NCBI RefSeq assembly: GCF_900109575.1
Contig: NZ_FOAF01000007.1
Location: forward strand, 62,001-126,000
Source: Olivibacter domesticus
Lineage (GTDB): Bacteria; Bacteroidota; Bacteroidia; Sphingobacteriales; Sphingobacteriaceae
Length of the DNA: 64,000 nucleotides
Reading direction: 5' to 3'
Part shown: in pieces, positions 1-64,000 of the stretch
Layout: every line of letters begins with the position of its first letter
Numbering within the stretch: position 1 is the first letter of the stretch
Position numbers and translations under genes: made by a program
Notes under the pieces: model-generated
Databases searched by the model: none
What the model was told of the DNA's origin: nothing
The model's input: only the letters and a program-made list of their open reading frames with translations

Positions 1-1430
1 TTCAATACTGGCCAAGGAACAAATTGACGCGTATTTTGATCAACCACCGCTGGATCTGGATCTGTAAATTTCCGGAAGTAGTAACCTGTGTGCGTGCCGT
101 TCCAATCTTCGACCGGACTGTTTCTGGTATCCAAACCATATTGTGTTGCAGTACCTCCTGACGCGTTGGTAACCTGGTATTGACCGGTCTGTATTTGATT
201 ATTAGGGTCTCTTCCTTTTACGTCATCTGTTCTCGGTTTCCAGTCTGATCCATCGTGTAAAATGGTAGCAGATAACCTAGGATCGCGATTTTGATAGGGA
301 GCAGCCGCGTGCGCAGGGTTATCCCAACTAAACTTACTACCATCTAACATTTCATAATCATCCACTAAATTCTGTATTGGTGTATTCCCAGCCCAGTTAT
401 GATAGCCATTTGGTCCATTATTTCTGCCCAGCCAGTTTCCTGCTTCATCCTTCAAATCCACAAAAAACCTTCCTAATAATATCTCCCGTGCTCCATCGCC
501 AGCAACCGCTTTGCTTCCTCCCCCTAAAGAAAGTACCATATAATTTTCTTCTCCTTCTTCCGGCGTTGCAGGAGCTGTTAAATCTAGCTTATAAGCATAG
601 GCCGTTTGGTTAATTACAGCCAATGCGGCTTCCTTCGCTTTCTGCCAGCGTTCCATACGGTTGCCGCTCGTATACCCTAAGTATTCTTTATTGCTGTAAC
701 TTGAAATAGTTGGTGATTTAGAAGAGGCCGTGGGCATATCATGTAAATCACTTGCGGCATATAGCAGTACCCTTGCTTTTAATGCCATTGCTGCTGCTTC
801 ACCGGCTCTTCCCTTCGCTGCACTCAATCCTGTCAGCAAACTGATGGCAGTATCACAATCGGCAACAATGAAGTTCACGCATTCCTCATATGTATTTCGC
901 GGAGCTGTATAATCAGCTTCACCCAGTTCATACGGCCTATCAATTAAAGGCACTGCTCCGTAAAAGCGAAGAAGCTGTTGATAATAATAAGCACGTAAAA
1001 AGTGTGCTTCACCTTTTAAGCGCTCCACCAAATTATTTGCATTTTCAAATTGAGGTGCGCTGAGATTTTTCAGCGCTATGTTACTTGCCCGCACCCTGGT
1101 ATAAACAGAGTCCCAAAGATACGTTTTCTTGATCTGTCCCTGATCGGCCGGGTTGGAGCGAGATTCCGTAATGGTGTTGATCCCCCTGCCCGGGTGGGTA
1201 AACATAGACTCATCTGTTAACGATGATTGCATCTCCTCTTCGAAGCCTCCCTGCCCAAGGCCATTATATATTTCAAGTACGAAAGCCTCTGCTAAACCTG
1301 CATCGCTCCAAACTACTTCTTGCGGTACTTCTGTTAGCGGTTCGGTGTTCAAAAATTCAGTCTTACAGGAAACTATTCCTATAGTCATCACCGCTAATAA
1401 TATTTGTATTATTCTAATATTCTTTTCCAT
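1..1430 (-). CDS. SusD/RagB-family nutrient-binding outer-membrane lipoprotein (3' end cut by window edge)
   Basis: Surface lipoprotein that caps a SusC-type TonB-dependent channel and binds the incoming oligosaccharide or other large nutrient. About 476 codons are visible from an ATG at 1430; the frame is still open at base 1, so the C-terminus is missing. The N-terminus is a lipoprotein signal ending in IVSC with the acylated Cys near residue 22, followed by the short linker usual in this family. Later segments such as AHFLRAYYYQQLLRFYGAVP, and a C-terminal half with NRDPRLSATI, are typical SusD sequence. It starts 10 bp after the stop of the susC-like gene, so the two are co-transcribed as in most polysaccharide-utilisation loci. 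The ligand cannot be told from sequence; the enzymes of the locus would lie to the left of the window. Confidence 0.92.
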   Translation of the reverse strand, partial: MEKNIRIIQILLAVMTIGIVSCKTEFLNTEPLTEVPQEVVWSDAGLAEAFVLEIYNGLGQGGFEEEMQSSLTDESMFTHPGRGINTITESRSNPADQGQIKKTYLWDSVYTRVRASNIALKNLSAPQFENANNLVERLKGEAHFLRAYYYQQLLRFYGAVPLIDRPYELGEADYTAPRNTYEECVNFIVADCDTAISLLTGLSAAKGRAGEAAAMALKARVLLYAASDLHDMPTASSKSPTISSYSNKEYLGYTSGNRMERWQKAKEAALAVINQTAYAYKLDLTAPATPEEGEENYMVLSLGGGSKAVAGDGAREILLGRFFVDLKDEAGNWLGRNNGPNGYHNWAGNTPIQNLVDDYEMLDGSKFSWDNPAHAAAPYQNRDPRLSATILHDGSDWKPRTDDVKGRDPNNQIQTGQYQVTNASGGTATQYGLDTRNSPVEDWNGTHTGYYFRKFTDPDPAVVDQNTRQFVPWPVL

Positions 1431-1440
1431 GATTTTCTTT

Positions 1441-4400
1441 TTAGAATGTTACAGCTAATCCGGTATTAAGAATTCTCGATTGTGGATAATACTGACCTAA
1501 CACATTCGTTGATTCCGGATCATACGCTTTCATCTTACTGAAAGTTAACAGATTGAACCCACTAACATACACCCTTAGATTGCTTATTCCGATCTTCTCT
1601 CCAATTTTTGTGGGTAATGTATAACCTAGTTCCACATTTTTTAAGCGGATATAATTGGTGCTCTGTAACCAGTATGTATTATTGTTAGAATAATATTGGT
1701 CGCTACGATCCGTAATTCTTGGATGCTCGCTGCTAGGGTTTTCAACTGTCCATCTATTTTCGTAAAACTCTAAAAGGTAATTTCCGATAGCGCCCGATTC
1801 ATCAGAAGCCACCCTCAATTCACCCCCTGAAGCACCTTGGAAAAGTACAGTAAGATCAAAGTTTTTATACTGAAGGCCAATATTTAAACCACCTTGAAAT
1901 GTTGGTTGCCTATTTTTATCCCTTCTTATACGATCGTCTGGTGTAATTTTTCCATCGCCATCGTAATCTTGATATTTCATATCTCCCGGCCTTATGTTGT
2001 TGGTAATTGCGCTATAATCTAAGGTGTTAGCAGCAATATCGGCCTCATCTCTGAAAACGCCATCATATATATAATATAACTGCGCATCCGACACTCTTCC
2101 GGTAGTGCGTTGCCATTCTGGCGCTCCCGGTGCTTCATCCCAGAATTTTATTTTATTTTTAGTGTAGCCACCATTAACACTTACGTTGTACTTCAAATCG
2201 CCCGCCGTACCGTTGTAGCCTACATTGAACTCCCATCCCTTGTTATCTACTTTTCCGATGTTCTCTGCCGGCAAGGTCATTCCTGTACTTTGTGGAATGG
2301 AGGCATTTCGTTGCCATAAGATATTGGAACGTTTATTCATAAAAACATCCAATTCAAAATTTATCTTCCCATCCATTAGCTGTCCGTCCAAGCCAAGGTT
2401 ATAATTGTCGGCCACCTCCCAGGTAACAAAAGCATTTGGTACCCTTGACTCATAGAGGGATTTAACCAATAAACCGTCTACAATATAGGTTCCATAACCA
2501 TATGTAGAATAGTATTGATATTCCTGCAGCTTCGCATCATCTTCCAAATATTGTCCTTCTGCGTAGTTATTTTTAAAGTAGATGTTATCATTACCCATTC
2601 TTCCCCAAGAACCCCTTAACTTTAAATAGTTCACAAATGGCACATTCTCTTTCCAGAAATTCTCTTCCGAAATTCTCCATCCAGCTAACACACCCGGGAA
2701 GAAACCGAAACGGCTATTCTCGGGGAACATATAGGAGCCGTCATAACGCCATAAGAATTCAGCGATGTATTTTTCTTTATAGTTGTAACCAACCCTTCCA
2801 AAATAATTTAAACGCGCACGATTCCACGCACCTCCATTATTGTTCTTTTCGCGCTCTCCCCCTGCAACCAGTTGATCGATAGCGGTTGATATGAAATAAC
2901 GTCTATAGGCATTGAAGTTTTCATTATCAATTGTTTCTCTATTTACACCCGCCATCACGTTAAACGTATGATCGCCAAACTTCTTATCATAATTTAACAC
3001 ACCTCCCAGCAACACATTTAGCTGATCTTCGCTTGCTTGGGTTAAACGTGGATCCGCCGGACCTCGTTTTCCTCGCACCAATTGAGGTGTTACACCATCT
3101 TGCTCATAAGCGCCTTGCCAAGTATAGAGAAACCAAGGTGTTTCCCATTTCTTAGACTGCTTCATGAATTTATCCACAGAAGCTGTTCCTGTAAATTTCA
3201 ATCCTTCCACACCAGGGATGGTAATATCCAATTGACCATTGGTTTGGAAATAGTATTGTTTATTATTGTCGTAACCTGTTTGATCTGTAGTAATGACTAC
3301 CGGATTCTCTCCATTTTCAATATCAGGGCCAGGCATTCCATTTGGCCAGAAAGCTGGCTGCGTTGGATTTCCGCGCATAAGCATTCTAAAAATGGTCCCC
3401 GCTGATTTTGTTGGAAAACTACGATTCTCCTGTCTTCCTAGGATACCTATCTTCGCGGTTACGTACTTACTAATTTTGGCATCCATATTAATACGGATAT
3501 CATATTGCTTATACCCAGTAGCAGAATTTTTATAGTAGCCATCTTGATTTTGATAGCCAATGGAGGTCAGATAGGTAAAATCTTCCGATCCACCGGTTAG
3601 CTGTACATTATGTCTGGCTTGCGGCGACCATGTTTTTAACGTCGATCCATACCAATCGGTATTAGGATGACCCCAGGGGTCTGATCCATCTCGGAACTGT
3701 TGAAACTCAGCCGGTTGAAAGGGTGCTGTTAATACCGAACCGCTTGGTCTGGTATATTGCCCCTCTTGTTTCAAGGCTGTGCTAGCATTCCCCCATTCTG
3801 CAACGGGCAATTTGAACAGTTCGAGCTCATTCCGCATCTCTGCATATTGAGCAGCATCAGCTAGCTCAGGAATAACAGTAGGCTGCGAAAATCCTTGGTT
3901 GTAGGTATATGAAAGCAAAGGACGACCTGATTTACCTCTTTTTGTGGTAACAAGTATAACACCATTTGCTGCTCTTGCCCCATAAATTGCTGCCGCTGCA
4001 TCTTTCAGGACAGAGATATTATCAATATCCGCAGGATTTAATCGTTCAATCCCTCCTTGTCTGGCAGGTATTCCGTCAATAACTACCAGTGGACTGCTGT
4101 TACCTAGGGTGTTCGTTCCCCTAATTTTAATGTTAGATCCATCTCCACCGGGCTCTCCACTGTTCTGAGTGGCAATAACGCCTGGAAGCCTTCCTGCTAG
4201 TGAATTTGAAACGTTTAGTGAAGGTGATTTTACCAATTGGTCGCTTTTCACAGAAGCGACCGAACCAGTTACCGTTTCCTTTTTCTGTGTTCCATAACCC
4301 ACCACGACCACCTCCTCCAGATTGGCAACGTCATCTTGCAAGGTGATTGTGATCGTGCTTCGATTATTAACGGGCTGTTCTTGCGTTTTATAGCCCACCA

Positions 4401-4704
4401 TAGTAAAAACTAAGGTAGCATTCGCGGGTACGTTTTCCAGTCGGAATTTACCGTCAATATCGGTAGTTGTTCCCTTCTGAGAACCTTTTACAAGTACACT
4501 GACCCCTGGAACTCCTTCGCTCCCAGCCATCTCGTTTACTTTTCCGGTAATAGTTAGTTGTTGTTGATTGGATAGACTTACAATCTTTTCCTCTAAAATA
4601 TCAGGTAGTCCTGCTGCGGTGTTTTTCTTGGGAGAGTAGACAAAAGCTACAAGCAAAAAACCACATACCAGTCTCCTGATACTACATTGATTTGCATTGG
4701 TCAT
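1441..4704 (-). CDS. SusC/RagA-type TonB-dependent outer-membrane transporter
   Basis: Energy-coupled outer-membrane channel that imports large nutrients together with its SusD partner. The protein has 1087 residues, normal for the family. In order: a hydrophobic export signal (about 9-23), a carboxypeptidase-regulatory-like beta domain (about 51-125, with GKVNEMAGSEGVPGVSV), a TonB-box-like EVVVVGYG (131-138), a plug domain (about 145-258, with NIKIRGTNTL and LVVIDGIPA), then a long beta-barrel ending in GLAVTF with the terminal aromatic usual for barrel assembly. The order susC then susD on the minus strand is canonical. No anti-sigma factor, hybrid sensor or SARP-type regulator is visible, so control probably lies outside the window. 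The substrate is unknown. Confidence 0.95.
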   Translation of the reverse strand: MTNANQCSIRRLVCGFLLVAFVYSPKKNTAAGLPDILEEKIVSLSNQQQLTITGKVNEMAGSEGVPGVSVLVKGSQKGTTTDIDGKFRLENVPANATLVFTMVGYKTQEQPVNNRSTITITLQDDVANLEEVVVVGYGTQKKETVTGSVASVKSDQLVKSPSLNVSNSLAGRLPGVIATQNSGEPGGDGSNIKIRGTNTLGNSSPLVVIDGIPARQGGIERLNPADIDNISVLKDAAAAIYGARAANGVILVTTKRGKSGRPLLSYTYNQGFSQPTVIPELADAAQYAEMRNELELFKLPVAEWGNASTALKQEGQYTRPSGSVLTAPFQPAEFQQFRDGSDPWGHPNTDWYGSTLKTWSPQARHNVQLTGGSEDFTYLTSIGYQNQDGYYKNSATGYKQYDIRINMDAKISKYVTAKIGILGRQENRSFPTKSAGTIFRMLMRGNPTQPAFWPNGMPGPDIENGENPVVITTDQTGYDNNKQYYFQTNGQLDITIPGVEGLKFTGTASVDKFMKQSKKWETPWFLYTWQGAYEQDGVTPQLVRGKRGPADPRLTQASEDQLNVLLGGVLNYDKKFGDHTFNVMAGVNRETIDNENFNAYRRYFISTAIDQLVAGGEREKNNNGGAWNRARLNYFGRVGYNYKEKYIAEFLWRYDGSYMFPENSRFGFFPGVLAGWRISEENFWKENVPFVNYLKLRGSWGRMGNDNIYFKNNYAEGQYLEDDAKLQEYQYYSTYGYGTYIVDGLLVKSLYESRVPNAFVTWEVADNYNLGLDGQLMDGKINFELDVFMNKRSNILWQRNASIPQSTGMTLPAENIGKVDNKGWEFNVGYNGTAGDLKYNVSVNGGYTKNKIKFWDEAPGAPEWQRTTGRVSDAQLYYIYDGVFRDEADIAANTLDYSAITNNIRPGDMKYQDYDGDGKITPDDRIRRDKNRQPTFQGGLNIGLQYKNFDLTVLFQGASGGELRVASDESGAIGNYLLEFYENRWTVENPSSEHPRITDRSDQYYSNNNTYWLQSTNYIRLKNVELGYTLPTKIGEKIGISNLRVYVSGFNLLTFSKMKAYDPESTNVLGQYYPQSRILNTGLAVTF

Positions 4705-5033
4705 AATAGTAGGTATTTGTTTAAAGTTTATATTAGCACATCATAATTGTATATTAAACATTTATTTCACATAGACATTACAGTTAGATTTATAAACACC
4801 TTTTTTATTTTAATCCTATTTTAATTGGCGGCGGTAAACATAAGCATTGCTATTTTACCATGCAAGAAAAAATCGAAAATTGTGTACAACTTACACCAAA
4901 TATTTGAAAAGAAAATTTTGAAATTTGTTGCCTAAATTGGCAGGGAAAAAACATGAAGTTAAAGAAAAACAGATAATACGGTCTGCAAAGAAACGCTTCT
5001 TAACAGACAGCGAGAATTAATCGAAGTGTGCAA
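4705..5033. other. Non-coding spacer upstream of susC
   Basis: A 329-bp AT-rich stretch between the 5' end of the susC-like gene and the 3' end of the SGNH hydrolase gene. It should contain the promoter of the susC-susD unit, but no clear minus-strand TTG/TAnnTTTG pair was found. It holds a 15-bp dyad, GTGTACAACTTACAC at 4882-4896 (arms GTGTA/TACAC), next to the palindrome CAAATATTTG at 4897-4906. The dyad could be an operator about 180 bp upstream of the start. There is no open frame worth calling. Confidence 0.5.
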
Positions 5034-5699
5034 TTAATTGATATAAGGTTGCAGTACCGTTTGCCAACGGTCGTACCCTTGCGTATTGAGATGCAATCTG
5101 TCGTTTTTAAATAGCGTGTCATCCGGTTTCCCATCGGTTCCAAAAAGGGGAGATGCTACATCAATATAAGCAGCATTTTTATTTCTCTTGAGGAATTTCC
5201 GGATTTTCACATTCGCTTTCCTGACCTCATCAAAACCCTTTGTGCGACTATTACTAAATTTTATAGAGAGAAAATAAATGGGCGTTTCGGGCTGTTTTGC
5301 CCGTATCAGCCTCCATAATTGTTTGAAGCTTGCAAATACTTGGTTGGCAGATTTGCCATTATTAATATCATTTTCGCCGGCATATATAAAAATTTTGCTT
5401 GCTTCGTAAGGATATACAATAGCATCCATATAATAGGCCGGAAAATGAGCGAGCTCGCAGCCACCTACTCCCCTTTTTATGATCTGTTTATCAGGAAATC
5501 GCTGCTCTAAATCACCCCACAATCGAATGGAAGAACTTCCTATGAAGAGAATCCCCCCCTTTGCTGGCATCTTTAAAGAATCGGCTTTCTTAAAAGCAAT
5601 GATTTCATTCTCAAATGGGTACGCTTCTTTATGCTGCGCGTAAGTAGTTGTAATAAAAGCGATAAAGAAAAAGCTCCAGATTATCGTGATTTTTTTCAT
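5034..5699 (-). CDS. Secreted SGNH/GDSL-type hydrolase (esterase)
   Basis: Predicted exported esterase or deacylase of the SGNH fold, 221 residues. A signal peptide (about 1-21, cut after TTTYA) is followed by the four SGNH blocks. Block I is FIGSSSIRLW with the nucleophile Ser near residue 56, block II is GVGGCEL near 77-82, block III is GENDIN with Asn110, and block V is DRLHLN with Asp200 and His203. All four catalytic or oxyanion positions are present, so it should be active. Homologues act on acetylated glycans or on lipid esters; the substrate here is not determinable. It stands alone between the susC upstream region and purU, and may or may not belong functionally with the SusCD pair. 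Confidence 0.85.
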   Translation of the reverse strand: MKKITIIWSFFFIAFITTTYAQHKEAYPFENEIIAFKKADSLKMPAKGGILFIGSSSIRLWGDLEQRFPDKQIIKRGVGGCELAHFPAYYMDAIVYPYEASKIFIYAGENDINNGKSANQVFASFKQLWRLIRAKQPETPIYFLSIKFSNSRTKGFDEVRKANVKIRKFLKRNKNAAYIDVASPLFGTDGKPDDTLFKNDRLHLNTQGYDRWQTVLQPYIN

Positions 5700-5710
5700 G
5701 GTATTTAAGA

Positions 5711-5741
5711 TGTGCGTTACGAGTTGTGTGTTGCGAGTAAC
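5711..5741. repeat. Short phrase-like repeat tract in spacer
   Basis: The 76-bp spacer between purU and the SGNH hydrolase gene contains two near-identical words in direct order (gcgttacgagt and gtgttgcgagt), with the outer bases GTTAC/GTAAC as a small inverted repeat (5716-5720 and 5737-5741). It resembles the repetitive wording of the spacers at 8508-8633 and 40555-40633. Short intergenic tracts of this kind are, from memory, common in Sphingobacteriaceae; that is not verified here. Confidence 0.4.
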
Positions 5742-5775
5742 TAATGCGGGTTATCGTTCAATTTATCAGTGTGTA

Positions 5776-6615
5776 TTAATCAAAAACAACCGTTTTATTA
5801 CCTGTAACAAACACTCTATCTTCAATAATTAGTGAAAGCGCTTTAACGAGAACCGCTTTTTCGATCTCCTTCCCTGCTTTACGCATAACCTCCGCTGTAT
5901 AGGTATGGTTAACAGGCTTAATATCCTGTGCAATGATTGGCCCTTCATCCAGATCGTCTGTAACAAAATGAGCTGTCGCTCCAATAATCTTTACCCCTCT
6001 TGTATAAGCCTGTTGATAAGGATTAGCCCCCATAAATGCGGGCAAAAAGGAATGATGAATATTGATAATCTTACCCTGATAATGTGCAACAAAAATAGGC
6101 GAGAGTATACGCATAAATTTAGCCAACACAACATAATCGGGGTTGTAGCTATAAATCAGCCGGTGCAGCTCTTTTTCAAACTCTTCCTTCGACTTTCCTT
6201 CATGGCTTACATAATGGAAGGGTATATTAAAGCGTTCTGTAAACGCTCGTAATGTATCATAGTTACCTATTACACAACTTATTTCGGCGTCCAGTGTATT
6301 AAAAAAGTAACGCACCAGAATATCTGCCAAACAATGTGGCTCTTTTGTGACCAATACGGCAAGGCTCTTTTTTTTCCGCGGATTTACGCTAACCTGCGCT
6401 CCTTTAGGTAACACCTTTCTTAGCTCATCTGTTAGCGCATGGGCATCTACCACTTTACCACTGCATACAATACGCGAAAAGAACCGCTTGGTAGATTCGT
6501 CCACATATTCTCGCATCGTGGTAATATTTAATTCATTACCTGCCAATACGTGTGCTATAGACGACACCAAACCTACTGCATCCGTGCAATGTATAAGAAT
6601 TAGTGTTTGCTCCAT
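5776..6615 (-). CDS. purU: Formyltetrahydrofolate deformylase
   Basis: Hydrolyses 10-formyl-tetrahydrofolate to formate and tetrahydrofolate, feeding formate to PurT and balancing the one-carbon pool; cytosolic. It has 279 residues, the usual PurU length. An N-terminal ACT domain (about 5-75, starting LILIHCTDAVGLVSSI) is followed by a formyltransferase-fold catalytic domain (about 85-265). The catalytic triad is visible as Asn185 and His187 in INIHHSFLPAF and Asp223 in DLDEGPI. Its ATG lies 7 bp after the parE stop, so it is probably co-transcribed with parE. Confidence 0.96.
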   Translation of the reverse strand: MEQTLILIHCTDAVGLVSSIAHVLAGNELNITTMREYVDESTKRFFSRIVCSGKVVDAHALTDELRKVLPKGAQVSVNPRKKKSLAVLVTKEPHCLADILVRYFFNTLDAEISCVIGNYDTLRAFTERFNIPFHYVSHEGKSKEEFEKELHRLIYSYNPDYVVLAKFMRILSPIFVAHYQGKIINIHHSFLPAFMGANPYQQAYTRGVKIIGATAHFVTDDLDEGPIIAQDIKPVNHTYTAEVMRKAGKEIEKAVLVKALSLIIEDRVFVTGNKTVVFD

Positions 6616-6622
6616 TATATTC

Positions 6623-8497
6623 TTAAACAGCTTCTTTTAAGCCCTTATCCTCATTAATGCTTTCTTCTTCTAATACATCTTGTTCGATACGCAAGTTATT
6701 TACAATGTGTTTTTGCCTATCAGGTGTGTTTTTACCCATATAATATTCCAGCAGCTGTTGTATTTTTTGATCTTTAGATAAAATAACAGGATCTAAACGA
6801 ATATCTTTACCTATAAATAAGCCGAACTCATCTGGAGAAATCTCTCCTAAACCTTTAAAACGTGTTATTTCCGGTTTGCTTCCTAACTTTACAATCGCTC
6901 GTTGTCTTTCTTCATCCGAATAACAATAAATGGTCTCTTTTTTATTTCTTACCCTAAATAAAGGTGTTTGTAAAATTGAAACATGGCCAGCCTTCACTAG
7001 ATCAGGGAAAAACTGTAAAAAGAAGGTCATCAGCAAGAGACGAATGTGCATACCATCGACATCGGCATCTGTTGCTACAACAATGTTGTTATAGCGAAGG
7101 CCATCCAAACCATCTTCGATATTTAAGGCGTGCTGTAACAGGTTAAATTCTTCGTTCTCATACACTACCTTTTTGGTCAACCCAAAAGCATTCAAGGGCT
7201 TTCCCTTTAAGCTGAAAACGGCCTGTGTTTGCACATCGCGTGACTTGGTAATCGATCCACTTGCTGAATCACCTTCAGTAATAAATAGCGTAGTTTCTTG
7301 ATTTCGTTCGTTCTTATCGTCGTAATGTATTTTACAGTCCCTCAGCTTACGGTTATGTAAGGACGCCTTTTTTGCACGTTCATTGGCCAGCTTTTTAATG
7401 CCCGCGATATCCTTTCGCTCTCTTTCCGATTGTAGAATACGTTTTAATAAAGCATCGGCTGTATCAGGATGCTTATGTAGATAATCATCCAGCGACTTTT
7501 TGATAAAATCATTAATAAACGTACGTACCGTTGGACCCTCAGGACCTATACTTTGAGAGCCGAGTTTTGTTTTTGTCTGCGATTCAAAAACCGGTTCTTG
7601 CACTTTAATAGCAATAGCTCCAATAATAGACGCTCTTATGTCTGAAGCCTCAAATTCCTTTTTGTAGTATTCACGTATCGTTTTCACCAATGCCTCTCTA
7701 AATGCTGCCTGGTGGGTGCCGCCTTGTGTTGTATGCTGACCATTTACAAATGAATAATATTCTTCACCATATTGCTGTCCGTGCGTTAAGGCAATTTCAA
7801 TATCATCCCCTTTTAAATGAATGATAGGATATCGTACCCCTTCCGTATCAATATTACGCTCCAATAAATCACGCAGACCATTTTCGGAAATGAACTTCTG
7901 GCCGTTGAAATTGATCGTTAATCCGGAATTAAGAAAGACATAATTCCAAATCATATTTTCTACAAATTCAGGGCGGTATTTATAATTCCTAAAAATGCTA
8001 TCGTCGGGCGTAAAAATTACGGCTGTACCATTTCGCTGCGTAGTATCTTTTTCCTCATCTTCTAATAATTCTCCTTTACTGAACTCCGCTATTCTTGTTC
8101 TCCCCGCCCTGTATGCCTGTACAATAAAAGATGATGATAACGCATTTACAGCCTTGGTACCTACCCCATTTAAACCGACCGACTTTTGGAAAGCTTTACT
8201 ATCATATTTACCTCCAGTATTAATTTTAGACACCACATCTACCACACTCCCGATAGGAATACCTCGACCATAATCACGCACGGACACTTTAAGCTCGCTT
8301 ACACTTATATCAATTATCCGCCCAGCGCCCATCACAAATTCGTCAATGGAGTTATCAACTACTTCCTTTAGCAACACATATATCCCATCGTCGTAAGCAG
8401 AGCCATCTCCCAACTTTCCTATGTACATTCCCGGACGAAGTCGGATGTGTTCCTTCCAATCTAATGATCGTATACTATCTTCGTTGTAATTTGTCAT
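6623..8497 (-). CDS. parE: DNA topoisomerase IV subunit B
   Basis: ATPase subunit of the type IIA topoisomerase that decatenates daughter chromosomes. The 624-residue length is that of Bacteroidota ParE rather than the longer GyrB. The GHKL ATPase motifs are [10 protein letters not shown] (Glu45/Asn49), VRDYGRGIP (Asp75) and [13 protein letters not shown] (about 108-120). The TOPRIM metal site is seen in [10 protein letters not shown] and in [13 protein letters not shown]. The partner parC is not adjacent in this window. GyrB is the alternative call, but the lack of an inserted C-terminal domain and the short N-terminus favour ParE. Confidence 0.92.
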
Positions 8498-8507
8498 ACC
8501 TCTTCAT

Positions 8508-8633
8508 TGTTGGTTGTTAGTTACTAGTTGTTAGTTGTTCGTATAAACAAACGTACTATTTACTATCCAGATATAGATTCAGTTGTTCGCCCTCTAAAAA
8601 CCCAATAACGAAGAACGAACAACAAATAACCAA
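8508..8633. repeat. Inverted phrase-repeat tract between parE and cupin gene
   Basis: The left part (about 8508-8542) repeats the word gttgttagt with variations. The right part (about 8609-8633) carries the complementary words acgaacaac and aataacc. GTTGTTCGT at 8534-8542 pairs exactly with ACGAACAAC at 8615-8623, and AGTTGTTCGC at 8581-8590 is a further copy. It could fold as a long hairpin in either transcript. No coding potential was seen. Confidence 0.45.
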
Positions 8634-8636
8634 ATG

Positions 8637-9137
8637 CTATCTTCCAAAGTCATCTTGCACACGTACGATGTCGTCTTCGTCAGAAGGGTTTTCATTATCT
8701 GTATGTTGCCATATTTCGGCTAAGATTCCCCAGCCATCAAGTCCCACTAAGCGGTGACGCTCCCCTTTTTCTAACTTGATAACATCGCCAGGTTGTTTTG
8801 TTTTTACTTCGTTTTCTGTATCTGTATCACTTATAACAACACCTACTTCACCTTTAATAACTTGCCAGATTTCTGCACGTCTATGATGATATTGCCAAGA
8901 TAAGCGTTTATGCGGTGCTACAACTAAAATTTTTGGACTTAGTTTACCTGAAATTTTAAGGTCTTGCACATTTAAACCATCAAAATAAGTATCAGCAAAT
9001 TGTTGGGCTTGGCTTTCGTCAATTACAAAAAAACCTCCCCAAGGACGCGTTTGGTCTTGTTTATCAATATTAAATCCTTGTTCTTTAAGCGTTTTCTCTA
9101 TTTCAGCGAATATTTCTTCCTTAGCAATGTTTGTCAT
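8637..9137 (-). CDS. Mannose-6-phosphate isomerase-like cupin protein
   Basis: Small single-domain cupin of 166 residues resembling the C-terminal type II phosphomannose isomerase domain. RPWGGFFVID near residue 32 is the family entry motif. SWQYHHRRAEIWQVIKGEV carries the metal-binding His and Glu of cupin motif 1, and PGDVIKLEKGERHRL carries motif 2 with the last His. Close relatives in Bacteroidota are stand-alone proteins annotated as mannose-6-phosphate isomerase or phosphoheptose isomerase; activity has to be shown. It would interconvert mannose- and fructose-6-phosphate or a related sugar phosphate. A weak minus-strand -7 box, TATCTTAG, lies at 9152-9159, 15 bp upstream of the ATG. Confidence 0.75.
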   Translation of the reverse strand: MTNIAKEEIFAEIEKTLKEQGFNIDKQDQTRPWGGFFVIDESQAQQFADTYFDGLNVQDLKISGKLSPKILVVAPHKRLSWQYHHRRAEIWQVIKGEVGVVISDTDTENEVKTKQPGDVIKLEKGERHRLVGLDGWGILAEIWQHTDNENPSDEDDIVRVQDDFGR

Positions 9138-9466
9138 AATTATTTTTTTTGCTAAGATAATGAGATTTTTTCATTTGGGCATCAGCTAAAGCTATCCGTC
9201 TTACATTACAATTTTTTTCATCTGTAAATAATTTTTTATCCATCGGTCAGATGGAGCTTACCCTGTTGAAAATTTACATTTCCCTGTGTGATAAAAATGA
9301 AATTTTAAACATGGACGGTTCATACCATAAGCTGCTTAATTTTTTATCTCTCACATGATTTGTCTATTGCTTCCTCTATTTATTAATGTTAGTCATTAAC
9401 CATTAGAATATTCTAATTTGATATAAGGAGCTAATATTCTTATTTTGCATGATTGAAAACGGAGCA
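9138..9466. promoter_or_regulatory. Divergent spacer with a 14-bp palindrome upstream of the two-component operon
   Basis: About 330 bp separate the cupin gene from the response-regulator gene. A perfect palindrome, TTAGAATATTCTAA, lies at 9403-9416. The wording AATATTCTAATTTG (9407-9420) recurs as AATATTCTTATTTTG (9433-9447) just before the start codon. A small hairpin, TCCATC-GGTCA-GATGGA, is at 9239-9255. The palindrome and repeat are plausible autoregulatory binding sites for the OmpR-type regulator; this is inference. No clear promoter match was found. Confidence 0.4.
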
Positions 9467-10153
9467 ATGACTAAAATACTTTTAATAGAAGATGATAATC
9501 GTTTATCGGCATTCATTCAAAAAGGTTTAGAAGAACACTTATATTCAGTGACGAGCATATCGACCGGCTATGAAGCGCTTGCCATCACACAGGATATCTC
9601 TTTTGATTTAATTATTTTAGACATTATGCTACCGGATATTTCTGGTTTTCAGATTTGTCTGGCCTTACGGGAACGGAAAATAACGACTTCGATCATTATA
9701 TTGAGCGCGTTAGATACTACTGAAGAGAAGATAAAAGGTCTACAAGCAGGGGCAGATGATTACCTCGGCAAACCTTTTCATTTTGAGGAATTGCTAGCCC
9801 GTATAAATGCGCAGATAAGGCGAAAATCCTTCGAACAAGGGATTACAGACTCCCAGAAGTATGCTGATCTGGAAATTAATATGGCAGAACAGAGTGCCAG
9901 TAGAGCTGGTAAAACCTTATTTCTTTCTCCAAGAGAATATAAACTTTTATTATTCTTATTGAAAAATCGTGAACGTGTCGTTACGAGAACGCAAATAGCA
10001 GAGGCCGTTTGGGATATTCATTTTAATACACATACCAATGTAGTAGATGTATATATTAATTACCTCCGGAACAAAATTGACAAAGGGTTTCAATTTTCGT
10101 TGATTCATACCGTAAAGGGTCGGGGATATTTATTTAAACATAAAGAAGAATGA
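9467..10153 (+). CDS. OmpR/PhoB-family response regulator
   Basis: DNA-binding transcription factor switched by phosphorylation from the sensor kinase encoded next. It has 228 residues from the ATG at 9467. I prefer this to the ATG at 9449 because MTKILLIEDD is the standard receiver start and GGAG lies five bases before it. The receiver domain (1-120) has the acidic pocket Asp9/Asp10, phospho-acceptor Asp52 in LIILDIMLPD, and the conserved Lys in GKPF near 103. The OmpR winged-helix output domain (about 130-226) ends in HTVKGRGYLF. Its stop overlaps the kinase start by 4 bp (ATGA), indicating translational coupling. The stimulus and target genes are not visible. Confidence 0.93.
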   Translation: MTKILLIEDDNRLSAFIQKGLEEHLYSVTSISTGYEALAITQDISFDLIILDIMLPDISGFQICLALRERKITTSIIILSALDTTEEKIKGLQAGADDYLGKPFHFEELLARINAQIRRKSFEQGITDSQKYADLEINMAEQSASRAGKTLFLSPREYKLLLFLLKNRERVVTRTQIAEAVWDIHFNTHTNVVDVYINYLRNKIDKGFQFSLIHTVKGRGYLFKHKEE

Positions 10154-11529
10154 TCTTACGATTGAAATTGGCATGGAATAGCACTTTTATTGTTGCCCTT
10201 ATTCTGAGCCTTAGCTTCTTGGGTACTTACCTTATGTTTAAGCAACATATTACAACTTCCTTCTATAAAAGATTACAAACCAGCGCGCTTACTGCTGCCT
10301 TTTTTCATCTCGAAAAAGATGAATTGAATGCGCAAAAATATGAAGTAATTGAAAAAAAATACCAAGAGATACATAGAGAATCTATCCGTTTTTTTGATAA
10401 GGAGAATCGTATGGTATTTGAGTTTGATACGCTTCACTACAAGATAGATCCTTCTATACTTAATCGCATTAGGGAAAATAAAACATTCCATTTCACAAAG
10501 CATGAACGGCAGTTTGCCGGTATATTTTATCAGGACAATGAAGGAGACTATGTGGTGTTGGCCTCAGACGTAGATAAAGATGGTATCAAGCAACTCAGCA
10601 TGCTAAAATTATATTTTGTGATTTTTCTTGTTATCGGTTTAGTTTTAAGCTTTTTGCTTACCCTATTACTGGCAAAGAAAACGTTTAGACCTTTTGCCAT
10701 GCTCATTCAAAATGTTAGCACCATTTCAGCAAATAATCTACATGAACGTCTTATCATTAATAGTGCGGAAAAAGACGAGCTGAGTGAACTAACGCAGGCC
10801 TTTAATCATTTCCTGGAGCGTTTAGAAAAAGGTGTTAAAAGTCAACATAATTTCTTAAAGCATGCCTCCCATGAATTAAAGACACCGCTAGCCTCTATTA
10901 TTGGGCATCTAGAAGTCACACTCTCGAGACCTAGGGAAAATACGGAATACAGGGAAAAGATGCAAGCCCTTTACACAGACGCACTGCATATTAAATCTAT
11001 CCTAGAGGGGCTGCTGGTATTATCGGGCTTGGAAAGTTCACACAACACCCCTTTTTCTTCTTTTCGGCTTGATGAGCTCCTTTGGGATATACTTGAAAAA
11101 ATCAGTATGAATAATCCTGATGCAATCATGCAACTTAACCTTCAGGATATTGAAAATAAACCGGAATTACTGGAGATATATGCCAACAGAGATTTATTAA
11201 TGATCGCTATAGGAAACCTCATCGACAATGCATTAAAATTTTCTCATAATCAACCCATCGATATCAGTCTCAATGAACACGAAGGAAGACTCTGTATAGC
11301 CATCGCAGATCAAGGTATAGGAATTGAAGAAAGTGAATTAAATAATATATTCAACCTATTTTATAGAAGCGCAAAGAATATGGCCATACCTGGTCATGGT
11401 ATTGGACTACACTTAAGCAAACAAATTTTTGATCTTCATCGTATTGAGATGGAAGTCCATTCATCAGTGGGAAAAGGCACGTACATTAATTTATTGTTTC
11501 CAGAAATTTCTTCTCCTCCAAAAAATTGA
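10150..11529 (+). CDS. Membrane sensor histidine kinase
   Basis: Partner kinase of the preceding regulator, 459 residues. TM1 is about 12-30, followed by a periplasmic sensor region of about 120 residues with no family I recognise, and TM2 about 153-175. A HAMP linker spans about 176-228. The HisKA dimerisation helix has His241 in KHASHELKTPLASI, and the ATPase domain has the N box NLIDNALKFS, the G1 box DQGIGIE and the G2 box GHGIGLHLSK. The layout matches CusS/ArlS-type kinases, but nothing near it suggests metal resistance, so the signal is left open. Confidence 0.93.
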   Translation: MILRLKLAWNSTFIVALILSLSFLGTYLMFKQHITTSFYKRLQTSALTAAFFHLEKDELNAQKYEVIEKKYQEIHRESIRFFDKENRMVFEFDTLHYKIDPSILNRIRENKTFHFTKHERQFAGIFYQDNEGDYVVLASDVDKDGIKQLSMLKLYFVIFLVIGLVLSFLLTLLLAKKTFRPFAMLIQNVSTISANNLHERLIINSAEKDELSELTQAFNHFLERLEKGVKSQHNFLKHASHELKTPLASIIGHLEVTLSRPRENTEYREKMQALYTDALHIKSILEGLLVLSGLESSHNTPFSSFRLDELLWDILEKISMNNPDAIMQLNLQDIENKPELLEIYANRDLLMIAIGNLIDNALKFSHNQPIDISLNEHEGRLCIAIADQGIGIEESELNNIFNLFYRSAKNMAIPGHGIGLHLSKQIFDLHRIEMEVHSSVGKGTYINLLFPEISSPPKN

Positions 11530-11564
11530 TTATTTTATGAGCCCATTGAACAAAAAAAATATCC

Positions 11565-13781
11565 ATGTCTAATCTTGACAACCAAAACACTGCATTTGCC
11601 CAAGCCGTATCTTTTGTTAATCATACGAATAAACCTATATTTTTAACCGGCAAAGCAGGTACGGGTAAAACAACTTTTTTAAAATATATAAAAAACCATA
11701 CTTACAAAAAGATGGCCATTGTAGCGCCTACCGGTGTTGCAGCCATTAATGCAGGGGGAAGTACCATACACTCCCTATTCTTTTTACCTTTCGGTATGTA
11801 TATAGCCGACTATGAGCTGGCATGGAATGACGATGATCATCATATCTATAATAAACAGCGCTTATTCGGTAAAGTAAAACTCACCAAACAACGCCGGGCT
11901 ATCCTGCAAGAATTAGATTTGCTTGTAATTGATGAGGTTTCCATGCTGCGCGCGGATACACTGGATGCCATTGATGCCATTTTAAGGTGGGCACGGCGTA
12001 ATGCAGCCCCTTTTGGGGGGGTACAGATGCTTTTCATTGGAGACCTGTATCAGTTACCTCCAGTGGTTAAAAATACAGAGCAAGTATTGTTATATAAATA
12101 TTATAAGAGTCCTTTCTTCTTTGACGCCCATGTTATGCAAGAGGCTCCCCCGATATTACTTGAATTGAGTAAAATATATCGTCAGAAGGATGCCGGTTTT
12201 ATTTCGCTTTTGAACAATATCCGAAACAACTCTTGTAGTGAATCAGATTTAAACCAGTTGAATAACTACTTTAACCCTACTTTCATACCTAAAAAAGAAG
12301 AGGCATACATTACATTAACATCGCACAATCATCTAGCTGATGAGATTAACCAAAAAGAATTGCTTGCACTCGCAGGGACAGGCATTTGTTTCGAAGCGTC
12401 TGTAAAAGGAGAGTTTTCTGAAAATAGTTTTCCTACGGAAAGTAAACTCTTGTTAAAGGAAGGTGCACAAATCATGTTTATCAAGAATGATAAGGGAGAA
12501 GAAAGGCGATACTATAACGGCAAAATTGGCATTGTAGAGAAAATAAATAAAAAAGGTGGTGAAATTCATGTTCGCTTCCCCGGAGAAGAACATTCCTTTT
12601 CTTTAGAACAGGAAGAATGGAAAAATCTACGTTATAACTATGATAAACAAACTGACAAGATAAACGAGGAAACACTCGGCACTTTTAAGCAGTATCCTAT
12701 CCGTTTAGCTTGGGCCGTAACCATTCATAAAAGTCAGGGTTTAACATTTGATCGGGCAGTTATAGATGCAGGCGCAAGTTTTGCAGCAGGGCAGGTATAT
12801 GTTGCCTTAAGTAGGCTTACTACGCTAAAAGGCCTTGTGCTACGTTCTAAAATATCACCTCATAGTATCCGAACAGACCCACAGGTAGCTGCATTCTCTG
12901 GTAGAATATTGGATGATAAAGCGGTCAATGACATGTTATTACGAGAACAACAAATTTACCTATTAAGCAATTTAAGTAATGCCTTTTTATGGAATAAATT
13001 AACATTAGAGACAAATTCATTAAAGAATGAAGTCATGATAAAAAACATTCCGGACAAAACATTGGCATATAAACGATTAAATACACTTGCATCTGCCTGC
13101 AATAGTCAGTTTGACGTAGCCGAAAAATTCAGATCCTGGCTAGATAAACAATTTAATACGACAGTGTTAGATATAAATATTATCCATGAAAGAACGGAAG
13201 CGGCTTCAAAATGGTTTCTGGAACAATTGGACGAAACACTCCTTAAACCCCTAAAAGATCATATCGAGGTATGGTCTATCAAAAAGAAAAACAAAAAATA
13301 TCTGAAAGAATTAGACGATCTTTCCATCACATATGAACGGAAGAAAAATCAAATTCACCAATGTGCGCATATCACGCAAGCTGTTATTGAAGGAAGAAAT
13401 ATACAAGATGTTATAAATGAAGTAACTGCGCATCAAAAAATACTGAACGTTCCTGAAAAAGATGCCAACACCGAAAAGAAAACACAGAAGGGGGAAACTA
13501 AGCGTATTAGCTTGGAGCTATTTAAATCTGGAAAAAGTGTTGATGAAATTGCTCGTTTAAGAGACCTAACGCCAGGAACCGTTCTTACACATTTAACTAA
13601 TTATATAGGATCGGCATTAGATGCAACGGAGCTACTAAAACCCGACAGATTGGACTTTCTTATAAAAACCATCAAGGAGAACCCAGAAAAAACAATGACG
13701 GAGATTAAACAAATCCTTAAGCATAAGGTAGAATTCCATGAGATTAAGATTGCCTTAGTAGCTATAAAGGCAATGAAATAA
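11565..13781 (+). CDS. Pif1/RecD-like AAA helicase with C-terminal helix-turn-helix domain
   Basis: Superfamily 1B DNA helicase, 738 residues. Walker A is GKAGTGKT (29-36), Walker B is VIDEVSM (Asp123/Glu124), a later motif is FIGDLYQLPPV, and the C-terminal motor motif is TIHKSQGLTFD (UvrD_C_2-like). After about residue 480 the sequence becomes Lys-rich and helical. It then shows a helix-turn-helix-like segment (about 645-690, SLELFKSGKSVDEIARLRDL) of the kind found in Bacteroidota helicases and RQC-type proteins. It probably acts in DNA repair or in resolving secondary structure. It follows the kinase gene by 35 bp and may share its transcript. Confidence 0.85.
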   Translation: MSNLDNQNTAFAQAVSFVNHTNKPIFLTGKAGTGKTTFLKYIKNHTYKKMAIVAPTGVAAINAGGSTIHSLFFLPFGMYIADYELAWNDDDHHIYNKQRLFGKVKLTKQRRAILQELDLLVIDEVSMLRADTLDAIDAILRWARRNAAPFGGVQMLFIGDLYQLPPVVKNTEQVLLYKYYKSPFFFDAHVMQEAPPILLELSKIYRQKDAGFISLLNNIRNNSCSESDLNQLNNYFNPTFIPKKEEAYITLTSHNHLADEINQKELLALAGTGICFEASVKGEFSENSFPTESKLLLKEGAQIMFIKNDKGEERRYYNGKIGIVEKINKKGGEIHVRFPGEEHSFSLEQEEWKNLRYNYDKQTDKINEETLGTFKQYPIRLAWAVTIHKSQGLTFDRAVIDAGASFAAGQVYVALSRLTTLKGLVLRSKISPHSIRTDPQVAAFSGRILDDKAVNDMLLREQQIYLLSNLSNAFLWNKLTLETNSLKNEVMIKNIPDKTLAYKRLNTLASACNSQFDVAEKFRSWLDKQFNTTVLDINIIHERTEAASKWFLEQLDETLLKPLKDHIEVWSIKKKNKKYLKELDDLSITYERKKNQIHQCAHITQAVIEGRNIQDVINEVTAHQKILNVPEKDANTEKKTQKGETKRISLELFKSGKSVDEIARLRDLTPGTVLTHLTNYIGSALDATELLKPDRLDFLIKTIKENPEKTMTEIKQILKHKVEFHEIKIALVAIKAMK

Positions 13782-13801
13782 TAAGTTTTTTGTTTGCTTT
13801 A

Positions 13802-15913
13802 TCAAGGATTACTCATTAAAGCCTGTTGCACGCTCGGTGCATTATCTTTCCCTGCTATCTTTAAAACATCTCCATTATCCTGCTTCTGGTAAATTGTTTT
13901 TAATAATACGATTGCGCTGGCTCTAACATACGACCGCTCATCATCTAAGGCCATTTTTTTTATTTCAGGATAAACATTCATTCGTTCTTGTTCAGGCAAT
14001 TTATCAATATAACCCAGTGCCATTAAACGGATGAGCCATGCTTTATCTTTTAGTGCTTGTACAATAATTCTTCTTGCTTCTGCTTGGTCGACTTGATCAG
14101 CGAGCTGTTGAACGGCTTCAAATCTATCCATAAACAAAGGACCATGTAAATACTGGTAAATACATTCGTTCAGCGTTTTATTATTCTCTATCTGCGCGAG
14201 CAGGTATTTTTCTGCATCCACATTAATCAATTTAGGGACCTCAGCACTTGCAAACCTGAAGGTATCTTGCTGTTTGTCTAAAACGATGGGTTTCCGCTCC
14301 ACCTTCGTGCCGTAATAAAGATCAACTTTCAATGGCAAGCGATATAAAGGCATTGTATTTAGATCCTGCTGTTGGGACAGTGCGACAACTACTTGCTTCA
14401 AGCTATCATCATAGCTTGTGTTAACAACAAGATAAGGGTTTCCGGAAGCCAGAAACCATTGATTAAAAAACCAATTAAGGTCCTGTCCGGTTACTTCTTC
14501 AAAAGCCAATCGTAAATCATGAATTTCAACAGATTGATAGGCATGCTTTTTAAGATATCGTTTTAATGCCTCGAAGAAGGCCTCATCTCCAACTGTTTTA
14601 CGAAGCATATGCAATATTCGTCCGCCTTTTTGATAAGACACCTCATCAAACATCTGCTCGCTATCGGCATAATCAAAGCGGATTACATCAAGTGTTGCAT
14701 TTTTTTGTTTGGCCAAATAAGCTAGGGCATCATTTAATCCATGCATATCTGCCGCCTCCTTTCCATATTTATGTTCCATCCATAAATATTCGCCGTAAGT
14801 GGCAAAAGACTCATTTAGCGGAAGGTTAGACCAGGATTCTGCTGTTACCAGGTCACCAAACCAGTGATGAAATAGTTCATGGGCAACGATATCCTCATAG
14901 GTCTCGTCCTTATATGACGCCGGCGTCATATTCATGCGATCAAAAAAGACAGATGCAGAGGTATTTTCCATGGCACCACTTACAAAGTTACGGACTACTA
15001 TTTGTGCATATTTATCCCAGGGATAATCTACACCTAACCTTTGCGAAAAAAACTCCAGCATTTCGGGTGTTTTTCCAAAAATCAATCTTGCATGCGGTGC
15101 ATAGGCCGGTTCCATGTAATAACTCACTTCTTTATCTCTCCATTTATCTTTTACCACATCAAATTTTCCAACGGCAATCATCACTAAATAAGGAGCGTGA
15201 GGTTTCTCTTGCACCCAAGTATCTGTCCGTGTACCATCCGTATTAAATGTTGAATCTTTCAACAGTCCATTTGATAAAGTGACCATCGTATCGGGAACTG
15301 TCAACTTAATCTGTTGACTCATCTTTAACATTGTATTATTAATGGTAGGAAACCAATTGGCATTGCATTCCGTTTCGCCCTGTGTCCAAAGCTGCCTTGG
15401 TACGCCCGTCTGATTGTCCGGTTGAATGAAATACAGTCCTCTATCATCTGGTGATGCAATATCTTTCCCAACTTCCAGATCATTTGGTTTTGCTATATAG
15501 TCAATTAGTAAGTTTACTTTTTCCTCTCTTGTATATTTTTTACCTAAGGCGATCTGAATTTTTTTTCCGTCATAGCTAAAATTCAGTTTACGCTTTGCCG
15601 TACTATCAAGTGCCCATATATTATTGATTTCAAAACCGTTGGCATCCAACACAATGGAGTCCTGCGGATAAAAATAAGGTTGAACAGTCAGTTTAGCATT
15701 CCCCATTACCCAACTTTTCGTCCAATCGAAACGTAAATCAAGCGCTGTATGAATAATCTTCATCTTAACAGGATAAGAGCCATGATAAATATCAATATCG
15801 GGGGCGTTGGCATGTATGGTAACGGGTGCCATCATCACTTTAGGAGTAGAGGCACAGGAAAAGATAATAAAAAAGCAGCCCAGAATGGGCAAAAGGAAAA
15901 TATTTCTGTTCAT
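13802..15913 (-). CDS. M1-family zinc aminopeptidase, lipoprotein
   Basis: Envelope-anchored metallo-aminopeptidase that trims N-terminal residues from peptides; 703 residues from the ATG at 15913. The codon just before it is TTG and is not needed as a start. A lipoprotein signal ends FIIFSC with Cys near 20. The M1 signatures are GAMENTS (about 313-319) for substrate N-terminus recognition, and HELFHHW (345-351) with the downstream Glu in LNESFATYGEYLW completing the HExxH-18-E zinc site. A C-terminal helical region (about 560-690) has HEAT-like repeats. It begins 34 bp after the stop of the thioredoxin-fold lipoprotein gene, so the two probably form an operon. Confidence 0.93.
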   Translation of the reverse strand: MNRNIFLLPILGCFFIIFSCASTPKVMMAPVTIHANAPDIDIYHGSYPVKMKIIHTALDLRFDWTKSWVMGNAKLTVQPYFYPQDSIVLDANGFEINNIWALDSTAKRKLNFSYDGKKIQIALGKKYTREEKVNLLIDYIAKPNDLEVGKDIASPDDRGLYFIQPDNQTGVPRQLWTQGETECNANWFPTINNTMLKMSQQIKLTVPDTMVTLSNGLLKDSTFNTDGTRTDTWVQEKPHAPYLVMIAVGKFDVVKDKWRDKEVSYYMEPAYAPHARLIFGKTPEMLEFFSQRLGVDYPWDKYAQIVVRNFVSGAMENTSASVFFDRMNMTPASYKDETYEDIVAHELFHHWFGDLVTAESWSNLPLNESFATYGEYLWMEHKYGKEAADMHGLNDALAYLAKQKNATLDVIRFDYADSEQMFDEVSYQKGGRILHMLRKTVGDEAFFEALKRYLKKHAYQSVEIHDLRLAFEEVTGQDLNWFFNQWFLASGNPYLVVNTSYDDSLKQVVVALSQQQDLNTMPLYRLPLKVDLYYGTKVERKPIVLDKQQDTFRFASAEVPKLINVDAEKYLLAQIENNKTLNECIYQYLHGPLFMDRFEAVQQLADQVDQAEARRIIVQALKDKAWLIRLMALGYIDKLPEQERMNVYPEIKKMALDDERSYVRASAIVLLKTIYQKQDNGDVLKIAGKDNAPSVQQALMSNP

Positions 15914-15947
15914 CAAATCTATTCTATTTAGAAAGGGGCAGTGGCAT

Positions 15948-17189
15948 TTACTGTGCTAACAAGCCATTAATCTCTTTTTCAAACGCTTGTATGTAGTCCG
16001 TATAATGCTTCCCGGTAGCAGGGCCACTAAAGCCGGTATGTATTTTATAAACCGATCCACTTTTGTCTATTATAATGGTGGTAGGAAAAGCTGAAAAATT
16101 ATCTAGCGCGGGAATGCTTTCTTCCACCTGTCCGGGAGCATTTGTATAGCCTGTCAAAAGGATTGGATAGTTAATTTTAAATCTATTTTTCAGGTTCATT
16201 ACCGCAGCCTTCGCTTTATCCGTTTCTTTATATCTTTCATAAGCAAGACCTATGACTTCAAACCCTTTATCTTTGTATTTGTCGTAAAAAGGAGCTAAGA
16301 ACGCTGTTTCATCCATACAGTTCGGGCACCATGAACCAAGAAATTGTACTACTACTACTTTATTTTTAAACCGATCATCCGTTAGCGACACAGGCTTACC
16401 TTCCAGGTCGTTAAAAGTAAAGTTTATATGATCATTCCCAGCCTTTAAACCTGCGATCTTATAGGCATCGGGCAGCATGGCGTCTTCGTCTCTTCTTGCT
16501 GACCAGTTTGATACAGAAGATGGACCCGAATACATTTTCCCATTAATAATATCAGTACTATCGGTTAAATCACCTGTAAAAAGCACTGGATTAGCACCAC
16601 TGAAAGCCGAAATCATCAATGTATTTTTATCTACCACGCCCGACAAAAAACGATAATCGCCCGTGGTGGTAAGAAAAGAACCATCTATTTTATTTCCCTT
16701 TTGTTCAAATTCGCCCACTGCATATGTATTAGCGGCATTTTTTCTATGGAATTCAACTGACCACCTACCCGCTACATCAACAGCCTTATTACCCGTATCT
16801 TTCATAAAGCGAAAATCTTTATTAGCCTCAGCAGTAAAAACCATTTTTACCGTTTTATTGGGTAAATGTTTTATCCAAACGCCTTGCAATCCACCTGGAA
16901 CTTTTGCTGCTTGAATTTCGCTTTCATAAAGTGCTGTTTTTATGTAAACGGAATCAGCTGTTTCTGTTACTTCATTAATATTTAATCGCTCCTTACCATT
17001 TAAAAAAGCCATTTGTTTGATGCCCAGTGAGTCATAAATTTCAAAATTAAAGGGGATATCTATTGATGCATCCGTAGCGAGCGTTCCTCTCCAAACACCA
17101 TTACTGAGCGGAGTCGATTTATTCGTAGCACAACCGGCAACGAATGTTACTAAGATTCCAAGAATATAAATACGAGCAAATATCTTCAT
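15948..17189 (-). CDS. TlpA-like thioredoxin-fold lipoprotein
   Basis: Periplasm-facing thiol-disulfide protein of 413 residues. The lipoprotein signal ends TFVAGC (Cys20). Residues of about 30-240 form a beta-rich domain of unknown role, like the N-terminal domains found before thioredoxin folds in Bacteroidota. The C-terminal thioredoxin domain (about 260-410) has the redox motif SWCPNC near residue 290 and a cis-Pro region in SAFPTTIIIDKSG. It probably reduces or isomerises disulfides in exported proteins. It is the first gene of a probable two-gene operon with the M1 peptidase. Confidence 0.86.
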   Translation of the reverse strand: MKIFARIYILGILVTFVAGCATNKSTPLSNGVWRGTLATDASIDIPFNFEIYDSLGIKQMAFLNGKERLNINEVTETADSVYIKTALYESEIQAAKVPGGLQGVWIKHLPNKTVKMVFTAEANKDFRFMKDTGNKAVDVAGRWSVEFHRKNAANTYAVGEFEQKGNKIDGSFLTTTGDYRFLSGVVDKNTLMISAFSGANPVLFTGDLTDSTDIINGKMYSGPSSVSNWSARRDEDAMLPDAYKIAGLKAGNDHINFTFNDLEGKPVSLTDDRFKNKVVVVQFLGSWCPNCMDETAFLAPFYDKYKDKGFEVIGLAYERYKETDKAKAAVMNLKNRFKINYPILLTGYTNAPGQVEESIPALDNFSAFPTTIIIDKSGSVYKIHTGFSGPATGKHYTDYIQAFEKEINGLLAQ

Positions 17190-17389
17190 AGTGTATTAAA
17201 ATAAAATAGCAATATGGAGATAATCTGTGATTGATCTCCTCAGCATAATTTGCCACTAAAATAATAATCTTTCCAGCCAATCTTTCATTAGAATACTATT
17301 AGTTTTTTATTAGAATTTACAATTCCTCTCCATAGTATCAATAAAGGCTGCTCGAAAAGGATATTGCATATATTAAGGACCTGGATTAT

Positions 17390-18532
17390 TTAAAGGCTTA
17401 ATATTGACCTAGAGATCACCATTCGCTGAATTTCTGAGGTTCCTTCGTAAATTTGTGTAATCTTTGCATCTCGCATGAGGCGTTCTACATGATATTCCTT
17501 TACAAAACCATAGCCGCCATGTATCTGTACGGCTTCTACCGTTACCTTCATGGCTACATCAGAAGCAAAAAGTTTCGCTATAGCCGCCGCTTCGGCATAA
17601 GGTTTACCTTGATCCTTTAGCCATGCCGCCTTTAAACAAAGTAAGCGGGCAGCCTCAATCTGCGTATGCATATCGGCAAGTTTAAATTGAATCGCCTGAT
17701 GTTCGGCTATTGGTTTTCCGAAAGTCTGACGCTCCTTTGCATATTTTAAAGCCAGCTCAAAGGCTCCCGATGCTATTCCTAAGGCTTGGGCTGCAATACC
17801 TATCCGCCCGCCTTCTAGTGTTTTCATGGCAAACTTAAATCCAAAGCCATCTTCACCAATTCTGTTTTCTTTGGGCACCTTTACATCCGAAAACTGTAGC
17901 GAATGCGTATCAGAACCTCTTATTCCAAGCTTATTTTCTTTAGGCCCAATGGTAAAGCCATCCATACCTTTTTCAATAATAAGCGCATTAATTCCTTTAT
18001 GCCCTAAATCAGGATGCGTTTGCGCCATAACTAAATAGGTAGACGCACTATTACCGTTAGTGATCCAATTTTTCGTACCATTAAGAAGGTAATGATCACC
18101 CTTATCTTCCGCCGTGGTATGCTGTGAGGTGGCATCCGAGCCTGCCTCAGGTTCTGAAAGACAAAAGGCGCCTATTTTACTGCCTTCAGCTAAGGGTTTA
18201 AGATATTTTTCCTTCTGTTGTGAGGAGCCAAACTTCTCCAACCCGTAACATACCAAGGAATTATTAACAGAAACCACAACCGAAGCGGAGGCATCGATCT
18301 TAGAAAGTTCCTCCATGACAAGCACATAGGAAATAGTATCTAAACCTGCGCCATTATAGTCTGGGGACGTCATCATTCCCAAGAATCCAAGTTCTCCTAG
18401 TTTTTTAACTTGCTCCGCGGGGAATTGTTGCTTTTCATCTCGCTCTATAACACCGGGTTTTAGTTCTTGCTGTGCAAAATCTCTGGCTGCATCACGTATT
18501 AAACGTTGTTCTTCAGTTAGTTCAAAAGTCAT
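17390..18532 (-). CDS. Acyl-CoA dehydrogenase (short/medium-chain type)
   Basis: FAD enzyme that makes the alpha-beta double bond in fatty-acid or branched-chain acyl-CoA breakdown. It has 380 residues from the ATG at 18532 (MTFELTEEQ). An in-frame start 51 bp further upstream exists, but the likely -7 promoter box (18549-18556) lies inside that extension, so the shorter form is chosen. Signatures are AFCLSEPEAGSDA for FAD and substrate binding, GIRGSDTHSLQFSDVKVP, and QIYEGTSEIQRM with the catalytic Glu of the butyryl/short-chain class. QIHGGYGF is also conserved. Chain-length preference cannot be told. It appears to be monocistronic. Confidence 0.93.
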   Translation of the reverse strand: MTFELTEEQRLIRDAARDFAQQELKPGVIERDEKQQFPAEQVKKLGELGFLGMMTSPDYNGAGLDTISYVLVMEELSKIDASASVVVSVNNSLVCYGLEKFGSSQQKEKYLKPLAEGSKIGAFCLSEPEAGSDATSQHTTAEDKGDHYLLNGTKNWITNGNSASTYLVMAQTHPDLGHKGINALIIEKGMDGFTIGPKENKLGIRGSDTHSLQFSDVKVPKENRIGEDGFGFKFAMKTLEGGRIGIAAQALGIASGAFELALKYAKERQTFGKPIAEHQAIQFKLADMHTQIEAARLLCLKAAWLKDQGKPYAEAAAIAKLFASDVAMKVTVEAVQIHGGYGFVKEYHVERLMRDAKITQIYEGTSEIQRMVISRSILSL

Positions 18533-18548
18533 AATTGTTGGATTTACC

Positions 18549-18556
18549 CAAAGATA
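18549..18556 (-). promoter_or_regulatory. -7 box of the acyl-CoA dehydrogenase promoter
   Basis: On the minus strand this reads TATCTTTG, a full match to the Bacteroidota -7 consensus TAnnTTTG, 16 bp before the ATG at 18532. A -33 TTG is present only at non-ideal spacings (15 or 24 bp). The box helps decide the start codon. Confidence 0.45.
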
Positions 18557-18634
18557 CATGTTTTTATTATGCAAGCATAGCAAATTAATGAAAAATATCT
18601 TTATGCTAAACTTGGTGAGGTTGAGGGTTACAAA

Positions 18635-19040
18635 GAACCTTTAATTTATGCGCTGATCGCGCAGATCTTTTCCCACTTGGAAGCACCCAAGTGGCAAGGT
18701 GCTTCGGCTGGCTTGCTCCGTTGCAATCCGTGGCTTTCATGCCGGACGCAAAAGAAGCACCCCTCCCGATAAGGCTAGGCTTCGTTCGTCTTTTGCTCTT
18801 TTCCGTTAGCTTCGCTTTAATATGGACTACAGGCATGTCAGCTGCCGATAGCTGCCTGCACAAGCCCATGCCATTTTCGTTCTTCGGGACGTTTGTGCTT
18901 GCTTGGCAGCAGCTCTCCGTTCCGCAAAAAATCCGCCTTGGTCAGCTGCAGCTTGCATTGGGATGCACTATTGAGCAGCTGTCTACAGCGGAGAGTCTTT
19001 GCTACTTTCTTCGGAAGAAAGTAGATGAAATTAAAGGTTC
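18635..19040. repeat. MITE/REP-like palindromic element with terminal inverted repeats
   Basis: A 406-bp block bounded by 13-bp inverted repeats: GAACCTTTAATTT at 18635-18647 and its exact complement at 19028-19040. By eye its G+C is about 54 percent over 18661-18960, clearly above the AT-rich flanks. It contains several perfect hairpins: CCACTTGG/CCAAGTGG at 18673-18694, CAGCT/AGCTG at 18839-18854, and a 23-bp palindrome CTACTTTCTTC-G-GAAGAAAGTAG at 19002-19024. An open frame crosses it but has no recognisable protein. No transposase and no clear target-site duplication were seen. Best read as a non-autonomous repeat; copy number elsewhere in the genome would decide. Confidence 0.6.
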
Positions 19041-19183
19041 CTTTTTATTCAACAACGAGAAATAAAAAAAGATATACATCCACTTTCACGCATAACAGTT
19101 GGTACAAAAACCTATTTAACTGTTTAAAGAAGAAGGGAAGGGTTATGTATAATCTGTGTCAGCTGACTCGCCAAAGCTGGCAA

Positions 19184-19534
19184 TTATTTCACTAGCTTAT
19201 TATTTGCGTCAGGAAATAGGAGAACGGGTTCATGTTTTTTAGCCTCCTCAAAGAGCAATTGGCAATAAGAAATAATAATCACAATGTCTCCTACTTGTAC
19301 CAAACGCGCAGCAGCACCATTCAGACATACTATTCCCGATCCTCTTTCACCTTTTATAACATAAGTTTCAAAGCGCGCACCGTTATTATTGTTTACAATC
19401 TGCACTTTTTCATTCGCAATAATATTAGCAGCATCCATCAAGTCTTCATCAATTGTGATGCTTCCCACGTAGTTAAGCTCTGCTTGTGTAACTTTAACCC
19501 TGTGAATCTTGGATTTCAATACCTCGACAATCAT
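19184..19534 (-). CDS. panD: Aspartate 1-decarboxylase proenzyme
   Basis: Makes beta-alanine from aspartate for pantothenate and CoA synthesis. It has 116 residues, the usual length. The self-cleavage site is Gly24-Ser25 in NYVGSITID; Ser25 becomes the pyruvoyl group. Lys9 in LKSKIHR and the NGAAARLV segment near residue 80 are also conserved. It lies on the same strand as panC, 109 bp downstream, in the same pathway. A -7 box (19539-19546) sits only 4 bp before the ATG, so the transcript may be leaderless and separate from panC. Confidence 0.97.
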
Positions 19535-19538
19535 GGCG

Positions 19539-19546
19539 CAAAGATA
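19539..19546 (-). promoter_or_regulatory. -7 box of panD, 4 bp before the ATG
   Basis: On the minus strand TATCTTTG-CGCC-ATG. The -7 match is exact, and the usual start-site distance puts transcription at or beside the A of ATG. A -33 TTG at good spacing was not found (nearest 27 bp). The same arrangement occurs before tilS and the gene at 47680-48486. Confidence 0.5.
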
Positions 19547-19643
19547 AACATTTGGAATTAGTTATCTATAAATCAACGAGGCCTATTCAAGGTCTATCAT
19601 TCAATAATGATACAAATATGATATTGAGAGCGTTAAAAACAGT

Positions 19644-20489
19644 TTATAATAAAACATTATCAATTAAACGGACCCCTTCTACCCAAGCCGCTACTATTGC
19701 CACAAGCGGACCATCAGGTCGCTGATCTGCTTTTACTTCGTTTAGTGTTGCGGTATCACATATAGCAAAATACTCCAGCTCCACACCTTCAGCATGATTA
19801 AGCATTTCTAGTGCCTTATTCTTTAGCGCTCCAACAGCAAGACCCTGTTCAAATTCATGTTGCACCATGAATAGTACTTTAGAAAGAATTAGCGCATGAT
19901 GATGGCCCTGCGCAGATAATCTGACATTTCTTGAGCTCATTGCCAGTCCATCCGGCTCACGTAACGTATCACCGATTTTTAAAAGAATGGGCATATTTAG
20001 TTTATCAACCATCCGTTGAATAACCATACATTGCTGAAAATCCTTTTGCCCGAAGAAAGCAAAATCGGGTTTTATAATATCGAACAGTTTTTTCACAATT
20101 TGTGTTACACCCTGGTAGTGACCTGGCCGGTGTGCACCTTCCCAAATGCGATCTAAATCACCCAAGTCAATATGCCACGACTCTCCTTGAACATACATTT
20201 CATCTACAGCGGGCAGGAACAACATATCACAGGCGGCTGACTCAAGCAGTAATTTATCTTGTTCAATTGGCCGGGGGTATTTCTCCAGATCGGCGGGATC
20301 GTTGAATTGCGTAGGGTTTACAAAAATACTGCAAACAGTGAGGTCTGTTTGTTGTTTTGATTGTTTTATAAGCGATAGATGTCCCCGGTGGAGGGCGCCC
20401 ATTGTCGCTACAAAACCTATCTTTTTATTTGCCGACTTAAACGCGGATAAATAGGTCACCAACGTCCTTTTGGTTGTAAATACCTTCAA
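19644..20489 (-). CDS. panC: Pantothenate synthetase
   Basis: Condenses pantoate with beta-alanine using ATP, the last step of pantothenate synthesis. It has 281 residues. The nucleotidyl-transferase motif is GFVATMGALHRGH (about 25-37, with His34 and His37). FVNPTQFNDPADLEKYPR binds pantoate, FFGQKDFQQ is family-typical, and MSSRNVRLS is the KMSKS-like loop. The start is the TTG at 20489: it gives the normal 24 residues before GFV, no in-frame ATG exists between the upstream stop and the motif, and other PanC proteins begin at this distance. A non-ATG start suggests modest translation. Confidence 0.95.
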   Translation of the reverse strand: MKVFTTKRTLVTYLSAFKSANKKIGFVATMGALHRGHLSLIKQSKQQTDLTVCSIFVNPTQFNDPADLEKYPRPIEQDKLLLESAACDMLFLPAVDEMYVQGESWHIDLGDLDRIWEGAHRPGHYQGVTQIVKKLFDIIKPDFAFFGQKDFQQCMVIQRMVDKLNMPILLKIGDTLREPDGLAMSSRNVRLSAQGHHHALILSKVLFMVQHEFEQGLAVGALKNKALEMLNHAEGVELEYFAICDTATLNEVKADQRPDGPLVAIVAAWVEGVRLIDNVLL

Positions 20490-20562
20490 ATTACCTGATA
20501 TTAAAACAAGGGGGTAAAGTTGAACAATTTATACATAAGTACAAAGGTTTTTTTATAAATCG

Positions 20563-20593
20563 TTGATATATCATAAGATAATGCGTATATTTG
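20563..20593 (+). promoter_or_regulatory. Promoter of the starch synthase transcript
   Basis: TTG at 20563-20565, a 20-bp spacer, then TATATTTG at 20586-20593. This matches the Bacteroidota TTG-N17-23-TAnnTTTG promoter in full. The expected start near 20600 gives a leader of about 135 nt before the starch synthase ATG, containing a 31-codon open frame. Confidence 0.65.
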
Positions 20594-20627
20594 CAGACCG
20601 ATTTTTCATTAGAGCAATTTATTTTTA

Positions 20628-20723
20628 ATGACAAAGAAACTATCGAAACAGATTTCGCTGAGGCAGGAGCTGCAGCACCGACTGCGTAGGATAGCATCAC
20701 TTTTCAAAAATTCTAAAATATAA
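20628..20723 (+). CDS. Possible 31-residue basic leader peptide
   Basis: An ATG-started frame of 31 codons inside the 5' leader of the starch synthase gene, ending 10 bp before its ATG. The product, MTKKLSKQIS then a helical Gln/Arg-rich part, is strongly basic with no signal or membrane segment. I do not recognise it. It could be a real small protein, a leader whose translation couples to the next gene, or chance. Conservation of the peptide rather than the DNA would decide. Confidence 0.25.
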   Translation: MTKKLSKQISLRQELQHRLRRIASLFKNSKI

Positions 20724-20733
20724 TTTATTGGAG

Positions 20734-21558
20734 ATGGCAAAAACGAAGATATTGTACATTACCCACGAGATGTCGCCTTTCCTGGAACTTAGCAAAATTT
20801 CTGAGATAACAAGAGAGTTACCGCAGGCAATGCAGGAGAAGGGCTTTGAAATACGTATACTGATGCCTCGTTTTGGCAATATTAACGAGCGCAGAAATCG
20901 CTTACATGAGGTAATTAGATTATCCGGGATGAACATCGTAGTGGATAATAACGACAATCCGCTTATTATAAAAGTAGCATCCATACCTGCTGCCAGAATG
21001 CAAGTTTACTTTTTAGATAATGAGGAATATTTCCAACGTAAACATGTGTTTACGGATAAAGAGGGAAAATTCTACAAAGACAACGATGAACGGGCAATTT
21101 TCTTTTGTAAAGGAGCATTGGAAACGGTTAAAAAATTAGGCTGGTCGCCTGACGTGGTACACTGCCATGGATGGATGAGTGCTTTAGTCCCGGCTTATGT
21201 AAAAACTGCTTATAAAGATGATCCTACTTTTAAGGATGCGAAGATCATTTATTCTTTATATGCAGATAAATTTGATCATGAGTTTCACCCAAGACTCTCT
21301 GAGAAGGCTCTTACAGGAAACATGAAAACTGAAGATCTAGTCAATTATAATTCGGCTGACTATTTTGGCCTTTATAACGGAGCGATCAGTTACGCAGATG
21401 CGATAGTTTTATCAGAAGAAAACATCGATGAAAAACTGTTAAATATTGTTAAAAAGAGCGAAATTCCGGTTACTGACTGCAAAAATGACGCAGAATTCGA
21501 AAATTATTGCAACCTTTACGAACAGTTTTCTAGCGAAGAGTTAGAAACAGTAGCATAG
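20734..21558 (+). CDS. Short glycogen/starch synthase (GT5 N-terminal domain protein)
   Basis: It has 274 residues from the ATG at 20734; a TTG two codons upstream is less likely. The sequence resembles the N-terminal GT5 domain of ADP-glucose starch synthases. ILYITHEMSPFLELSKISEI is the GT5 opening (compare the usual KTGGL loop, here absent), and SPDVVHCHGWMSALVPAYVK is the conserved DxxHxHxW region. The usual C-terminal nucleotide-binding domain is missing. Proteins of this length are widespread in Bacteroidota beside a DUF4270 gene and pan genes, so the length is a family trait rather than truncation. Whether it makes glycogen is doubtful; a GT5-related or regulatory role is possible. Confidence 0.75.
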   Translation: MAKTKILYITHEMSPFLELSKISEITRELPQAMQEKGFEIRILMPRFGNINERRNRLHEVIRLSGMNIVVDNNDNPLIIKVASIPAARMQVYFLDNEEYFQRKHVFTDKEGKFYKDNDERAIFFCKGALETVKKLGWSPDVVHCHGWMSALVPAYVKTAYKDDPTFKDAKIIYSLYADKFDHEFHPRLSEKALTGNMKTEDLVNYNSADYFGLYNGAISYADAIVLSEENIDEKLLNIVKKSEIPVTDCKNDAEFENYCNLYEQFSSEELETVA

Positions 21559-21666
21559 GTTAGAATTCTGCTGCAAGATCTGGTAACAGGTTGTTTGAAA
21601 GCGCCGGCCTCTTTTAAGAGGAACGATTAGCTTTATGTAGCTCTAAAAAGGACAAATTATTTTCGA

Positions 21667-23172
21667 ATGAAATATCACACTCGAGACTTATTGACACTGT
21701 TAATAAGTCTCTTTATTTTAAGCAGCTGTAAAAACCCATCGGGTATTGGGTTGGATCAAAATCCTGGCGATTCTTTTTATGGTACGTTAAATGATACGTT
21801 AACACTTCATACAACAACCGTACGGGATGACAGTGCAAGAAGTATCAATCAAATAGGTAATTCAAACACCAATATACCGCTTATTCAAATTAATCAACTT
21901 CCATTTGGTTATGTTAAAGATGATGTGCTGGGTGAAACACAGGCAAATGTAGCGCTTGCAGTTGACCGCCCTTCTTCGGGTGACATTCGTTTACCTGAAA
22001 ATGCACAAATTGATTCGGCTGTTTTAGTTGTAAAATATGGTGATTCTTTTGTTGGGGACACCCTATCCTCTAAATTTTTTGTGGAGCTTAAGCAGCTTGA
22101 TGAAACCTATAATTCAAACACTGTTTACTATAGCTCAAAAAACTGGCCTGTAAAAAATGAGCAAATAGGTAGCGCGCAGATAGGAAGGTTTAACTTGAAA
22201 GACAGCATTACGATCACGATGCGCGGAAGCGATGGAAAAGACAGTATTGCCAAGGTTGGCCCTCAATTGCGGATAAGACTAAACAATGCTTTTGTAGGAA
22301 GCTTACTAGCCCATTCGCTCGACTCCAGTACTGTAAATACAAGCGCAGGCTTTAGAGAACATGTAAAGGGCTTTTATTTGACAACTAACACAGGAAGCCA
22401 GCAAGGCATCGGAGGTATCAGCACATTAGCAATGGCTAATTCAGATGGCACTACGCCGAATGGTCTATTGGTCACTTACAGAGTAACGGATAGTGAAGGC
22501 AAGACAGACACGCTTACTAAAAGTTTCCCTATCCCTGTAACATCCAGTCAGTCCTCTTCGGCCACTTCTTTTATGTCGGCCAGTGTTAACAGAACATTCT
22601 CTGCAGCTGTACAAAGTCAGTTAGCCAATCAAACGGCTAATCATACTACCGTTTACGCTCAATCTATGGGAGGGCTAAGAACGCAGATATCCTTTCCTTA
22701 TCTTGACCAGCTTAAAGGAAAGAAAATAGCGATCAATAAAGCGGAACTGGTGGTCTATGTGGATGAGGAAAATTTGGGCACAACAAGTGCCCCAGCGCCA
22801 AGATTAACCTTATATAGAAAAGATGTAGCGGGCAGAAATCAGCCTATACCGGACGGGGATTCCAGACCGCGGCCAGATCTCCGCTCACAGTACACTATAG
22901 TTGGTCCATTAGCCTTAGGTGGTTATTATAATAAAGACAACAAACGTTATGTATTTAATATGACATCCTTTGTACAGGACGTTATTTTAGGAAAAGTTCA
23001 AAATTCGGCAGTATATATTTCTCCTGCAAATGCAAACAATACCTCTATACCTTTCTGGGCCGATATCACCACGCCTACGCGTACGATTCTTAAAGGATTC
23101 AATAGGGAAGAAGCAACACAAAAAGTAGAGAATAGAACGAAGCTCAATATCTATTATACGGAATTGGAGTAG
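21667..23172 (+). CDS. DUF4270 outer-envelope lipoprotein
   Basis: A 501-residue lipoprotein with the signal ending FILSSC (Cys21). The rest is beta-rich, with repeated Ser/Thr/Asn stretches and segments such as LPENAQIDSAVLVVKYG and KIAINKAELVVYVDEE, which recur as two related halves. This is the DUF4270 family found in Bacteroidota downstream of the short starch synthase, often before glmS. The function is unknown; it probably sits on the outer membrane. It follows the synthase by 108 bp, probably in one transcript, and ends at a strong terminator. Confidence 0.82.
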   Translation: MKYHTRDLLTLLISLFILSSCKNPSGIGLDQNPGDSFYGTLNDTLTLHTTTVRDDSARSINQIGNSNTNIPLIQINQLPFGYVKDDVLGETQANVALAVDRPSSGDIRLPENAQIDSAVLVVKYGDSFVGDTLSSKFFVELKQLDETYNSNTVYYSSKNWPVKNEQIGSAQIGRFNLKDSITITMRGSDGKDSIAKVGPQLRIRLNNAFVGSLLAHSLDSSTVNTSAGFREHVKGFYLTTNTGSQQGIGGISTLAMANSDGTTPNGLLVTYRVTDSEGKTDTLTKSFPIPVTSSQSSSATSFMSASVNRTFSAAVQSQLANQTANHTTVYAQSMGGLRTQISFPYLDQLKGKKIAINKAELVVYVDEENLGTTSAPAPRLTLYRKDVAGRNQPIPDGDSRPRPDLRSQYTIVGPLALGGYYNKDNKRYVFNMTSFVQDVILGKVQNSAVYISPANANNTSIPFWADITTPTRTILKGFNREEATQKVENRTKLNIYYTELE

Positions 23173-23195
23173 GGTTTTTTCCTTAATTTATTGAG

Positions 23196-23240
23196 TTCAA
23201 CAAAAAAGACATCGAAAATTTCGATGTCTTTTTTGTTGAA
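23196..23240. terminator. Intrinsic terminator after the DUF4270 gene
   Basis: A perfect 20-bp stem (23196-23215 with 23221-23240, core GACATCGA/TCGATGTC) and a 5-base loop, with A-tract and T-tract built into the arms. It can work on both strands. It ends the plus-strand starch synthase-DUF4270 unit. Confidence 0.85.
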
Positions 23241-23444
23241 AGTAGATTACTTCGTATACATGTATTACAGTTCTCCCTATTTTCTAGAGAACTATCCGTT
23301 TCTTTAGTCTTCTATTTATTGTAATATCATCACTAAGGAAATTATAACCGCACTGTCCCAACCATTCATTAAGGACGTTAAAAAAAGCATCACCTTATGA
23401 GTTAGTTCTTCATTCTCATTTAAAAAGATGTACTATTATCCTTG

Positions 23445-25022
23445 CTAAGGCGCAGCCTTTGAATTTGCACGTCCAACTTTTGCTCTCGTCTTAGCGGCTT
23501 TGAATCTCGGCATACTAACCGAATTAATCTCTGGATTCCCTACTAAAGTCATTGCACATCGGAAGCCCACCGTAGCCGATGATTCATCCTGTTGCATATA
23601 TCTCCTAGTTGCCGGATTCAGCCAATACGCACGATCATTCCAAGAGCCACCCTTATATACCCTCGATTTATTATTAACCAAGGTCGTTTTTCCGTAAAGC
23701 GAATCATTTACCGGGTCGTTAAAGTCTCGCATATCGGGATCATAAACATTTGCCTCCTCCGTATTTTGTGCACCGGAATTCGCCTGCAATTCCTCCCATG
23801 TTTGCTTTCTAGGTGCCTTAGCCATCTCTTTTATGGGGCGGCCATACTTATCTTTCGCATAAATCCCTTTCTCGGCATCTTCAAATTGTTTATTGACGTA
23901 TACATTGCCTCTGAAAGGATTGAAATCTTCGAAGTCTTCATAAGTCAACTTCCGATAGACGTCTCCTACCCATTCATTTACATTCCCAGCCATATTGTAT
24001 AAGCCAAAATCATTCGCTAAGTAGGACGCAACGGGTTTTGTGATATCGCCAGCATCATTTAAATACCCTGCCGTACCCATGTTATCTCCAGCACCTAATT
24101 TAAAGTTAGCCATAATAAGTCCTTGCGTCTTCCTCTTCGCCGAGCGTACTCCTAAGCCATCCCAGGGATAAATTCTATATCCTTCTACATTGCCGTAAAC
24201 AGTATTGCCAATAAGTCCAAGTGCTGCATACTCCCATTCTGCCTCTGTCGGCAGGCGATAAGGTTGCTTAAGGAAACCATCTTCTAACCTTACCGGCCTC
24301 CTTGCTTCCTTTTCGGCCCCTGGCCTTAAGTCTTTCGGCATATTCTTACCATCAACCCCCTCCCCTCTATATTGGCCATTTAGATAGATATCTGTATTAA
24401 AAGGCTGGGCAGATTCATTGACAGCTTTTTCGGATTTGCTCTTATAGTCTATTAATATACCCTTTGACCTTAAAATTTCTTCATTCACCCTATCCGTTCT
24501 CCATACACAATAATCATTTGCCTGTTCCCAGGTAACGCCAACTACAGGATAATCCTGATAGGCAGGGTGCCGTAAATAATTATCTACATAGGGCTCATTA
24601 TATGAAAGAGGATTCCGCCAAACCAAGGTGTCGGGTATCGCATTATAATAAAGCTCCCGATCGTCAGGAAAATTCTGATTTAGCCAATAAAGATATTCCA
24701 ACCAGTCAACATTAGATACTTCTGTTTGGTCCATATAAAAAGACGCCACCGTAACTCGTCTTCTTTTATTATCATTTTCGTAACCAAGATCTTCCGTTAA
24801 GCTTCCTCCCATTACAAAGGTTCCCCCTTCGATCACCACCAAACCCGGACCAGGCCCTGGTTTCACCTTTCTATTAACCTGAAAGCCTCCATTATGAGGA
24901 TCGTTGTATTTCATACCGGTTTTTGATGACCGATCTCCCATCCCATTCTTTTTACTACATCCGAAAAATGCGAGGGTAAAAAAACAAACTACAACTATTA
25001 AAAAAGTAAAATTTCTGCTCAT
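23445..25022 (-). CDS. gldJ: Gliding-motility lipoprotein GldJ homologue
   Basis: It has 525 residues from the ATG at 25022 (MSRNFTF), chosen because the lipoprotein signal AFFGC (Cys22) follows directly; a longer form would bury it. After the signal comes an FGE-sulfatase/SUMF1-type domain beginning GPGLVVIEGGTFVMGGS. The segments DTLVWRNPL, NYLRHPAYQDYPVVGVTW and WRTDRVNEE match what I remember of Flavobacterium GldJ more than GldK. The C-terminal part, NKSRVYKGGSWNDRAYWL, is the usual SUMF1 end. GldJ is an outer-membrane lipoprotein needed for gliding and for stability of the type IX secretion machine. No other gld genes are nearby. Confidence 0.82.
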   Translation of the reverse strand: MSRNFTFLIVVVCFFTLAFFGCSKKNGMGDRSSKTGMKYNDPHNGGFQVNRKVKPGPGPGLVVIEGGTFVMGGSLTEDLGYENDNKRRRVTVASFYMDQTEVSNVDWLEYLYWLNQNFPDDRELYYNAIPDTLVWRNPLSYNEPYVDNYLRHPAYQDYPVVGVTWEQANDYCVWRTDRVNEEILRSKGILIDYKSKSEKAVNESAQPFNTDIYLNGQYRGEGVDGKNMPKDLRPGAEKEARRPVRLEDGFLKQPYRLPTEAEWEYAALGLIGNTVYGNVEGYRIYPWDGLGVRSAKRKTQGLIMANFKLGAGDNMGTAGYLNDAGDITKPVASYLANDFGLYNMAGNVNEWVGDVYRKLTYEDFEDFNPFRGNVYVNKQFEDAEKGIYAKDKYGRPIKEMAKAPRKQTWEELQANSGAQNTEEANVYDPDMRDFNDPVNDSLYGKTTLVNNKSRVYKGGSWNDRAYWLNPATRRYMQQDESSATVGFRCAMTLVGNPEINSVSMPRFKAAKTRAKVGRANSKAAP

Positions 25023-25417
25023 AAGATTATACAAATACAACACCACACCCAAAATTAGCATATTCCATTAATTACAACAACCGGGATAAGCAGTACCCAC
25101 TATACATCTCTTATTTTAGGAAATGAGATTGTATATTTTTATTTGTTGTACGAATTTAATATGTTTGGAAAAAGTGGTGCTAAACGACGATAAATGCTCA
25201 TTTTGAATAATGTAAAAGCCAAATTATTTCTTCATCTTTTTACAACATACAGGAATAGAATAAAAATACTGAACGGAATGAACAAGCCAAAACGTTGCTA
25301 GATACCAAATAAATTAAAGAAATATATAAACTAGGCAGTATTACGAACTGTTATTAATCTAAACATGGATAAAGCATATGCTCGTGACAACTGCATCATT
25401 AAATAAAATGATATAAA
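25023..25417. other. Divergent spacer between gldJ and ispF
   Basis: About 395 bp of AT-rich sequence. It must hold the promoters of both genes. A partial minus-strand -7 box (TGTATTTG, one mismatch) lies close to the gldJ start. A small stem, ATCATT/AATGAT (25395-25412), precedes ispF. There is no open frame, repeat or RNA gene I can support. Confidence 0.4.
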
Positions 25418-25897
25418 ATGAAAATTAAGGTAGGCTTCGGCTTCGATGTACATCAACTTAAAGAAGGCCATCCATTTATCCTCGGCGGTGTAGCGTTAGA
25501 TCATCATTCAGGCGCCTTTGGTCACTCGGACGCTGACGTACTGGTACATGCTATATGCGATGCTATTTTGGGAGCTGCCAACCTAGAAGACATTGGTTAC
25601 CATTTTCCCAATACAGAGGAGAAATGGAAAGGGATTAGCAGTTTAATATTACTTCAAGAATGCATTAAGCTCCTAAATGGCAAAGGATGGGATTTAGGTA
25701 ATATCGACGCGATGCTATGTTTGGAGGCACCTAAGATTAAACCTTATATTCCGGCTATGAAAAAACAGATCGCCCTTGCTACTGGATTAGACGAAGAGGA
25801 TATCTCCATTAAGGCAACCACAAACGAGACGATGGGTTTTATAGGCAGGAAAGAAGGGCTTGTTGCCTATGCAGTATGCCTAATTAACAAAATCTAA
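25418..25897 (+). CDS. ispF: 2-C-methyl-D-erythritol 2,4-cyclodiphosphate synthase
   Basis: Fifth enzyme of the methylerythritol phosphate pathway to isoprenoids; a cytosolic trimer with a zinc site. It has 159 residues, full length. FGFDVHQL carries the metal ligands Asp10 and His12, GHSDADVLVHAICDAILGAA carries the third His and the substrate loop, and KATTNETMGFIGRKEG is the C-terminal signature. It stands alone between gldJ (divergent) and a small membrane-protein gene that ends 3 bp away on the other strand. Confidence 0.97.
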   Translation: MKIKVGFGFDVHQLKEGHPFILGGVALDHHSGAFGHSDADVLVHAICDAILGAANLEDIGYHFPNTEEKWKGISSLILLQECIKLLNGKGWDLGNIDAMLCLEAPKIKPYIPAMKKQIALATGLDEEDISIKATTNETMGFIGRKEGLVAYAVCLINKI

Positions 25898-25900
25898 AAT

Positions 25901-26059
25901 TTAGCTGTTCTTGGTAACATTAGAAAAGTCGACTCCGCATTTACAGTTAGCACCACAGGAGTTACCCTTTTTAGGTTTTAAATTACTGTAAAGCATTTTA
26001 CCTAAATAGACGGCTGCTAAAGCGAACAACAAAAAAACGATAATCATTTGTATATCCAT
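25901..26059 (-). CDS. Small Cys-rich membrane protein (FeoB-associated type)
   Basis: A 52-residue protein from the ATG at 26059 (MDIQMIIVFLL). One N-terminal membrane helix (about 5-22) is followed by a short basic stretch, KPKK, and a Cys cluster, CGANCKCGV. This layout matches the small FeoB-associated Cys-rich membrane proteins and relatives of unknown function. No feoA or feoB is visible. A longer frame upstream exists but would start in AT-rich spacer and displace the membrane helix from the N-terminus. The gene is convergent with ispF, with the stop codons 3 bp apart. Confidence 0.62.
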   Translation of the reverse strand: MDIQMIIVFLLFALAAVYLGKMLYSNLKPKKGNSCGANCKCGVDFSNVTKNS

Positions 26060-26164
26060 CTTACAAAGATATTGATTCTTTTTTTTACCTATGTCATTTA
26101 TAGTTAATAAGATCCTCGGCTTAAAAAAAATTATCTTACATAAAAAATTATCAATCTGAATAAC

Positions 26165-26172
26165 TACCTTTG
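26165..26172 (+). promoter_or_regulatory. -7 box of the typA promoter
   Basis: TACCTTTG matches TAnnTTTG and is followed by GC as is common. No TTG sits at the usual -33 distance. It predicts a leader of roughly 110 nt before the typA ATG at 26287. Confidence 0.45.
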
Positions 26173-26286
26173 CGCAAAATTTACATATTAGCAATGCTAT
26201 CTATAAGTTACTAAACAAAGATAAATTATATCTATTAGGCTAATGTATGTAATTTATTTAACATTTGAAATATAAGTATTTGCTTG

Positions 26287-28092
26287 ATGCAGAAAATTAG
26301 AAACATTGCGATTATCGCACACGTTGACCACGGGAAAACGACGTTGGTTGACAAAATCTTACATTTTACGAACCTTTTTCGTGAGAACGAACAAATGGGA
26401 GAACTCATTTTAGATAACAACGATCTAGAACGTGAACGAGGCATTACCATTGTTTCTAAGAACGTCTCCGTACGTTACAATGATATTAAAATAAACATTA
26501 TTGACACCCCTGGTCACGCCGACTTTGGAGGTGAGGTAGAACGTGTTTTAAAAATGGCCGATGGGGTAATTTTATTAGTAGATGCATTTGAAGGGCCTAT
26601 GCCTCAAACGCGCTTTGTTACCCAAAAGGCATTAGCATTAGGCTTGAAGCCAATTGTAGTTGTAAATAAAGTAGACAAAGAAAACTGTCGCCCTGAAGAA
26701 GTATATGAGCAGGTTTTTGAGCTGTTCTTTAATTTAGACGCTACGGAAGAGCAACTTGATTTTCCTGTATTGTACGGTTCTTCGAAAATGGGCTGGATGT
26801 CTACCGACTGGAAAACTCCAACGGAAGATTTTACCCCGTTATTAGATGCCATTCTAGAACATATCCCACCTGCACCTTACTTTGAGGGTACCTTGCAAAT
26901 GCAAATTACTTCACTAGACTATTCTTCATTTGTAGGACGAATTGCTATTGGCCGTGTTGCTCGGGGCAATATCAAAGAAAACATGCCTGTTTCTTTAGTT
27001 AAACGTGATGGTAAAATAGTAAAATCTCGCGTAAAGGAACTGTATACTTTTGAAGGTTTAGGTAAAGTAAAGGTACAGGAAGTAGCTTCAGGTGATATCT
27101 GTGCTGTAGTAGGTATTGAAGGATTTGAAATAGGCGATACCATTGCTGATTTTGAAAACCCGGAGCAACTGGAAGTAATACACATTGATGAACCAACAAT
27201 GAATATGTTGTTTACCATCAATAATTCACCTTTCTTTGGTAAAGAGGGTAAATTTGTAACTTCTCGTCACTTACACGACCGTCTACATAAAGAGATGGAA
27301 AAAAACCTAGCCCTTAAAGTACTTCCAACAGATTCTGCTGATGCTTTTCTGGTATATGGTAGAGGGATTCTCCATTTGTCGGTTCTGATTGAAACAATGC
27401 GTAGAGAAGGATACGAATTGCAAGTAGGGCAACCCCAAGTAATTCTAAAAGAGATTGACGGCAAAAAGTGTGAGCCAATCGAAACCTTAGTGGTGGATGT
27501 TCCGGCGGAAGTTTCCGGTAAAGTAATTGAATTAGTTACCCAACGTAAAGGAGAACTTTTAATTATGGAGACCAAGGGAGATATGCAGCATCTTGAATTT
27601 GAAATTCCTTCCCGCGGAATTATTGGTTTACGAAATAATGTTTTAACCGCAACTGCAGGTGAAGCGGTGATGGCACATCGTATGAAAGATTATCAACCGT
27701 GGAAAGGCACGATACCTGGACGCCTAGCAGGAGTACTCGTTTCGATGGATAAAGGTCAAACCACCGCTTATTCAATTGATAAATTACAAGATAGAGGCCG
27801 CTTCTTTGTAGATCCAGGTGTGGATATTTATGAAGGACAAGTTGTGGGGGAACATACACGTGATAATGATTTAGTGGTGAATATTGTGAAAGGAAAACAA
27901 CTTACCAATATGCGTGCATCGGGAAGTGATGATAACGCGCGTATTGCTCCTGCTATCAAATTTTCATTAGAAGAAGCCATGGAATATATCCAGGCAGACG
28001 AATATATTGAGGTTACGCCTCAAAGCATTCGTTTACGCAAAATTTACTTAACAGAAAATGAACGTAAAGTAAATGCGAAGAAATTCCAATAA
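26287..28092 (+). CDS. typA: Translational GTPase TypA/BipA
   Basis: Ribosome-associated GTPase of the EF-G family needed for 50S maturation and growth in cold or stress. It has 601 residues from the ATG at 26287; the TTG just before it is not needed. The GTPase motifs are G1 AHVDHGKT (11-18), the switch I region RERGITIVSK, G3 DTPGHADF and G4 NKVD. After the EF-Tu domain II come the EF-G-like domains III and V. The BipA-specific C-terminal domain ends ESIRLRKIYL-like text (SIRLRKIYLTENER). A terminator follows. Confidence 0.97.
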   Translation: MQKIRNIAIIAHVDHGKTTLVDKILHFTNLFRENEQMGELILDNNDLERERGITIVSKNVSVRYNDIKINIIDTPGHADFGGEVERVLKMADGVILLVDAFEGPMPQTRFVTQKALALGLKPIVVVNKVDKENCRPEEVYEQVFELFFNLDATEEQLDFPVLYGSSKMGWMSTDWKTPTEDFTPLLDAILEHIPPAPYFEGTLQMQITSLDYSSFVGRIAIGRVARGNIKENMPVSLVKRDGKIVKSRVKELYTFEGLGKVKVQEVASGDICAVVGIEGFEIGDTIADFENPEQLEVIHIDEPTMNMLFTINNSPFFGKEGKFVTSRHLHDRLHKEMEKNLALKVLPTDSADAFLVYGRGILHLSVLIETMRREGYELQVGQPQVILKEIDGKKCEPIETLVVDVPAEVSGKVIELVTQRKGELLIMETKGDMQHLEFEIPSRGIIGLRNNVLTATAGEAVMAHRMKDYQPWKGTIPGRLAGVLVSMDKGQTTAYSIDKLQDRGRFFVDPGVDIYEGQVVGEHTRDNDLVVNIVKGKQLTNMRASGSDDNARIAPAIKFSLEEAMEYIQADEYIEVTPQSIRLRKIYLTENERKVNAKKFQ

Positions 28093-28107
28093 AATGATTT
28101 TTTTTAC

Positions 28108-28134
28108 AAAAAGGCAGCTTTTGGCTGCCTTTTT
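28108..28134 (+). terminator. Intrinsic terminator after typA
   Basis: The stem AAAAAGGCAGC (28108-28118) pairs with GCTGCCTTTTT (28124-28134) around a 5-base loop, ending in a T run. It separates typA from the glycan cluster that starts about 30 bp later. Confidence 0.85.
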
Positions 28135-28162
28135 GCGTTAATTGCATACATTTATTCCATCT

Positions 28163-28846
28163 ATGCAAAGGAACAAACGCTTAAATCCCACTATTTTTAA
28201 CACAAGATATGTGGCACTCTCTAAATTAAGGGATACTACTTTACAAATTATCCGTAACATCTCTTCAAGTCAGAAAGATCTCGATTTAATTGATTTTGGA
28301 TGTGGTGAAATGCCATACCACCAGGCAATAGAACCATTAGTCAAAAACTATATTGGCGTGGATCTAAAAATTAACCCGCTAGCACATCATCATATCGATT
28401 ACGACAGTAAAACAACCCTTCCCGACGAATTTACGGATATCATTTTATCTAATCAGGTTTTGGAGCATGTTGATTCGCCTGAAGGCTACCTGGATGAGGC
28501 CTGGCGGCTTCTTAAACCTGGCGGTACATTAATACTTTCTACACATGGTTACTGGTATTACCATCCTACTCCTTATGATTATTGGCGCTGGACAAGCGCT
28601 GGTTTACAAAAACTTATCGCAAGCAGAAATTTTGAAATAAAAGAATTTACCGGAGTCCTGGGTTTATCAGCAAGTGGTTTACAATTGTTTCAAGATGCAT
28701 TAATTAATAAATTACCTAAATTTTTACATGGTTTTACTGCGCTCATCATGCAGTCGGTCATATTCCTATTTGACAAGATTCATTCACAGAGCCAACGCAA
28801 TAGAGATGCTGCACTGTACGTAGTATTTGCGAAAAAACCTCTTTAA
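28163..28846 (+). CDS. Class I SAM-dependent methyltransferase (first of three)
   Basis: A 227-residue methyltransferase from the ATG at 28163; an upstream TTG frame of seven codons is unlikely. Motif I is LIDFGCGEMPYHQ, the acidic end of strand 2 is in YIGVDLK, and the post-motif text LSNQVLEHVDSPEGYL and LLKPGGTLILSTHG is typical of Methyltransf_11 proteins of polysaccharide clusters. YYHPTPYDYWRWT is a motif shared by surface-glycan methyltransferases. It opens the cluster and probably methylates a sugar or lipid carrier. Its last 11 codons (LYVVFAKKPL) are found again, slightly changed, before the third methyltransferase gene. Confidence 0.82.
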   Translation: MQRNKRLNPTIFNTRYVALSKLRDTTLQIIRNISSSQKDLDLIDFGCGEMPYHQAIEPLVKNYIGVDLKINPLAHHHIDYDSKTTLPDEFTDIILSNQVLEHVDSPEGYLDEAWRLLKPGGTLILSTHGYWYYHPTPYDYWRWTSAGLQKLIASRNFEIKEFTGVLGLSASGLQLFQDALINKLPKFLHGFTALIMQSVIFLFDKIHSQSQRNRDAALYVVFAKKPL

Positions 28847-28895
28847 CTTAAGGTTTACAGATAGCAGACCAGCTAAGAGAAAGAAATAATTCCCC
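28814..28895 (+). repeat. Duplicated junction, copy 1: end of methyltransferase 1 plus remnant of a methyltransferase-3 start
   Basis: Within 28819-28865 the DNA matches 29791-29837 at about 41 of 47 positions. It covers the last codons of methyltransferase 1, its stop and the following spacer. Just after it, 28866-28890 reads A-D-Q-L-R-E in one frame and then loses frame, matching the start of methyltransferase 3 (MSDQLREEE). So a broken 5' end of a methyltransferase-3-like gene sits here. Confidence 0.7.
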
Positions 28896-28996
28896 TTTAC
28901 ATTTGGTGTAGGTATTATCGGAAGAGCACCTAATACGGGTTACACGGATAAGGTAAAAAGAATAGCAAGCTTGACATAAGAAATAAACAAAACTAG

Positions 28997-29758
28997 ATGT
29001 TAAGAAAAATAATACGTGGAATTTTTAATAAATCGGGTTACGATTTGGTAAAAACAGACAACGGGTTGATAAACGGTTTACCTGCCGACTTTGACGAACC
29101 TACTATCGACACCTACAATAAGATAAGACTCTTTACCATGACCACGCCCGAGCGAGTAGCGGCTTTATGTGCGGCCGTAAATCATCTCGTTCGAAATAAT
29201 ATTCAAGGTGATTTTGTAGAGTGTGGGGTCTGGAAAGGAGGGAGCACCATGGCAGCTATTGATACTTTATTAAAAGCAAAAGATAAAAGCAGGGAAATAT
29301 ACCTCTATGATACTTTTGAAGGCATGTCTGAACCTACTGAACATGACAAAACTTTCACAGGTTTAGCTGCCGATGAAATGCTTGGCCCAGGTAATAAACA
29401 AGTGGCTGCATCAAATTGGTGTTATTCCGCCCTGGAGGAAGTGGAAAAAAACATTAATAGTCTTAATTATCCTGCTTCGCAGATACATTATATCAAAGGG
29501 AAAGTTGAAGACACTATTCCTCAAACCGTCCCTCAAAAAATAGCTTTGCTAAGGTTAGATACAGATTGGTACGAATCTACCGCTCATGAATTAAAGTACC
29601 TTTACCCCTTGCTCGTTCCGGGAGGAATAATCATTATTGACGATTATGGCCATTGGAAGGGCGCACGTAAAGCAGTAGACGAATATATAACATCCCAAAA
29701 ACTTTCTTTGTTTCTGCACCGCATTGATTACTCAGGAAGGATGGCTATTAAACACTAA
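28997..29758 (+). CDS. TylF/MycF-family O-methyltransferase
   Basis: A 253-residue methyltransferase of the macrocin O-methyltransferase type, which methylates sugar hydroxyls in a metal-dependent manner. Key text: GDFVECGVWKGGS is motif I, EIYLYDTFEGM holds the acidic SAM-ribose residue, and LRLDTDWYEST and GGIIIIDDYGHW carry the metal-binding acids. It probably methylates a sugar of the surface glycan. The flanks are unusual: a degenerate methyltransferase-3 start lies before it and a methyltransferase-1 end after it, so this gene appears to have been inserted into, or rearranged within, the cluster. Confidence 0.85.
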   Translation: MLRKIIRGIFNKSGYDLVKTDNGLINGLPADFDEPTIDTYNKIRLFTMTTPERVAALCAAVNHLVRNNIQGDFVECGVWKGGSTMAAIDTLLKAKDKSREIYLYDTFEGMSEPTEHDKTFTGLAADEMLGPGNKQVAASNWCYSALEEVEKNINSLNYPASQIHYIKGKVEDTIPQTVPQKIALLRLDTDWYESTAHELKYLYPLLVPGGIIIIDDYGHWKGARKAVDEYITSQKLSLFLHRIDYSGRMAIKH

Positions 29759-29879
29759 AAGCAGTGTATATTAAATAGTCTATTGCTTTATGTTGTATTT
29801 GCGAAAAAACCCCTTTAACTTTAGGGCCACAGATAGCATATCATGTCAGATCAATTGAGAGAAGAAGAAATAATTTCAT
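29757..29879 (+). pseudogene. Duplicated junction, copy 2: mosaic of flippase start, methyltransferase-1 end and methyltransferase-3 start
   Basis: Bases 29766-29795 resemble the flippase gene start (31761-31790): over the 40 bp 29756-29795, about 31 positions agree, and the reading QCILNSLLLY parallels the flippase QGILNSISLY. At LY the frame runs straight into VVFAKKPL and stop (to 29817), identical in protein to the end of methyltransferase 1. The spacer after it repeats the one after methyltransferase 1 and leads into the intact third methyltransferase gene at 29843. The stretch is a fused remnant with no start codon, not a working gene. Confidence 0.6.
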
Positions 29880-30616
29880 ATTATAATACAGTAGTACAGA
29901 CCAAGCTTCACAACTACCTCTATGGGAATCCGAGGGTAGATGCGGTCTGGAAAACCATCTTGGCCTACAAACCGAAGCAAAACACCCCATTAAAGGTGCT
30001 CGAAGTAGGTTGCGGCGTTGGTGGGGTTTGTAGCCGTATGCATAAAAAATGGCCCAATGCCTATATTACTGGCATAGATATCAGTACTAAATCAATAGAA
30101 ATAGCGAATAAACTTTTTGCTAATAGTAAAACCAAGTTTGTTGAGGGAATTTTAACTCCCGAAACTTTTAATGAAACATTTGACTTAATTATTTTCATGG
30201 ATGTCTATGAACATATTGCTGTTCACGACCGTCCAACTGTACATGCCGCCATTAAAAAACTATTAAATAACAAAGGCCGATTAGTATTGTCGGTGCCCAC
30301 TCCTCATAACTTAAAATGGTCTGCCGTACATAAACCAGAAACCATGCAACCGGTAGATGAACATATCTCTTTATCCGTTGTGAACCAATTGGCATTGGAC
30401 ACAGATACCGAAGTACTTTTATATAAAATTAAAGATATTTGGAACGTGGGGGACTATGCGCATATTGTTTTTGAGAAGAACAGCGATTTTGAGAAAGCTT
30501 TTTTTCATTCAAAACCTGTAAGTTTTCAACATAAAATTGCGAGAGGTATAAACCGAATTCAAAACAAACTAATGGGTAGAATAAAAGAAATGAATGCTAG
30601 AAAAAAACTGAAGTAA
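29843..30616 (+). CDS. Class I SAM-dependent methyltransferase (third of three)
   Basis: A 257-residue methyltransferase. VLEVGCGVGGVCSRM is motif I, ITGIDIS the acidic loop, and LIIFMDVYEHI and NKGRLVLSVPTP are Methyltransf_12/23-like motifs. The C-terminus is basic (KLMGRIKEMNARKKLK), suggesting loose membrane contact. It ends 2 bp before the GT4 gene, so the two are translationally linked. It probably modifies a sugar or lipid-linked glycan end. The substrate is unknown. Confidence 0.82.
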   Translation: MSDQLREEEIISYYNTVVQTKLHNYLYGNPRVDAVWKTILAYKPKQNTPLKVLEVGCGVGGVCSRMHKKWPNAYITGIDISTKSIEIANKLFANSKTKFVEGILTPETFNETFDLIIFMDVYEHIAVHDRPTVHAAIKKLLNNKGRLVLSVPTPHNLKWSAVHKPETMQPVDEHISLSVVNQLALDTDTEVLLYKIKDIWNVGDYAHIVFEKNSDFEKAFFHSKPVSFQHKIARGINRIQNKLMGRIKEMNARKKLK

Positions 30617-30618
30617 GC

Positions 30619-31737
30619 ATGGATTCTTTTAATATATGTATTATAAAGCCTAATAAAGCAAGCTATTCAGAGACATTTATTCAGACCCAGATTGATTTAC
30701 TGAAAGGAGAAAAGTACATTCTATATGGGGGTGACTTTCCTTTATATCAACCTAATGGAAAATTTCTTATTTCTTCTTGGCTTGGCATAGCTTACTACCT
30801 TATACAGAAGAGAATTTTTAAGAAAAGGGATATTTCTATTAGAAATAAGGCACTTGTTAAATACCTCAAAAAGCATCAAATCTCCGTGGTTTTGGCGGAG
30901 TACGGAACCGTTGGAGCGACTATTGCCAAGGCTTGCTCAATGGCGGGCATTTCCCTGGTAATACATTTTCATGGCGTGGATGCTCATCGTTATAAACTTT
31001 TAGCTTCTTTTAAAGAATTATATCAGCGGGCTTTTGCATACGCCGCTGCTTTAGTGGTTGTTTCGGGAGATATGCGTAATAGCCTTATTAGATTAGGTGC
31101 GTCTGAAGAAAAAATAAAATTAATTCCTTATGGCGTAAATACTTCGTTATTTAAGCAAAGCAACCTATCAGAACAGCTTAATTTTTTATTTATAGGTCGA
31201 CTGGTCGATAAAAAAGCGCCCTTAATAGTTATATCTGCATTTGCGGAAGTGATTGATAAATTCCCTAATGCCAAATTACGAATGGTGGGTGACGGTCCGT
31301 TATTACAAGCAGCACAATCGCTCATGCGGGACTTAGCTCTTGAAAAAAGTATAACTTTTACGGGTGTATTAAGTCGACCAGAAATCATAAAAATCATGGC
31401 CGATACCTATTGCTACGTTCAGCACTCTGTAACGGCAGCTGACGGTGATATGGAGGGGACACCAAACACCATACTGGAAGCCTCTGCGGTTGGATTACCA
31501 ATCATTAGTACGAAGCATGCAGGGATTAAAGAGGCCGTAATCGATGGTGTAACGGGCTTTTTAGTCGACGAATACGATAAAGAGGCGATGGCAAGTAGAA
31601 TGGTTGAAATAGCATCTTCCCGTGCATTGGCGGAAGCGATGGGAAATGCGGCACATGCTCATATACTTAAACATTACAACATAACAGAACAGATAGCCAA
31701 GCTAGACGCTGTTCTGCAAAAAGCGGCTAGGTGTTAA
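30619..31737 (+). CDS. GT4-family glycosyltransferase
   Basis: A GT-B fold retaining transferase of 372 residues. The N-terminal acceptor domain has HFHGVDAHRY. The C-terminal donor domain starts LFIGRLVDKKAP, has MVGDGPLLQAAQSL, and carries the E-x7-E-type signature in EGTPNTILEASAVGLPIIST. The wording is close to colanic-acid WcaL-type and other surface-polysaccharide transferases. It adds one sugar to the lipid-linked repeat at the inner membrane face. It is spaced 2 bp from the previous gene and 1 bp from the flippase gene. Confidence 0.88.
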   Translation: MDSFNICIIKPNKASYSETFIQTQIDLLKGEKYILYGGDFPLYQPNGKFLISSWLGIAYYLIQKRIFKKRDISIRNKALVKYLKKHQISVVLAEYGTVGATIAKACSMAGISLVIHFHGVDAHRYKLLASFKELYQRAFAYAAALVVVSGDMRNSLIRLGASEEKIKLIPYGVNTSLFKQSNLSEQLNFLFIGRLVDKKAPLIVISAFAEVIDKFPNAKLRMVGDGPLLQAAQSLMRDLALEKSITFTGVLSRPEIIKIMADTYCYVQHSVTAADGDMEGTPNTILEASAVGLPIISTKHAGIKEAVIDGVTGFLVDEYDKEAMASRMVEIASSRALAEAMGNAAHAHILKHYNITEQIAKLDAVLQKAARC

Positions 31738-31738
31738 T

Positions 31739-33226
31739 ATGAATCTAATCAAAAAACAGGGTATATTAAATAGCATCTCGCTCTATGCTGGTACTGCAAT
31801 AGGATTTCTTAATCTTATGATTATTTTCCAGCGCAGTCTCACGCTGGAAGAGATTGGCTTCTATAATATCCTGATCGCACTGGTCCTCTTATATATTCAG
31901 TTTGCAACACTAGGTATCAGCAACGTTATTACGCGATTTTTACCCGTCTTCAGAACAAAGGATAATCATCATTATGGTTTTGCCACCTATATTTTTATTA
32001 TTTGTGCTATTACCTTTTCCATATTCAGCATAGGTTTCTTTGTATTAAAGGACGAAGTAATTGCCCTAAAAGCCGGTGATGGCGGCGCGTCCTTAATGGA
32101 TCGGTACTATCCATATTTTTTACCTATCGCTATTTGCGCCACCATTTATCTCGTTCAAGAATCTTTTGCCCGTACCGCTTTCAGAACTATTTTCCCTTCC
32201 TTTTTGCGGGAAGTAGTATTGCGCCTGTTCAGCACCGTTGGAGCTGTTCTTATTGCTTTAGGCACCTTAACTTATAAAGGGTTTATCGATCTATACCTGG
32301 CAGGGAATATATTGATTGTCCTCATCATCACCTGGTACCTATATAAAATAAAGGTGTATAAATTTGCAAAACCAGAGCCCCTTTTAAAAAAAGAATACAT
32401 CCATATGTTGCGTTTTGGCTTCTATTCGATGTTGGGAGGAAGTTCTTTTGCTCTTTTACAGAATCTCGATGTCATCATGCTCAAGATTTTTATGGGTGAG
32501 GGAATGGTTGGTATATATGCGACATTTTTTGCTATGGCTCAGATTATCACCTTATCATCCAGGGCCCTGAACATTACTTCTTATCAAATTATCGCGAATG
32601 CCTGGAAAGAAAATGATCTAGGTAAGATAGGTAAAATATATAAAAAGACTACTTTAATACAGTGTTTAGCAGGCAGTCTATTGCTGATCGGATTGATCGT
32701 AAATAGAGATAGCCTGTTAATCCTGCTAAAAAAACCAGAGTATCCCGGTTATTTTGATGTACTTATTATCGTAGGCCTTGCTTTTTTAGTGGATGCTACC
32801 GGTGGAATTAATCAAGCCATTATAGGTTTCTCCAAGCAATACCGCTTAGTAATGATTTTCTTACTCTTCGCTGCTGCAGCTTGTTGTTTGTTCAATATAC
32901 TGTTAATTCCTACGTACGGGCTTGAAGGAGCAGCTTTAAGTTATTTGCTTACCATGCTAGTAACAAACTTTAGCTTTTGGTTATACTTGAAATTAAAATT
33001 TAAGCTACAACCATTTAATTTTAAAATTGTACTAATAATAATTATCTCGATGATAAGTTTGGTAGTAGGATATTATATTCCAAAAGCACCTCATTTTGTA
33101 TTTGATATCATCATACGGTCAAGTATTGTAGGACTAATTTTTGGCATATTAACCTATTGTTTTCGAATTTCGACTGATATCAATGAAATGATTGATAAAT
33201 ATATTCTACGGAAAAAAATAAAATAG
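31739..33226 (+). CDS. Wzx-like polysaccharide flippase
   Basis: A 495-residue membrane protein with about 12-14 predicted helices and few charges between them, of the MOP superfamily (polysaccharide synthesis/MATE-like). It would move undecaprenyl-linked glycan units across the inner membrane. Typical features are the N-terminal amphipathic stretch ILNSISLYAGTAIGF, the mid-protein MLGGSSFALLQNLDVIMLK with a conserved Asp, and a polar C-terminal tail. Its first 50 bp are echoed as a remnant at 29757-29795. No Wzy polymerase or export gene is seen in the cluster. Confidence 0.85.
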   Translation: MNLIKKQGILNSISLYAGTAIGFLNLMIIFQRSLTLEEIGFYNILIALVLLYIQFATLGISNVITRFLPVFRTKDNHHYGFATYIFIICAITFSIFSIGFFVLKDEVIALKAGDGGASLMDRYYPYFLPIAICATIYLVQESFARTAFRTIFPSFLREVVLRLFSTVGAVLIALGTLTYKGFIDLYLAGNILIVLIITWYLYKIKVYKFAKPEPLLKKEYIHMLRFGFYSMLGGSSFALLQNLDVIMLKIFMGEGMVGIYATFFAMAQIITLSSRALNITSYQIIANAWKENDLGKIGKIYKKTTLIQCLAGSLLLIGLIVNRDSLLILLKKPEYPGYFDVLIIVGLAFLVDATGGINQAIIGFSKQYRLVMIFLLFAAAACCLFNILLIPTYGLEGAALSYLLTMLVTNFSFWLYLKLKFKLQPFNFKIVLIIIISMISLVVGYYIPKAPHFVFDIIIRSSIVGLIFGILTYCFRISTDINEMIDKYILRKKIK

Positions 33227-33241
33227 TACGTTTATACCATC

Positions 33242-34171
33242 ATGCAGAATCTTGCTCCTATTGCTCTATTTGTATACAACCGACCGGAACATACGAGGCG
33301 GACAATTAAATATTTACAACAAAATATTTTAGCTGAAGAAACGCGGCTCTTTGTTTTTTCGGATGCTCCGAAAAATCCTGCAGATGAAGAAAAAGTGGAA
33401 CAAACCAGAGCGCTCATCAATGAGATAAATGGTTTTAAATCTGTAAAACTTATTAAGCGGACGAATAACATGGGCTTAGCGTCCTCCATCATAGCCGGCG
33501 TAACGCAATTGGTTAATGAATATGGTAAAATCATCGTCTTTGAAGATGATCTGTTATCATCGCCTTATACACTTACCTACTTTAATGAAGCGCTCACTGC
33601 TTATGAGAACGAGTCAGCAGTGATGCAGGTAGCCGCTTATATGTTTCCGCTTAAGCATGATAAACACCTCCCCGAAACGTTCTTTTTACGCTCCATTAAC
33701 AGTTGGGGCTGGGCAACCTGGAAGCGTGCCTGGAATTCTTTTGACGCCGATATACATCATTTAAATAAACAATTTAATGAGGAAAAAATTCATCAATTTA
33801 CAGTGGATGGTACAATGATGAATTACTGGAAACAATTCCAAGACTTTAAAGAAGGAAAGAATGATTCATGGGCGATTCGCTGGCATGCTTCTGTATTTCT
33901 TAAAAGGGGTTTGGTTCTTTATCCTGCTAAATCATTAATCGAGAATATAGGTCATGATGGTTCCGGTGTCCACTCTATTATTGAAGATACTTATAAAGTG
34001 CATCTTTCTAGAAAGCCTATTTCATCTTTTCCGAAAATTATCAGGGAGGATGCGCTTGCGCTTACCGAAATTAAAAATTTCTATAAACATCGAAAAGGTT
34101 CCTGGTTGAAGAGAGGAAAAAAATTCATCATCAACAAATGGTTTAATCTCAAAAGTAAACTAGGAAAATGA
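33242..34171 (+). CDS. GT2-like glycosyltransferase (GT-A fold)
   Basis: A 309-residue protein starting PIALFVYNRPEHTRRTI, the usual entry of this group. IVFEDDLLSSPYTL holds the DxD-like acidic pair, and SINSWGWATWKRAW is a hallmark segment of Bacteroidota surface-glycan transferases. A basic C-terminal tail, KRGKKFIINKW, may touch the membrane. It overlaps the DUF5672 gene by 4 bp (ATGA), implying coupled translation. The donor and acceptor are unknown. Confidence 0.82.
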   Translation: MQNLAPIALFVYNRPEHTRRTIKYLQQNILAEETRLFVFSDAPKNPADEEKVEQTRALINEINGFKSVKLIKRTNNMGLASSIIAGVTQLVNEYGKIIVFEDDLLSSPYTLTYFNEALTAYENESAVMQVAAYMFPLKHDKHLPETFFLRSINSWGWATWKRAWNSFDADIHHLNKQFNEEKIHQFTVDGTMMNYWKQFQDFKEGKNDSWAIRWHASVFLKRGLVLYPAKSLIENIGHDGSGVHSIIEDTYKVHLSRKPISSFPKIIREDALALTEIKNFYKHRKGSWLKRGKKFIINKWFNLKSKLGK

Positions 34172-34872
34172 GCGTAGCCATTGTTATTCCTGTCTATAAG
34201 GAACTTGCCGATAGTGACGAGAAATACTCCTTTTGGCAGTGCACGGAAATACTTCATAATTATCCGATCATCCTTGTTGCACCAACCTCTTTAAATACAT
34301 CCTATTACGAGGCCTTAACGGATAAACCTTTAAAAATAAAACGTTTCGATGACGCTTTCTTCAAAGGGGTATCAGGTTATAGTAAGCTTTTAACAAGCCG
34401 TTTTTTCTATCAATCATTCGCTAATTACGATTATATCCTTTTATACCAGCTTGATGCTTGGGTATTTCAAGATGACCTATTAAACTGGACGGAACAGGGA
34501 TACGACTATATTGGTGCCCCTTGGTTAGAAGCCCCTCCAATCACCTCCGGAAAAAAGCCGATCATTAATCTTTCTAAGAAGTTAGTGAACAAGGTAGGAA
34601 ATGGCGGCCTTTCATTGAGAAAAGTAAATAGTCATATTAGGTGGAGTAATTGGGTAAGTTTGCTTTTTAAGTTTCTGCCGAAAAACGAAGACCTGTTATG
34701 GACTTTATTTGTACCGTTTAAAAAACCATCGGCCAAAGAAGCACTGTTGTTTGCATTCGAAAGAAATCCAGCACAATCTTTTGAGCTTACACAACATCGA
34801 CTCCCCTTTGGCTGCCATGCTTGGCAAAAATATCAACCCGAATTTTGGAGAAAGTATATTGTAAAATACTAA
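34168..34872 (+). CDS. DUF5672-family glycan cluster protein
   Basis: A 234-residue protein beginning VAIVIPVYKELADSDEKYS with the nucleotide-sugar-transferase-like first strand. YDYILLYQLDAWVF is the DUF5672 hallmark and has a DxW acidic site. Its C-terminal text RLPFGCHAWQKYQPEFW is also typical. The family is common beside glycosyltransferases and is suspected to be a GT-A-like transferase; no function is established that I know of. It sits between two transferase genes with a 4-bp overlap upstream and a 9-bp gap downstream. Confidence 0.78.
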   Translation: MSVAIVIPVYKELADSDEKYSFWQCTEILHNYPIILVAPTSLNTSYYEALTDKPLKIKRFDDAFFKGVSGYSKLLTSRFFYQSFANYDYILLYQLDAWVFQDDLLNWTEQGYDYIGAPWLEAPPITSGKKPIINLSKKLVNKVGNGGLSLRKVNSHIRWSNWVSLLFKFLPKNEDLLWTLFVPFKKPSAKEALLFAFERNPAQSFELTQHRLPFGCHAWQKYQPEFWRKYIVKY

Positions 34873-34881
34873 TACTTGACT

Positions 34882-35646
34882 ATGAATGGCGTAAAGTCTT
34901 TACCTGTTTTAAGTGTAATCACCATTGTTTATAACAATGTTAACGATATTAAACGGACTATCAGATCAGTATTGAACCAAGATTATCCGTATATTGAGTA
35001 TATCATCATAGATGGCGGATCTACAGACGGTACACTTGATGTAATCGAGCAATTTAAAACCCAAATAGCTGTATTTATAAGTGAAAAGGACAAAGGTATT
35101 TACGATGCTATGAATAAAGGTATGCTGCTCGCTACAGGTGATTATCTTCTTTTTATGAATTCGGGAGACGAAATTTTTGCAGAAAATACGGTAAGCAATG
35201 TTTTCAATTCATGGCCTGATGCCGATATTTATTATGGTGAAACGGAAATGATAGATGCAGCCGGCAATAGTTTAGGAAGGCGTAGGCATAAGGTACCAAA
35301 AAGCTTCTCTTGGAGAAGTTTTAAATATGGTATGAATATAAGCCATCAAGCTATTTATGTGAGGAAAAGTATTACTGAACCTTATAATACGCATTATCAA
35401 CTAAGTGCTGATATAGATTGGATATTGACCGCTGCAAAAAAAGCTGAGGTGATTATAAATACACAACAGTATGTAGCCAAATATCTGATGGGGGGCGTAT
35501 CCAAGAAAAGACATTTGCAAAGTTTAAAGGAACGCTTTCACATTTTCTCCAAACACTACGGACTGCTATCAAATCTCTTTAATCACCTTCTGATTGCTAT
35601 AAATTTATTTTGGTATTATTTAAGGCACGGCAGAACAAATGATTGA
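34882..35646 (+). CDS. GT2-family glycosyltransferase
   Basis: A 254-residue inverting GT-A transferase from the ATG at 34882; a TTG two codons upstream is less likely. LSVITIVYNNVNDI is the opening strand, YIIIDGGSTDGTLDV the nucleotide loop, and ISEKDKGIYDAMNKG and LLFMNSGDEIF hold the acidic DxD-equivalent. This is the WcaA/colanic-type subgroup. It is the last gene of the cluster and meets the YfhO gene head-on, with only 7 bp between the stop codons. Confidence 0.9.
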   Translation: MNGVKSLPVLSVITIVYNNVNDIKRTIRSVLNQDYPYIEYIIIDGGSTDGTLDVIEQFKTQIAVFISEKDKGIYDAMNKGMLLATGDYLLFMNSGDEIFAENTVSNVFNSWPDADIYYGETEMIDAAGNSLGRRRHKVPKSFSWRSFKYGMNISHQAIYVRKSITEPYNTHYQLSADIDWILTAAKKAEVIINTQQYVAKYLMGGVSKKRHLQSLKERFHIFSKHYGLLSNLFNHLLIAINLFWYYLRHGRTND

Positions 35647-35653
35647 TATTTAA

Positions 35654-38116
35654 TCAACCAACAGGTGTTGCTGTTTTCCTTTCTCTCCAAATGGCAAACC
35701 CTAAAGCCAGTACTAATATAATAGAAGCAATTAATGAAATATTCTCCCCCATATAGTATGATTGCGGTTCAAATTTGAATTCAACCTTATGATTTCCTCT
35801 CGGCAACTGCGCAGCTCTTAATACATAATTCGCTCTTAAAATAGGAATTTCATTACCATCTACAAAGGCCTTCCACCCCTTATCATACCACACTTCTGAA
35901 AACACTCCCATCACATCGTTAGGAGCTGAGTACTCGTATATCAAATGATCCGGTTTATAACTTGTTAACTCAATACTTGAATTTCCAGGCCTGCCTAAAC
36001 GTTTTTCATCTATTTTACTTTTGAATTCTTGATGAATAAATGCTTCCTTTTTTGGGTCAAAGCTATCAATTGCATTCATCTCCTCTTCATTGCTTTTTAC
36101 ATACGTAACTTTATCCACGAACCAAGCGTTACCTGCAGCTCTGTCTCTTCTGCGTATGCTTTGGGAAGTACCTTCTTTATTATTTGTTATTAAATAGCGT
36201 GTATTTAACATATCTAATACATCCTCATTAATGGACTTCGAAAACTGACGTTCTATTAGTTCATTATAACGCATCAATTTAGCTGCATGATACCCGCCTA
36301 TGTTTTTATGGAAATAGGATGGATTAGCATTAGCAAAAGGGTCAACGGTTAAATCGAGTACCCGATAATCTTTCTCCTTATCCATCAGTATGAGATTATC
36401 TACTTCACGCGGTTTAAAGAAAATCTGCTCGGCTTGCGATTTCTCTACAAAACTATCTTTATTAAGGTATCTTCTATCTACTCCCCATAAATCAACAATC
36501 ACTAATACTCCTAAAACTATCGTTGCTGTCGTTGCCTTCATTTTATTTTTTGCCAACAGCCAAACTACACCTGCCGTAAGTAATACAAATATTAGTGAGC
36601 GGAAGGCATCACCACGGGCCAGGCCTATCCTATCTTGCACTAAGGCATTTCCCAAAGCCTGTCCAAAACTATTATCCTGTAATTGTTGGGATAAATATTG
36701 CACCCATTCTGAATGATTTGGTGCCTGAAAATTAAAGAACAGGTCAGGTAGTGCCCAGACAATAAAAGATATACCCCCTACAATTGCTGTTGAATAGATA
36801 ATTTTCTTATCAAGTTTTTCGATTGTCTTGCCATTCTTGATAATCTCATCAATCGCTAAGATAGCAAGAATAGGAATTAAAAATGAGGCTACCACCAAGG
36901 TAGATTCTACTGCTCGAAACTTATTATATAACGGAAAATAATCGAAAAATATATTCGATATAAACGTGAAATTTTTACCCCATGAAAGCATAACGCTTAA
37001 TAATGTTGCAGACAGAATCCACCATTTTAATCTATTCTTTACAACAAACAAGCCTAATACTAATAAGAAAATAACAACTGCACCAAAATACCAAGGCCCC
37101 GAGGTAAAAGGCTTCCCGCCCCAATACATCTGAAAAAGATTTGAGGGAACTTGATCGATTGAATATCCTTTGTTACTAAAAACTTTTGCCGTGTTAGAAT
37201 TTCCATCCAGCTTATTATATGTCCCCCCCCCATAAGCATCTGGAATTAAAAAGGTAATACTTTCGCCTACACCTTGGCTCCATTGATATGCATATTCTTT
37301 ACTCACACCTTGCTGCTCGCTTCCCTTCGTTTCTGAAGCAATATTTGATTTTCCTCTGATGGACTCTTTGCTATATTCATAGGTAGTCCATAACAAACCA
37401 GCATTAACAGCCAGTGCAATAATTGAGGCTACCGCCATATAGGCAATCGCTTTTATAAAATCTTGCACTTTCTTTTCCTTGATGGCATGATATAGCTCTA
37501 TCCCTATTAGTATTAACAAGGCAATAAAGAGATAATAAGTTACTTGAATATGGTTAACGCGTATTTCTAAGGCTAATGACAATGCGAGGATACCGGCACC
37601 CAAGAGATACTTTCTCCTTAATGTGAGTAATATTCCTGCAAGAACAGGTGCAAATAACGCAATAGCATAAGCCTTATTAGCATGGCCTGCTTCGATATAA
37701 ATAAAATTGTAGGAAGTAAAAGCGAAAGCTACGGCACCAACAGCCGCTAACCAAGGTTTTACGCGTAGTACATTAAAAAGCAAGTAAGCCCCAAGCAGGT
37801 AAAGTAGCACAACATCCATCGGATAAGGAAGTGCCCCCTTAAGGCCCGCCATGATATGTGTTCCTATATTTTTTGGATACGAGACCCAGATCTGGTAAGA
37901 AGGCATTCCGCTAAACATCGAATTTGTCCAGAGTGGGCCCTTTCCATCTTCCTGTTTAAAGTCCATAATTTCCTTCTGCATAGCTTGCGCCTGCGTAACA
38001 TCGCTTTGGATGAGCACTTTACCCTGCCAGGCAGGTGAGAAATATATAAGACAGATAGCGATAAATATGCCTATGATGGCAAGATGGGTTGCATTTCGGT
38101 TGAACCAATTCTTCAT
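35654..38116 (-). CDS. YfhO-family integral membrane protein
   Basis: An 820-residue membrane protein. The N-terminal half has about ten or more hydrophobic helices. A loop region contains AYQWSQGVGESITFLIPDAY, and a long extracytoplasmic segment (about 540-780) has CHAAKL-like sugar-protein text such as SYFHKNIGGYHAAKL. One last helix lies near the C-terminus (IILVLALGFAIW). YfhO proteins are GT-C-like and in Firmicutes relatives act on wall-glycan decoration. In Bacteroidota YfhO is conserved next to DUF4834 and tilS, as here, so it may not belong to the adjacent glycan cluster. Confidence 0.85.
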   Translation of the reverse strand: MKNWFNRNATHLAIIGIFIAICLIYFSPAWQGKVLIQSDVTQAQAMQKEIMDFKQEDGKGPLWTNSMFSGMPSYQIWVSYPKNIGTHIMAGLKGALPYPMDVVLLYLLGAYLLFNVLRVKPWLAAVGAVAFAFTSYNFIYIEAGHANKAYAIALFAPVLAGILLTLRRKYLLGAGILALSLALEIRVNHIQVTYYLFIALLILIGIELYHAIKEKKVQDFIKAIAYMAVASIIALAVNAGLLWTTYEYSKESIRGKSNIASETKGSEQQGVSKEYAYQWSQGVGESITFLIPDAYGGGTYNKLDGNSNTAKVFSNKGYSIDQVPSNLFQMYWGGKPFTSGPWYFGAVVIFLLVLGLFVVKNRLKWWILSATLLSVMLSWGKNFTFISNIFFDYFPLYNKFRAVESTLVVASFLIPILAILAIDEIIKNGKTIEKLDKKIIYSTAIVGGISFIVWALPDLFFNFQAPNHSEWVQYLSQQLQDNSFGQALGNALVQDRIGLARGDAFRSLIFVLLTAGVVWLLAKNKMKATTATIVLGVLVIVDLWGVDRRYLNKDSFVEKSQAEQIFFKPREVDNLILMDKEKDYRVLDLTVDPFANANPSYFHKNIGGYHAAKLMRYNELIERQFSKSINEDVLDMLNTRYLITNNKEGTSQSIRRRDRAAGNAWFVDKVTYVKSNEEEMNAIDSFDPKKEAFIHQEFKSKIDEKRLGRPGNSSIELTSYKPDHLIYEYSAPNDVMGVFSEVWYDKGWKAFVDGNEIPILRANYVLRAAQLPRGNHKVEFKFEPQSYYMGENISLIASIILVLALGFAIWRERKTATPVG

Positions 38117-38156
38117 TCTTTTCTAATACTTTAAGCTCAAGCCTCAAACCTATTAC

Positions 38157-38205
38157 AAAAAAATGATATTTCGAACTTTTTAAGCACTCGAATTATCATT
38201 TTTTT
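38157..38205 (-). terminator. Terminator after the DUF4834 gene
   Basis: Arms 38157-38174 and 38188-38205 pair over 18 bp with one mismatch (ends AAAAAAATGATA/TATCATTTTTTT). The loop is 13 bases and a U run follows on the minus strand. It ends the tilS-PH-like-DUF4834 transcript before yfhO. Confidence 0.65.
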
Positions 38206-38236
38206 TAGAATGAAAAAATATTAAAAACGATTTCCT

Positions 38237-38518
38237 CTATTTTATTTCTTCGAAATCAACAAACTCTCCTACCCTTCCATTAGATGAAGGGTTCTTTTTC
38301 CCAGATTTTGGTGGTACATAATCAATTCGTATTTTCCCATCTGGTTTGGGTGCCTGCTCTTGAGAATAATTACCTGTTTGTTGCTCATATTGCTTCTGAG
38401 CTTCCCTTTGCATCTTTCCAACAAAGGTTGCCATGATATATGGAAACAGCATGGTGACAACAAGCCGTAATAGCCATAAAATCAGTATCGTAATTAATAA
38501 TATTTTTAATAAACCCAT
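38237..38518 (-). CDS. DUF4834 small membrane protein
   Basis: A 93-residue protein from the ATG at 38518 (MGLLKILLITI), chosen because the membrane helix begins at once; a longer frame upstream would prepend unrelated residues. One or two helices (about 3-32) are followed by a polar tail rich in Gln, Lys and Pro, ending VGEFVDFEEIK. That tail is the DUF4834 signature. The function is unknown. It lies between yfhO and tilS, a neighbourhood kept in many Bacteroidota. Confidence 0.75.
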   Translation of the reverse strand: MGLLKILLITILILWLLRLVVTMLFPYIMATFVGKMQREAQKQYEQQTGNYSQEQAPKPDGKIRIDYVPPKSGKKNPSSNGRVGEFVDFEEIK

Positions 38519-38685
38519 TATGAATATTTTATATGTAGAACTGCTTAATGAATCTTTTACAAGACACATTCAACAGTCTGTTTGACAGCTCCACCTGAGA
38601 TTTGTTAACGTTAATAACAAATTTACGTAATAATATACTAAATATTATTGAAGGGTGGAGATAAATGCGGTTATTGACAAAAATT

Positions 38686-39174
38686 TTACGATTCCTTTGC
38701 CTGTAAAATTGCGCGGGTAAGATCATTGGGATGTTGAGTTCCTACTACGTAAACTAAGCCATCCCGATCGGTTAACCAAACGGCGGACTTACCCCCAGCA
38801 TAGAACCGTATTTTGCCCTTTTGATGCAAATTATAAACAGGGCTGTTAATCAAATAAGGGCTATATGCTGCATTCTCTACTTTAACAATGCTATTCAAGT
38901 CAATCTTTATGAGTCGAGCAGTCCACAAACCTTGCAGTATAACACTTTTATTCTTTACGGTAATTCTGTAATGTAGCATATACATCATGACAATGGATAC
39001 TAGCAAGATGATACAACCAACCAAAAGGAACAGTTGATGGTTGCGTTCTCTTTCCGAACTGATATAATACGCTGTAAAGCAAAACAGGGCCATCACCAAA
39101 CGAACGCTCACCCAGCCACGGTCACGGCCTAGGTACTGATTTTCTACAAACAAAGGTTTATCTGCTACTTCCAT
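38686..39174 (-). CDS. Two-helix membrane protein with PH-like domain
   Basis: A 162-residue protein from the ATG at 39174 (MEVADKPLF), whose start overlaps the tilS stop by 10 bp, indicating coupled expression. Two helices (about 23-38 and 45-66) are followed by a soluble beta-rich domain. The text YRITVKNKSVILQGLWTARLI, split over about residues 67-88, and DLNSIVKVENA resemble the bacterial PH (bPH2) fold. I do not recognise a named family. A membrane scaffold or envelope role is a guess. Confidence 0.6.
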   Translation of the reverse strand: MEVADKPLFVENQYLGRDRGWVSVRLVMALFCFTAYYISSERERNHQLFLLVGCIILLVSIVMMYMLHYRITVKNKSVILQGLWTARLIKIDLNSIVKVENAAYSPYLINSPVYNLHQKGKIRFYAGGKSAVWLTDRDGLVYVVGTQHPNDLTRAILQAKES

Positions 39175-40508
39175 TTTATACATTCTAAGGTAACAACTTT
39201 TTTTGTTTTATCTGTAATTTTATACCTGTCGTCTATTCTGTAGGGAGCTACCCATATAACATCCCCATTACCATTTACAACAACAGGAACTCTCATCTTG
39301 TCTGTAACGGGAATTTTTAACGAGATAAAAAAATCGCTCAATTTCTTTTTGCCTTTCATACCCAGTGGCTTAAACCAGTCGCCCTCTCTCCAATGCCTGA
39401 TCTGTAAGGGAAATACAAGCTCTTCTTCATCAACCTGTATTTTATCAAAAGTATGCTCCACTTTCTCCACTTGGGAGTTTTGAGCAGAAATAATAAAATT
39501 GCCGAATTTTTTCTGTTCACCTGGGGTTAGTGGGATGAGCTCTTGTAGCGGTTGATCCATTAAGGGTTCCAAAATCAGGTCTTTTCGGCTCATCACCAAG
39601 CTATGCGTAACCGAATTAAAATATTTACCTGATTGGTTCTTCTTCGTCCAAACAGATAACAAATCATCTAAAACATCGGAAGTAAAATTAAATGGCCTAA
39701 AAAGCTCATATAATAATGTTCGTACCGGATGTAACTGTTGCAACTTTTCCATACTGATTGTATAGGAGTTTACGTCTCTTGCGATGAAAAGCTTTTCTCT
39801 TAAAGTTGTGGTATATGTTTTTAACAGCTCATTCAATTCTTCAAATCGCTCAGCATTTTCAATGAACGTTTTCTCTAATGACGGATTTATTTCCTTAAGT
39901 TTTGGTATAATCTCTAACCGGATTTTATTTCTAGTATATTTAGTAGAGAAGTTAGATTCATCATCCCGATAAGTTAGTTTCCACTTATCGATAGCCGCTT
40001 CGACCTCTTCTCGTATTAAAAACAGCAAGGGCCGAATAAAACGATCTCTCTTAGGCAAGATGCCATGTAAGCCCGCGATTCCTGTGCCGCGTGTTAGGTT
40101 TAATAACATGGTTTCTATCGCATCGTTCTGATGATGCGCCAGCGCCACATAATCATATTGATGTTGCTGTCTTAAGTCTTCAAACCATTGATATCGTAAT
40201 TCCCTTGCAGCCATTTCGATCGACATCTTCCGCTCTCTTGCTATTTCTTCCGTATCAAAAGAAGTTGCATAAAAAGGGACATTTAATTGACGCGCTAAAT
40301 TAAAGACGAGGGCTTCATCCATTTCTGAGCTTTCTCCCCGCAATTTAAAATTGCAGTGTGCGATACCGAATGAATAACCTGCCTTAGCAAATAAATGTGT
40401 CATCAATACGGAATCCTTCCCTCCACTCACTGCCAACAGTATGCGCTCATTTTTCTCGAACAGTTGATTCTCATCATTAAAGTTCAAAAATCGACTTAAC
40501 AGGTCCAT
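39165..40508 (-). CDS. tilS: tRNA(Ile)-lysidine synthetase
   Basis: Adds lysine to C34 of the CAU-anticodon isoleucine tRNA so that it reads AUA; essential. It has 447 residues from the ATG at 40508 (MDLLSRFLNF). A longer frame exists, but the -7 box at 40513-40520 lies inside that extension. The ATP-pyrophosphatase P-loop is SGGKDS (28-33), FGIAHCNFKLRG and YVALAHHQNDAIET follow in order, then the TilS substrate-binding domains. LKIPVTDKMRVPVV near the C-terminus is typical. Confidence 0.95.
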   Translation of the reverse strand: MDLLSRFLNFNDENQLFEKNERILLAVSGGKDSVLMTHLFAKAGYSFGIAHCNFKLRGESSEMDEALVFNLARQLNVPFYATSFDTEEIARERKMSIEMAARELRYQWFEDLRQQHQYDYVALAHHQNDAIETMLLNLTRGTGIAGLHGILPKRDRFIRPLLFLIREEVEAAIDKWKLTYRDDESNFSTKYTRNKIRLEIIPKLKEINPSLEKTFIENAERFEELNELLKTYTTTLREKLFIARDVNSYTISMEKLQQLHPVRTLLYELFRPFNFTSDVLDDLLSVWTKKNQSGKYFNSVTHSLVMSRKDLILEPLMDQPLQELIPLTPGEQKKFGNFIISAQNSQVEKVEHTFDKIQVDEEELVFPLQIRHWREGDWFKPLGMKGKKKLSDFFISLKIPVTDKMRVPVVVNGNGDVIWVAPYRIDDRYKITDKTKKVVTLECIKWK

Positions 40509-40512
40509 AGGC

Positions 40513-40520
40513 CAAAGGTA
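40513..40520 (-). promoter_or_regulatory. -7 box of tilS, 4 bp before the ATG
   Basis: On the minus strand TACCTTTG-GCCT-ATG, an exact -7 match whose start site would fall at the start codon. No well-spaced -33 TTG was found. It supports the ATG at 40508 and a leaderless message. Confidence 0.5.
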
Positions 40521-40554
40521 GATAAAATAGTTTATTGCTTTATAACGGCAAGGT

Positions 40555-40633
40555 ATAAGTAGTAAGACATAAGACGTAAGTAGCAAGACATAAATAGCAA
40601 GATTTAAGGTTAGGGATACATCTTGCTACTTGA
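40555..40633. repeat. Phrase-repeat tract with inverted partner upstream of tilS
   Basis: The words agtaagacataa, gacgtaagtagcaagacataa-like and atagcaaga follow one another with small changes. An 11-bp word, AAGTAGCAAGA (40578-40588), has its exact complement, TCTTGCTACTT, at 40621-40631, giving a hairpin with a 32-base loop. It lies in the tilS/OstA divergent spacer. The wording is similar in kind to the tracts at 5711 and 8508. Confidence 0.5.
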
Positions 40634-40681
40634 TATTGAAAGTCCTGCTAATATCAATAAGTTAAAATTTCTTAAAAGATT

Positions 40682-43183
40682 ATGCAACAAAAGTTATTTA
40701 GGTATTTTTGTACGGTGAGGAAATGTATCATTCTGTTAACATGTCTGGCTTTTTTGCTTCCTTTGGTGGTAAAAGCGCAAAAGGAGGTAAAACTCATAAG
40801 CTCACGCGACTATGAGGCACGTAAAGAGTGGGGAGTTAATCGGTTTTATAAACCTGTTTTCATGCATGAAGGTAGCACCTTATCTGCAGACAGTTCTGAC
40901 TACAACCCTACGGAGCGATTTTTCGATGCCTTTGGAAATGTCGTTATCACGCAACCGAACGGTACCGTAGTTTACGCAGATAAACTACATTATATTAAAG
41001 ATACCCGTATTGCCATTTTGACCAATAATGTGAGAATGGTAGATGTAAAAGGAGCTGTATTGACGACGAATCACTTGACCTATAACCTGAATTCTAAAAT
41101 AGGAACCTATACAAATGGCGGGCGTATTATTAATCAAACAGACACCTTAAATAGTAAAAATGGCTATTATTTCGAAAATAGCCAAGACGCCTACTTTAGG
41201 CATGATGTGATAGTACGTACTCCGGAAACCAATATATTTACCGATACGTTACGTTATAACTCTCTTTCTAAAATGGCTTATTTTTATGGCCCTACGAATA
41301 TTAAGGGAAAAAACGGTGGGAATCTATATACGGAGAATGGCGATTACCATACGGAGACAGATAGGGCGAGATTTGGAAAAAATAATTTATACACGGAAGG
41401 AAGTAAATTTTTAAGGGGTGATAGCCTCTATTACGATGGCAAGCTTGGCTATGGCAGAGCGATCAAGAATGTTGTGTTTGTTGACACTGTGCAACAAGGG
41501 ATTCTTTACGGACAACGGGGCATCTATTTAAAGAAAGACGAAAGCATTACGATGACTGAAAAGGCTTATATGATTATGGTCACGAAAAGCGACTCCACTA
41601 GTAGCCCTACAGACTCATCTGATAGCTTACAGGTAGATAGTTTACCTGATAATCCTCCTTCCTTAATAGATTCTTTAGACAAAAACAATGAGCCTAGGGA
41701 GCAAACAGATTCTGTATACATGTCTGCTGACACGCTTTATTCTCGCGTTATGTTATTAAAAGACTATAATCCTATCGAGTTAAACCTTCAACGTGATGGA
41801 GGGGACCTAGATGTGGAAGAAGACGACAGCGAATTTACAGAGCCCGCAGATTCTACCTCCTTAGATAGCACTGCAACAATGCGAGAAACCACAGATAGCT
41901 TGTCGGTAAAGCCTGCTCAAGACAGCATCATTACCAACCAGAAGGAGAATTTATCTGCTGATTCGCTCATAAAGACAGCACTTAAAGACAGTCTATCGAC
42001 TAAACAAGTACCAACAGATCTCTCCCAAGAAGCCATCAAAAAGGCAGTAGCCAAAACTACTAAACTGCAAAACGACTCTATTGCAAAGACACAACGTGAG
42101 TTGATAAGCAAAGAACTAGCGGAGGATAGCTTACTGATCAAAGAAATAGATATTCCAAAAGTGGGACAGGCTGACAGCTCTTTTGCTTTAGCAAAAAAAA
42201 CAGCATTAAATAAGTCGTCCACTGATTCTACCACACTGGATACAGCCAAAACGCGTATTGTAAAGGCCTATCATCATATGCGTATTTTCAAATCAGACTT
42301 GCAGGCCAGAGCAGATTCAGCATATTATGGCTATCCAGACTCTATCATAAGGTGTTATGGCAAGCCAATGATATGGGCACAGGGTTCTCAGCTTTCCGGT
42401 GATACGATTTATATGCAATTAAAAAACCAGAAGTTGGATAATATGCTTTTGAAAACGAATGCGTTTATTGTGAGTACCCAATTAGATTCTGCTAAGTTTA
42501 ACCAAGTGAAAGGCCGTAAAATAACGGGCTTTTTCACAGACAATAAATTAGACAGGATGTTTGTGGATGGAAATGCAGAAAGTATCTATTATACACAGGA
42601 GGAGAATAAAATTTCGGGAATGACCAAAAGTATTGGTAGCCGTATAAAAATTATATTCGATAACAACGAGGTTTCAAATATTGTGAACATCCGTAAAACG
42701 GAAACGAGTTACTCGCCGTTAGCTGCGATACAGGCCGATAAAGAAATTTTACCAGGCTTTATATGGAAACCTAAAGACAGACCCAAAAGCAAAGAGGAAG
42801 TTATAAATCCGATTAGTACAGAACAAGTTATTGAGCCAGATACCATTAAAAGAACAGCGGCAGATAGTTTAAAGACTGACAATTTAAAGGGAGATAGTAC
42901 CACAACATCTGCGGTAAAAGGTACCAGTGTTGGCAAAAAAAACAATACATCGGTGAAGCAGGATACGATAAAAACAGTTCCTAATAATTCAAAGACTGAT
43001 AGCTTAAAGAACGACAGTGCCACGGTATCCAATAAAGACGCAATGGTTGGCAAAAGAGATTCTATACCAGCAAAACAGGATACAAAGAAAACATTAAAGG
43101 ATTCAATTCCAATTAATAAAATAGCGCCAAAAAGTAATAGGGATAGCATTCCCCAAAAAGCCACTCCTACTACTACAAAATAA
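40682..43183 (+). CDS. OstA-like (LptA/LptD N-domain) envelope protein with Ser/Asp/Lys-rich extension
   Basis: An 833-residue exported protein (signal about 12-32, cut after VVKA). Residues of about 60-300 form repeated beta-jellyroll units of the OstA/LptA type. LSADSSDYNPTERFFDAFGN and VVYADKLHYIKDTRIAILTN show the repeating layers that carry LPS in the periplasm. A low-complexity linker rich in Asp-Ser pairs spans about 300-530. Then a second OstA-like part follows (about 535-690, including YMQLKNQKLDNMLL). A tail of about 130 residues has two imperfect copies of a Ser/Lys/Asp-rich unit. It is probably an LPS-transport bridge component; it is divergent from tilS. Confidence 0.8.
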   Translation: MQQKLFRYFCTVRKCIILLTCLAFLLPLVVKAQKEVKLISSRDYEARKEWGVNRFYKPVFMHEGSTLSADSSDYNPTERFFDAFGNVVITQPNGTVVYADKLHYIKDTRIAILTNNVRMVDVKGAVLTTNHLTYNLNSKIGTYTNGGRIINQTDTLNSKNGYYFENSQDAYFRHDVIVRTPETNIFTDTLRYNSLSKMAYFYGPTNIKGKNGGNLYTENGDYHTETDRARFGKNNLYTEGSKFLRGDSLYYDGKLGYGRAIKNVVFVDTVQQGILYGQRGIYLKKDESITMTEKAYMIMVTKSDSTSSPTDSSDSLQVDSLPDNPPSLIDSLDKNNEPREQTDSVYMSADTLYSRVMLLKDYNPIELNLQRDGGDLDVEEDDSEFTEPADSTSLDSTATMRETTDSLSVKPAQDSIITNQKENLSADSLIKTALKDSLSTKQVPTDLSQEAIKKAVAKTTKLQNDSIAKTQRELISKELAEDSLLIKEIDIPKVGQADSSFALAKKTALNKSSTDSTTLDTAKTRIVKAYHHMRIFKSDLQARADSAYYGYPDSIIRCYGKPMIWAQGSQLSGDTIYMQLKNQKLDNMLLKTNAFIVSTQLDSAKFNQVKGRKITGFFTDNKLDRMFVDGNAESIYYTQEENKISGMTKSIGSRIKIIFDNNEVSNIVNIRKTETSYSPLAAIQADKEILPGFIWKPKDRPKSKEEVINPISTEQVIEPDTIKRTAADSLKTDNLKGDSTTTSAVKGTSVGKKNNTSVKQDTIKTVPNNSKTDSLKNDSATVSNKDAMVGKRDSIPAKQDTKKTLKDSIPINKIAPKSNRDSIPQKATPTTTK

Positions 43184-43191
43184 TCAAACGA

Positions 43192-43223
43192 TTTGTATTC
43201 AACATAAAATTAATGCATCTTTG
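43192..43223 (+). promoter_or_regulatory. Candidate promoter of the S46 peptidase gene
   Basis: TTTG at 43192-43195, a 20-bp spacer, then CATCTTTG at 43216-43223, one base off TAnnTTTG. The start would be near 43229, leaving a leader of about 70 nt before the ATG at 43303. Confidence 0.4.
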
Positions 43224-43302
43224 TTGCCTTACAAATATGTCAAGAACCATATTATAACTTGAATTTTTCTTGGCAGCAAAATTTTTCACAATAATTAAAC
43301 AT

Positions 43303-45453
43303 ATGAAAACGAAGAAAATTTGGTTTTTCTTAATCTTACTTTTACCTTTTGGTATAGTAAGAGCAGACGAAGGAATGTGGTTTTTAATGCATATCGATCG
43401 ATTGAACCACCGCGATATGCAAAAAATGGGATTGCAATTAACTTCCGAAGAAATTTACAGCGTTAACCATTCTAGCTTAAAAGATGCGATTGTACAATTT
43501 GATGGAGGCTGCACGGCCGAAATCGTATCGAAAGACGGTTTGGTTTTAACCAATCACCATTGTGGGTATGGCGCTATTGCAGAGCTATCTACGCCCGAGC
43601 ATGATTATTTAACGAACGGTTTTTGGGCTGCAAATCGCCAGGAAGAATTGAAACCTAAATCATTATCGGTACGTTTTTTTGTAAGGATGGACGATGTTTC
43701 TAAACGTATTTTAGAAAAAGTTAATGACAATATGGGTGAAATGGAACGTGAGCGGGTTATCAATCAAGAGATTGCATTGATACAGCAAGAAAATGATGAA
43801 GGAGGGAAGTATGTGGTATCCGTTAAATCGTTCTATAATGGCAATGAATACTATTATTTTGTTTACCAAGATTATAACGATGTTCGTTTAGTGGGTACTC
43901 CACCTAATAGCATTGGAAAGTTTGGTGGAGACACCGACAATTGGGAATGGCCTCGGCATACCGGAGACTTTTCCTTATTTAGAGTATATGCTGATCAGGA
44001 GGGAAATCCTGCCGAATATAATGCGTCCAATATTCCCTTGAAGCCAAAATATCATTTACCTATCAGCTTAAAAGGGTTCCAGGAGAACAATTTTGCTATG
44101 ATTTTAGGTTACCCGGGCCGTACCAACCGATGGATGCCCGCAGCTGGAATTGATCAAAATGTAAACTATGCGTATCCCGCTTGGGTGGAATCGTCCAAAA
44201 TAGGGATGGATAATATGAAGAAACATATGGACAGCAATCAAAAGGTTAAACTCGAATATGCTTCTAAATATGCGCAGGTTGCCAACTATTGGAAAAACCG
44301 CCAGGGGATGATTGATGCGCTAAAACAACATGAAACGGCAAAGGCTAAGCGGGAAGCAGAAGCAACGTTTAACGAATGGGCAAACAAAAAAGGCAATAAG
44401 GCGAGATATGGCGACGTAGTTGAAACAATTAACAATTACTATCAACAAACAAATGAGCAGAGTAGGCATGATAACTACTTGATAGGAATGCTCCGTTCCA
44501 GTACATTCGCAGCGCTGCCTTATGCGCTTGGAAGTGCCTTAAAAATGTACGCAGGTAGCAATACAGCAAAGCGGGCCGAAATGCTCCCACAGCTAAAAGC
44601 TGAGATAGCATCTCAGTATAATCAACTGTACCTCCCGCTGGAACAAGATGTGCTGATAGCTGAACTTAATCTGTATGCACGTAAAGCAAAGAATGGAGGG
44701 CTGGCACCTATGGTAGCATCAGTGGCAGAAAAAAATAAGGGAGATTTTAGCAATTTTGTAAAAGAGGCCTTCGCGCAAAGCATCTTTTCGGCAAAAGAAA
44801 AAATTGAAACTTTTTTAGCTAATCCAAATGGAGCACTTCTGGACGAGGATCCCCTATTTTTATTATCCTCCGATCTTATGACTCGGTACCGTGCTACAGA
44901 CGAGTCCCAGAAAAAAGCAGCCGATGATTTTCAAAGAGCCTTTAGATTAATGGTGGAGGGAATGCGAAAAGCCAATCCGAAAAAAGTTTATTATCCAGAC
45001 GCAAATAGCACTTTGCGCTTAACATATGGAAAAGTAACGGCGCTACCAACAGATCCACGAAACGATGCCAAAGAAAACTATTATACAACGTTAAAAGGTA
45101 CTATCGCTAAATATAAACCGAAGGATGATGAATTCGATTTGCCTCAGAAACTGATTGACCTTTATGAAGCAGAGGATTTTGGCAGATACGCTGATCCGGC
45201 CGGTTATATGCCTGTCAACTTCCTAACAAATAACGATATCACAGGTGGAAACTCCGGATCTCCCGTGATCAATGGAGATGGACAATTAATTGGTATTGCT
45301 TTCGATGGAAATATCGAAGCAATGGCCGGTGATGTCATATTTGATCATCAGCTGCAAAGAACAATAAATGTTGATATTCGTTACGTGTTATTTTTGATAG
45401 ACAAATTTGCCGGAGCGAAACACATCGTGGATGAAATGACAATTATTCAGTAA
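43303..45453 (+). CDS. S46-family dipeptidyl-peptidase, DPP7 type
   Basis: Periplasmic serine exopeptidase that removes dipeptides from oligopeptides. It has 716 residues from the ATG at 43303; a TTG-started extension of 11 codons would spoil the signal peptide. The signal is about 1-20 (cut after IVRA). The triad is visible: His85/86 in LTNHHCGYG, Asp in GGDTDNWEWPRHTG, and Ser651 in TGGNSGSP. Eighteen residues after the Ser is Gly669 (AFDGN). In this family Gly marks DPP7 (hydrophobic P1) and Arg marks DPP11 (acidic P1), so DPP7-type specificity is expected. A bidirectional terminator follows. Confidence 0.92.
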   Translation: MKTKKIWFFLILLLPFGIVRADEGMWFLMHIDRLNHRDMQKMGLQLTSEEIYSVNHSSLKDAIVQFDGGCTAEIVSKDGLVLTNHHCGYGAIAELSTPEHDYLTNGFWAANRQEELKPKSLSVRFFVRMDDVSKRILEKVNDNMGEMERERVINQEIALIQQENDEGGKYVVSVKSFYNGNEYYYFVYQDYNDVRLVGTPPNSIGKFGGDTDNWEWPRHTGDFSLFRVYADQEGNPAEYNASNIPLKPKYHLPISLKGFQENNFAMILGYPGRTNRWMPAAGIDQNVNYAYPAWVESSKIGMDNMKKHMDSNQKVKLEYASKYAQVANYWKNRQGMIDALKQHETAKAKREAEATFNEWANKKGNKARYGDVVETINNYYQQTNEQSRHDNYLIGMLRSSTFAALPYALGSALKMYAGSNTAKRAEMLPQLKAEIASQYNQLYLPLEQDVLIAELNLYARKAKNGGLAPMVASVAEKNKGDFSNFVKEAFAQSIFSAKEKIETFLANPNGALLDEDPLFLLSSDLMTRYRATDESQKKAADDFQRAFRLMVEGMRKANPKKVYYPDANSTLRLTYGKVTALPTDPRNDAKENYYTTLKGTIAKYKPKDDEFDLPQKLIDLYEAEDFGRYADPAGYMPVNFLTNNDITGGNSGSPVINGDGQLIGIAFDGNIEAMAGDVIFDHQLQRTINVDIRYVLFLIDKFAGAKHIVDEMTIIQ

Positions 45454-45469
45454 GCAATCAACAACTAAA

Positions 45470-45510
45470 ACATATGCCCATTGGCCACATCGTCAGTGGG
45501 CATGTGTTTT
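45470..45510. terminator. Bidirectional terminator between S46 peptidase and miaA
   Basis: ACATATGCCCA (45470-45480) pairs with TGGGCATGTGT (45497-45507) with one mismatch. It is followed by a T run and preceded by an A run, so it can end both convergent genes. The right arm lies inside the last codons of miaA. Confidence 0.65.
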
Positions 45511-46413
45511 CATATAGGTCAACATACCATCTACCTGTTCTGTTAAGGATTGCATACCGTCTAACCAATGGATATAAAGGCCATCTTTTTCCATCTTTCT
45601 AAAATAAGTCATCTGCCTTTTGGCGTAACGGTGTATTTCCGTATTTAGCTTCGCGTAAAAAGCGCCATATTCCATCTCCCCTAATAGATAAGCAGTAGCA
45701 TATTTATATTCTAAGCCATAAAATTTCAGTTTATCAGCCGAAACATTTTTAGCTAGAAGGTCTCTCACTTCATCCAACAAGCCTTCTGTCAAACGTTTGT
45801 TAAGCCGTTCCGTTATTCTTGTTCGTCTTTCTTCCAATGGCAATAATATCCCGAAAATTATTGTATTTAAGACATGGGGTGATTCTTTTTCCATTGGATG
45901 TTTAGTTAGCCAAGAGGTAACTTCTATTGCTCGTATCAGTCGCTTCTTGGTACTGATATCAGCATTAAAAGTGCTAGTATGGGGTATAGACAGGTAAAGT
46001 TTCTCTAACTCTTCAATGTTTTTATCGGCAAGCTTACTCCGAAGTTCCTGATTAACGGGAATAGATGTAAAGCGATAATGTTGAAGTACGGACTGTATAT
46101 ACATCCCCGTCCCTCCACAAAGAATGGGTGTTTTTCCATCTGCAGCAATGCTTAGTAAAGCCTCCTGGAAGTCATCCTGAAAATGTGCGACATGGTAATC
46201 ATCACCTGCATCTCTAATATTGATCAAATAGTAATCAATTCCTTCGTATGCTTGCAGATCCTTACCTGTTCCAATATCCATTCCCCTGAATACCTGTCTA
46301 GAATCTGCGCTAATAATAGCGCCGTTAATGCGTTTAGCGAGGGCAACGGCTAAGGATGTTTTTCCCGAAGCCGTTGGCCCTAAAATACATATTAAACCAG
46401 AAATTTGGTCCAT
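45493..46413 (-). CDS. miaA: tRNA dimethylallyltransferase
   Basis: Transfers a dimethylallyl group to A37 of tRNAs that read UNN codons. It has 306 residues. The P-loop is GPTASGKT (12-19), ISADSRQVFRGMDIGTGK is the next family signature, and ILCGGTGMYIQSVL follows. The C-terminus matches the usual length. Its ATG at 46413 lies 22 bp inside the 3' end of the oxidoreductase gene, so it is translated from the same message. Confidence 0.97.
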   Translation of the reverse strand: MDQISGLICILGPTASGKTSLAVALAKRINGAIISADSRQVFRGMDIGTGKDLQAYEGIDYYLINIRDAGDDYHVAHFQDDFQEALLSIAADGKTPILCGGTGMYIQSVLQHYRFTSIPVNQELRSKLADKNIEELEKLYLSIPHTSTFNADISTKKRLIRAIEVTSWLTKHPMEKESPHVLNTIIFGILLPLEERRTRITERLNKRLTEGLLDEVRDLLAKNVSADKLKFYGLEYKYATAYLLGEMEYGAFYAKLNTEIHRYAKRQMTYFRKMEKDGLYIHWLDGMQSLTEQVDGMLTYMKTHAH

Positions 46414-47549
46414 TTTTCATTACTAGCGCTACTGGCTACCACATTATCGATAAAGGCCATTCCCCGAACACCATCATCAACGGTAGGGAAATCGAGCATT
46501 TCCGGTGTGGGCGTTTCTCCATTTAATTTTGCAGATACCGTTAAAATAAAGTTTCGGTAAATATTACCAAAAGCTTCCAGTAAGCCTTCTGGATGTCCTG
46601 CCGGGATACGCGTATTGTGTTTGGCCGCATTACTTAAATAAGCACCGCCAGTACGATAAATCTGTTTAGGTTCATCCAACCATTTTAAATATAGGCTGTT
46701 AGGTTCTTCCTGAATCCACTCCAGTCCGCCTTTCTCTCCATATACTCTTATTTTTATTGCATTTTCTTCTCCGGCTGCAACCTGTGAGGCGATTAAAACA
46801 CCATTTGCACCATTGTCAAAACGTATTAACACATTGCCATCATCGTCGAGTAAACGACCTTCTACCATGGTATTTAAATCTGCGCAGATTTCAGTTATTT
46901 TAAGTCCAGTGATGTATTCAGCAAGATGAGCAGCATGCGTTCCTATATCTCCCATTGCACCGCTTTTTCCCGAACGTTTTGGATCTGTACGCCAAGCAGC
47001 CTGCGCATTTCCTTCGCGCTCGCTTAAACGGCTTAACCATCCTTGCGGATATTCTACAATAACTTTTCTTACCTTTCCTAACTTATTTTCGTTCACCATG
47101 GCTTTAGCCTGCTTTACCATAGGATAACCGCTGTAGGTATGTGTAAGAGCCAAGGTTAAACCTGTCTTTTCAACTATTTGTTTTAATTGCTTCGCCTCTT
47201 CGAGCGTAAAGGTCATAGGCTTTTCGATGACCACATTAAACCCATTTTCGAGGGCCATGCGGGCGGGATCAAAATGGACAAAATTTGGAGTAACGATCGT
47301 AACAAAATCCATCCGTACATCTTCCGGCAGTTGACTTTCTTTTTCTATCATTTCCTGATAGGTAGTGTACACTCTACTAGGGTCTACAAATAGTACCTCT
47401 CCCGACTCCTTGGAGATTTCAGGGTTAATACTGAATGTTCCACATACAAGCTCTACTAAACCATCCATTCTTGCTGCTATACGGTGTACAGAACCGATAA
47501 AGGCATCAATACCTCCGCCAACCATACCCATACGAAGTTTTCTTTTCAT
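46392..47549 (-). CDS. Gfo/Idh/MocA-family oxidoreductase
   Basis: An NAD(P)-dependent sugar or cyclitol dehydrogenase of 385 residues. The N-terminal Rossmann motif is MGMVGGGIDAFIGSVHR (an altered GxGxxG), followed by FVTIVTPNFVH and VEKPMTF, where Lys is the catalytic residue of the family EKP motif. The C-terminal half has GAMGDIGTHAAHLAEYI with the family D-x3-H acid-base pair. The substrate is unknown; relatives act on inositol, glucose-type sugars or UDP-sugars. Genomic coupling to miaA is not known to be functional. Confidence 0.88.
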   Translation of the reverse strand: MKRKLRMGMVGGGIDAFIGSVHRIAARMDGLVELVCGTFSINPEISKESGEVLFVDPSRVYTTYQEMIEKESQLPEDVRMDFVTIVTPNFVHFDPARMALENGFNVVIEKPMTFTLEEAKQLKQIVEKTGLTLALTHTYSGYPMVKQAKAMVNENKLGKVRKVIVEYPQGWLSRLSEREGNAQAAWRTDPKRSGKSGAMGDIGTHAAHLAEYITGLKITEICADLNTMVEGRLLDDDGNVLIRFDNGANGVLIASQVAAGEENAIKIRVYGEKGGLEWIQEEPNSLYLKWLDEPKQIYRTGGAYLSNAAKHNTRIPAGHPEGLLEAFGNIYRNFILTVSAKLNGETPTPEMLDFPTVDDGVRGMAFIDNVVASSASNEKWTKFLV

Positions 47550-47679
47550 TTTTTTTGTGTTTTTTATTGTAATTTAATTGGTGACACACTAATTAAACCT
47601 GTTTATAACTGTTTAAACAAAATTCTACATGCAAACAGGTTCTAAGTAATGGCCTAAAATAATAAAAGAATCCTATAAC

Positions 47680-48486
47680 CTAAACGATATATCGCATTTT
47701 AATGCTTCCAAGATTATCCACAGTATAATACACCGAATCGCTCTCATCACTTCTCGGGTGCTCGATAATCGCCTGATAACTCTTTTTATCGTAGCGGCGG
47801 CCCGTTTTTGATTGAATATAAAATTTTTGAGGAGGAATGATCCCTACAGCTGTAAACCCGAGTTGTTGGTAATTTTTTCCGTCAGACCAGTCTCTGTCCA
47901 CATACGTTACAACATCGTTTGGTTCAAATTCATTAACAAAACCTCTAATAAGCTTACTGAGGCCGCCGATTACCAAATAACCAGCTTTGTGACAAAACCG
48001 TAACAGCTCAAAAGAGCGATAAGGTGCTTCATGAGCATGCATCTGCCTACCACCACTGAATATGGCGATCGACATTAATTCTCCCTTATAAAAAAGACCG
48101 TAACGATATTTCCCCGGCAATTGAACCTGCAAATGATGTTCTTGCTGAAATAAAAGCGCCTCTCTTTTGTTAATTCTTGCCAAAACAGTATTCCGAGCAT
48201 ATACTCTTTTCGATTTTCCAAGAAACGCGGCTAGCCGGGTTATCACAATATCCTTTTTTGATAAGTAAACATCTTCGTCTAAATGTATTACTTTCCTTCG
48301 CGGAAGATATACTAGCGTATGCGAACATCCATAATGTAAACTTCTATAAAACACAAAGGAAACTTCCGTATTTTGTAAGTGTATTATAAAAGTAGATGCA
48401 GACCATCTATTTACCTCAGCGACTACACCAAATTCGTTACGCAATTGCGTTAAAAATTCGTTTATAGTAATAGGCAAAACATGCAT
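47680..48486 (-). CDS. Unrecognised protein with phage-nuclease-associated (GNAT-like) domain
   Basis: A 268-residue soluble protein. No named family is certain. The middle and end, RYGLFYKGELMSIAIFSGG, then RSFELLRFCHKAGYLVIGG and VTYVDRDWSDGKNYQQLGF, resemble a domain I recall from the C-termini of phage and plasmid homing-type endonucleases. That domain has a GNAT-like pattern (beta strand, conserved Arg, D/R-W-S/D-G-x-x-Y-x-x-L-G-F). The N-terminal third is unfamiliar and has no HNH, GIY-YIG or other nuclease motif I can see. It could be an acyltransferase or a DNA- or RNA-binding protein. Its -7 box lies 4 bp before the ATG. Confidence 0.55.
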   Translation of the reverse strand: MHVLPITINEFLTQLRNEFGVVAEVNRWSASTFIIHLQNTEVSFVFYRSLHYGCSHTLVYLPRRKVIHLDEDVYLSKKDIVITRLAAFLGKSKRVYARNTVLARINKREALLFQQEHHLQVQLPGKYRYGLFYKGELMSIAIFSGGRQMHAHEAPYRSFELLRFCHKAGYLVIGGLSKLIRGFVNEFEPNDVVTYVDRDWSDGKNYQQLGFTAVGIIPPQKFYIQSKTGRRYDKKSYQAIIEHPRSDESDSVYYTVDNLGSIKMRYIV

Positions 48487-48490
48487 TGTA

Positions 48491-48523
48491 CAAAGGTATG
48501 GTACTAAATTATAAAATAGCCAA
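48491..48523 (-). promoter_or_regulatory. Promoter of the 47680-48486 gene, leaderless layout
   Basis: On the minus strand TTG (48521-48523), a 22-bp spacer, TACCTTTG (48491-48498), then TACA and the ATG at 48486. Both elements and the spacing fit the Bacteroidota promoter, so this is the best-supported of the three 4-bp cases. Confidence 0.55.
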
Positions 48524-48564
48524 AAAATTCATACCTTAGACTATCAATAAAAGCCGATCTCTAT

Positions 48565-50376
48565 ATGCATATCTATAAGCGTTTCCACCTTTTAATAGTT
48601 TTTTTTCTGTTTGTATTTAATGCCTGCGCACAGACCGCCCGACAAGACCATATAAAAATTTCTTTGGAAGAAGAAAAGGTAACACTTGCAAATATTGTTG
48701 TTTTAAACAATGAATTAGGACAACTTCCTTTAAAAGGTTTACAAGAACTCAAAATTGCCAGTATCGGTTTAGGTTTCCAGTATACTACTGCATTTGAAGA
48801 AATGCTAAGCCGTTATGCTCCTGTCGATTTTTTCGCTGGCGATACCACCTTGAAAAATTTACAGGCCATAAGTGAACAATTGAAATACCACAATACACTC
48901 ATTATCCAGGCATCGGAAGATATTTTAACGAATCGATCGGTATTAGACTTTATTAAAAGTGAATCGATCAGCAAAAAAATCATTATCTGTGGATTTGGAA
49001 CTACACAAAAATTAGCGCTTTTAGATAATATAACTACTCCCATTATCTGGTCATCAGACACTTCCATCGTTGCAGCAAGAAATAGCGCCGCTGGCGTATT
49101 TGGTGGCATTGCCATTGCGGGGAAGTTAAAAGAAAACATTTCACCTCGGTATAAGATTGGAAGCGGTTTTACGACAATTAAAACACGTCTAGGTTATTCA
49201 TTACCGGAAGCATTGGGTATAGACAGTAAAAATTTAATTGAACCGATAGACAATATAATAAGAGAGGCCATTGCTGAAAAAGCCACCCCAGGAGCAGTGG
49301 TGATGGTGGTAAAAAACGGTGAAGTTATATTTGAGCATGCTTATGGGTTCCATACTTATGAGAAAACAACTCCGACTCATACAAGTGATATATTTGATCT
49401 GGCATCTATTAGTAAAATTACGGCGACAACTTTAGCGGTCATGCGCTTAAATGAGCAGAAAAGGATAGATTTAAATCAAACGATGGGCCATTACTTGCTC
49501 CAGGCCCGCAATACCAATAAGAACATGGTAAAGCTCAGAGATGTGATGTTACATCAAGCAGGCTTTGTCCCTTACATTCCTTTTTATAAATACTTAAAAC
49601 CTGCCGACCAAAGTAATGATTCTTCTGCAGCCTATGCGGTAAAGCTAGCCGATGGACGTTACTTACGAACGAATTATTACCGTGATGTCATGTGGCCAGA
49701 AATGCTTCAATCAAAGATAGAAACACCCGGTAAATATGTTTATAGCGATATAAGTATGTATGTGATGAAAGAAGTAGTAGAACAACAATCTTCTGAACCT
49801 ATTGAGAAATATGTACAAGAACAGTTTTATATTCCGTTGGGGATGTCCAAAACAGGCTATAAACCTAGATTACGTTTTGCCAAAGAACAAATTGTACCAA
49901 CAGAAAACGACACCTCCTTTAGGAATACTTTATTGCAAGGATATGTACATGATCAGGGGGCAGCCATGGCCAATGGAGTAGCTGGCCATGCGGGGGTATT
50001 TAGCACGGCTAATGATTTAGCTATTTATGGCCAAATGCTATTAAATAAAGGTACATATGGTGGTGAAATTTATTTCTCTCCAGCAATTGTAGATGAATAT
50101 ACAAGTAAACAATCATCGGTAAGTAGAAGAGGACTTGGTTTTGACAGGTGGGATCCAGATACTACAAAGGCTTATCCTTCTAAGCTTGCATCGCCATTAA
50201 CTTTTGGGCATACTGGTTATACTGGAACTTGTATATGGATGGATCCATCGCAGCAACTAACTTTTATTTTTTTATCTAATAGGGTGCATCCAACCGTTAC
50301 AAACAAATTATATGAGTTAAATGTTAGGTCTAGAATACAAGATGCCATTTACGAAGCTATTGCAAAGGGAATGTAA
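48565..50376 (+). CDS. Serine hydrolase (beta-lactamase fold) with N-terminal GH3 C-domain
   Basis: An exported protein of 603 residues; the signal ends near FNAC, possibly a lipoprotein at Cys21. Residues of about 30-215 match the C-terminal alpha/beta-sandwich domain of GH3 enzymes, with ARNSAAGVFGGIAIAGKL and KIGSGFTTIKTRLGY. Residues of about 225-600 form a class C beta-lactamase/DD-peptidase fold. It has S281-I-S-K284 (SxxK), YSD in YVYSDISMY near 395, and HTG in FGHTGYTGT near 552. In many Bacteroidota the same arrangement carries a catalytic GH3 TIM barrel in front; here that barrel is absent and the signal peptide directly precedes the GH3 C-domain. It probably acts on peptidoglycan peptides. 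Confidence 0.85.
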   Translation: MHIYKRFHLLIVFFLFVFNACAQTARQDHIKISLEEEKVTLANIVVLNNELGQLPLKGLQELKIASIGLGFQYTTAFEEMLSRYAPVDFFAGDTTLKNLQAISEQLKYHNTLIIQASEDILTNRSVLDFIKSESISKKIIICGFGTTQKLALLDNITTPIIWSSDTSIVAARNSAAGVFGGIAIAGKLKENISPRYKIGSGFTTIKTRLGYSLPEALGIDSKNLIEPIDNIIREAIAEKATPGAVVMVVKNGEVIFEHAYGFHTYEKTTPTHTSDIFDLASISKITATTLAVMRLNEQKRIDLNQTMGHYLLQARNTNKNMVKLRDVMLHQAGFVPYIPFYKYLKPADQSNDSSAAYAVKLADGRYLRTNYYRDVMWPEMLQSKIETPGKYVYSDISMYVMKEVVEQQSSEPIEKYVQEQFYIPLGMSKTGYKPRLRFAKEQIVPTENDTSFRNTLLQGYVHDQGAAMANGVAGHAGVFSTANDLAIYGQMLLNKGTYGGEIYFSPAIVDEYTSKQSSVSRRGLGFDRWDPDTTKAYPSKLASPLTFGHTGYTGTCIWMDPSQQLTFIFLSNRVHPTVTNKLYELNVRSRIQDAIYEAIAKGM

Positions 50377-50450
50377 AAACACTTTACATCCGATTAACAA
50401 TTTTAAAAGAAAATAACAGTTAATTTGCATCGGTTTATTTATTAAGAATA

Positions 50451-51602
50451 ATGAGAATAGGTATTGTATGTTACCCAACTTTTGGCGGTAGTGGCGTTGT
50501 AGCAACTGAATTAGGAAAAGCCTTGGCGGCCAATGGCCATCAGGTCCATTTTATAACCTACAGTCAGCCTGCCCGATTAGACTTCTTTTCAGCAAACTTA
50601 TTCTATCACGAAGTAAGTATATCCAAATATCCTCTTTTCGATTTTCCACCCTATGAATTAGCGCTAGCTAGTAAGCTGGTAGATGTAATACGGTTTGAGA
50701 AACTAGATCTCTTACATGTACATTATGCTATACCACATGCTTCGGCCGCATTCATGACAAAACAGATATTAAGTACTTACGGAATACAGATTCCAGTGGT
50801 TACCACGCTGCATGGCACAGATATTACATTGGTAGGAAAAGATCCCAGCTACAATCCGGTGGTGACTTTTTCTATTAACCAATCTGACGGAGTGACCGCA
50901 GTATCTCAAAATCTTAAAGAAGATACGCTTAAACATTTTGATATTACAAAAGATATCAGAGTCATTCCAAACTTTATCGACTTGACACGTTTTAGCCTGA
51001 AACCAAGGGAACATTTTAAAAGAGCCATTGCTCCAGGCGATGAACGCATACTTATACATACCTCGAATTTTAGAAGAGTAAAACGTACGTCGGATGTGAT
51101 TAAAGTTTTCCAGAAAATTCAGGAAAAGATTCGATGTAAACTTTTAATGGTTGGTGATGGCCCTGACCGCGTAAATGCGGAACAGCTTTGTAGAGATTTA
51201 GGTGTTTGTAATGATGTACGGTTTTTAGGAAAACAAGATGCTATTGAAGAGATCCTTTCGGTTGCCGACTTATTTATGATGCCATCAGAATCTGAAAGTT
51301 TTGGCTTAGCGGCCTTGGAAGCTATGGCTTGCAGTGTGCCTGTTGTTTCATCTAACGTAGGAGGCCTACCTGAATTAAACGTAGATGGAGTTACAGGCTT
51401 TTTAGATGAGGTAGGTGACATAGATCAAATGGCATCACATGCTATTTATATCTTGGAAGATAATGAGCGACTTGCTTCCTTCAAATCTGCGGCATTACAA
51501 CGAGCAAAAGAATTTGAATTGAGCTTAATACTTCCAGTCTACGAAGAATATTATCAAGAAGTTATTGACTTGGTAAACGAAAAAGGGTTATCTATCACTT
51601 AA
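50451..51602 (+). CDS. bshA: N-acetyl-alpha-D-glucosaminyl L-malate synthase
   Basis: First enzyme of bacillithiol synthesis: joins GlcNAc from UDP-GlcNAc to L-malate. It has 383 residues with the GT4 fold. MRIGIVCYPTFGGSGVVAT is the BshA opening, and HVHYAIPHASAAFM and TTLHGTDITLVGKD are BshA-specific. Later come VSQNLKEDT, VIPNFIDLTRF, MVGDGPDR and the donor signature MPSESESFGLAALEAMACS. bshB and bshC are not in the window. A hydrolase gene lies 75 bp upstream on the same strand. Confidence 0.95.
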   Translation: MRIGIVCYPTFGGSGVVATELGKALAANGHQVHFITYSQPARLDFFSANLFYHEVSISKYPLFDFPPYELALASKLVDVIRFEKLDLLHVHYAIPHASAAFMTKQILSTYGIQIPVVTTLHGTDITLVGKDPSYNPVVTFSINQSDGVTAVSQNLKEDTLKHFDITKDIRVIPNFIDLTRFSLKPREHFKRAIAPGDERILIHTSNFRRVKRTSDVIKVFQKIQEKIRCKLLMVGDGPDRVNAEQLCRDLGVCNDVRFLGKQDAIEEILSVADLFMMPSESESFGLAALEAMACSVPVVSSNVGGLPELNVDGVTGFLDEVGDIDQMASHAIYILEDNERLASFKSAALQRAKEFELSLILPVYEEYYQEVIDLVNEKGLSIT

Positions 51603-51706
51603 GATAATGAGGGTTGTTTAAAAATCCGCAAGAAGACTTACGTAATGGAAAAATGTCGCCCCTTAACAACGATTTGGAAATCTATCGGTTACATTGCGCT
51701 CCACAG

Positions 51707-51790
51707 GAAATGACGAAGGGAGAACTTAACCCACCTCGTCATTTCGACCAACGCTCGTATAAGAGGTCGGGCGGAGCGGAGAAATCTCCG
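51707..51790. repeat. REP-like intergenic repeat
   Basis: GAAATGACGA (51707-51716) and TCGTCATTTC (51736-51745) form a perfect 10-bp stem. They are followed by CGACC and, at 51767-51788, the word GGTCGGGCGGAGCGGAGAAA then TC. Wording of the type cgtcatttcgacc...gcggagaaatct is, as I recall, a widespread dispersed repeat in Bacteroidota. It lies between bshA and the thioredoxin gene and codes for nothing recognisable. A copy count in the genome would confirm. Confidence 0.55.
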
Positions 51791-51819
51791 TTATGTTAGC
51801 GTAACACGTTAAAATTAAA

Positions 51820-51835
51820 TGTTTCTCGTGAAACA
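51820..51835. promoter_or_regulatory. parS-like centromere site
   Basis: The 16-mer TGTTTCTCGTGAAACA differs from the ParB consensus parS TGTTTCACGTGAAACA at one position (A7 to T). Both 6-bp outer arms are perfect. It is followed by ATCTTTTTTA, so an alternative reading is a weak terminator for bshA or for the opposing thioredoxin gene; a 6-bp AT-rich stem makes that less likely on its own. parB and parA are not in the window. Confidence 0.45.
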
Positions 51836-51842
51836 ATCTTTT

Positions 51843-52454
51843 TTATTTACTTGCCACTAATTTCTCAATAAAATCAATCATTTCTGCATCAGCATAGTTC
51901 GCTCCTCCAACGTGATGCAAAACGACATTCCCTTGTTTATCCAATATTATTGTGGAAGGAATTGTTTTATCTAAAAAACTTACTGGAATTTCACTTCCTG
52001 CAGCAAAAACGGATAGGCAATATCCATTTTTATCCATAAATTTTTTTGCTCTACGAAAATTATTATCCACATCAACCATCAAAAAGACAATTTGATCATT
52101 TGTTTTGAATTGATCGTGAAGCTTATTGATTGAAGGCATTTCCGCTATGCATGGAGGGCACCATGTCGCCCAAAAGTTAATAAAGACTACTTTCCCCTTT
52201 AAAGAGGATAAGCTTATAACATCTTTGGCTTCGTTAACAAATAAAATATCTGCCGTTGGTTTATCGACGACTTTTATATTTTTCTGTACCCTATTAGGCA
52301 CATCGGCTTTAAACAGTCCGACCTTCATTAAACTTTTTATAACCCAAGCCTTCGCTTCCGGTTTAAAAACCATTATGACAGTTGATAACAATAGCAAACC
52401 AAAAAACAAATTCGATATTATTTTGGTCGTTTTATTCTTCTTCACAGTATTCAT
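51843..52454 (-). CDS. TlpA/ResA-like thioredoxin, membrane-anchored
   Basis: A 203-residue protein from the ATG at 52454 (MNTVKKN), chosen because the basic run and the membrane helix (about 14-32) then sit at the N-terminus as a signal anchor; an upstream ATG adds 26 unlike residues. The periplasmic thioredoxin domain (about 70-200) has NFWATWCPPCIAEMP with the CPPC redox pair, and the cis-Pro in IPSTIILDKQG. It is probably a thiol reductase for cytochrome or other exported proteins. It is transcribed behind the small lipoprotein gene at 52573-52926. Confidence 0.88.
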   Translation of the reverse strand: MNTVKKNKTTKIISNLFFGLLLLSTVIMVFKPEAKAWVIKSLMKVGLFKADVPNRVQKNIKVVDKPTADILFVNEAKDVISLSSLKGKVVFINFWATWCPPCIAEMPSINKLHDQFKTNDQIVFLMVDVDNNFRRAKKFMDKNGYCLSVFAAGSEIPVSFLDKTIPSTIILDKQGNVVLHHVGGANYADAEMIDFIEKLVASK

Positions 52455-52572
52455 TTCAACAATGTTTTCAATATATATGCATTGCTTATCTAATTTCAGA
52501 TAGTGCAATTTACTCAGTTCTATTAATGACACATATCTCCTTAAAGTAGGAATATGAGATAGGACCGAAACA

Positions 52573-52926
52573 TCATAGAAGGAGTACGCGGTTACGCAGG
52601 AATAAAGAAACTTTATGGTCTATAAATGGGTCATCTCGCCGGAAAACCAAACTTAATAACCAGCAAGACGAGCTAAGGAGTATCACTGAAAAAAGCATTA
52701 CAAAAAAGTGCAATGCTTGCTGATTTCGATCGCTACTTTTTGCAAAAAAAGAAAAACATTGTTTGGCAGATTTAGCGGAAGCTCCTGATTTTATCGTTTT
52801 TTTAGCATCATCGTAAGAAAGTCCATGACTAATACTAACTTTATTAAGCGATGCATGAATAAACTGTTTAACAGGACAAGAAGCCAACATTAACAAAAAA
52901 AGAAATGCACCGACAGACCTAAGCAT
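52573..52926 (-). CDS. Small hypothetical lipoprotein/membrane protein
   Basis: A 117-residue product with an N-terminal signal ending LMLASC (lipobox, Cys17) and a second hydrophobic segment near 71-96 (HFFVMLFSVILLSSSCWLL). I do not recognise the family. The coding case rests on the clean signal, the ATG and the position directly upstream of the thioredoxin gene on the same strand (about 118 bp). A role with the thioredoxin partner, such as copper or haem handling, is only a guess. Confidence 0.5.
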   Translation of the reverse strand: MLRSVGAFLFLLMLASCPVKQFIHASLNKVSISHGLSYDDAKKTIKSGASAKSAKQCFSFFAKSSDRNQQALHFFVMLFSVILLSSSCWLLSLVFRRDDPFIDHKVSLFLRNRVLLL

Positions 52927-52950
52927 AGAAACAAATTAACCAATAAAACA

Positions 52951-54084
52951 TTATTCATCGAAAACCAAACACACAGGAGCTCCTACTTCGATACGGTTTT
53001 GTGTATCTTTTAAAAGCCCTGATACCTCATCCCTTTTGAATACAACAACTTCATTGGTATACTGATTGGCAACTAATAGATATTTGCCGTTGGGAGATAA
53101 GGTAAAATTGCGCGGCCCCCTTCCTTTTACTGATTGATTTTGAACGTGTGTCAACTTCCCATCTAGGATATTTACCTTATAAATCGCAATATCATTCGCA
53201 TCTCCCCTATTAGAAGCATATAAAAACTTGCCATCAGGTGACATATGTATATCAGCAGCACCAACATCCCCCTTAAATGATGGAGGGAGCATGGTTATCT
53301 CCTGCAAAAAGGTCAACCTTCCATCCTTGTAAGCATATACGCTTACCGCGGCCTTCATTTCTTGTACTAAATAAACAAACCGCCCGTCTTTTGAAAAAGT
53401 AACATGCCGCGGACCACTACCTGGGGAAGCTTTAGCTATCTTAACTTCCGATACATTTACCGGATTGGTTAGTTTTTTAGGCTCGTACGGATAGCTGCTT
53501 ATGCAATCGGTCCCTAAATCTTGCACTAATATAAATTTTTGATCTGGGGAAAAAGTAGCTGAGTGAACATGCGGTTTTTCCTGTCTACTTTTATCCGGAC
53601 CCTTACCTGTATGCACATTGAGTTGCAATTTATCTGTTAGCTGTCCATTCTTTTCCGTTCCAAACACCGTAAAGCTTCCGCCTGAATAGTTTGAAACAAC
53701 TACATGTCGATCGCTTTTATCTATAACCACATGACAAGGATCGTCTCCTGATGTTAACTGTTTATTAATAAGATATAAATTTCCATCCCTTCGATTATAA
53801 GAAAAGGCACTTATTGACCCTTTCCCGTCATGAAGTTCATTTACGGCATATACATATTTTTTGTTTGCACTTAACGCTAAATAAGAGGGATTCTCAGCGG
53901 TCACCTTATTTTTATAAGTTAAATTTCCCGACGCAGCATCAAAGGAATATACATATATACCGTCACTCTTACCAGTGTTTGTATAGGTACCGATTAACAG
54001 ATTTATGGTATTATTTTGTGCGCTCAATAGCATAGGCAGATTCAACATACATAAGATTAAACGGAATGCTAATTTCAGTCTCAT
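52951..54084 (-). CDS. Exported lactonase-family seven-bladed propeller protein
   Basis: A 377-residue protein with a signal peptide (about 1-22, cut after LLSA). The rest is a beta-propeller of the 6-phosphogluconolactonase/lactonase family (YbhE type). LLIGTYTNTGKSDGIYVYSF is the usual first blade, and SPDGKFLYASNRGDANDIA and LSPNGKYLLVANQYTNEVVV are the repeated blades. PHVHSATFSPDQKF and GPRHVTFSKDG carry the conserved His/Arg residues of the active-site funnel. Because it is exported, its substrate is more likely an external sugar lactone than a pentose-phosphate intermediate. Confidence 0.87.
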   Translation of the reverse strand: MRLKLAFRLILCMLNLPMLLSAQNNTINLLIGTYTNTGKSDGIYVYSFDAASGNLTYKNKVTAENPSYLALSANKKYVYAVNELHDGKGSISAFSYNRRDGNLYLINKQLTSGDDPCHVVIDKSDRHVVVSNYSGGSFTVFGTEKNGQLTDKLQLNVHTGKGPDKSRQEKPHVHSATFSPDQKFILVQDLGTDCISSYPYEPKKLTNPVNVSEVKIAKASPGSGPRHVTFSKDGRFVYLVQEMKAAVSVYAYKDGRLTFLQEITMLPPSFKGDVGAADIHMSPDGKFLYASNRGDANDIAIYKVNILDGKLTHVQNQSVKGRGPRNFTLSPNGKYLLVANQYTNEVVVFKRDEVSGLLKDTQNRIEVGAPVCLVFDE

Positions 54085-54134
54085 AAATTTTCCATTAGAA
54101 GACCAATATTACACAAAATATTACCCCCTTCAAA

Positions 54135-54485
54135 TTATTCTTCGCGCTTGGTGCCGAATATCCCACCCAAAATCATCTGTATGACAGCTGTTAAAATAGC
54201 AAAGAACATAGCGGAAAAGAAACCGCTAACAGAAAAACCACTCATAATATTACTAACTAACATGACCATGAGCACTGTAATAACAAAAGATACAAGGCCT
54301 AAAGTCAGAATATTGAGCGGCAGGGTAAACAATCTTAAGATGGTCCCCACAGTGGCGTTGGCCAGTGCAATCAAAATCCCCGCTAATACGGCACTCCAAA
54401 AACCGGAAACTTCTACTCCCGGGATAATATAAGCGGCGAGCATAATAGCAATCCCCGTAACAACTAGTTCAATGATGAATCTCAT
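54135..54485 (-). CDS. Phage-holin-4-2-type membrane protein
   Basis: A 116-residue protein with four hydrophobic helices (about 5-23, 28-48, 57-80 and 88-112). Text such as VTGIAIMLAAYIIPGVEVSGF matches the Phage_holin_4_2 family, widespread in bacterial chromosomes. Despite the name it is not evidence of prophage; no phage genes are nearby. The function is unknown. Confidence 0.78.
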   Translation of the reverse strand: MRFIIELVVTGIAIMLAAYIIPGVEVSGFWSAVLAGILIALANATVGTILRLFTLPLNILTLGLVSFVITVLMVMLVSNIMSGFSVSGFFSAMFFAILTAVIQMILGGIFGTKREE

Positions 54486-54692
54486 ATAATTTATTTTTTA
54501 ATTACTCAAACGCAGTATTGGTAAAATTGTTTAGTAGCGACTGTTATTTCTTTAAGATAAACGAAGAAGGCTTCTAGCGAATAAACCATCAGGCCTTTTC
54601 ACATCTTTTACTACCAAGTGAGGTCATCATATCTGCTTGCGAAAAGAGCTATCAGTATGATAATAAACTGTTTCTTAGCGAATGTCTTCTCT
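54486..54692. other. Spacer upstream of the rimP operon promoter
   Basis: About 207 bp of AT-rich DNA between divergent genes; together with the promoter and leader it makes a 304-bp gene-free stretch. Nothing is recognisable in this part besides the region where the minus-strand promoter of the holin-like gene must lie. Confidence 0.35.
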
Positions 54693-54722
54693 TTGAATAA
54701 TAAATATTTTATTGTATATTTG
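54693..54722 (+). promoter_or_regulatory. Promoter of the rimP-nusA-infB operon
   Basis: TTG at 54693-54695 (within TTTG), a 19-bp spacer, then TATATTTG at 54715-54722. Both elements and the spacing match the Bacteroidota consensus. Transcription would start near 54728, only about 10 nt before the leader hairpin. Confidence 0.75.
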
Positions 54723-54736
54723 CATCATCTTGAGAG

Positions 54737-54764
54737 AGAGGGGACAGAATGGTCCCCTCTTTTT
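54737..54764 (+). terminator. Terminator-like attenuator hairpin in the rimP-nusA-infB leader
   Basis: AGAGGGGAC (54737-54745) pairs perfectly with GTCCCCTCT (54752-54760) around the 6-base loop AGAATG. A T run (54760-54764) follows, with weaker pairing extending the stem outwards. It lies after the promoter and 26 bp before the rimP ATG, so it would stop the operon's own transcript. This is the layout expected for attenuation; NusA, encoded second in the operon, is a termination factor. Confidence 0.7.
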
Positions 54765-54789
54765 ATTACAAGTAATTTGTAAATTTACT

Positions 54790-55254
54790 ATGAGTGTTGA
54801 GAATAGGGTTATTGAATTAGTTGAAGAGAAAATCTCGGATAGGCCAGATTTATTTCTGGTTGAGGTAAAAATGCACAGCAATGGTAAGCTCATTATATTG
54901 ATGGATGGAGACCAAGGCATTAACATTCAAGATTGTGCTGCCATTAGTAGACATGTAGGCTATCATTTGGAAGAAGAAAATGTAGTAGAACATGCTTACA
55001 ATCTAGAGGTTTCTTCTCCCGGGATAGACACGCCACTTACCTTACTAAGGCAATACCTCAAAAACATTGGTCGATCTATTTCTATTAAGACGATTGATGG
55101 AAGTAAAAGGGAGGGTCAACTATTAGCAGCTTCCGATACCAGTATACAGTTGGAAGAAATAAAAAAAGAAAAAGGAAAAAAAGCGGTTAAGATTGAAAAC
55201 ACGATCTCTCTTGACCAGATAAAGGAAACAAAGGTGTTAATTTCATTTAAATAA
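54790..55254 (+). CDS. rimP: Ribosome maturation factor RimP
   Basis: Assists 30S subunit assembly. It has 154 residues from the ATG at 54790. An in-frame extension upstream is ruled out because it crosses the promoter and the leader hairpin. The N-terminal alpha/beta domain includes LEVSSPGIDTPL, the RimP signature (usual form VSSPGLDRPL), and the C-terminal Sm-like domain follows (about 85-154). It is the first gene of the conserved rimP-nusA-infB operon, 2 bp before nusA. Confidence 0.94.
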   Translation: MSVENRVIELVEEKISDRPDLFLVEVKMHSNGKLIILMDGDQGINIQDCAAISRHVGYHLEEENVVEHAYNLEVSSPGIDTPLTLLRQYLKNIGRSISIKTIDGSKREGQLLAASDTSIQLEEIKKEKGKKAVKIENTISLDQIKETKVLISFK

Positions 55255-55256
55255 AA

Positions 55257-56492
55257 ATGAGCAATATCAATTTAATAGACTCATTTCAGGAGTTTAAGGA
55301 CTTCAAAAATATTGACCGTCCTACGGTTATTAGTGTACTTGAAGAAGTTTTCAGAAGTATGATCCGTAAACGTTTTGGGACGGATGAAAACTGCGACGTC
55401 ATCGTTAACCCGGATAATGGTGACTTAGAGATATGGCGCACACGTGCGGTTGTTGAAGATGAATTTTCTGAGGACGACGATTTAGAGATAGAGCTTGCCG
55501 AAGCACGTAAGGTGGATCCCGATCTTGAAATTGGCGATGATTTTATTGAAGAAATCACCTTAGAGAGTTTTGGAAGAAGGGCTATCTTAGCTGCACGTCA
55601 AACATTAGTTTCTAAAGTACTTGAGCTTGAAAAAGATGAGATTTTCAAGAAGTATAAGGATCGTGTAGGAGAAATTGTTACGGGCGAGGTTTATCAGATA
55701 TGGAAGAAGGAAACCTTAGTGTTAGACGATGAAGGTAACGAACTGATTTTACCGAAAACGGAACAAATTCCAGCTGATTATTTTAAGAAGGGTGACACTA
55801 TCCGTGCAGTAGTTTATAAGGTAGACATGATGAATGCCACGCCTAAAATTATCATCTCTCGTACCGCTCCTGAGTTTTTACAACGTTTGTTTGAACTGGA
55901 AGTCCCTGAAATTTTTGATGGGCTCATAACCATTAAAAAAATTGTTCGTGAACCCGGTGAGCGCGCAAAAGTTGCTGTGGAATCTTATGATGATCGTATT
56001 GATCCTGTTGGCGCTTGCGTTGGTATGAAAGGATCTCGTATACATGGAATTGTACGCGAATTACGCAACGAAAATATTGATGTAATAAATTTCACCAATA
56101 ATATTTCACTTTATATTCAGCGTGCTTTGAGTCCTGCAAGAATCAGTTCAATCAAATTGGATGATGAAGAAAAGAGAGCAGCGGTATACCTGCAATCAGA
56201 CCAGGTATCTTTAGCGATTGGCCGTGGTGGACACAATATAAAGCTAGCGGGAAAACTGACAGGCTTTGAAATAGACGTATACCGTGAAAGTAGTGAAAAT
56301 GATGAAGACGTTGATTTGGAAGAATTTGCAGATGAGATTGACGGTTGGATTTTGGATGAATTTAAACGTGTTGGGCTTGATACAGCAAGGTCTGTACTAG
56401 CACTATCAACAGATGAATTGATGCGTCGTACCGATTTAGAGGAGACAACCGTTTTAGAGGTTGTTCAGGTATTACGTGCTGAATTTGATTAA
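55257..56492 (+). CDS. nusA: Transcription termination/antitermination factor NusA
   Basis: Binds RNA polymerase and nascent RNA hairpins, promoting pausing and intrinsic termination. It has 411 residues. An N-terminal RNAP-binding domain (about 1-130) is followed by the S1 domain (about 135-200, with GEIVTGEVYQIW). Next come KH1 (about 235-300, with GACVGMKGSRIHGIVREL) and KH2 (about 305-370, with LAIGRGGHNIKLAGKLTG). The C-terminal Asp/Glu-rich part ends in one helix-hairpin-helix-like repeat. It may control its own operon through the leader hairpin. Confidence 0.97.
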   Translation: MSNINLIDSFQEFKDFKNIDRPTVISVLEEVFRSMIRKRFGTDENCDVIVNPDNGDLEIWRTRAVVEDEFSEDDDLEIELAEARKVDPDLEIGDDFIEEITLESFGRRAILAARQTLVSKVLELEKDEIFKKYKDRVGEIVTGEVYQIWKKETLVLDDEGNELILPKTEQIPADYFKKGDTIRAVVYKVDMMNATPKIIISRTAPEFLQRLFELEVPEIFDGLITIKKIVREPGERAKVAVESYDDRIDPVGACVGMKGSRIHGIVRELRNENIDVINFTNNISLYIQRALSPARISSIKLDDEEKRAAVYLQSDQVSLAIGRGGHNIKLAGKLTGFEIDVYRESSENDEDVDLEEFADEIDGWILDEFKRVGLDTARSVLALSTDELMRRTDLEETTVLEVVQVLRAEFD

Positions 56493-56562
56493 AATTAACG
56501 GGCTATAAGCCGAACAAAATAATGCTTTCTTGATTATTTTAGTAATAAACAACTAAAAAGCA

Positions 56563-56570
56563 TACTTTTG
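56563..56570 (+). promoter_or_regulatory. Possible internal -7 box before infB
   Basis: TACTTTTG fits TAnnTTTG and lies in the 114-bp nusA-infB spacer, 36 bp before the infB ATG. No TTG is found at the usual distance (nearest about 30 bp). It may give infB extra expression independent of the leader hairpin. Confidence 0.3.
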
Positions 56571-56606
56571 TAAATAACACAATAAATTAAGAGGTAATTA
56601 GATTAA

Positions 56607-59600
56607 ATGACAGAAGGTAAAAGTATAAACTTACTGAAAGCTGCGAAAGAACTGAATATCGGTATTGGTACTGCTGTGGAGTGTTTAGCCAAAAAAGGCT
56701 ATGATATTGACGCAAAGCCAAACACGAAGTTAGACCGTGATATGTATGATGTTCTTTTAAGAGAGTTTCAAGGTGATAAAATTGTGAAGGAAGAAGCCAA
56801 TCAGATTGTTATTGGAAAAATCCGTCGTGATGAAACACCGATAGAAACTACTGCATCAAAACCTACACAGGAGGTCGAAAATGATGAAATTTTAATTAAA
56901 AACAACAGCGCTTTCAACCCTTCTGTTGAGGAGACTAAAGCCCCTACAAACCAAGTACAACAAAAGGCTCCTTCTAATGACGAGAATGATTTGAAAGAGG
57001 AGGCCAGGGATGAAACGCCGGACAATCACGTTGGGGTCAAGGTTGTTGGCAAAATTGATCTTTCTAGCATCAATCAGCGTAGCCGTCCTGAAAAACGACC
57101 TTATGTAAAGGAAGAGCCAAAGCTGGAAAAACCAGTTGAGAAACCAGCTCCACCGACTGCTGAACCGGAAGAAAAAATAGAAGCTCCCCAGGTAACAACG
57201 CCACAGCCAGAAATACCGGCAGAAACAGTAACACCTGTTTCGAACGAGCAAGTGACTTCTGAAGAGTCATCAATCGAAAAGCAAATTCCTGAGAAAAAGG
57301 AAGAACCGAAAGCGGAGGCTAAACAAGAGGTTATACCCGAAGTGAAAAAAGAAGAAGAAAAGAAATCTTCTGTTGCTCCTTTAGATGAAGTTATCAGAGC
57401 AAAAGCAGAGCATTTAAGCGGACCAAAGGTAATTGGTAAAATAGAATTGCCAACACCGCATCAGAAACGTAAAGATCAGCCTATTGCTTCATCCTCTGGA
57501 TCGAACGCAGCTGATCATAAACGTAAGCGTAAACGTAATAATAATGTGGGTGGTGGTAACCAACCCTATCAGAATCGCAACCAACAAGGAGGCGGAGACA
57601 ATGCTCAAAAAGCACCTCAGACAGCGGGTGGGCAGAACAAGCCTCATCAGGGAGGGGCTGGAGGTCAGCAACGTCCCGACAATCCTAATAGAGGAGCAGG
57701 AGGCAATCATCCCAACAGAGGAAGAAATGACTTCAAAGGACGCGGCCGTCATCAAGAAACACCAAAGGAAGAACCTTCTGAAAAAGAAATACAAGATCAA
57801 ATTAAGGCAACGCTTGCCCGTTTAAGCGGAGCAGGTAAATCTGGAAAATTTGCTCAAAGGGCTAAATTGCGTCGTCAAAAAAGGGACGATGTTGCCTTAT
57901 CAGCTGAAGAAGCAGCTTTGGAACGCGAAATGCAATCTAAAGTACTTCGTGTGACTGAATTTGTAACTGCAAACGATTTAGCTAATATGATGGACGTATC
58001 TGTTACCCAGATTATATCCACCTGTATGAGTTTAGGGATATTCGCCTCTATTAATCAACGTTTAGATGCAGAAACCTTAACGATCGTTGCTGACGAATTC
58101 GGTTTTGAAGTAGAGTTTATTAAACCTGAAGATGAAGAAACGCATTCATTAGAAGAAGAGGATAATCCCGCAAATATGGTCCCAAGAGCGCCTATCGTTA
58201 CTGTTATGGGGCATGTTGACCATGGTAAAACATCCTTGCTGGATTATGTTAGAAAAACAAACGTCATTGGTGGAGAGGCGGGAGGTATTACCCAACATAT
58301 TGGGGCCTACGCCGTAAAACTAGATGATGGCAGAAGAATTACCTTTTTAGATACACCCGGCCACGAAGCCTTTACAGCGATGCGTGCACGTGGAGCTAAG
58401 ATTACCGATATTGCTATTATCGTAATTGCTGCAGATGATAGTGTAATGCCTCAAACGAAAGAAGCTATTAACCATGCCCAAGCTGCTGGGGTTCCGATCG
58501 TATTTGCTTTCACTAAAATAGATAAACCGGGTGCCAATGCCGACAAGATTAAGGAACAACTTTCAGCCATGAATATTTTGGTTGAAGATTGGGGAGGTAA
58601 ATATCAGGCACAAGAAATTTCCGGTAAAACAGGGCTAAATGTAGATGCCTTACTGGATAAAGTATTATTAGAAGCTGAATTGTTAGAGCTCAAAGCTGAT
58701 CCAAAAAAACGAGCTGTAGGTTCAGTTGTTGAGGCAGCCTTGGATAAAGGTAGAGGAATTGTGACAACTGTATTGATACAAGGTGGTACACTTCGAGTTG
58801 GAGATGCAATACTGGCGGGTTCTCATAGTGGAAAAGTAAAAGCGTTGACTAATGAACGAGGACAAAAGGTAACAGAAGCGGGTCCAGCGACACCAGTCCA
58901 GATACTTGGTATGAACGGTGCCCCAACAGCGGGAGATAAATTTTATGTATTAGATAATGAGTCTGAAGCCCGTCAAATTGCCAATAAGCGTTTACAACTG
59001 CAACGTGAGCAAGGGCTTCGCACACAAAAACATATTACGCTGGATGAAATCGGACGCCGTCTTGCTATTGGCAACTTCAAAGAGTTGAATGTAATTGTGA
59101 AGGGAGATGTGGACGGTTCTATTGAAGCATTATCCGACTCATTATTAAAATTATCAACGGAGGAAATCCAGGTAAACATCATCCATAAGTCAGTAGGACA
59201 AATATCAGAATCAGACGTTTTATTAGCTTCTGCTTCAGACGCAATTATCATCGGTTTCCAAGTACGTCCTTCACAGAATGCTCGAAAACTAGCCGAACAG
59301 GAACAAATAGATATACGTCTTTACTCTATTATCTATGATGCTATTGAAGAGCTGAAAGCGGCAATGGAAGGTATGCTTGCTCCTAAGTTTGAAGAAAAAA
59401 TTGTTTGTAATGTAGAAATTCGTGAAGTATTCAAGATTAGCAAAGTCGGTACTATTGCAGGTTGTATGGTATTAGACGGGAAAATTAACAGAAATCACGA
59501 TGTCCGCTTAATTCGGGATGGTGTAGTGGTATACAGCGGTAAGTTAGCCTCTTTGAAACGTTATAAAGACGATGTTAAAGAAGTATCACAAGGATATGAA

Positions 59601-59690
59601 TGTGGTTTGAGTATACACAACTTTAACGACATGAAAGTTGGAGACATTGTTGAAGCTTACGAACAAGTAGAAGTAAAACGGAAATTATAA
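56607..59690 (+). CDS. infB: Translation initiation factor IF-2
   Basis: GTPase that places initiator tRNA on the 30S subunit. It has 1027 residues, normal for Bacteroidota. An IF2_N helical domain (about 5-60) is followed by a long low-complexity linker. The linker is rich in Pro, Glu and Lys at about 100-290 and in Gly, Asn and Gln at about 300-380. A second IF2_N-like region lies near 450-500. The G domain starts near 530, with G1 GHVDHGKT, G3 DTPGHEAF and G4 TKID. The later IF-2 domains end in [13 protein letters not shown]. It is the last gene of its operon and ends at a 26-bp stem. Confidence 0.97.
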
Positions 59691-59694
59691 TATC

Positions 59695-59754
59695 AATAAT
59701 AAAAAGAGAAGGGCCGGTTTCTATTAAGAAACCGGCCCTTCTCTTTTTATTATT
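59695..59754. terminator. Bidirectional terminator between infB and the ABC exporter
   Basis: Arms 59695-59720 and 59729-59754 are perfectly complementary over 26 bp (core GGGCCGGTTT/AAACCGGCCC), with an 8-base loop. A/T-rich outer ends supply U runs in both directions, ending infB on the plus strand and the exporter gene on the minus strand. Confidence 0.9.
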
Positions 59755-59766
59755 CTCTTTTTTATT

Positions 59767-61590
59767 TTAGGCCTCTTCAAATTGCTGCATATCTACCAAC
59801 CTTTTATAAAGTCCATTTTTACTTAGTAAATCCACATGGCTGCCTTGTTCTACAATCGTTCCATTATCTAATACAACAATAATATCTGCGGATTGTATAG
59901 TGCTTAATCGGTGCGCAATAACTAACGTGGTACGGCTCCTCATTAGTTTATTTAAAGCATCTTGTACAAGTTTTTCTGACTCGGTATCTAATGCTGAAGT
60001 TGCCTCATCCAAAAGCAATATGGGTGGGTTTTTCAAGACTGCGCGCGCAATACAAATACGTTGCCGCTGCCCACCGGATAATTTCACACCACGATCACCA
60101 ATATTCGTGTAATAACCATTTTCCGTATCATCAATAAATTGATGCGCGTTGGCTATTTTTGCCGCAGCAACTACGTCCTCTAAAGTTGCGTTCTGCACGC
60201 CGAAAGCGATATTATTGAAAATGGTATCATTGAATAAAATAGACTCCTGATTAACCGTACCCATTAAAGCTCTCAATGAATCAGCCTTTATCTTTCGGAT
60301 ATCTGCACCATCGAAAGTAATACTCCCGGATTGTACCTCTAAAAATCGAGGTACCAGGTCCATAAGTGTTGACTTCCCTCCACCTGATGGCCCCACAAGT
60401 GCCACAGTTCTCCCTTTCGGAATATCGAAACTAATATCATTTAAAACCTTTTTATCTTGATAAGAAAAGCCTACTTCGTTAAAACAGATAGCTTTTTCGA
60501 ATTTGTCAATAGAAATCGCGTCAATAGCATCTTTAATGGCAGGTTTCTCATCTATTAGTTCTAACACACGCTCTCCCGCAGCTATTCCCGAATGAATGTT
60601 ACTAAACGAATCAGTAATTGCTTTTGCCGGGCGCATTACCTGAGAAAACATTGCTATATATGCAATAAATGAAGCTGCATCTAGCTCTTCACTACCGCTA
60701 AGCACTAAGTTTCCGCCATATAGAACTAATGCAGCAACCATTAAAATCCCTAATAATTCAGATACGGGAGAACCAAGTTGTTGTCGCCTAGCCATTCTTT
60801 TACCCAATTTAGAATAATAGGTGTTCTCCTCGTGAAATCGATCTTTCACATAACTTGTGGCATTAAATGCTTTAATAATTTTCACACCAGACAATGCTTC
60901 ATCCAAATAGCTAATCATCTTACCATAAACTTGTTGGGCCTCGGTGGCCTGTTCCTTAAGCTTACGAACAATAAGAGAAATGATGAATGCTGAGATTGGG
61001 ATAACCAATATAGCAAAAAATGTCAGCTTGTAACTAATTGCAAAAAGCCAAATAATGTAGAATATAAGCTGCAAAGGCTCCTTGAAAACGACCTGGAGTG
61101 TTGATGTTACAGAAAACTGCACCACTTGGACATCAGAAGCAATTTTAGAGATTATATCGCCCTTCCGTTGATTATTAAAATACCCAACATGCAGATCCAT
61201 CACGTTGTTGAACACTGTTTTTCGAAGGTTAAGCAAGGTATGTATCCGCAAATTTTCCATTATCCTTTGTGCAAGATAGCGGAAGAGATTGCTTAAAAAC
61301 ACGGAACAGACAATTACGATTAATACACGTTGCAATGTACCGTAAGGTCCAAATTGATGACTTAGCTGTTGCGCATAATAATTAAACTGATCAATAAGGT
61401 TGTACCAACTTTCCGGTTTCGGAATAAGCTCCCCTTTACCTCCGTCAAGAAATAAAGTATTAAGCAATGGTATAAGTAGTGCAAGATTGAGCGTTCCAAA
61501 AAAAACGGTGATAAGCGTGCAAATGATATAGGGTATAGCGTATTTTTCTATCGGTTTTGCGAAAGATAATAATCTTAGATAGGTCTTCAT
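59767..61590 (-). CDS. MsbA-like ABC exporter (fused membrane and ATPase domains)
   Basis: A half-transporter that works as a homodimer, 607 residues. Six membrane helices (about 15-325) include the coupling-loop region YGKMISYLDEALSGVKIIKAF. The ATPase domain (about 360-600) has Walker A GPSGGGKST, the signature LSGGQRQRICIARA, Walker B ILLLDEATSALD and the switch His in IAHRLSTIQ. The likely cargo is lipid A core or another lipid, as for MsbA; a drug exporter is the alternative. Two overlapping TAACTTTG -7 boxes lie at 61605-61620, 14 bp before the ATG. Confidence 0.9.
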   Translation of the reverse strand: MKTYLRLLSFAKPIEKYAIPYIICTLITVFFGTLNLALLIPLLNTLFLDGGKGELIPKPESWYNLIDQFNYYAQQLSHQFGPYGTLQRVLIVIVCSVFLSNLFRYLAQRIMENLRIHTLLNLRKTVFNNVMDLHVGYFNNQRKGDIISKIASDVQVVQFSVTSTLQVVFKEPLQLIFYIIWLFAISYKLTFFAILVIPISAFIISLIVRKLKEQATEAQQVYGKMISYLDEALSGVKIIKAFNATSYVKDRFHEENTYYSKLGKRMARRQQLGSPVSELLGILMVAALVLYGGNLVLSGSEELDAASFIAYIAMFSQVMRPAKAITDSFSNIHSGIAAGERVLELIDEKPAIKDAIDAISIDKFEKAICFNEVGFSYQDKKVLNDISFDIPKGRTVALVGPSGGGKSTLMDLVPRFLEVQSGSITFDGADIRKIKADSLRALMGTVNQESILFNDTIFNNIAFGVQNATLEDVVAAAKIANAHQFIDDTENGYYTNIGDRGVKLSGGQRQRICIARAVLKNPPILLLDEATSALDTESEKLVQDALNKLMRSRTTLVIAHRLSTIQSADIIVVLDNGTIVEQGSHVDLLSKNGLYKRLVDMQQFEEA

Positions 61591-61747
61591 TTAATATTTT
61601 TAACCAAAGTTACAAAGTTAACAAAAAGCTGGTACACTGGACGAACTGTTTGTAAAAACATGGTTATCACTCAATTTAAACTTAAGCCTATCAAAAATAC
61701 TAAAATCGCAAGTTATTTAGTAAATTAGGCCGCTTAATTGGAACACC

Positions 61748-62905
61748 ATGCGTATAGAAGTCGCTAAAAGATTACAACATACTGAAGAATATTATTTTTC
61801 TAAAAAATTAAGGGAAATTGATGAACTTAACAAACAGGGCTTCAATGTCATTAATTTAGGTATTGGGAGCCCTGATCTTCCTCCTCATCCTTCGGTTATT
61901 GAAGCGCTGAATTATTATGCTTCGCTCCCTAACACACATGCGTATCAAAACTACAAGGGTATTCCTGCATTGAGAAATGCAATCGCTGCCTGGTACAAAA
62001 AGTTTTATGATGCTGATATAAACCCTGAAACAGAGGTGCTCCCGTTAATCGGGTCTAAAGAGGGTATCATGCACGTATGTATGACTTACTTACAAGAAGG
62101 AGACGAAGTGCTTATTCCCAACCCAGGATATCCAACCTATAGCGCTGCTGTAAGGCTTACAGGTGCTGAAGGCGTATATTATAACTTAAAGGAAGAGAAT
62201 AAATGGCTTCCAGATTTTGAGGAATTGGGGAAACAAGACCTAAGTAATGTTAAAATTATGTGGATAAACTATCCGCATATGCCCACTGGCGCACAAGCGA
62301 GTCAAACATTTTTCCAAGAATTGGTTTCTTTTGCCAGGAAGCATAACATTTTAATCTGTCATGATAATCCATACAGTTTTATACTGACTGATCAACCTAG
62401 TAGCCTTATGTCTGTTGATGGAGCGAAAGATGTCGCTATTGAATTAAATTCTTTCAGCAAATCCAGCAATATGGCCGGATGGCGGGTAGGCATGCTCATC
62501 GGTAATCAAGAGCGCGTTAATGAGATTTTAAGGTTTAAGAGCAACATGGACTCGGGCATGTTTTTACCACTTCAGATGGCCGCTGTAAAAGCACTAGCAC
62601 TTGATAAAGACTGGTATGCTGATCTGAACAACATATACAGGGCCCGAAGAGCTAAAGTTTATGTTTTACTTGATCTGCTCAATTGTACTTATGACATCAA
62701 CCACGTGGGCATGTTCGTTTGGGCTAAAATACCGCAACAATATGAGGACGGCTATCAACTCAGTGATAAAATACTAAGTGAATCGACCGTATTCATAACT
62801 CCTGGCGGAATCTTCGGAAGTGCTGGTAATTCTTACATACGTGTAAGCTTATGTACCTCTGAGGAAAAGCTTCAGGAAGCTATTGATAGAATAAAATTGA
62901 TATAA
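61748..62905 (+). CDS. PLP-dependent aminotransferase, class I
   Basis: A fold-type I aminotransferase of 385 residues. FNVINLGIGSPDLPPHP is the usual opening, SKEGIMHVCMTYLQEGDEV the cofactor-loop text, and SFSKSSNMAGWRVG contains the PLP Lys. YIRVSLC near the C-terminus holds the carboxylate-binding Arg. The sequence is nearest to the LL-diaminopimelate/aspartate aminotransferase group. Because it is followed 21 bp later by tyrA, it probably transaminates prephenate or hydroxyphenylpyruvate in tyrosine and phenylalanine synthesis. The rest of the aromatic cluster would lie beyond the window or elsewhere. Confidence 0.85.
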   Translation: MRIEVAKRLQHTEEYYFSKKLREIDELNKQGFNVINLGIGSPDLPPHPSVIEALNYYASLPNTHAYQNYKGIPALRNAIAAWYKKFYDADINPETEVLPLIGSKEGIMHVCMTYLQEGDEVLIPNPGYPTYSAAVRLTGAEGVYYNLKEENKWLPDFEELGKQDLSNVKIMWINYPHMPTGAQASQTFFQELVSFARKHNILICHDNPYSFILTDQPSSLMSVDGAKDVAIELNSFSKSSNMAGWRVGMLIGNQERVNEILRFKSNMDSGMFLPLQMAAVKALALDKDWYADLNNIYRARRAKVYVLLDLLNCTYDINHVGMFVWAKIPQQYEDGYQLSDKILSESTVFITPGGIFGSAGNSYIRVSLCTSEEKLQEAIDRIKLI

Positions 62906-62926
62906 TTTATTTAAATCCAATAAAAA

Positions 62927-63769
62927 ATGAATATTGCTATAGTAGGTGTTGGGCTTATAGGAGGTTCAATTGCGCTTGCTTTAAAAAATAAGGATTTCGT
63001 AACAAAGGTTATTGGCGTTGATAAGGACGAAACCAATCTTACAAAAGCGTTAAATATAGGTTTTATAGATGAGGTACAATCATTAAATGAAGCGATAAAA
63101 CATACAGATGTACTCATCCTGTCTACTCCCGTTGATGTGATTTGTAATATACTTCCAGATATACTAGATAAGATTAATGATCAACAAGTGGTGATGGACA
63201 TGGGATCTACTAAAGAGAAGTTGTTGGCAATTATTGATAAGCATCCTAAACGAGGACGGTTTGTGGCATGCCACCCCATGGCCGGTACAGAATATTCAGG
63301 GCCTGAGGCTGCCTTACCTAATCTATTTTCAGGAAAGACAATGATTTACTGCGACGCGACAAACAGTGACGAAGATGCATTCGATATTGCAGAAAGTATC
63401 ATAGATCAGTTGGAAATGAATACAGTTTTTATGAATGCTAAAGAGCATGATATCCATACTGCCTATGTTTCTCACATATCGCACATCACCTCATTTGCTT
63501 TAGCACTGACAGTGTTGGAAAAAGAAAAATCACAAGGACGGATTTTCGAGCTGGCAAGCTCAGGTTTTGAGTCTACCGTACGTTTAGCAAAAAGCTCGGC
63601 AGACATGTGGATTCCTATTTTTAAGCAAAATCGTAAAAACGTTATGGATGTACTGGCGGAGCACATTAGACAACTCCAGAATATGCAAAATCTATTGGAA
63701 AAAGAAGACTATCAGTCCTTTTATAAACTTATAAAGAAATCAAATAAAATCAAGAGAATACTTAAATAA
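62927..63769 (+). CDS. tyrA: Prephenate dehydrogenase
   Basis: Converts prephenate to hydroxyphenylpyruvate with NAD(P) for tyrosine. It has 280 residues. The Rossmann motif is IAIVGVGLIGGSIALAL, followed by STPVDVICNILP and MDMGSTKEKL. CHPMAGTEYSGPEAA is the TyrA active-site signature, and HDIHTAYVSHISHITSFAL carries the catalytic His region. There is no chorismate mutase or ACT domain. It is paired with the aminotransferase gene in one transcript and convergent with rsmE. Confidence 0.94.
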   Translation: MNIAIVGVGLIGGSIALALKNKDFVTKVIGVDKDETNLTKALNIGFIDEVQSLNEAIKHTDVLILSTPVDVICNILPDILDKINDQQVVMDMGSTKEKLLAIIDKHPKRGRFVACHPMAGTEYSGPEAALPNLFSGKTMIYCDATNSDEDAFDIAESIIDQLEMNTVFMNAKEHDIHTAYVSHISHITSFALALTVLEKEKSQGRIFELASSGFESTVRLAKSSADMWIPIFKQNRKNVMDVLAEHIRQLQNMQNLLEKEDYQSFYKLIKKSNKIKRILK

Positions 63770-63801
63770 GAGAATTTAAATAACTGGCGGGTAAAATAGA
63801 G

Positions 63802-63822
63802 TGGCTAGCTATGAGCTAACCA
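63802..63822. terminator. Weak hairpin between tyrA and rsmE
   Basis: TGGCTAGCT (63802-63810) and AGCTAACCA (63814-63822) pair with one mismatch around a 3-base loop, followed by TTTATC. It sits in the convergent spacer and may serve as terminator, but the T run is short. Confidence 0.35.
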
Positions 63823-63844
63823 TTTATCATGAGCAAATGAAAAA

Positions 63845-64000
63845 CTAATTTCTGTTTAAAACATTAATTTCAAAACAAGCATAAAGCGCTGCAGTTTCTG
63901 TTCGAAGGCGAGTATTTCCTAAACTTATGGGCCTAAACCCTTGGGCTAAAGACAGGTCGACTTCATTTAGACTGAAGTCACCTTCGGGACCTATGAGTAT
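63845..64000 (-). CDS. rsmE: 16S rRNA (uracil-1498-N3)-methyltransferase, C-terminal part
   Basis: The last 51 codons and stop of a gene that starts beyond the right edge. The visible protein begins ILIGPEGDFSLNEVD and includes SLGNTRLRTETAALYA. These are the two SAM-binding knot segments (IGPEGG-like and LG-x-RILRTETA-like) that mark RsmE of the SPOUT class. The usual second Gly of IGPEGG is Asp here, a common variation. RsmE methylates U1498 of 16S rRNA. Confidence 0.9.
   Translation of the reverse strand: MLIGPEGDFSLNEVDLSLAQGFRPISLGNTRLRTETAALYACFEINVLNRN

Follow-up and report, generated by a model that had tools for sequence, protein, structure and literature searches.

Tandem duplication followed by loss is a route to new gene order that is best known from mitochondrial genomes. 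Additive or illegitimate recombination in which one joint is made at a short shared sequence is known as homology-facilitated illegitimate recombination, and bacterial polysaccharide clusters exchange gene content by recombination in flanking genes. Old bacterial duplications often leave little trace. Here, we analyze a glycan cluster beside bipA in Olivibacter domesticus, within a window of 64,000 nucleotides (the whole stretch of DNA analyzed; positions 62,001 to 126,000 of contig NZ_FOAF01000007.1), in which the same gene junction stands on both sides of a TylF-family methyltransferase gene. Both junctions probably survive from a tandem duplication, as the left edges of its units; the first unit would have lost its MT3 and GT4 genes, and the TylF gene looks borrowed. 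Among the papers listed by a literature search aimed at these genera, none concerned this locus, as judged by title or abstract start.

The order of genes in the window is bipA, methyltransferase MT1, TylF, methyltransferase MT3, a GT4 glycosyltransferase, a Wzx-like flippase, a GT2 protein, a DUF5672 protein, and a second GT2 protein. The TylF protein scores 150.6 bits against PF05711, for which the Pfam gathering score is 23, and thus belongs to this family. No mobile-element protein was found among the nine cluster proteins scanned in Pfam, consistent with the earlier proposal, made in a sequence-only reading of the window, of gene gain without a transposase. The features considered below, with values for the congeneric genome G003 where given, are as follows.

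28163..28846, plus strand: MT1, intact methyltransferase (Methyltransf_23/11), 76% to G003, ending LYVVFAKKPL and stop
28814..28866, plus strand: copy 1 of the junction, MT1 tail and spacer, probable left edge of the first unit, 45/53 to copy 2
28867..28891, plus strand: putative MT3 start relic (ADQLRE...) with deletions, a gapped continuation of the repeat
28892..28996, plus strand: spacer, possibly (a hint only) what remains of the 3' end of a GT4 gene from the TylF-bearing cluster type
28997..29758, plus strand: TylF-family methyltransferase (PF05711), intact, 253 aa, with a g15-like source in the tree
29759..29785, plus strand: relic of Wzx codons 6-14, probable right edge of the first unit, matching the window's own Wzx and that of G003
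29786..29838, plus strand: copy 2 of the junction, MT1 tail relic and spacer, probable left edge of the second unit, 45/53 to copy 1
29786..29795, plus strand: proposed joint at the LY codons, CTTTATGTTG in copy 2 against CTCTATGCTG in Wzx codons 15-16, placement inferred
29816..29823, plus strand: TAACTTTA, differing at one base from the flavobacterial -7 box TAnnTTTG, which may be a promoter for MT3 and the genes of its unit but lacks significance when this spacer is taken by itself
29843..30616, plus strand: MT3, intact methyltransferase of the second unit, 77% to G003
30619..31737, plus strand: GT4 glycosyltransferase of the second unit
31739..33226, plus strand: Wzx-like flippase (Polysacc_synt PF01943)

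The repeat on both sides of the TylF gene, which had been pointed out in the sequence-only reading, is real. The copies lie in direct orientation at a spacing of 972 bp and are identical at 45 of 53 positions, and a gapped alignment extends them to 28891 and 29875, taking in the MT3 start. Where that reading had compared 28819-28865 with 29791-29837, the similarity stands, while its count of about 41 of 47 positions becomes 40 of 47 when measured. As also described there, both copies carry the MT1 end VVFAKKPL and its stop, which in MT1 itself lies at 28846; copy 1 then runs into a broken MT3 start (ADQLRERN) and copy 2 into the intact MT3, which begins MSDQLREEEII. Outside these two places, neither copy had a match better than E 0.06 in the window, and in the organism's own genome only the two known places were detected at E ≤ 0.001. 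Chance similarity or an assembly error is so improbable as to be practically negligible. Nothing speaks for it beyond one chance match at 40518, whereas the repeat has a local score of 67, when the best of ~2,000 pairs of 200-mers drawn at random from the window reached 31, the copies differ at 15% of positions, which makes a collapsed or doubled read unlikely, and on both sides collinearity with G003 is preserved, from bipA through to the YfhO-like gene.

The sequence-only reading had missed that the 27 bp separating the TylF stop from copy 2 (29759-29785) resemble the start of the flippase gene, which lies 2 kb further downstream. They match the window's own Wzx gene at 31754-31773 in 18 of 20 positions and the Wzx of G003 in 23 of 27 with a 2-base gap, and in neither case was any of 5,000 shuffles as good. 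Of 127,743 real 27-mers, drawn from both strands of the window minus the relic and the Wzx start, none reached either score. When the relic was compared with the whole of the window's own Wzx gene or with the G003 block, 0 of 300 shuffles were as good in each case, against 66 of 300 for the block of G448, a genome of genus g15. In frame after the TylF stop, the scar reads KQCILNSLLLYVVFAKKPL and stop, to be compared with KQGILNSISLY in Wzx and LYVVFAKKPL and stop in MT1. Its translation, KQCILNSLLLY-VVFAKKPL and stop, corresponds to Wzx codons 6-16 (31754-31786 in the intact gene, the stretch that the relic resembles) fused to the MT1 tail; the intact Wzx protein starts MNLIKKQGILNSISLY and the MT1 protein ends ALYVVFAKKPL and stop. 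Without gaps, the scar matches the window's own Wzx at 29 of 38 positions, the final 11 bases of which are also MT1 tail. Thus, a novel joint is present in which the Wzx head relic, the probable right edge of unit 1, is followed directly by the MT1 tail, the probable left edge of unit 2. Two other assignments of the 27 bp were discarded: as extra MT1 tail (1,922 of 5,000 shuffles as good), and as a Wzx start of the G448 type (129 of 5,000), which is weaker than the matches to the window's own and G003 Wzx. One further place in the window, 40518-40542, has a chance-like match of 22/25 to the Wzx relic plus MT1 tail bases and scores 35 against the relic with five tail bases, where the window's own Wzx scores 30. 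Because this place outscores Wzx, apparently by chance, location carries part of the argument for the Wzx relic. The match falls within the start of a TTG-started open reading frame on the other strand (39165-40586), which looks tilS-like.

The Wzx relic bears directly on how the repeat arose. In a simple insertion, a TylF fragment would have landed between MT1 and MT3 and caused about 80 bp of their junction to be duplicated, by target duplication or repair of a staggered break. The single junction without TylF in G003 and the outside origin of TylF both speak for such an event. However, it leaves unexplained why a Wzx head of native type separates TylF from copy 2; this stretch is closest to the window's own and G003 Wzx and not to the G448 Wzx. 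In a target-site duplication, the insert ends directly at the repeats without native cluster DNA; here, the flippase relic intervenes. We therefore reject simple insertion with target duplication and regard simple insertion as a whole as quite improbable. Similarly, the earlier suggestion that TylF came in with a duplication of the junction alone finds no support, since the native-type Wzx head adjoins copy 2. That reading had also offered the remains of a tandem array as an alternative, and this is the better reading. In this view, each copy of the repeat marks the left boundary of a duplicated block rather than a target-site duplication. Because the stretch from TylF to copy 2 resembles the flippase start, TylF would once have adjoined Wzx at the joining of the second unit.

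Five genomes of the genus, including the window's own, were compared. In G003, MT1 and MT3 lie 28 bp apart with a single junction, the gene order from bipA to the YfhO-like gene equals that in the window, and no match to TylF was obtained at E ≤ 0.001. G003 is therefore the kind of relative that had been called for as a check, one lacking TylF and having one junction. In the other three congeners, MT1 had no match at E ≤ 0.001, and MT3-like matches were at most weak (25-29%). No strain at an intermediate stage was present among the five genomes. The proposal that MT1 once abutted MT3 is borne out by G003 and by 17 further MT1-MT3 loci with the genes 12-65 bp apart. Across the 18 other loci examined (11 from a family survey and 7 from a survey of genus g15, G448 included), none has an insert between MT1 and MT3, the aligned genes being separated by 12-65 bp.

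The family survey covered 399 genomes taken from a larger group and detected MT1 in 33 (E ≤ 1e-60), MT3 in 15 (E ≤ 1e-30), and TylF in 18 (E ≤ 1e-60); in 15 of these 18, TylF adjoins MT1. Two layouts prevail beside bipA: MT1-MT3-GT4-Wzx (11 loci besides the window) and MT1-GT4-TylF-Wzx (14 genomes). Among the 33 genomes with MT1, 12 have a linked MT3, 15 a linked TylF, 7 neither, and only the window's own has both (Fisher p 0.003, ignoring relatedness). TylF sits between GT4 and Wzx in 14 of 14 MT1-linked family loci besides the window, and also in G448. Similarly, among 149 genomes of genus g15, TylF was found in 16 and MT3 in 17, and both only in G448, where the order is MT1-MT3-GT4-TylF-Wzx. 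In this genome (L206, 3914-5795), GT4 is a mosaic with an MT3-type 5' part and a TylF-type 3' part, followed by TylF and an MT3-type Wzx. Its first 80 columns are 0.95 identical to the MT3-type locus L162; over columns 280-360, identity is 0.62-0.93 to six TylF-type loci and 0.47-0.68 to three MT3-type loci. The mosaic GT4 of G448 indicates that TylF can enter by recombination in GT4. Several genomes depart from the common layouts or make the pattern less sharp: G022 has a split cluster (L170 and L171), with MT1 beside bipA on one contig and MT3-GT4-Wzx on another; G113, G090, and G160 carry a second kind of TylF elsewhere in the genome; and in L178 (G328), MT1 and GT4 are separated by a distant Wzx-like gene (32%) that runs in the opposite direction.

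TylF looks to have been borrowed horizontally from the g15 (Mucilaginibacter-like) lineage. In a tree of 19 rows, built without the three unlinked TylFs L196-L198, which an earlier tree had included, and without the G437 and G462 fragment contigs, the window's TylF nests in the g15 TylF clade (support 96/98) beside L029 and G448 (support 84/86), and a topology keeping the 14 g15 TylFs together without it is rejected (p-AU 0.02). Because its terminal branch is long (0.43), this placement is good rather than final evidence. Unlike TylF, the window's MT1, GT4, and Wzx group with G003 in their trees. Compared with six relatives, the window's TylF has a pN of 0.15-0.20 and a pS of 0.72-0.84, and is thus under purifying selection.

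These observations fit a model in which the duplicated unit would have spanned the last MT1 codons, MT3, GT4, and TylF, up to about Wzx codon 16, a block of roughly 2.8 kb by inference. The end of one copy would have been fused to the head of the next within a short sequence common to Wzx and MT1, CTnTATGnTG, which encodes LY. The product of the doubling would have been MT1-MT3-GT4-TylF-Wzx' joined to MT1'-MT3-GT4-Wzx. Subsequently, the redundant MT3 and GT4 of the first unit were probably deleted, which would leave TylF with a relic of the MT3 start before it and relics of the Wzx head and the MT1 tail after it, all ahead of the intact second unit. Because the first five Wzx codons are absent from the scar, the model needs one more small deletion. 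TylF most likely would have arrived by recombination into the slot between GT4 and Wzx, as in G448. The GT4-Wzx border of the second unit is clean, with 1 bp between the genes in the window and 5 bp in G003, which makes it probable that TylF was never present in more than one unit. This could have come about if a donor allele with TylF was joined to a recipient without it; alternatively, TylF may have entered after the doubling. It is also conceivable, if rather unlikely, that both units had TylF and suffered complementary losses, the first of MT3 and GT4 and the second of TylF. Such a history predicts an identical anatomy, and the order MT1-MT3-GT4-TylF-Wzx that it starts from exists in G448; however, the clean GT4-Wzx border would require a second, exact loss of TylF. 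As for timing, the MT1 tails of the two copies differ at 4 of 33 bases, all synonymous, while MT1 synonymous sites are near saturation between the window and G003 (pS 0.84), which places the doubling after the divergence from G003. At all four differing sites, copy 2, the relic, agrees with G003; dating by such shared bases was abandoned because G003 may be the one that has changed.

The duplication model also predicts scars between copy 1 and TylF. The MT3 start relic taken alone is weak, given that 289 of 6,358 control stretches equaled its mean for the window's own and G003 MT3, and it is convincing only as the continuation of the repeat. For a GT4 scar ahead of TylF, there is a hint only. 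By eye, 28892-28996 offers GYTDKVKRIASLT against DIKDRINTLAAIL, suggesting a GT4 relic, and against 15 T-type upstream regions, 45 of 2,120 real-DNA controls were as good. Against native GT4 ends, this was true of 1,810 of 3,179 such controls, and against the G448 GT4 end of 812 of 2,000 shuffles. Among 1,000 shuffles, 79 were as good in local, 49 in anchored, and 417 in protein comparison, and a profile of the whole GT4 gave no match to this stretch. The same spacer contains, at 28898-28905 and ~92 bp before the TylF start, an exact TAnnTTTG (TACATTTG), which could be a putative TylF promoter.

A TAnnTTTG box has been described for Flavobacterium (PMC9723704). Tentatively, and with the odds against it, the repeat may have been retained for a promoter that it carries for the MT3 unit, with a box of this kind, a reading that would explain the persistence of the repeat and not its origin. 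An exact TAnnTTTG occurs in 7 of 11 other MT1-MT3 spacers and a one-mismatch version in 3 more, and copy 2 keeps TAACTTTA like G003, where copy 1 has TAACTTAA. Moreover, in L194 (G355), MT1 is internally deleted and its tail ahead of MT3 is kept; at ~9820-9950 on the minus strand, a short start-like open reading frame and the MT1 tail with an exact TAACTTTG stand directly before MT3. However, each exact box would turn up in 2-10% of shuffles, and the seven loci are relatives of one another; boxes with one mismatch, including that of G003, arise in 20-70% of shuffles, and the copy-2 slice in the spacer comparison starts one base late.

The event is thus a known kind of process that is unusually legible. 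As in duplication followed by loss, a block would have been doubled, the copies partly lost, and the gene order changed, with relics remaining at the edges. It differs in that the loss falls in one unit only and in that the TylF that was kept is of outside origin, and it is therefore not a plain reshuffle of native genes. As in homology-facilitated illegitimate recombination, one joint would lie in a short shared stretch and the other side may have involved ordinary homology, except that the microhomology here is read from decayed DNA. The alternative gene content at one site beside bipA and the mosaic GT4 in G448 are like exchange in polysaccharide clusters, except that here a readable joint was left. 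The edges of the units and the joint can still be read, and among relatives there are examples of the single-unit state, of the order seen in the donor type, and, in G448, of a hybrid that arose independently. The locus also cautions that a repeat around a gene need not be the signature of an insertion. With somewhat less than even confidence, we suggest that, family-wide, the site beside bipA accepts either MT3 or TylF as its second methyltransferase, and that a single additive recombination of the two cluster types, joined at a short common stretch, brought both together in this strain and put TylF before MT3, which would probably give two methyl marks on the glycan. Altogether, the locus illustrates how a glycan cluster can acquire a gene and alter its order without a mobile element.
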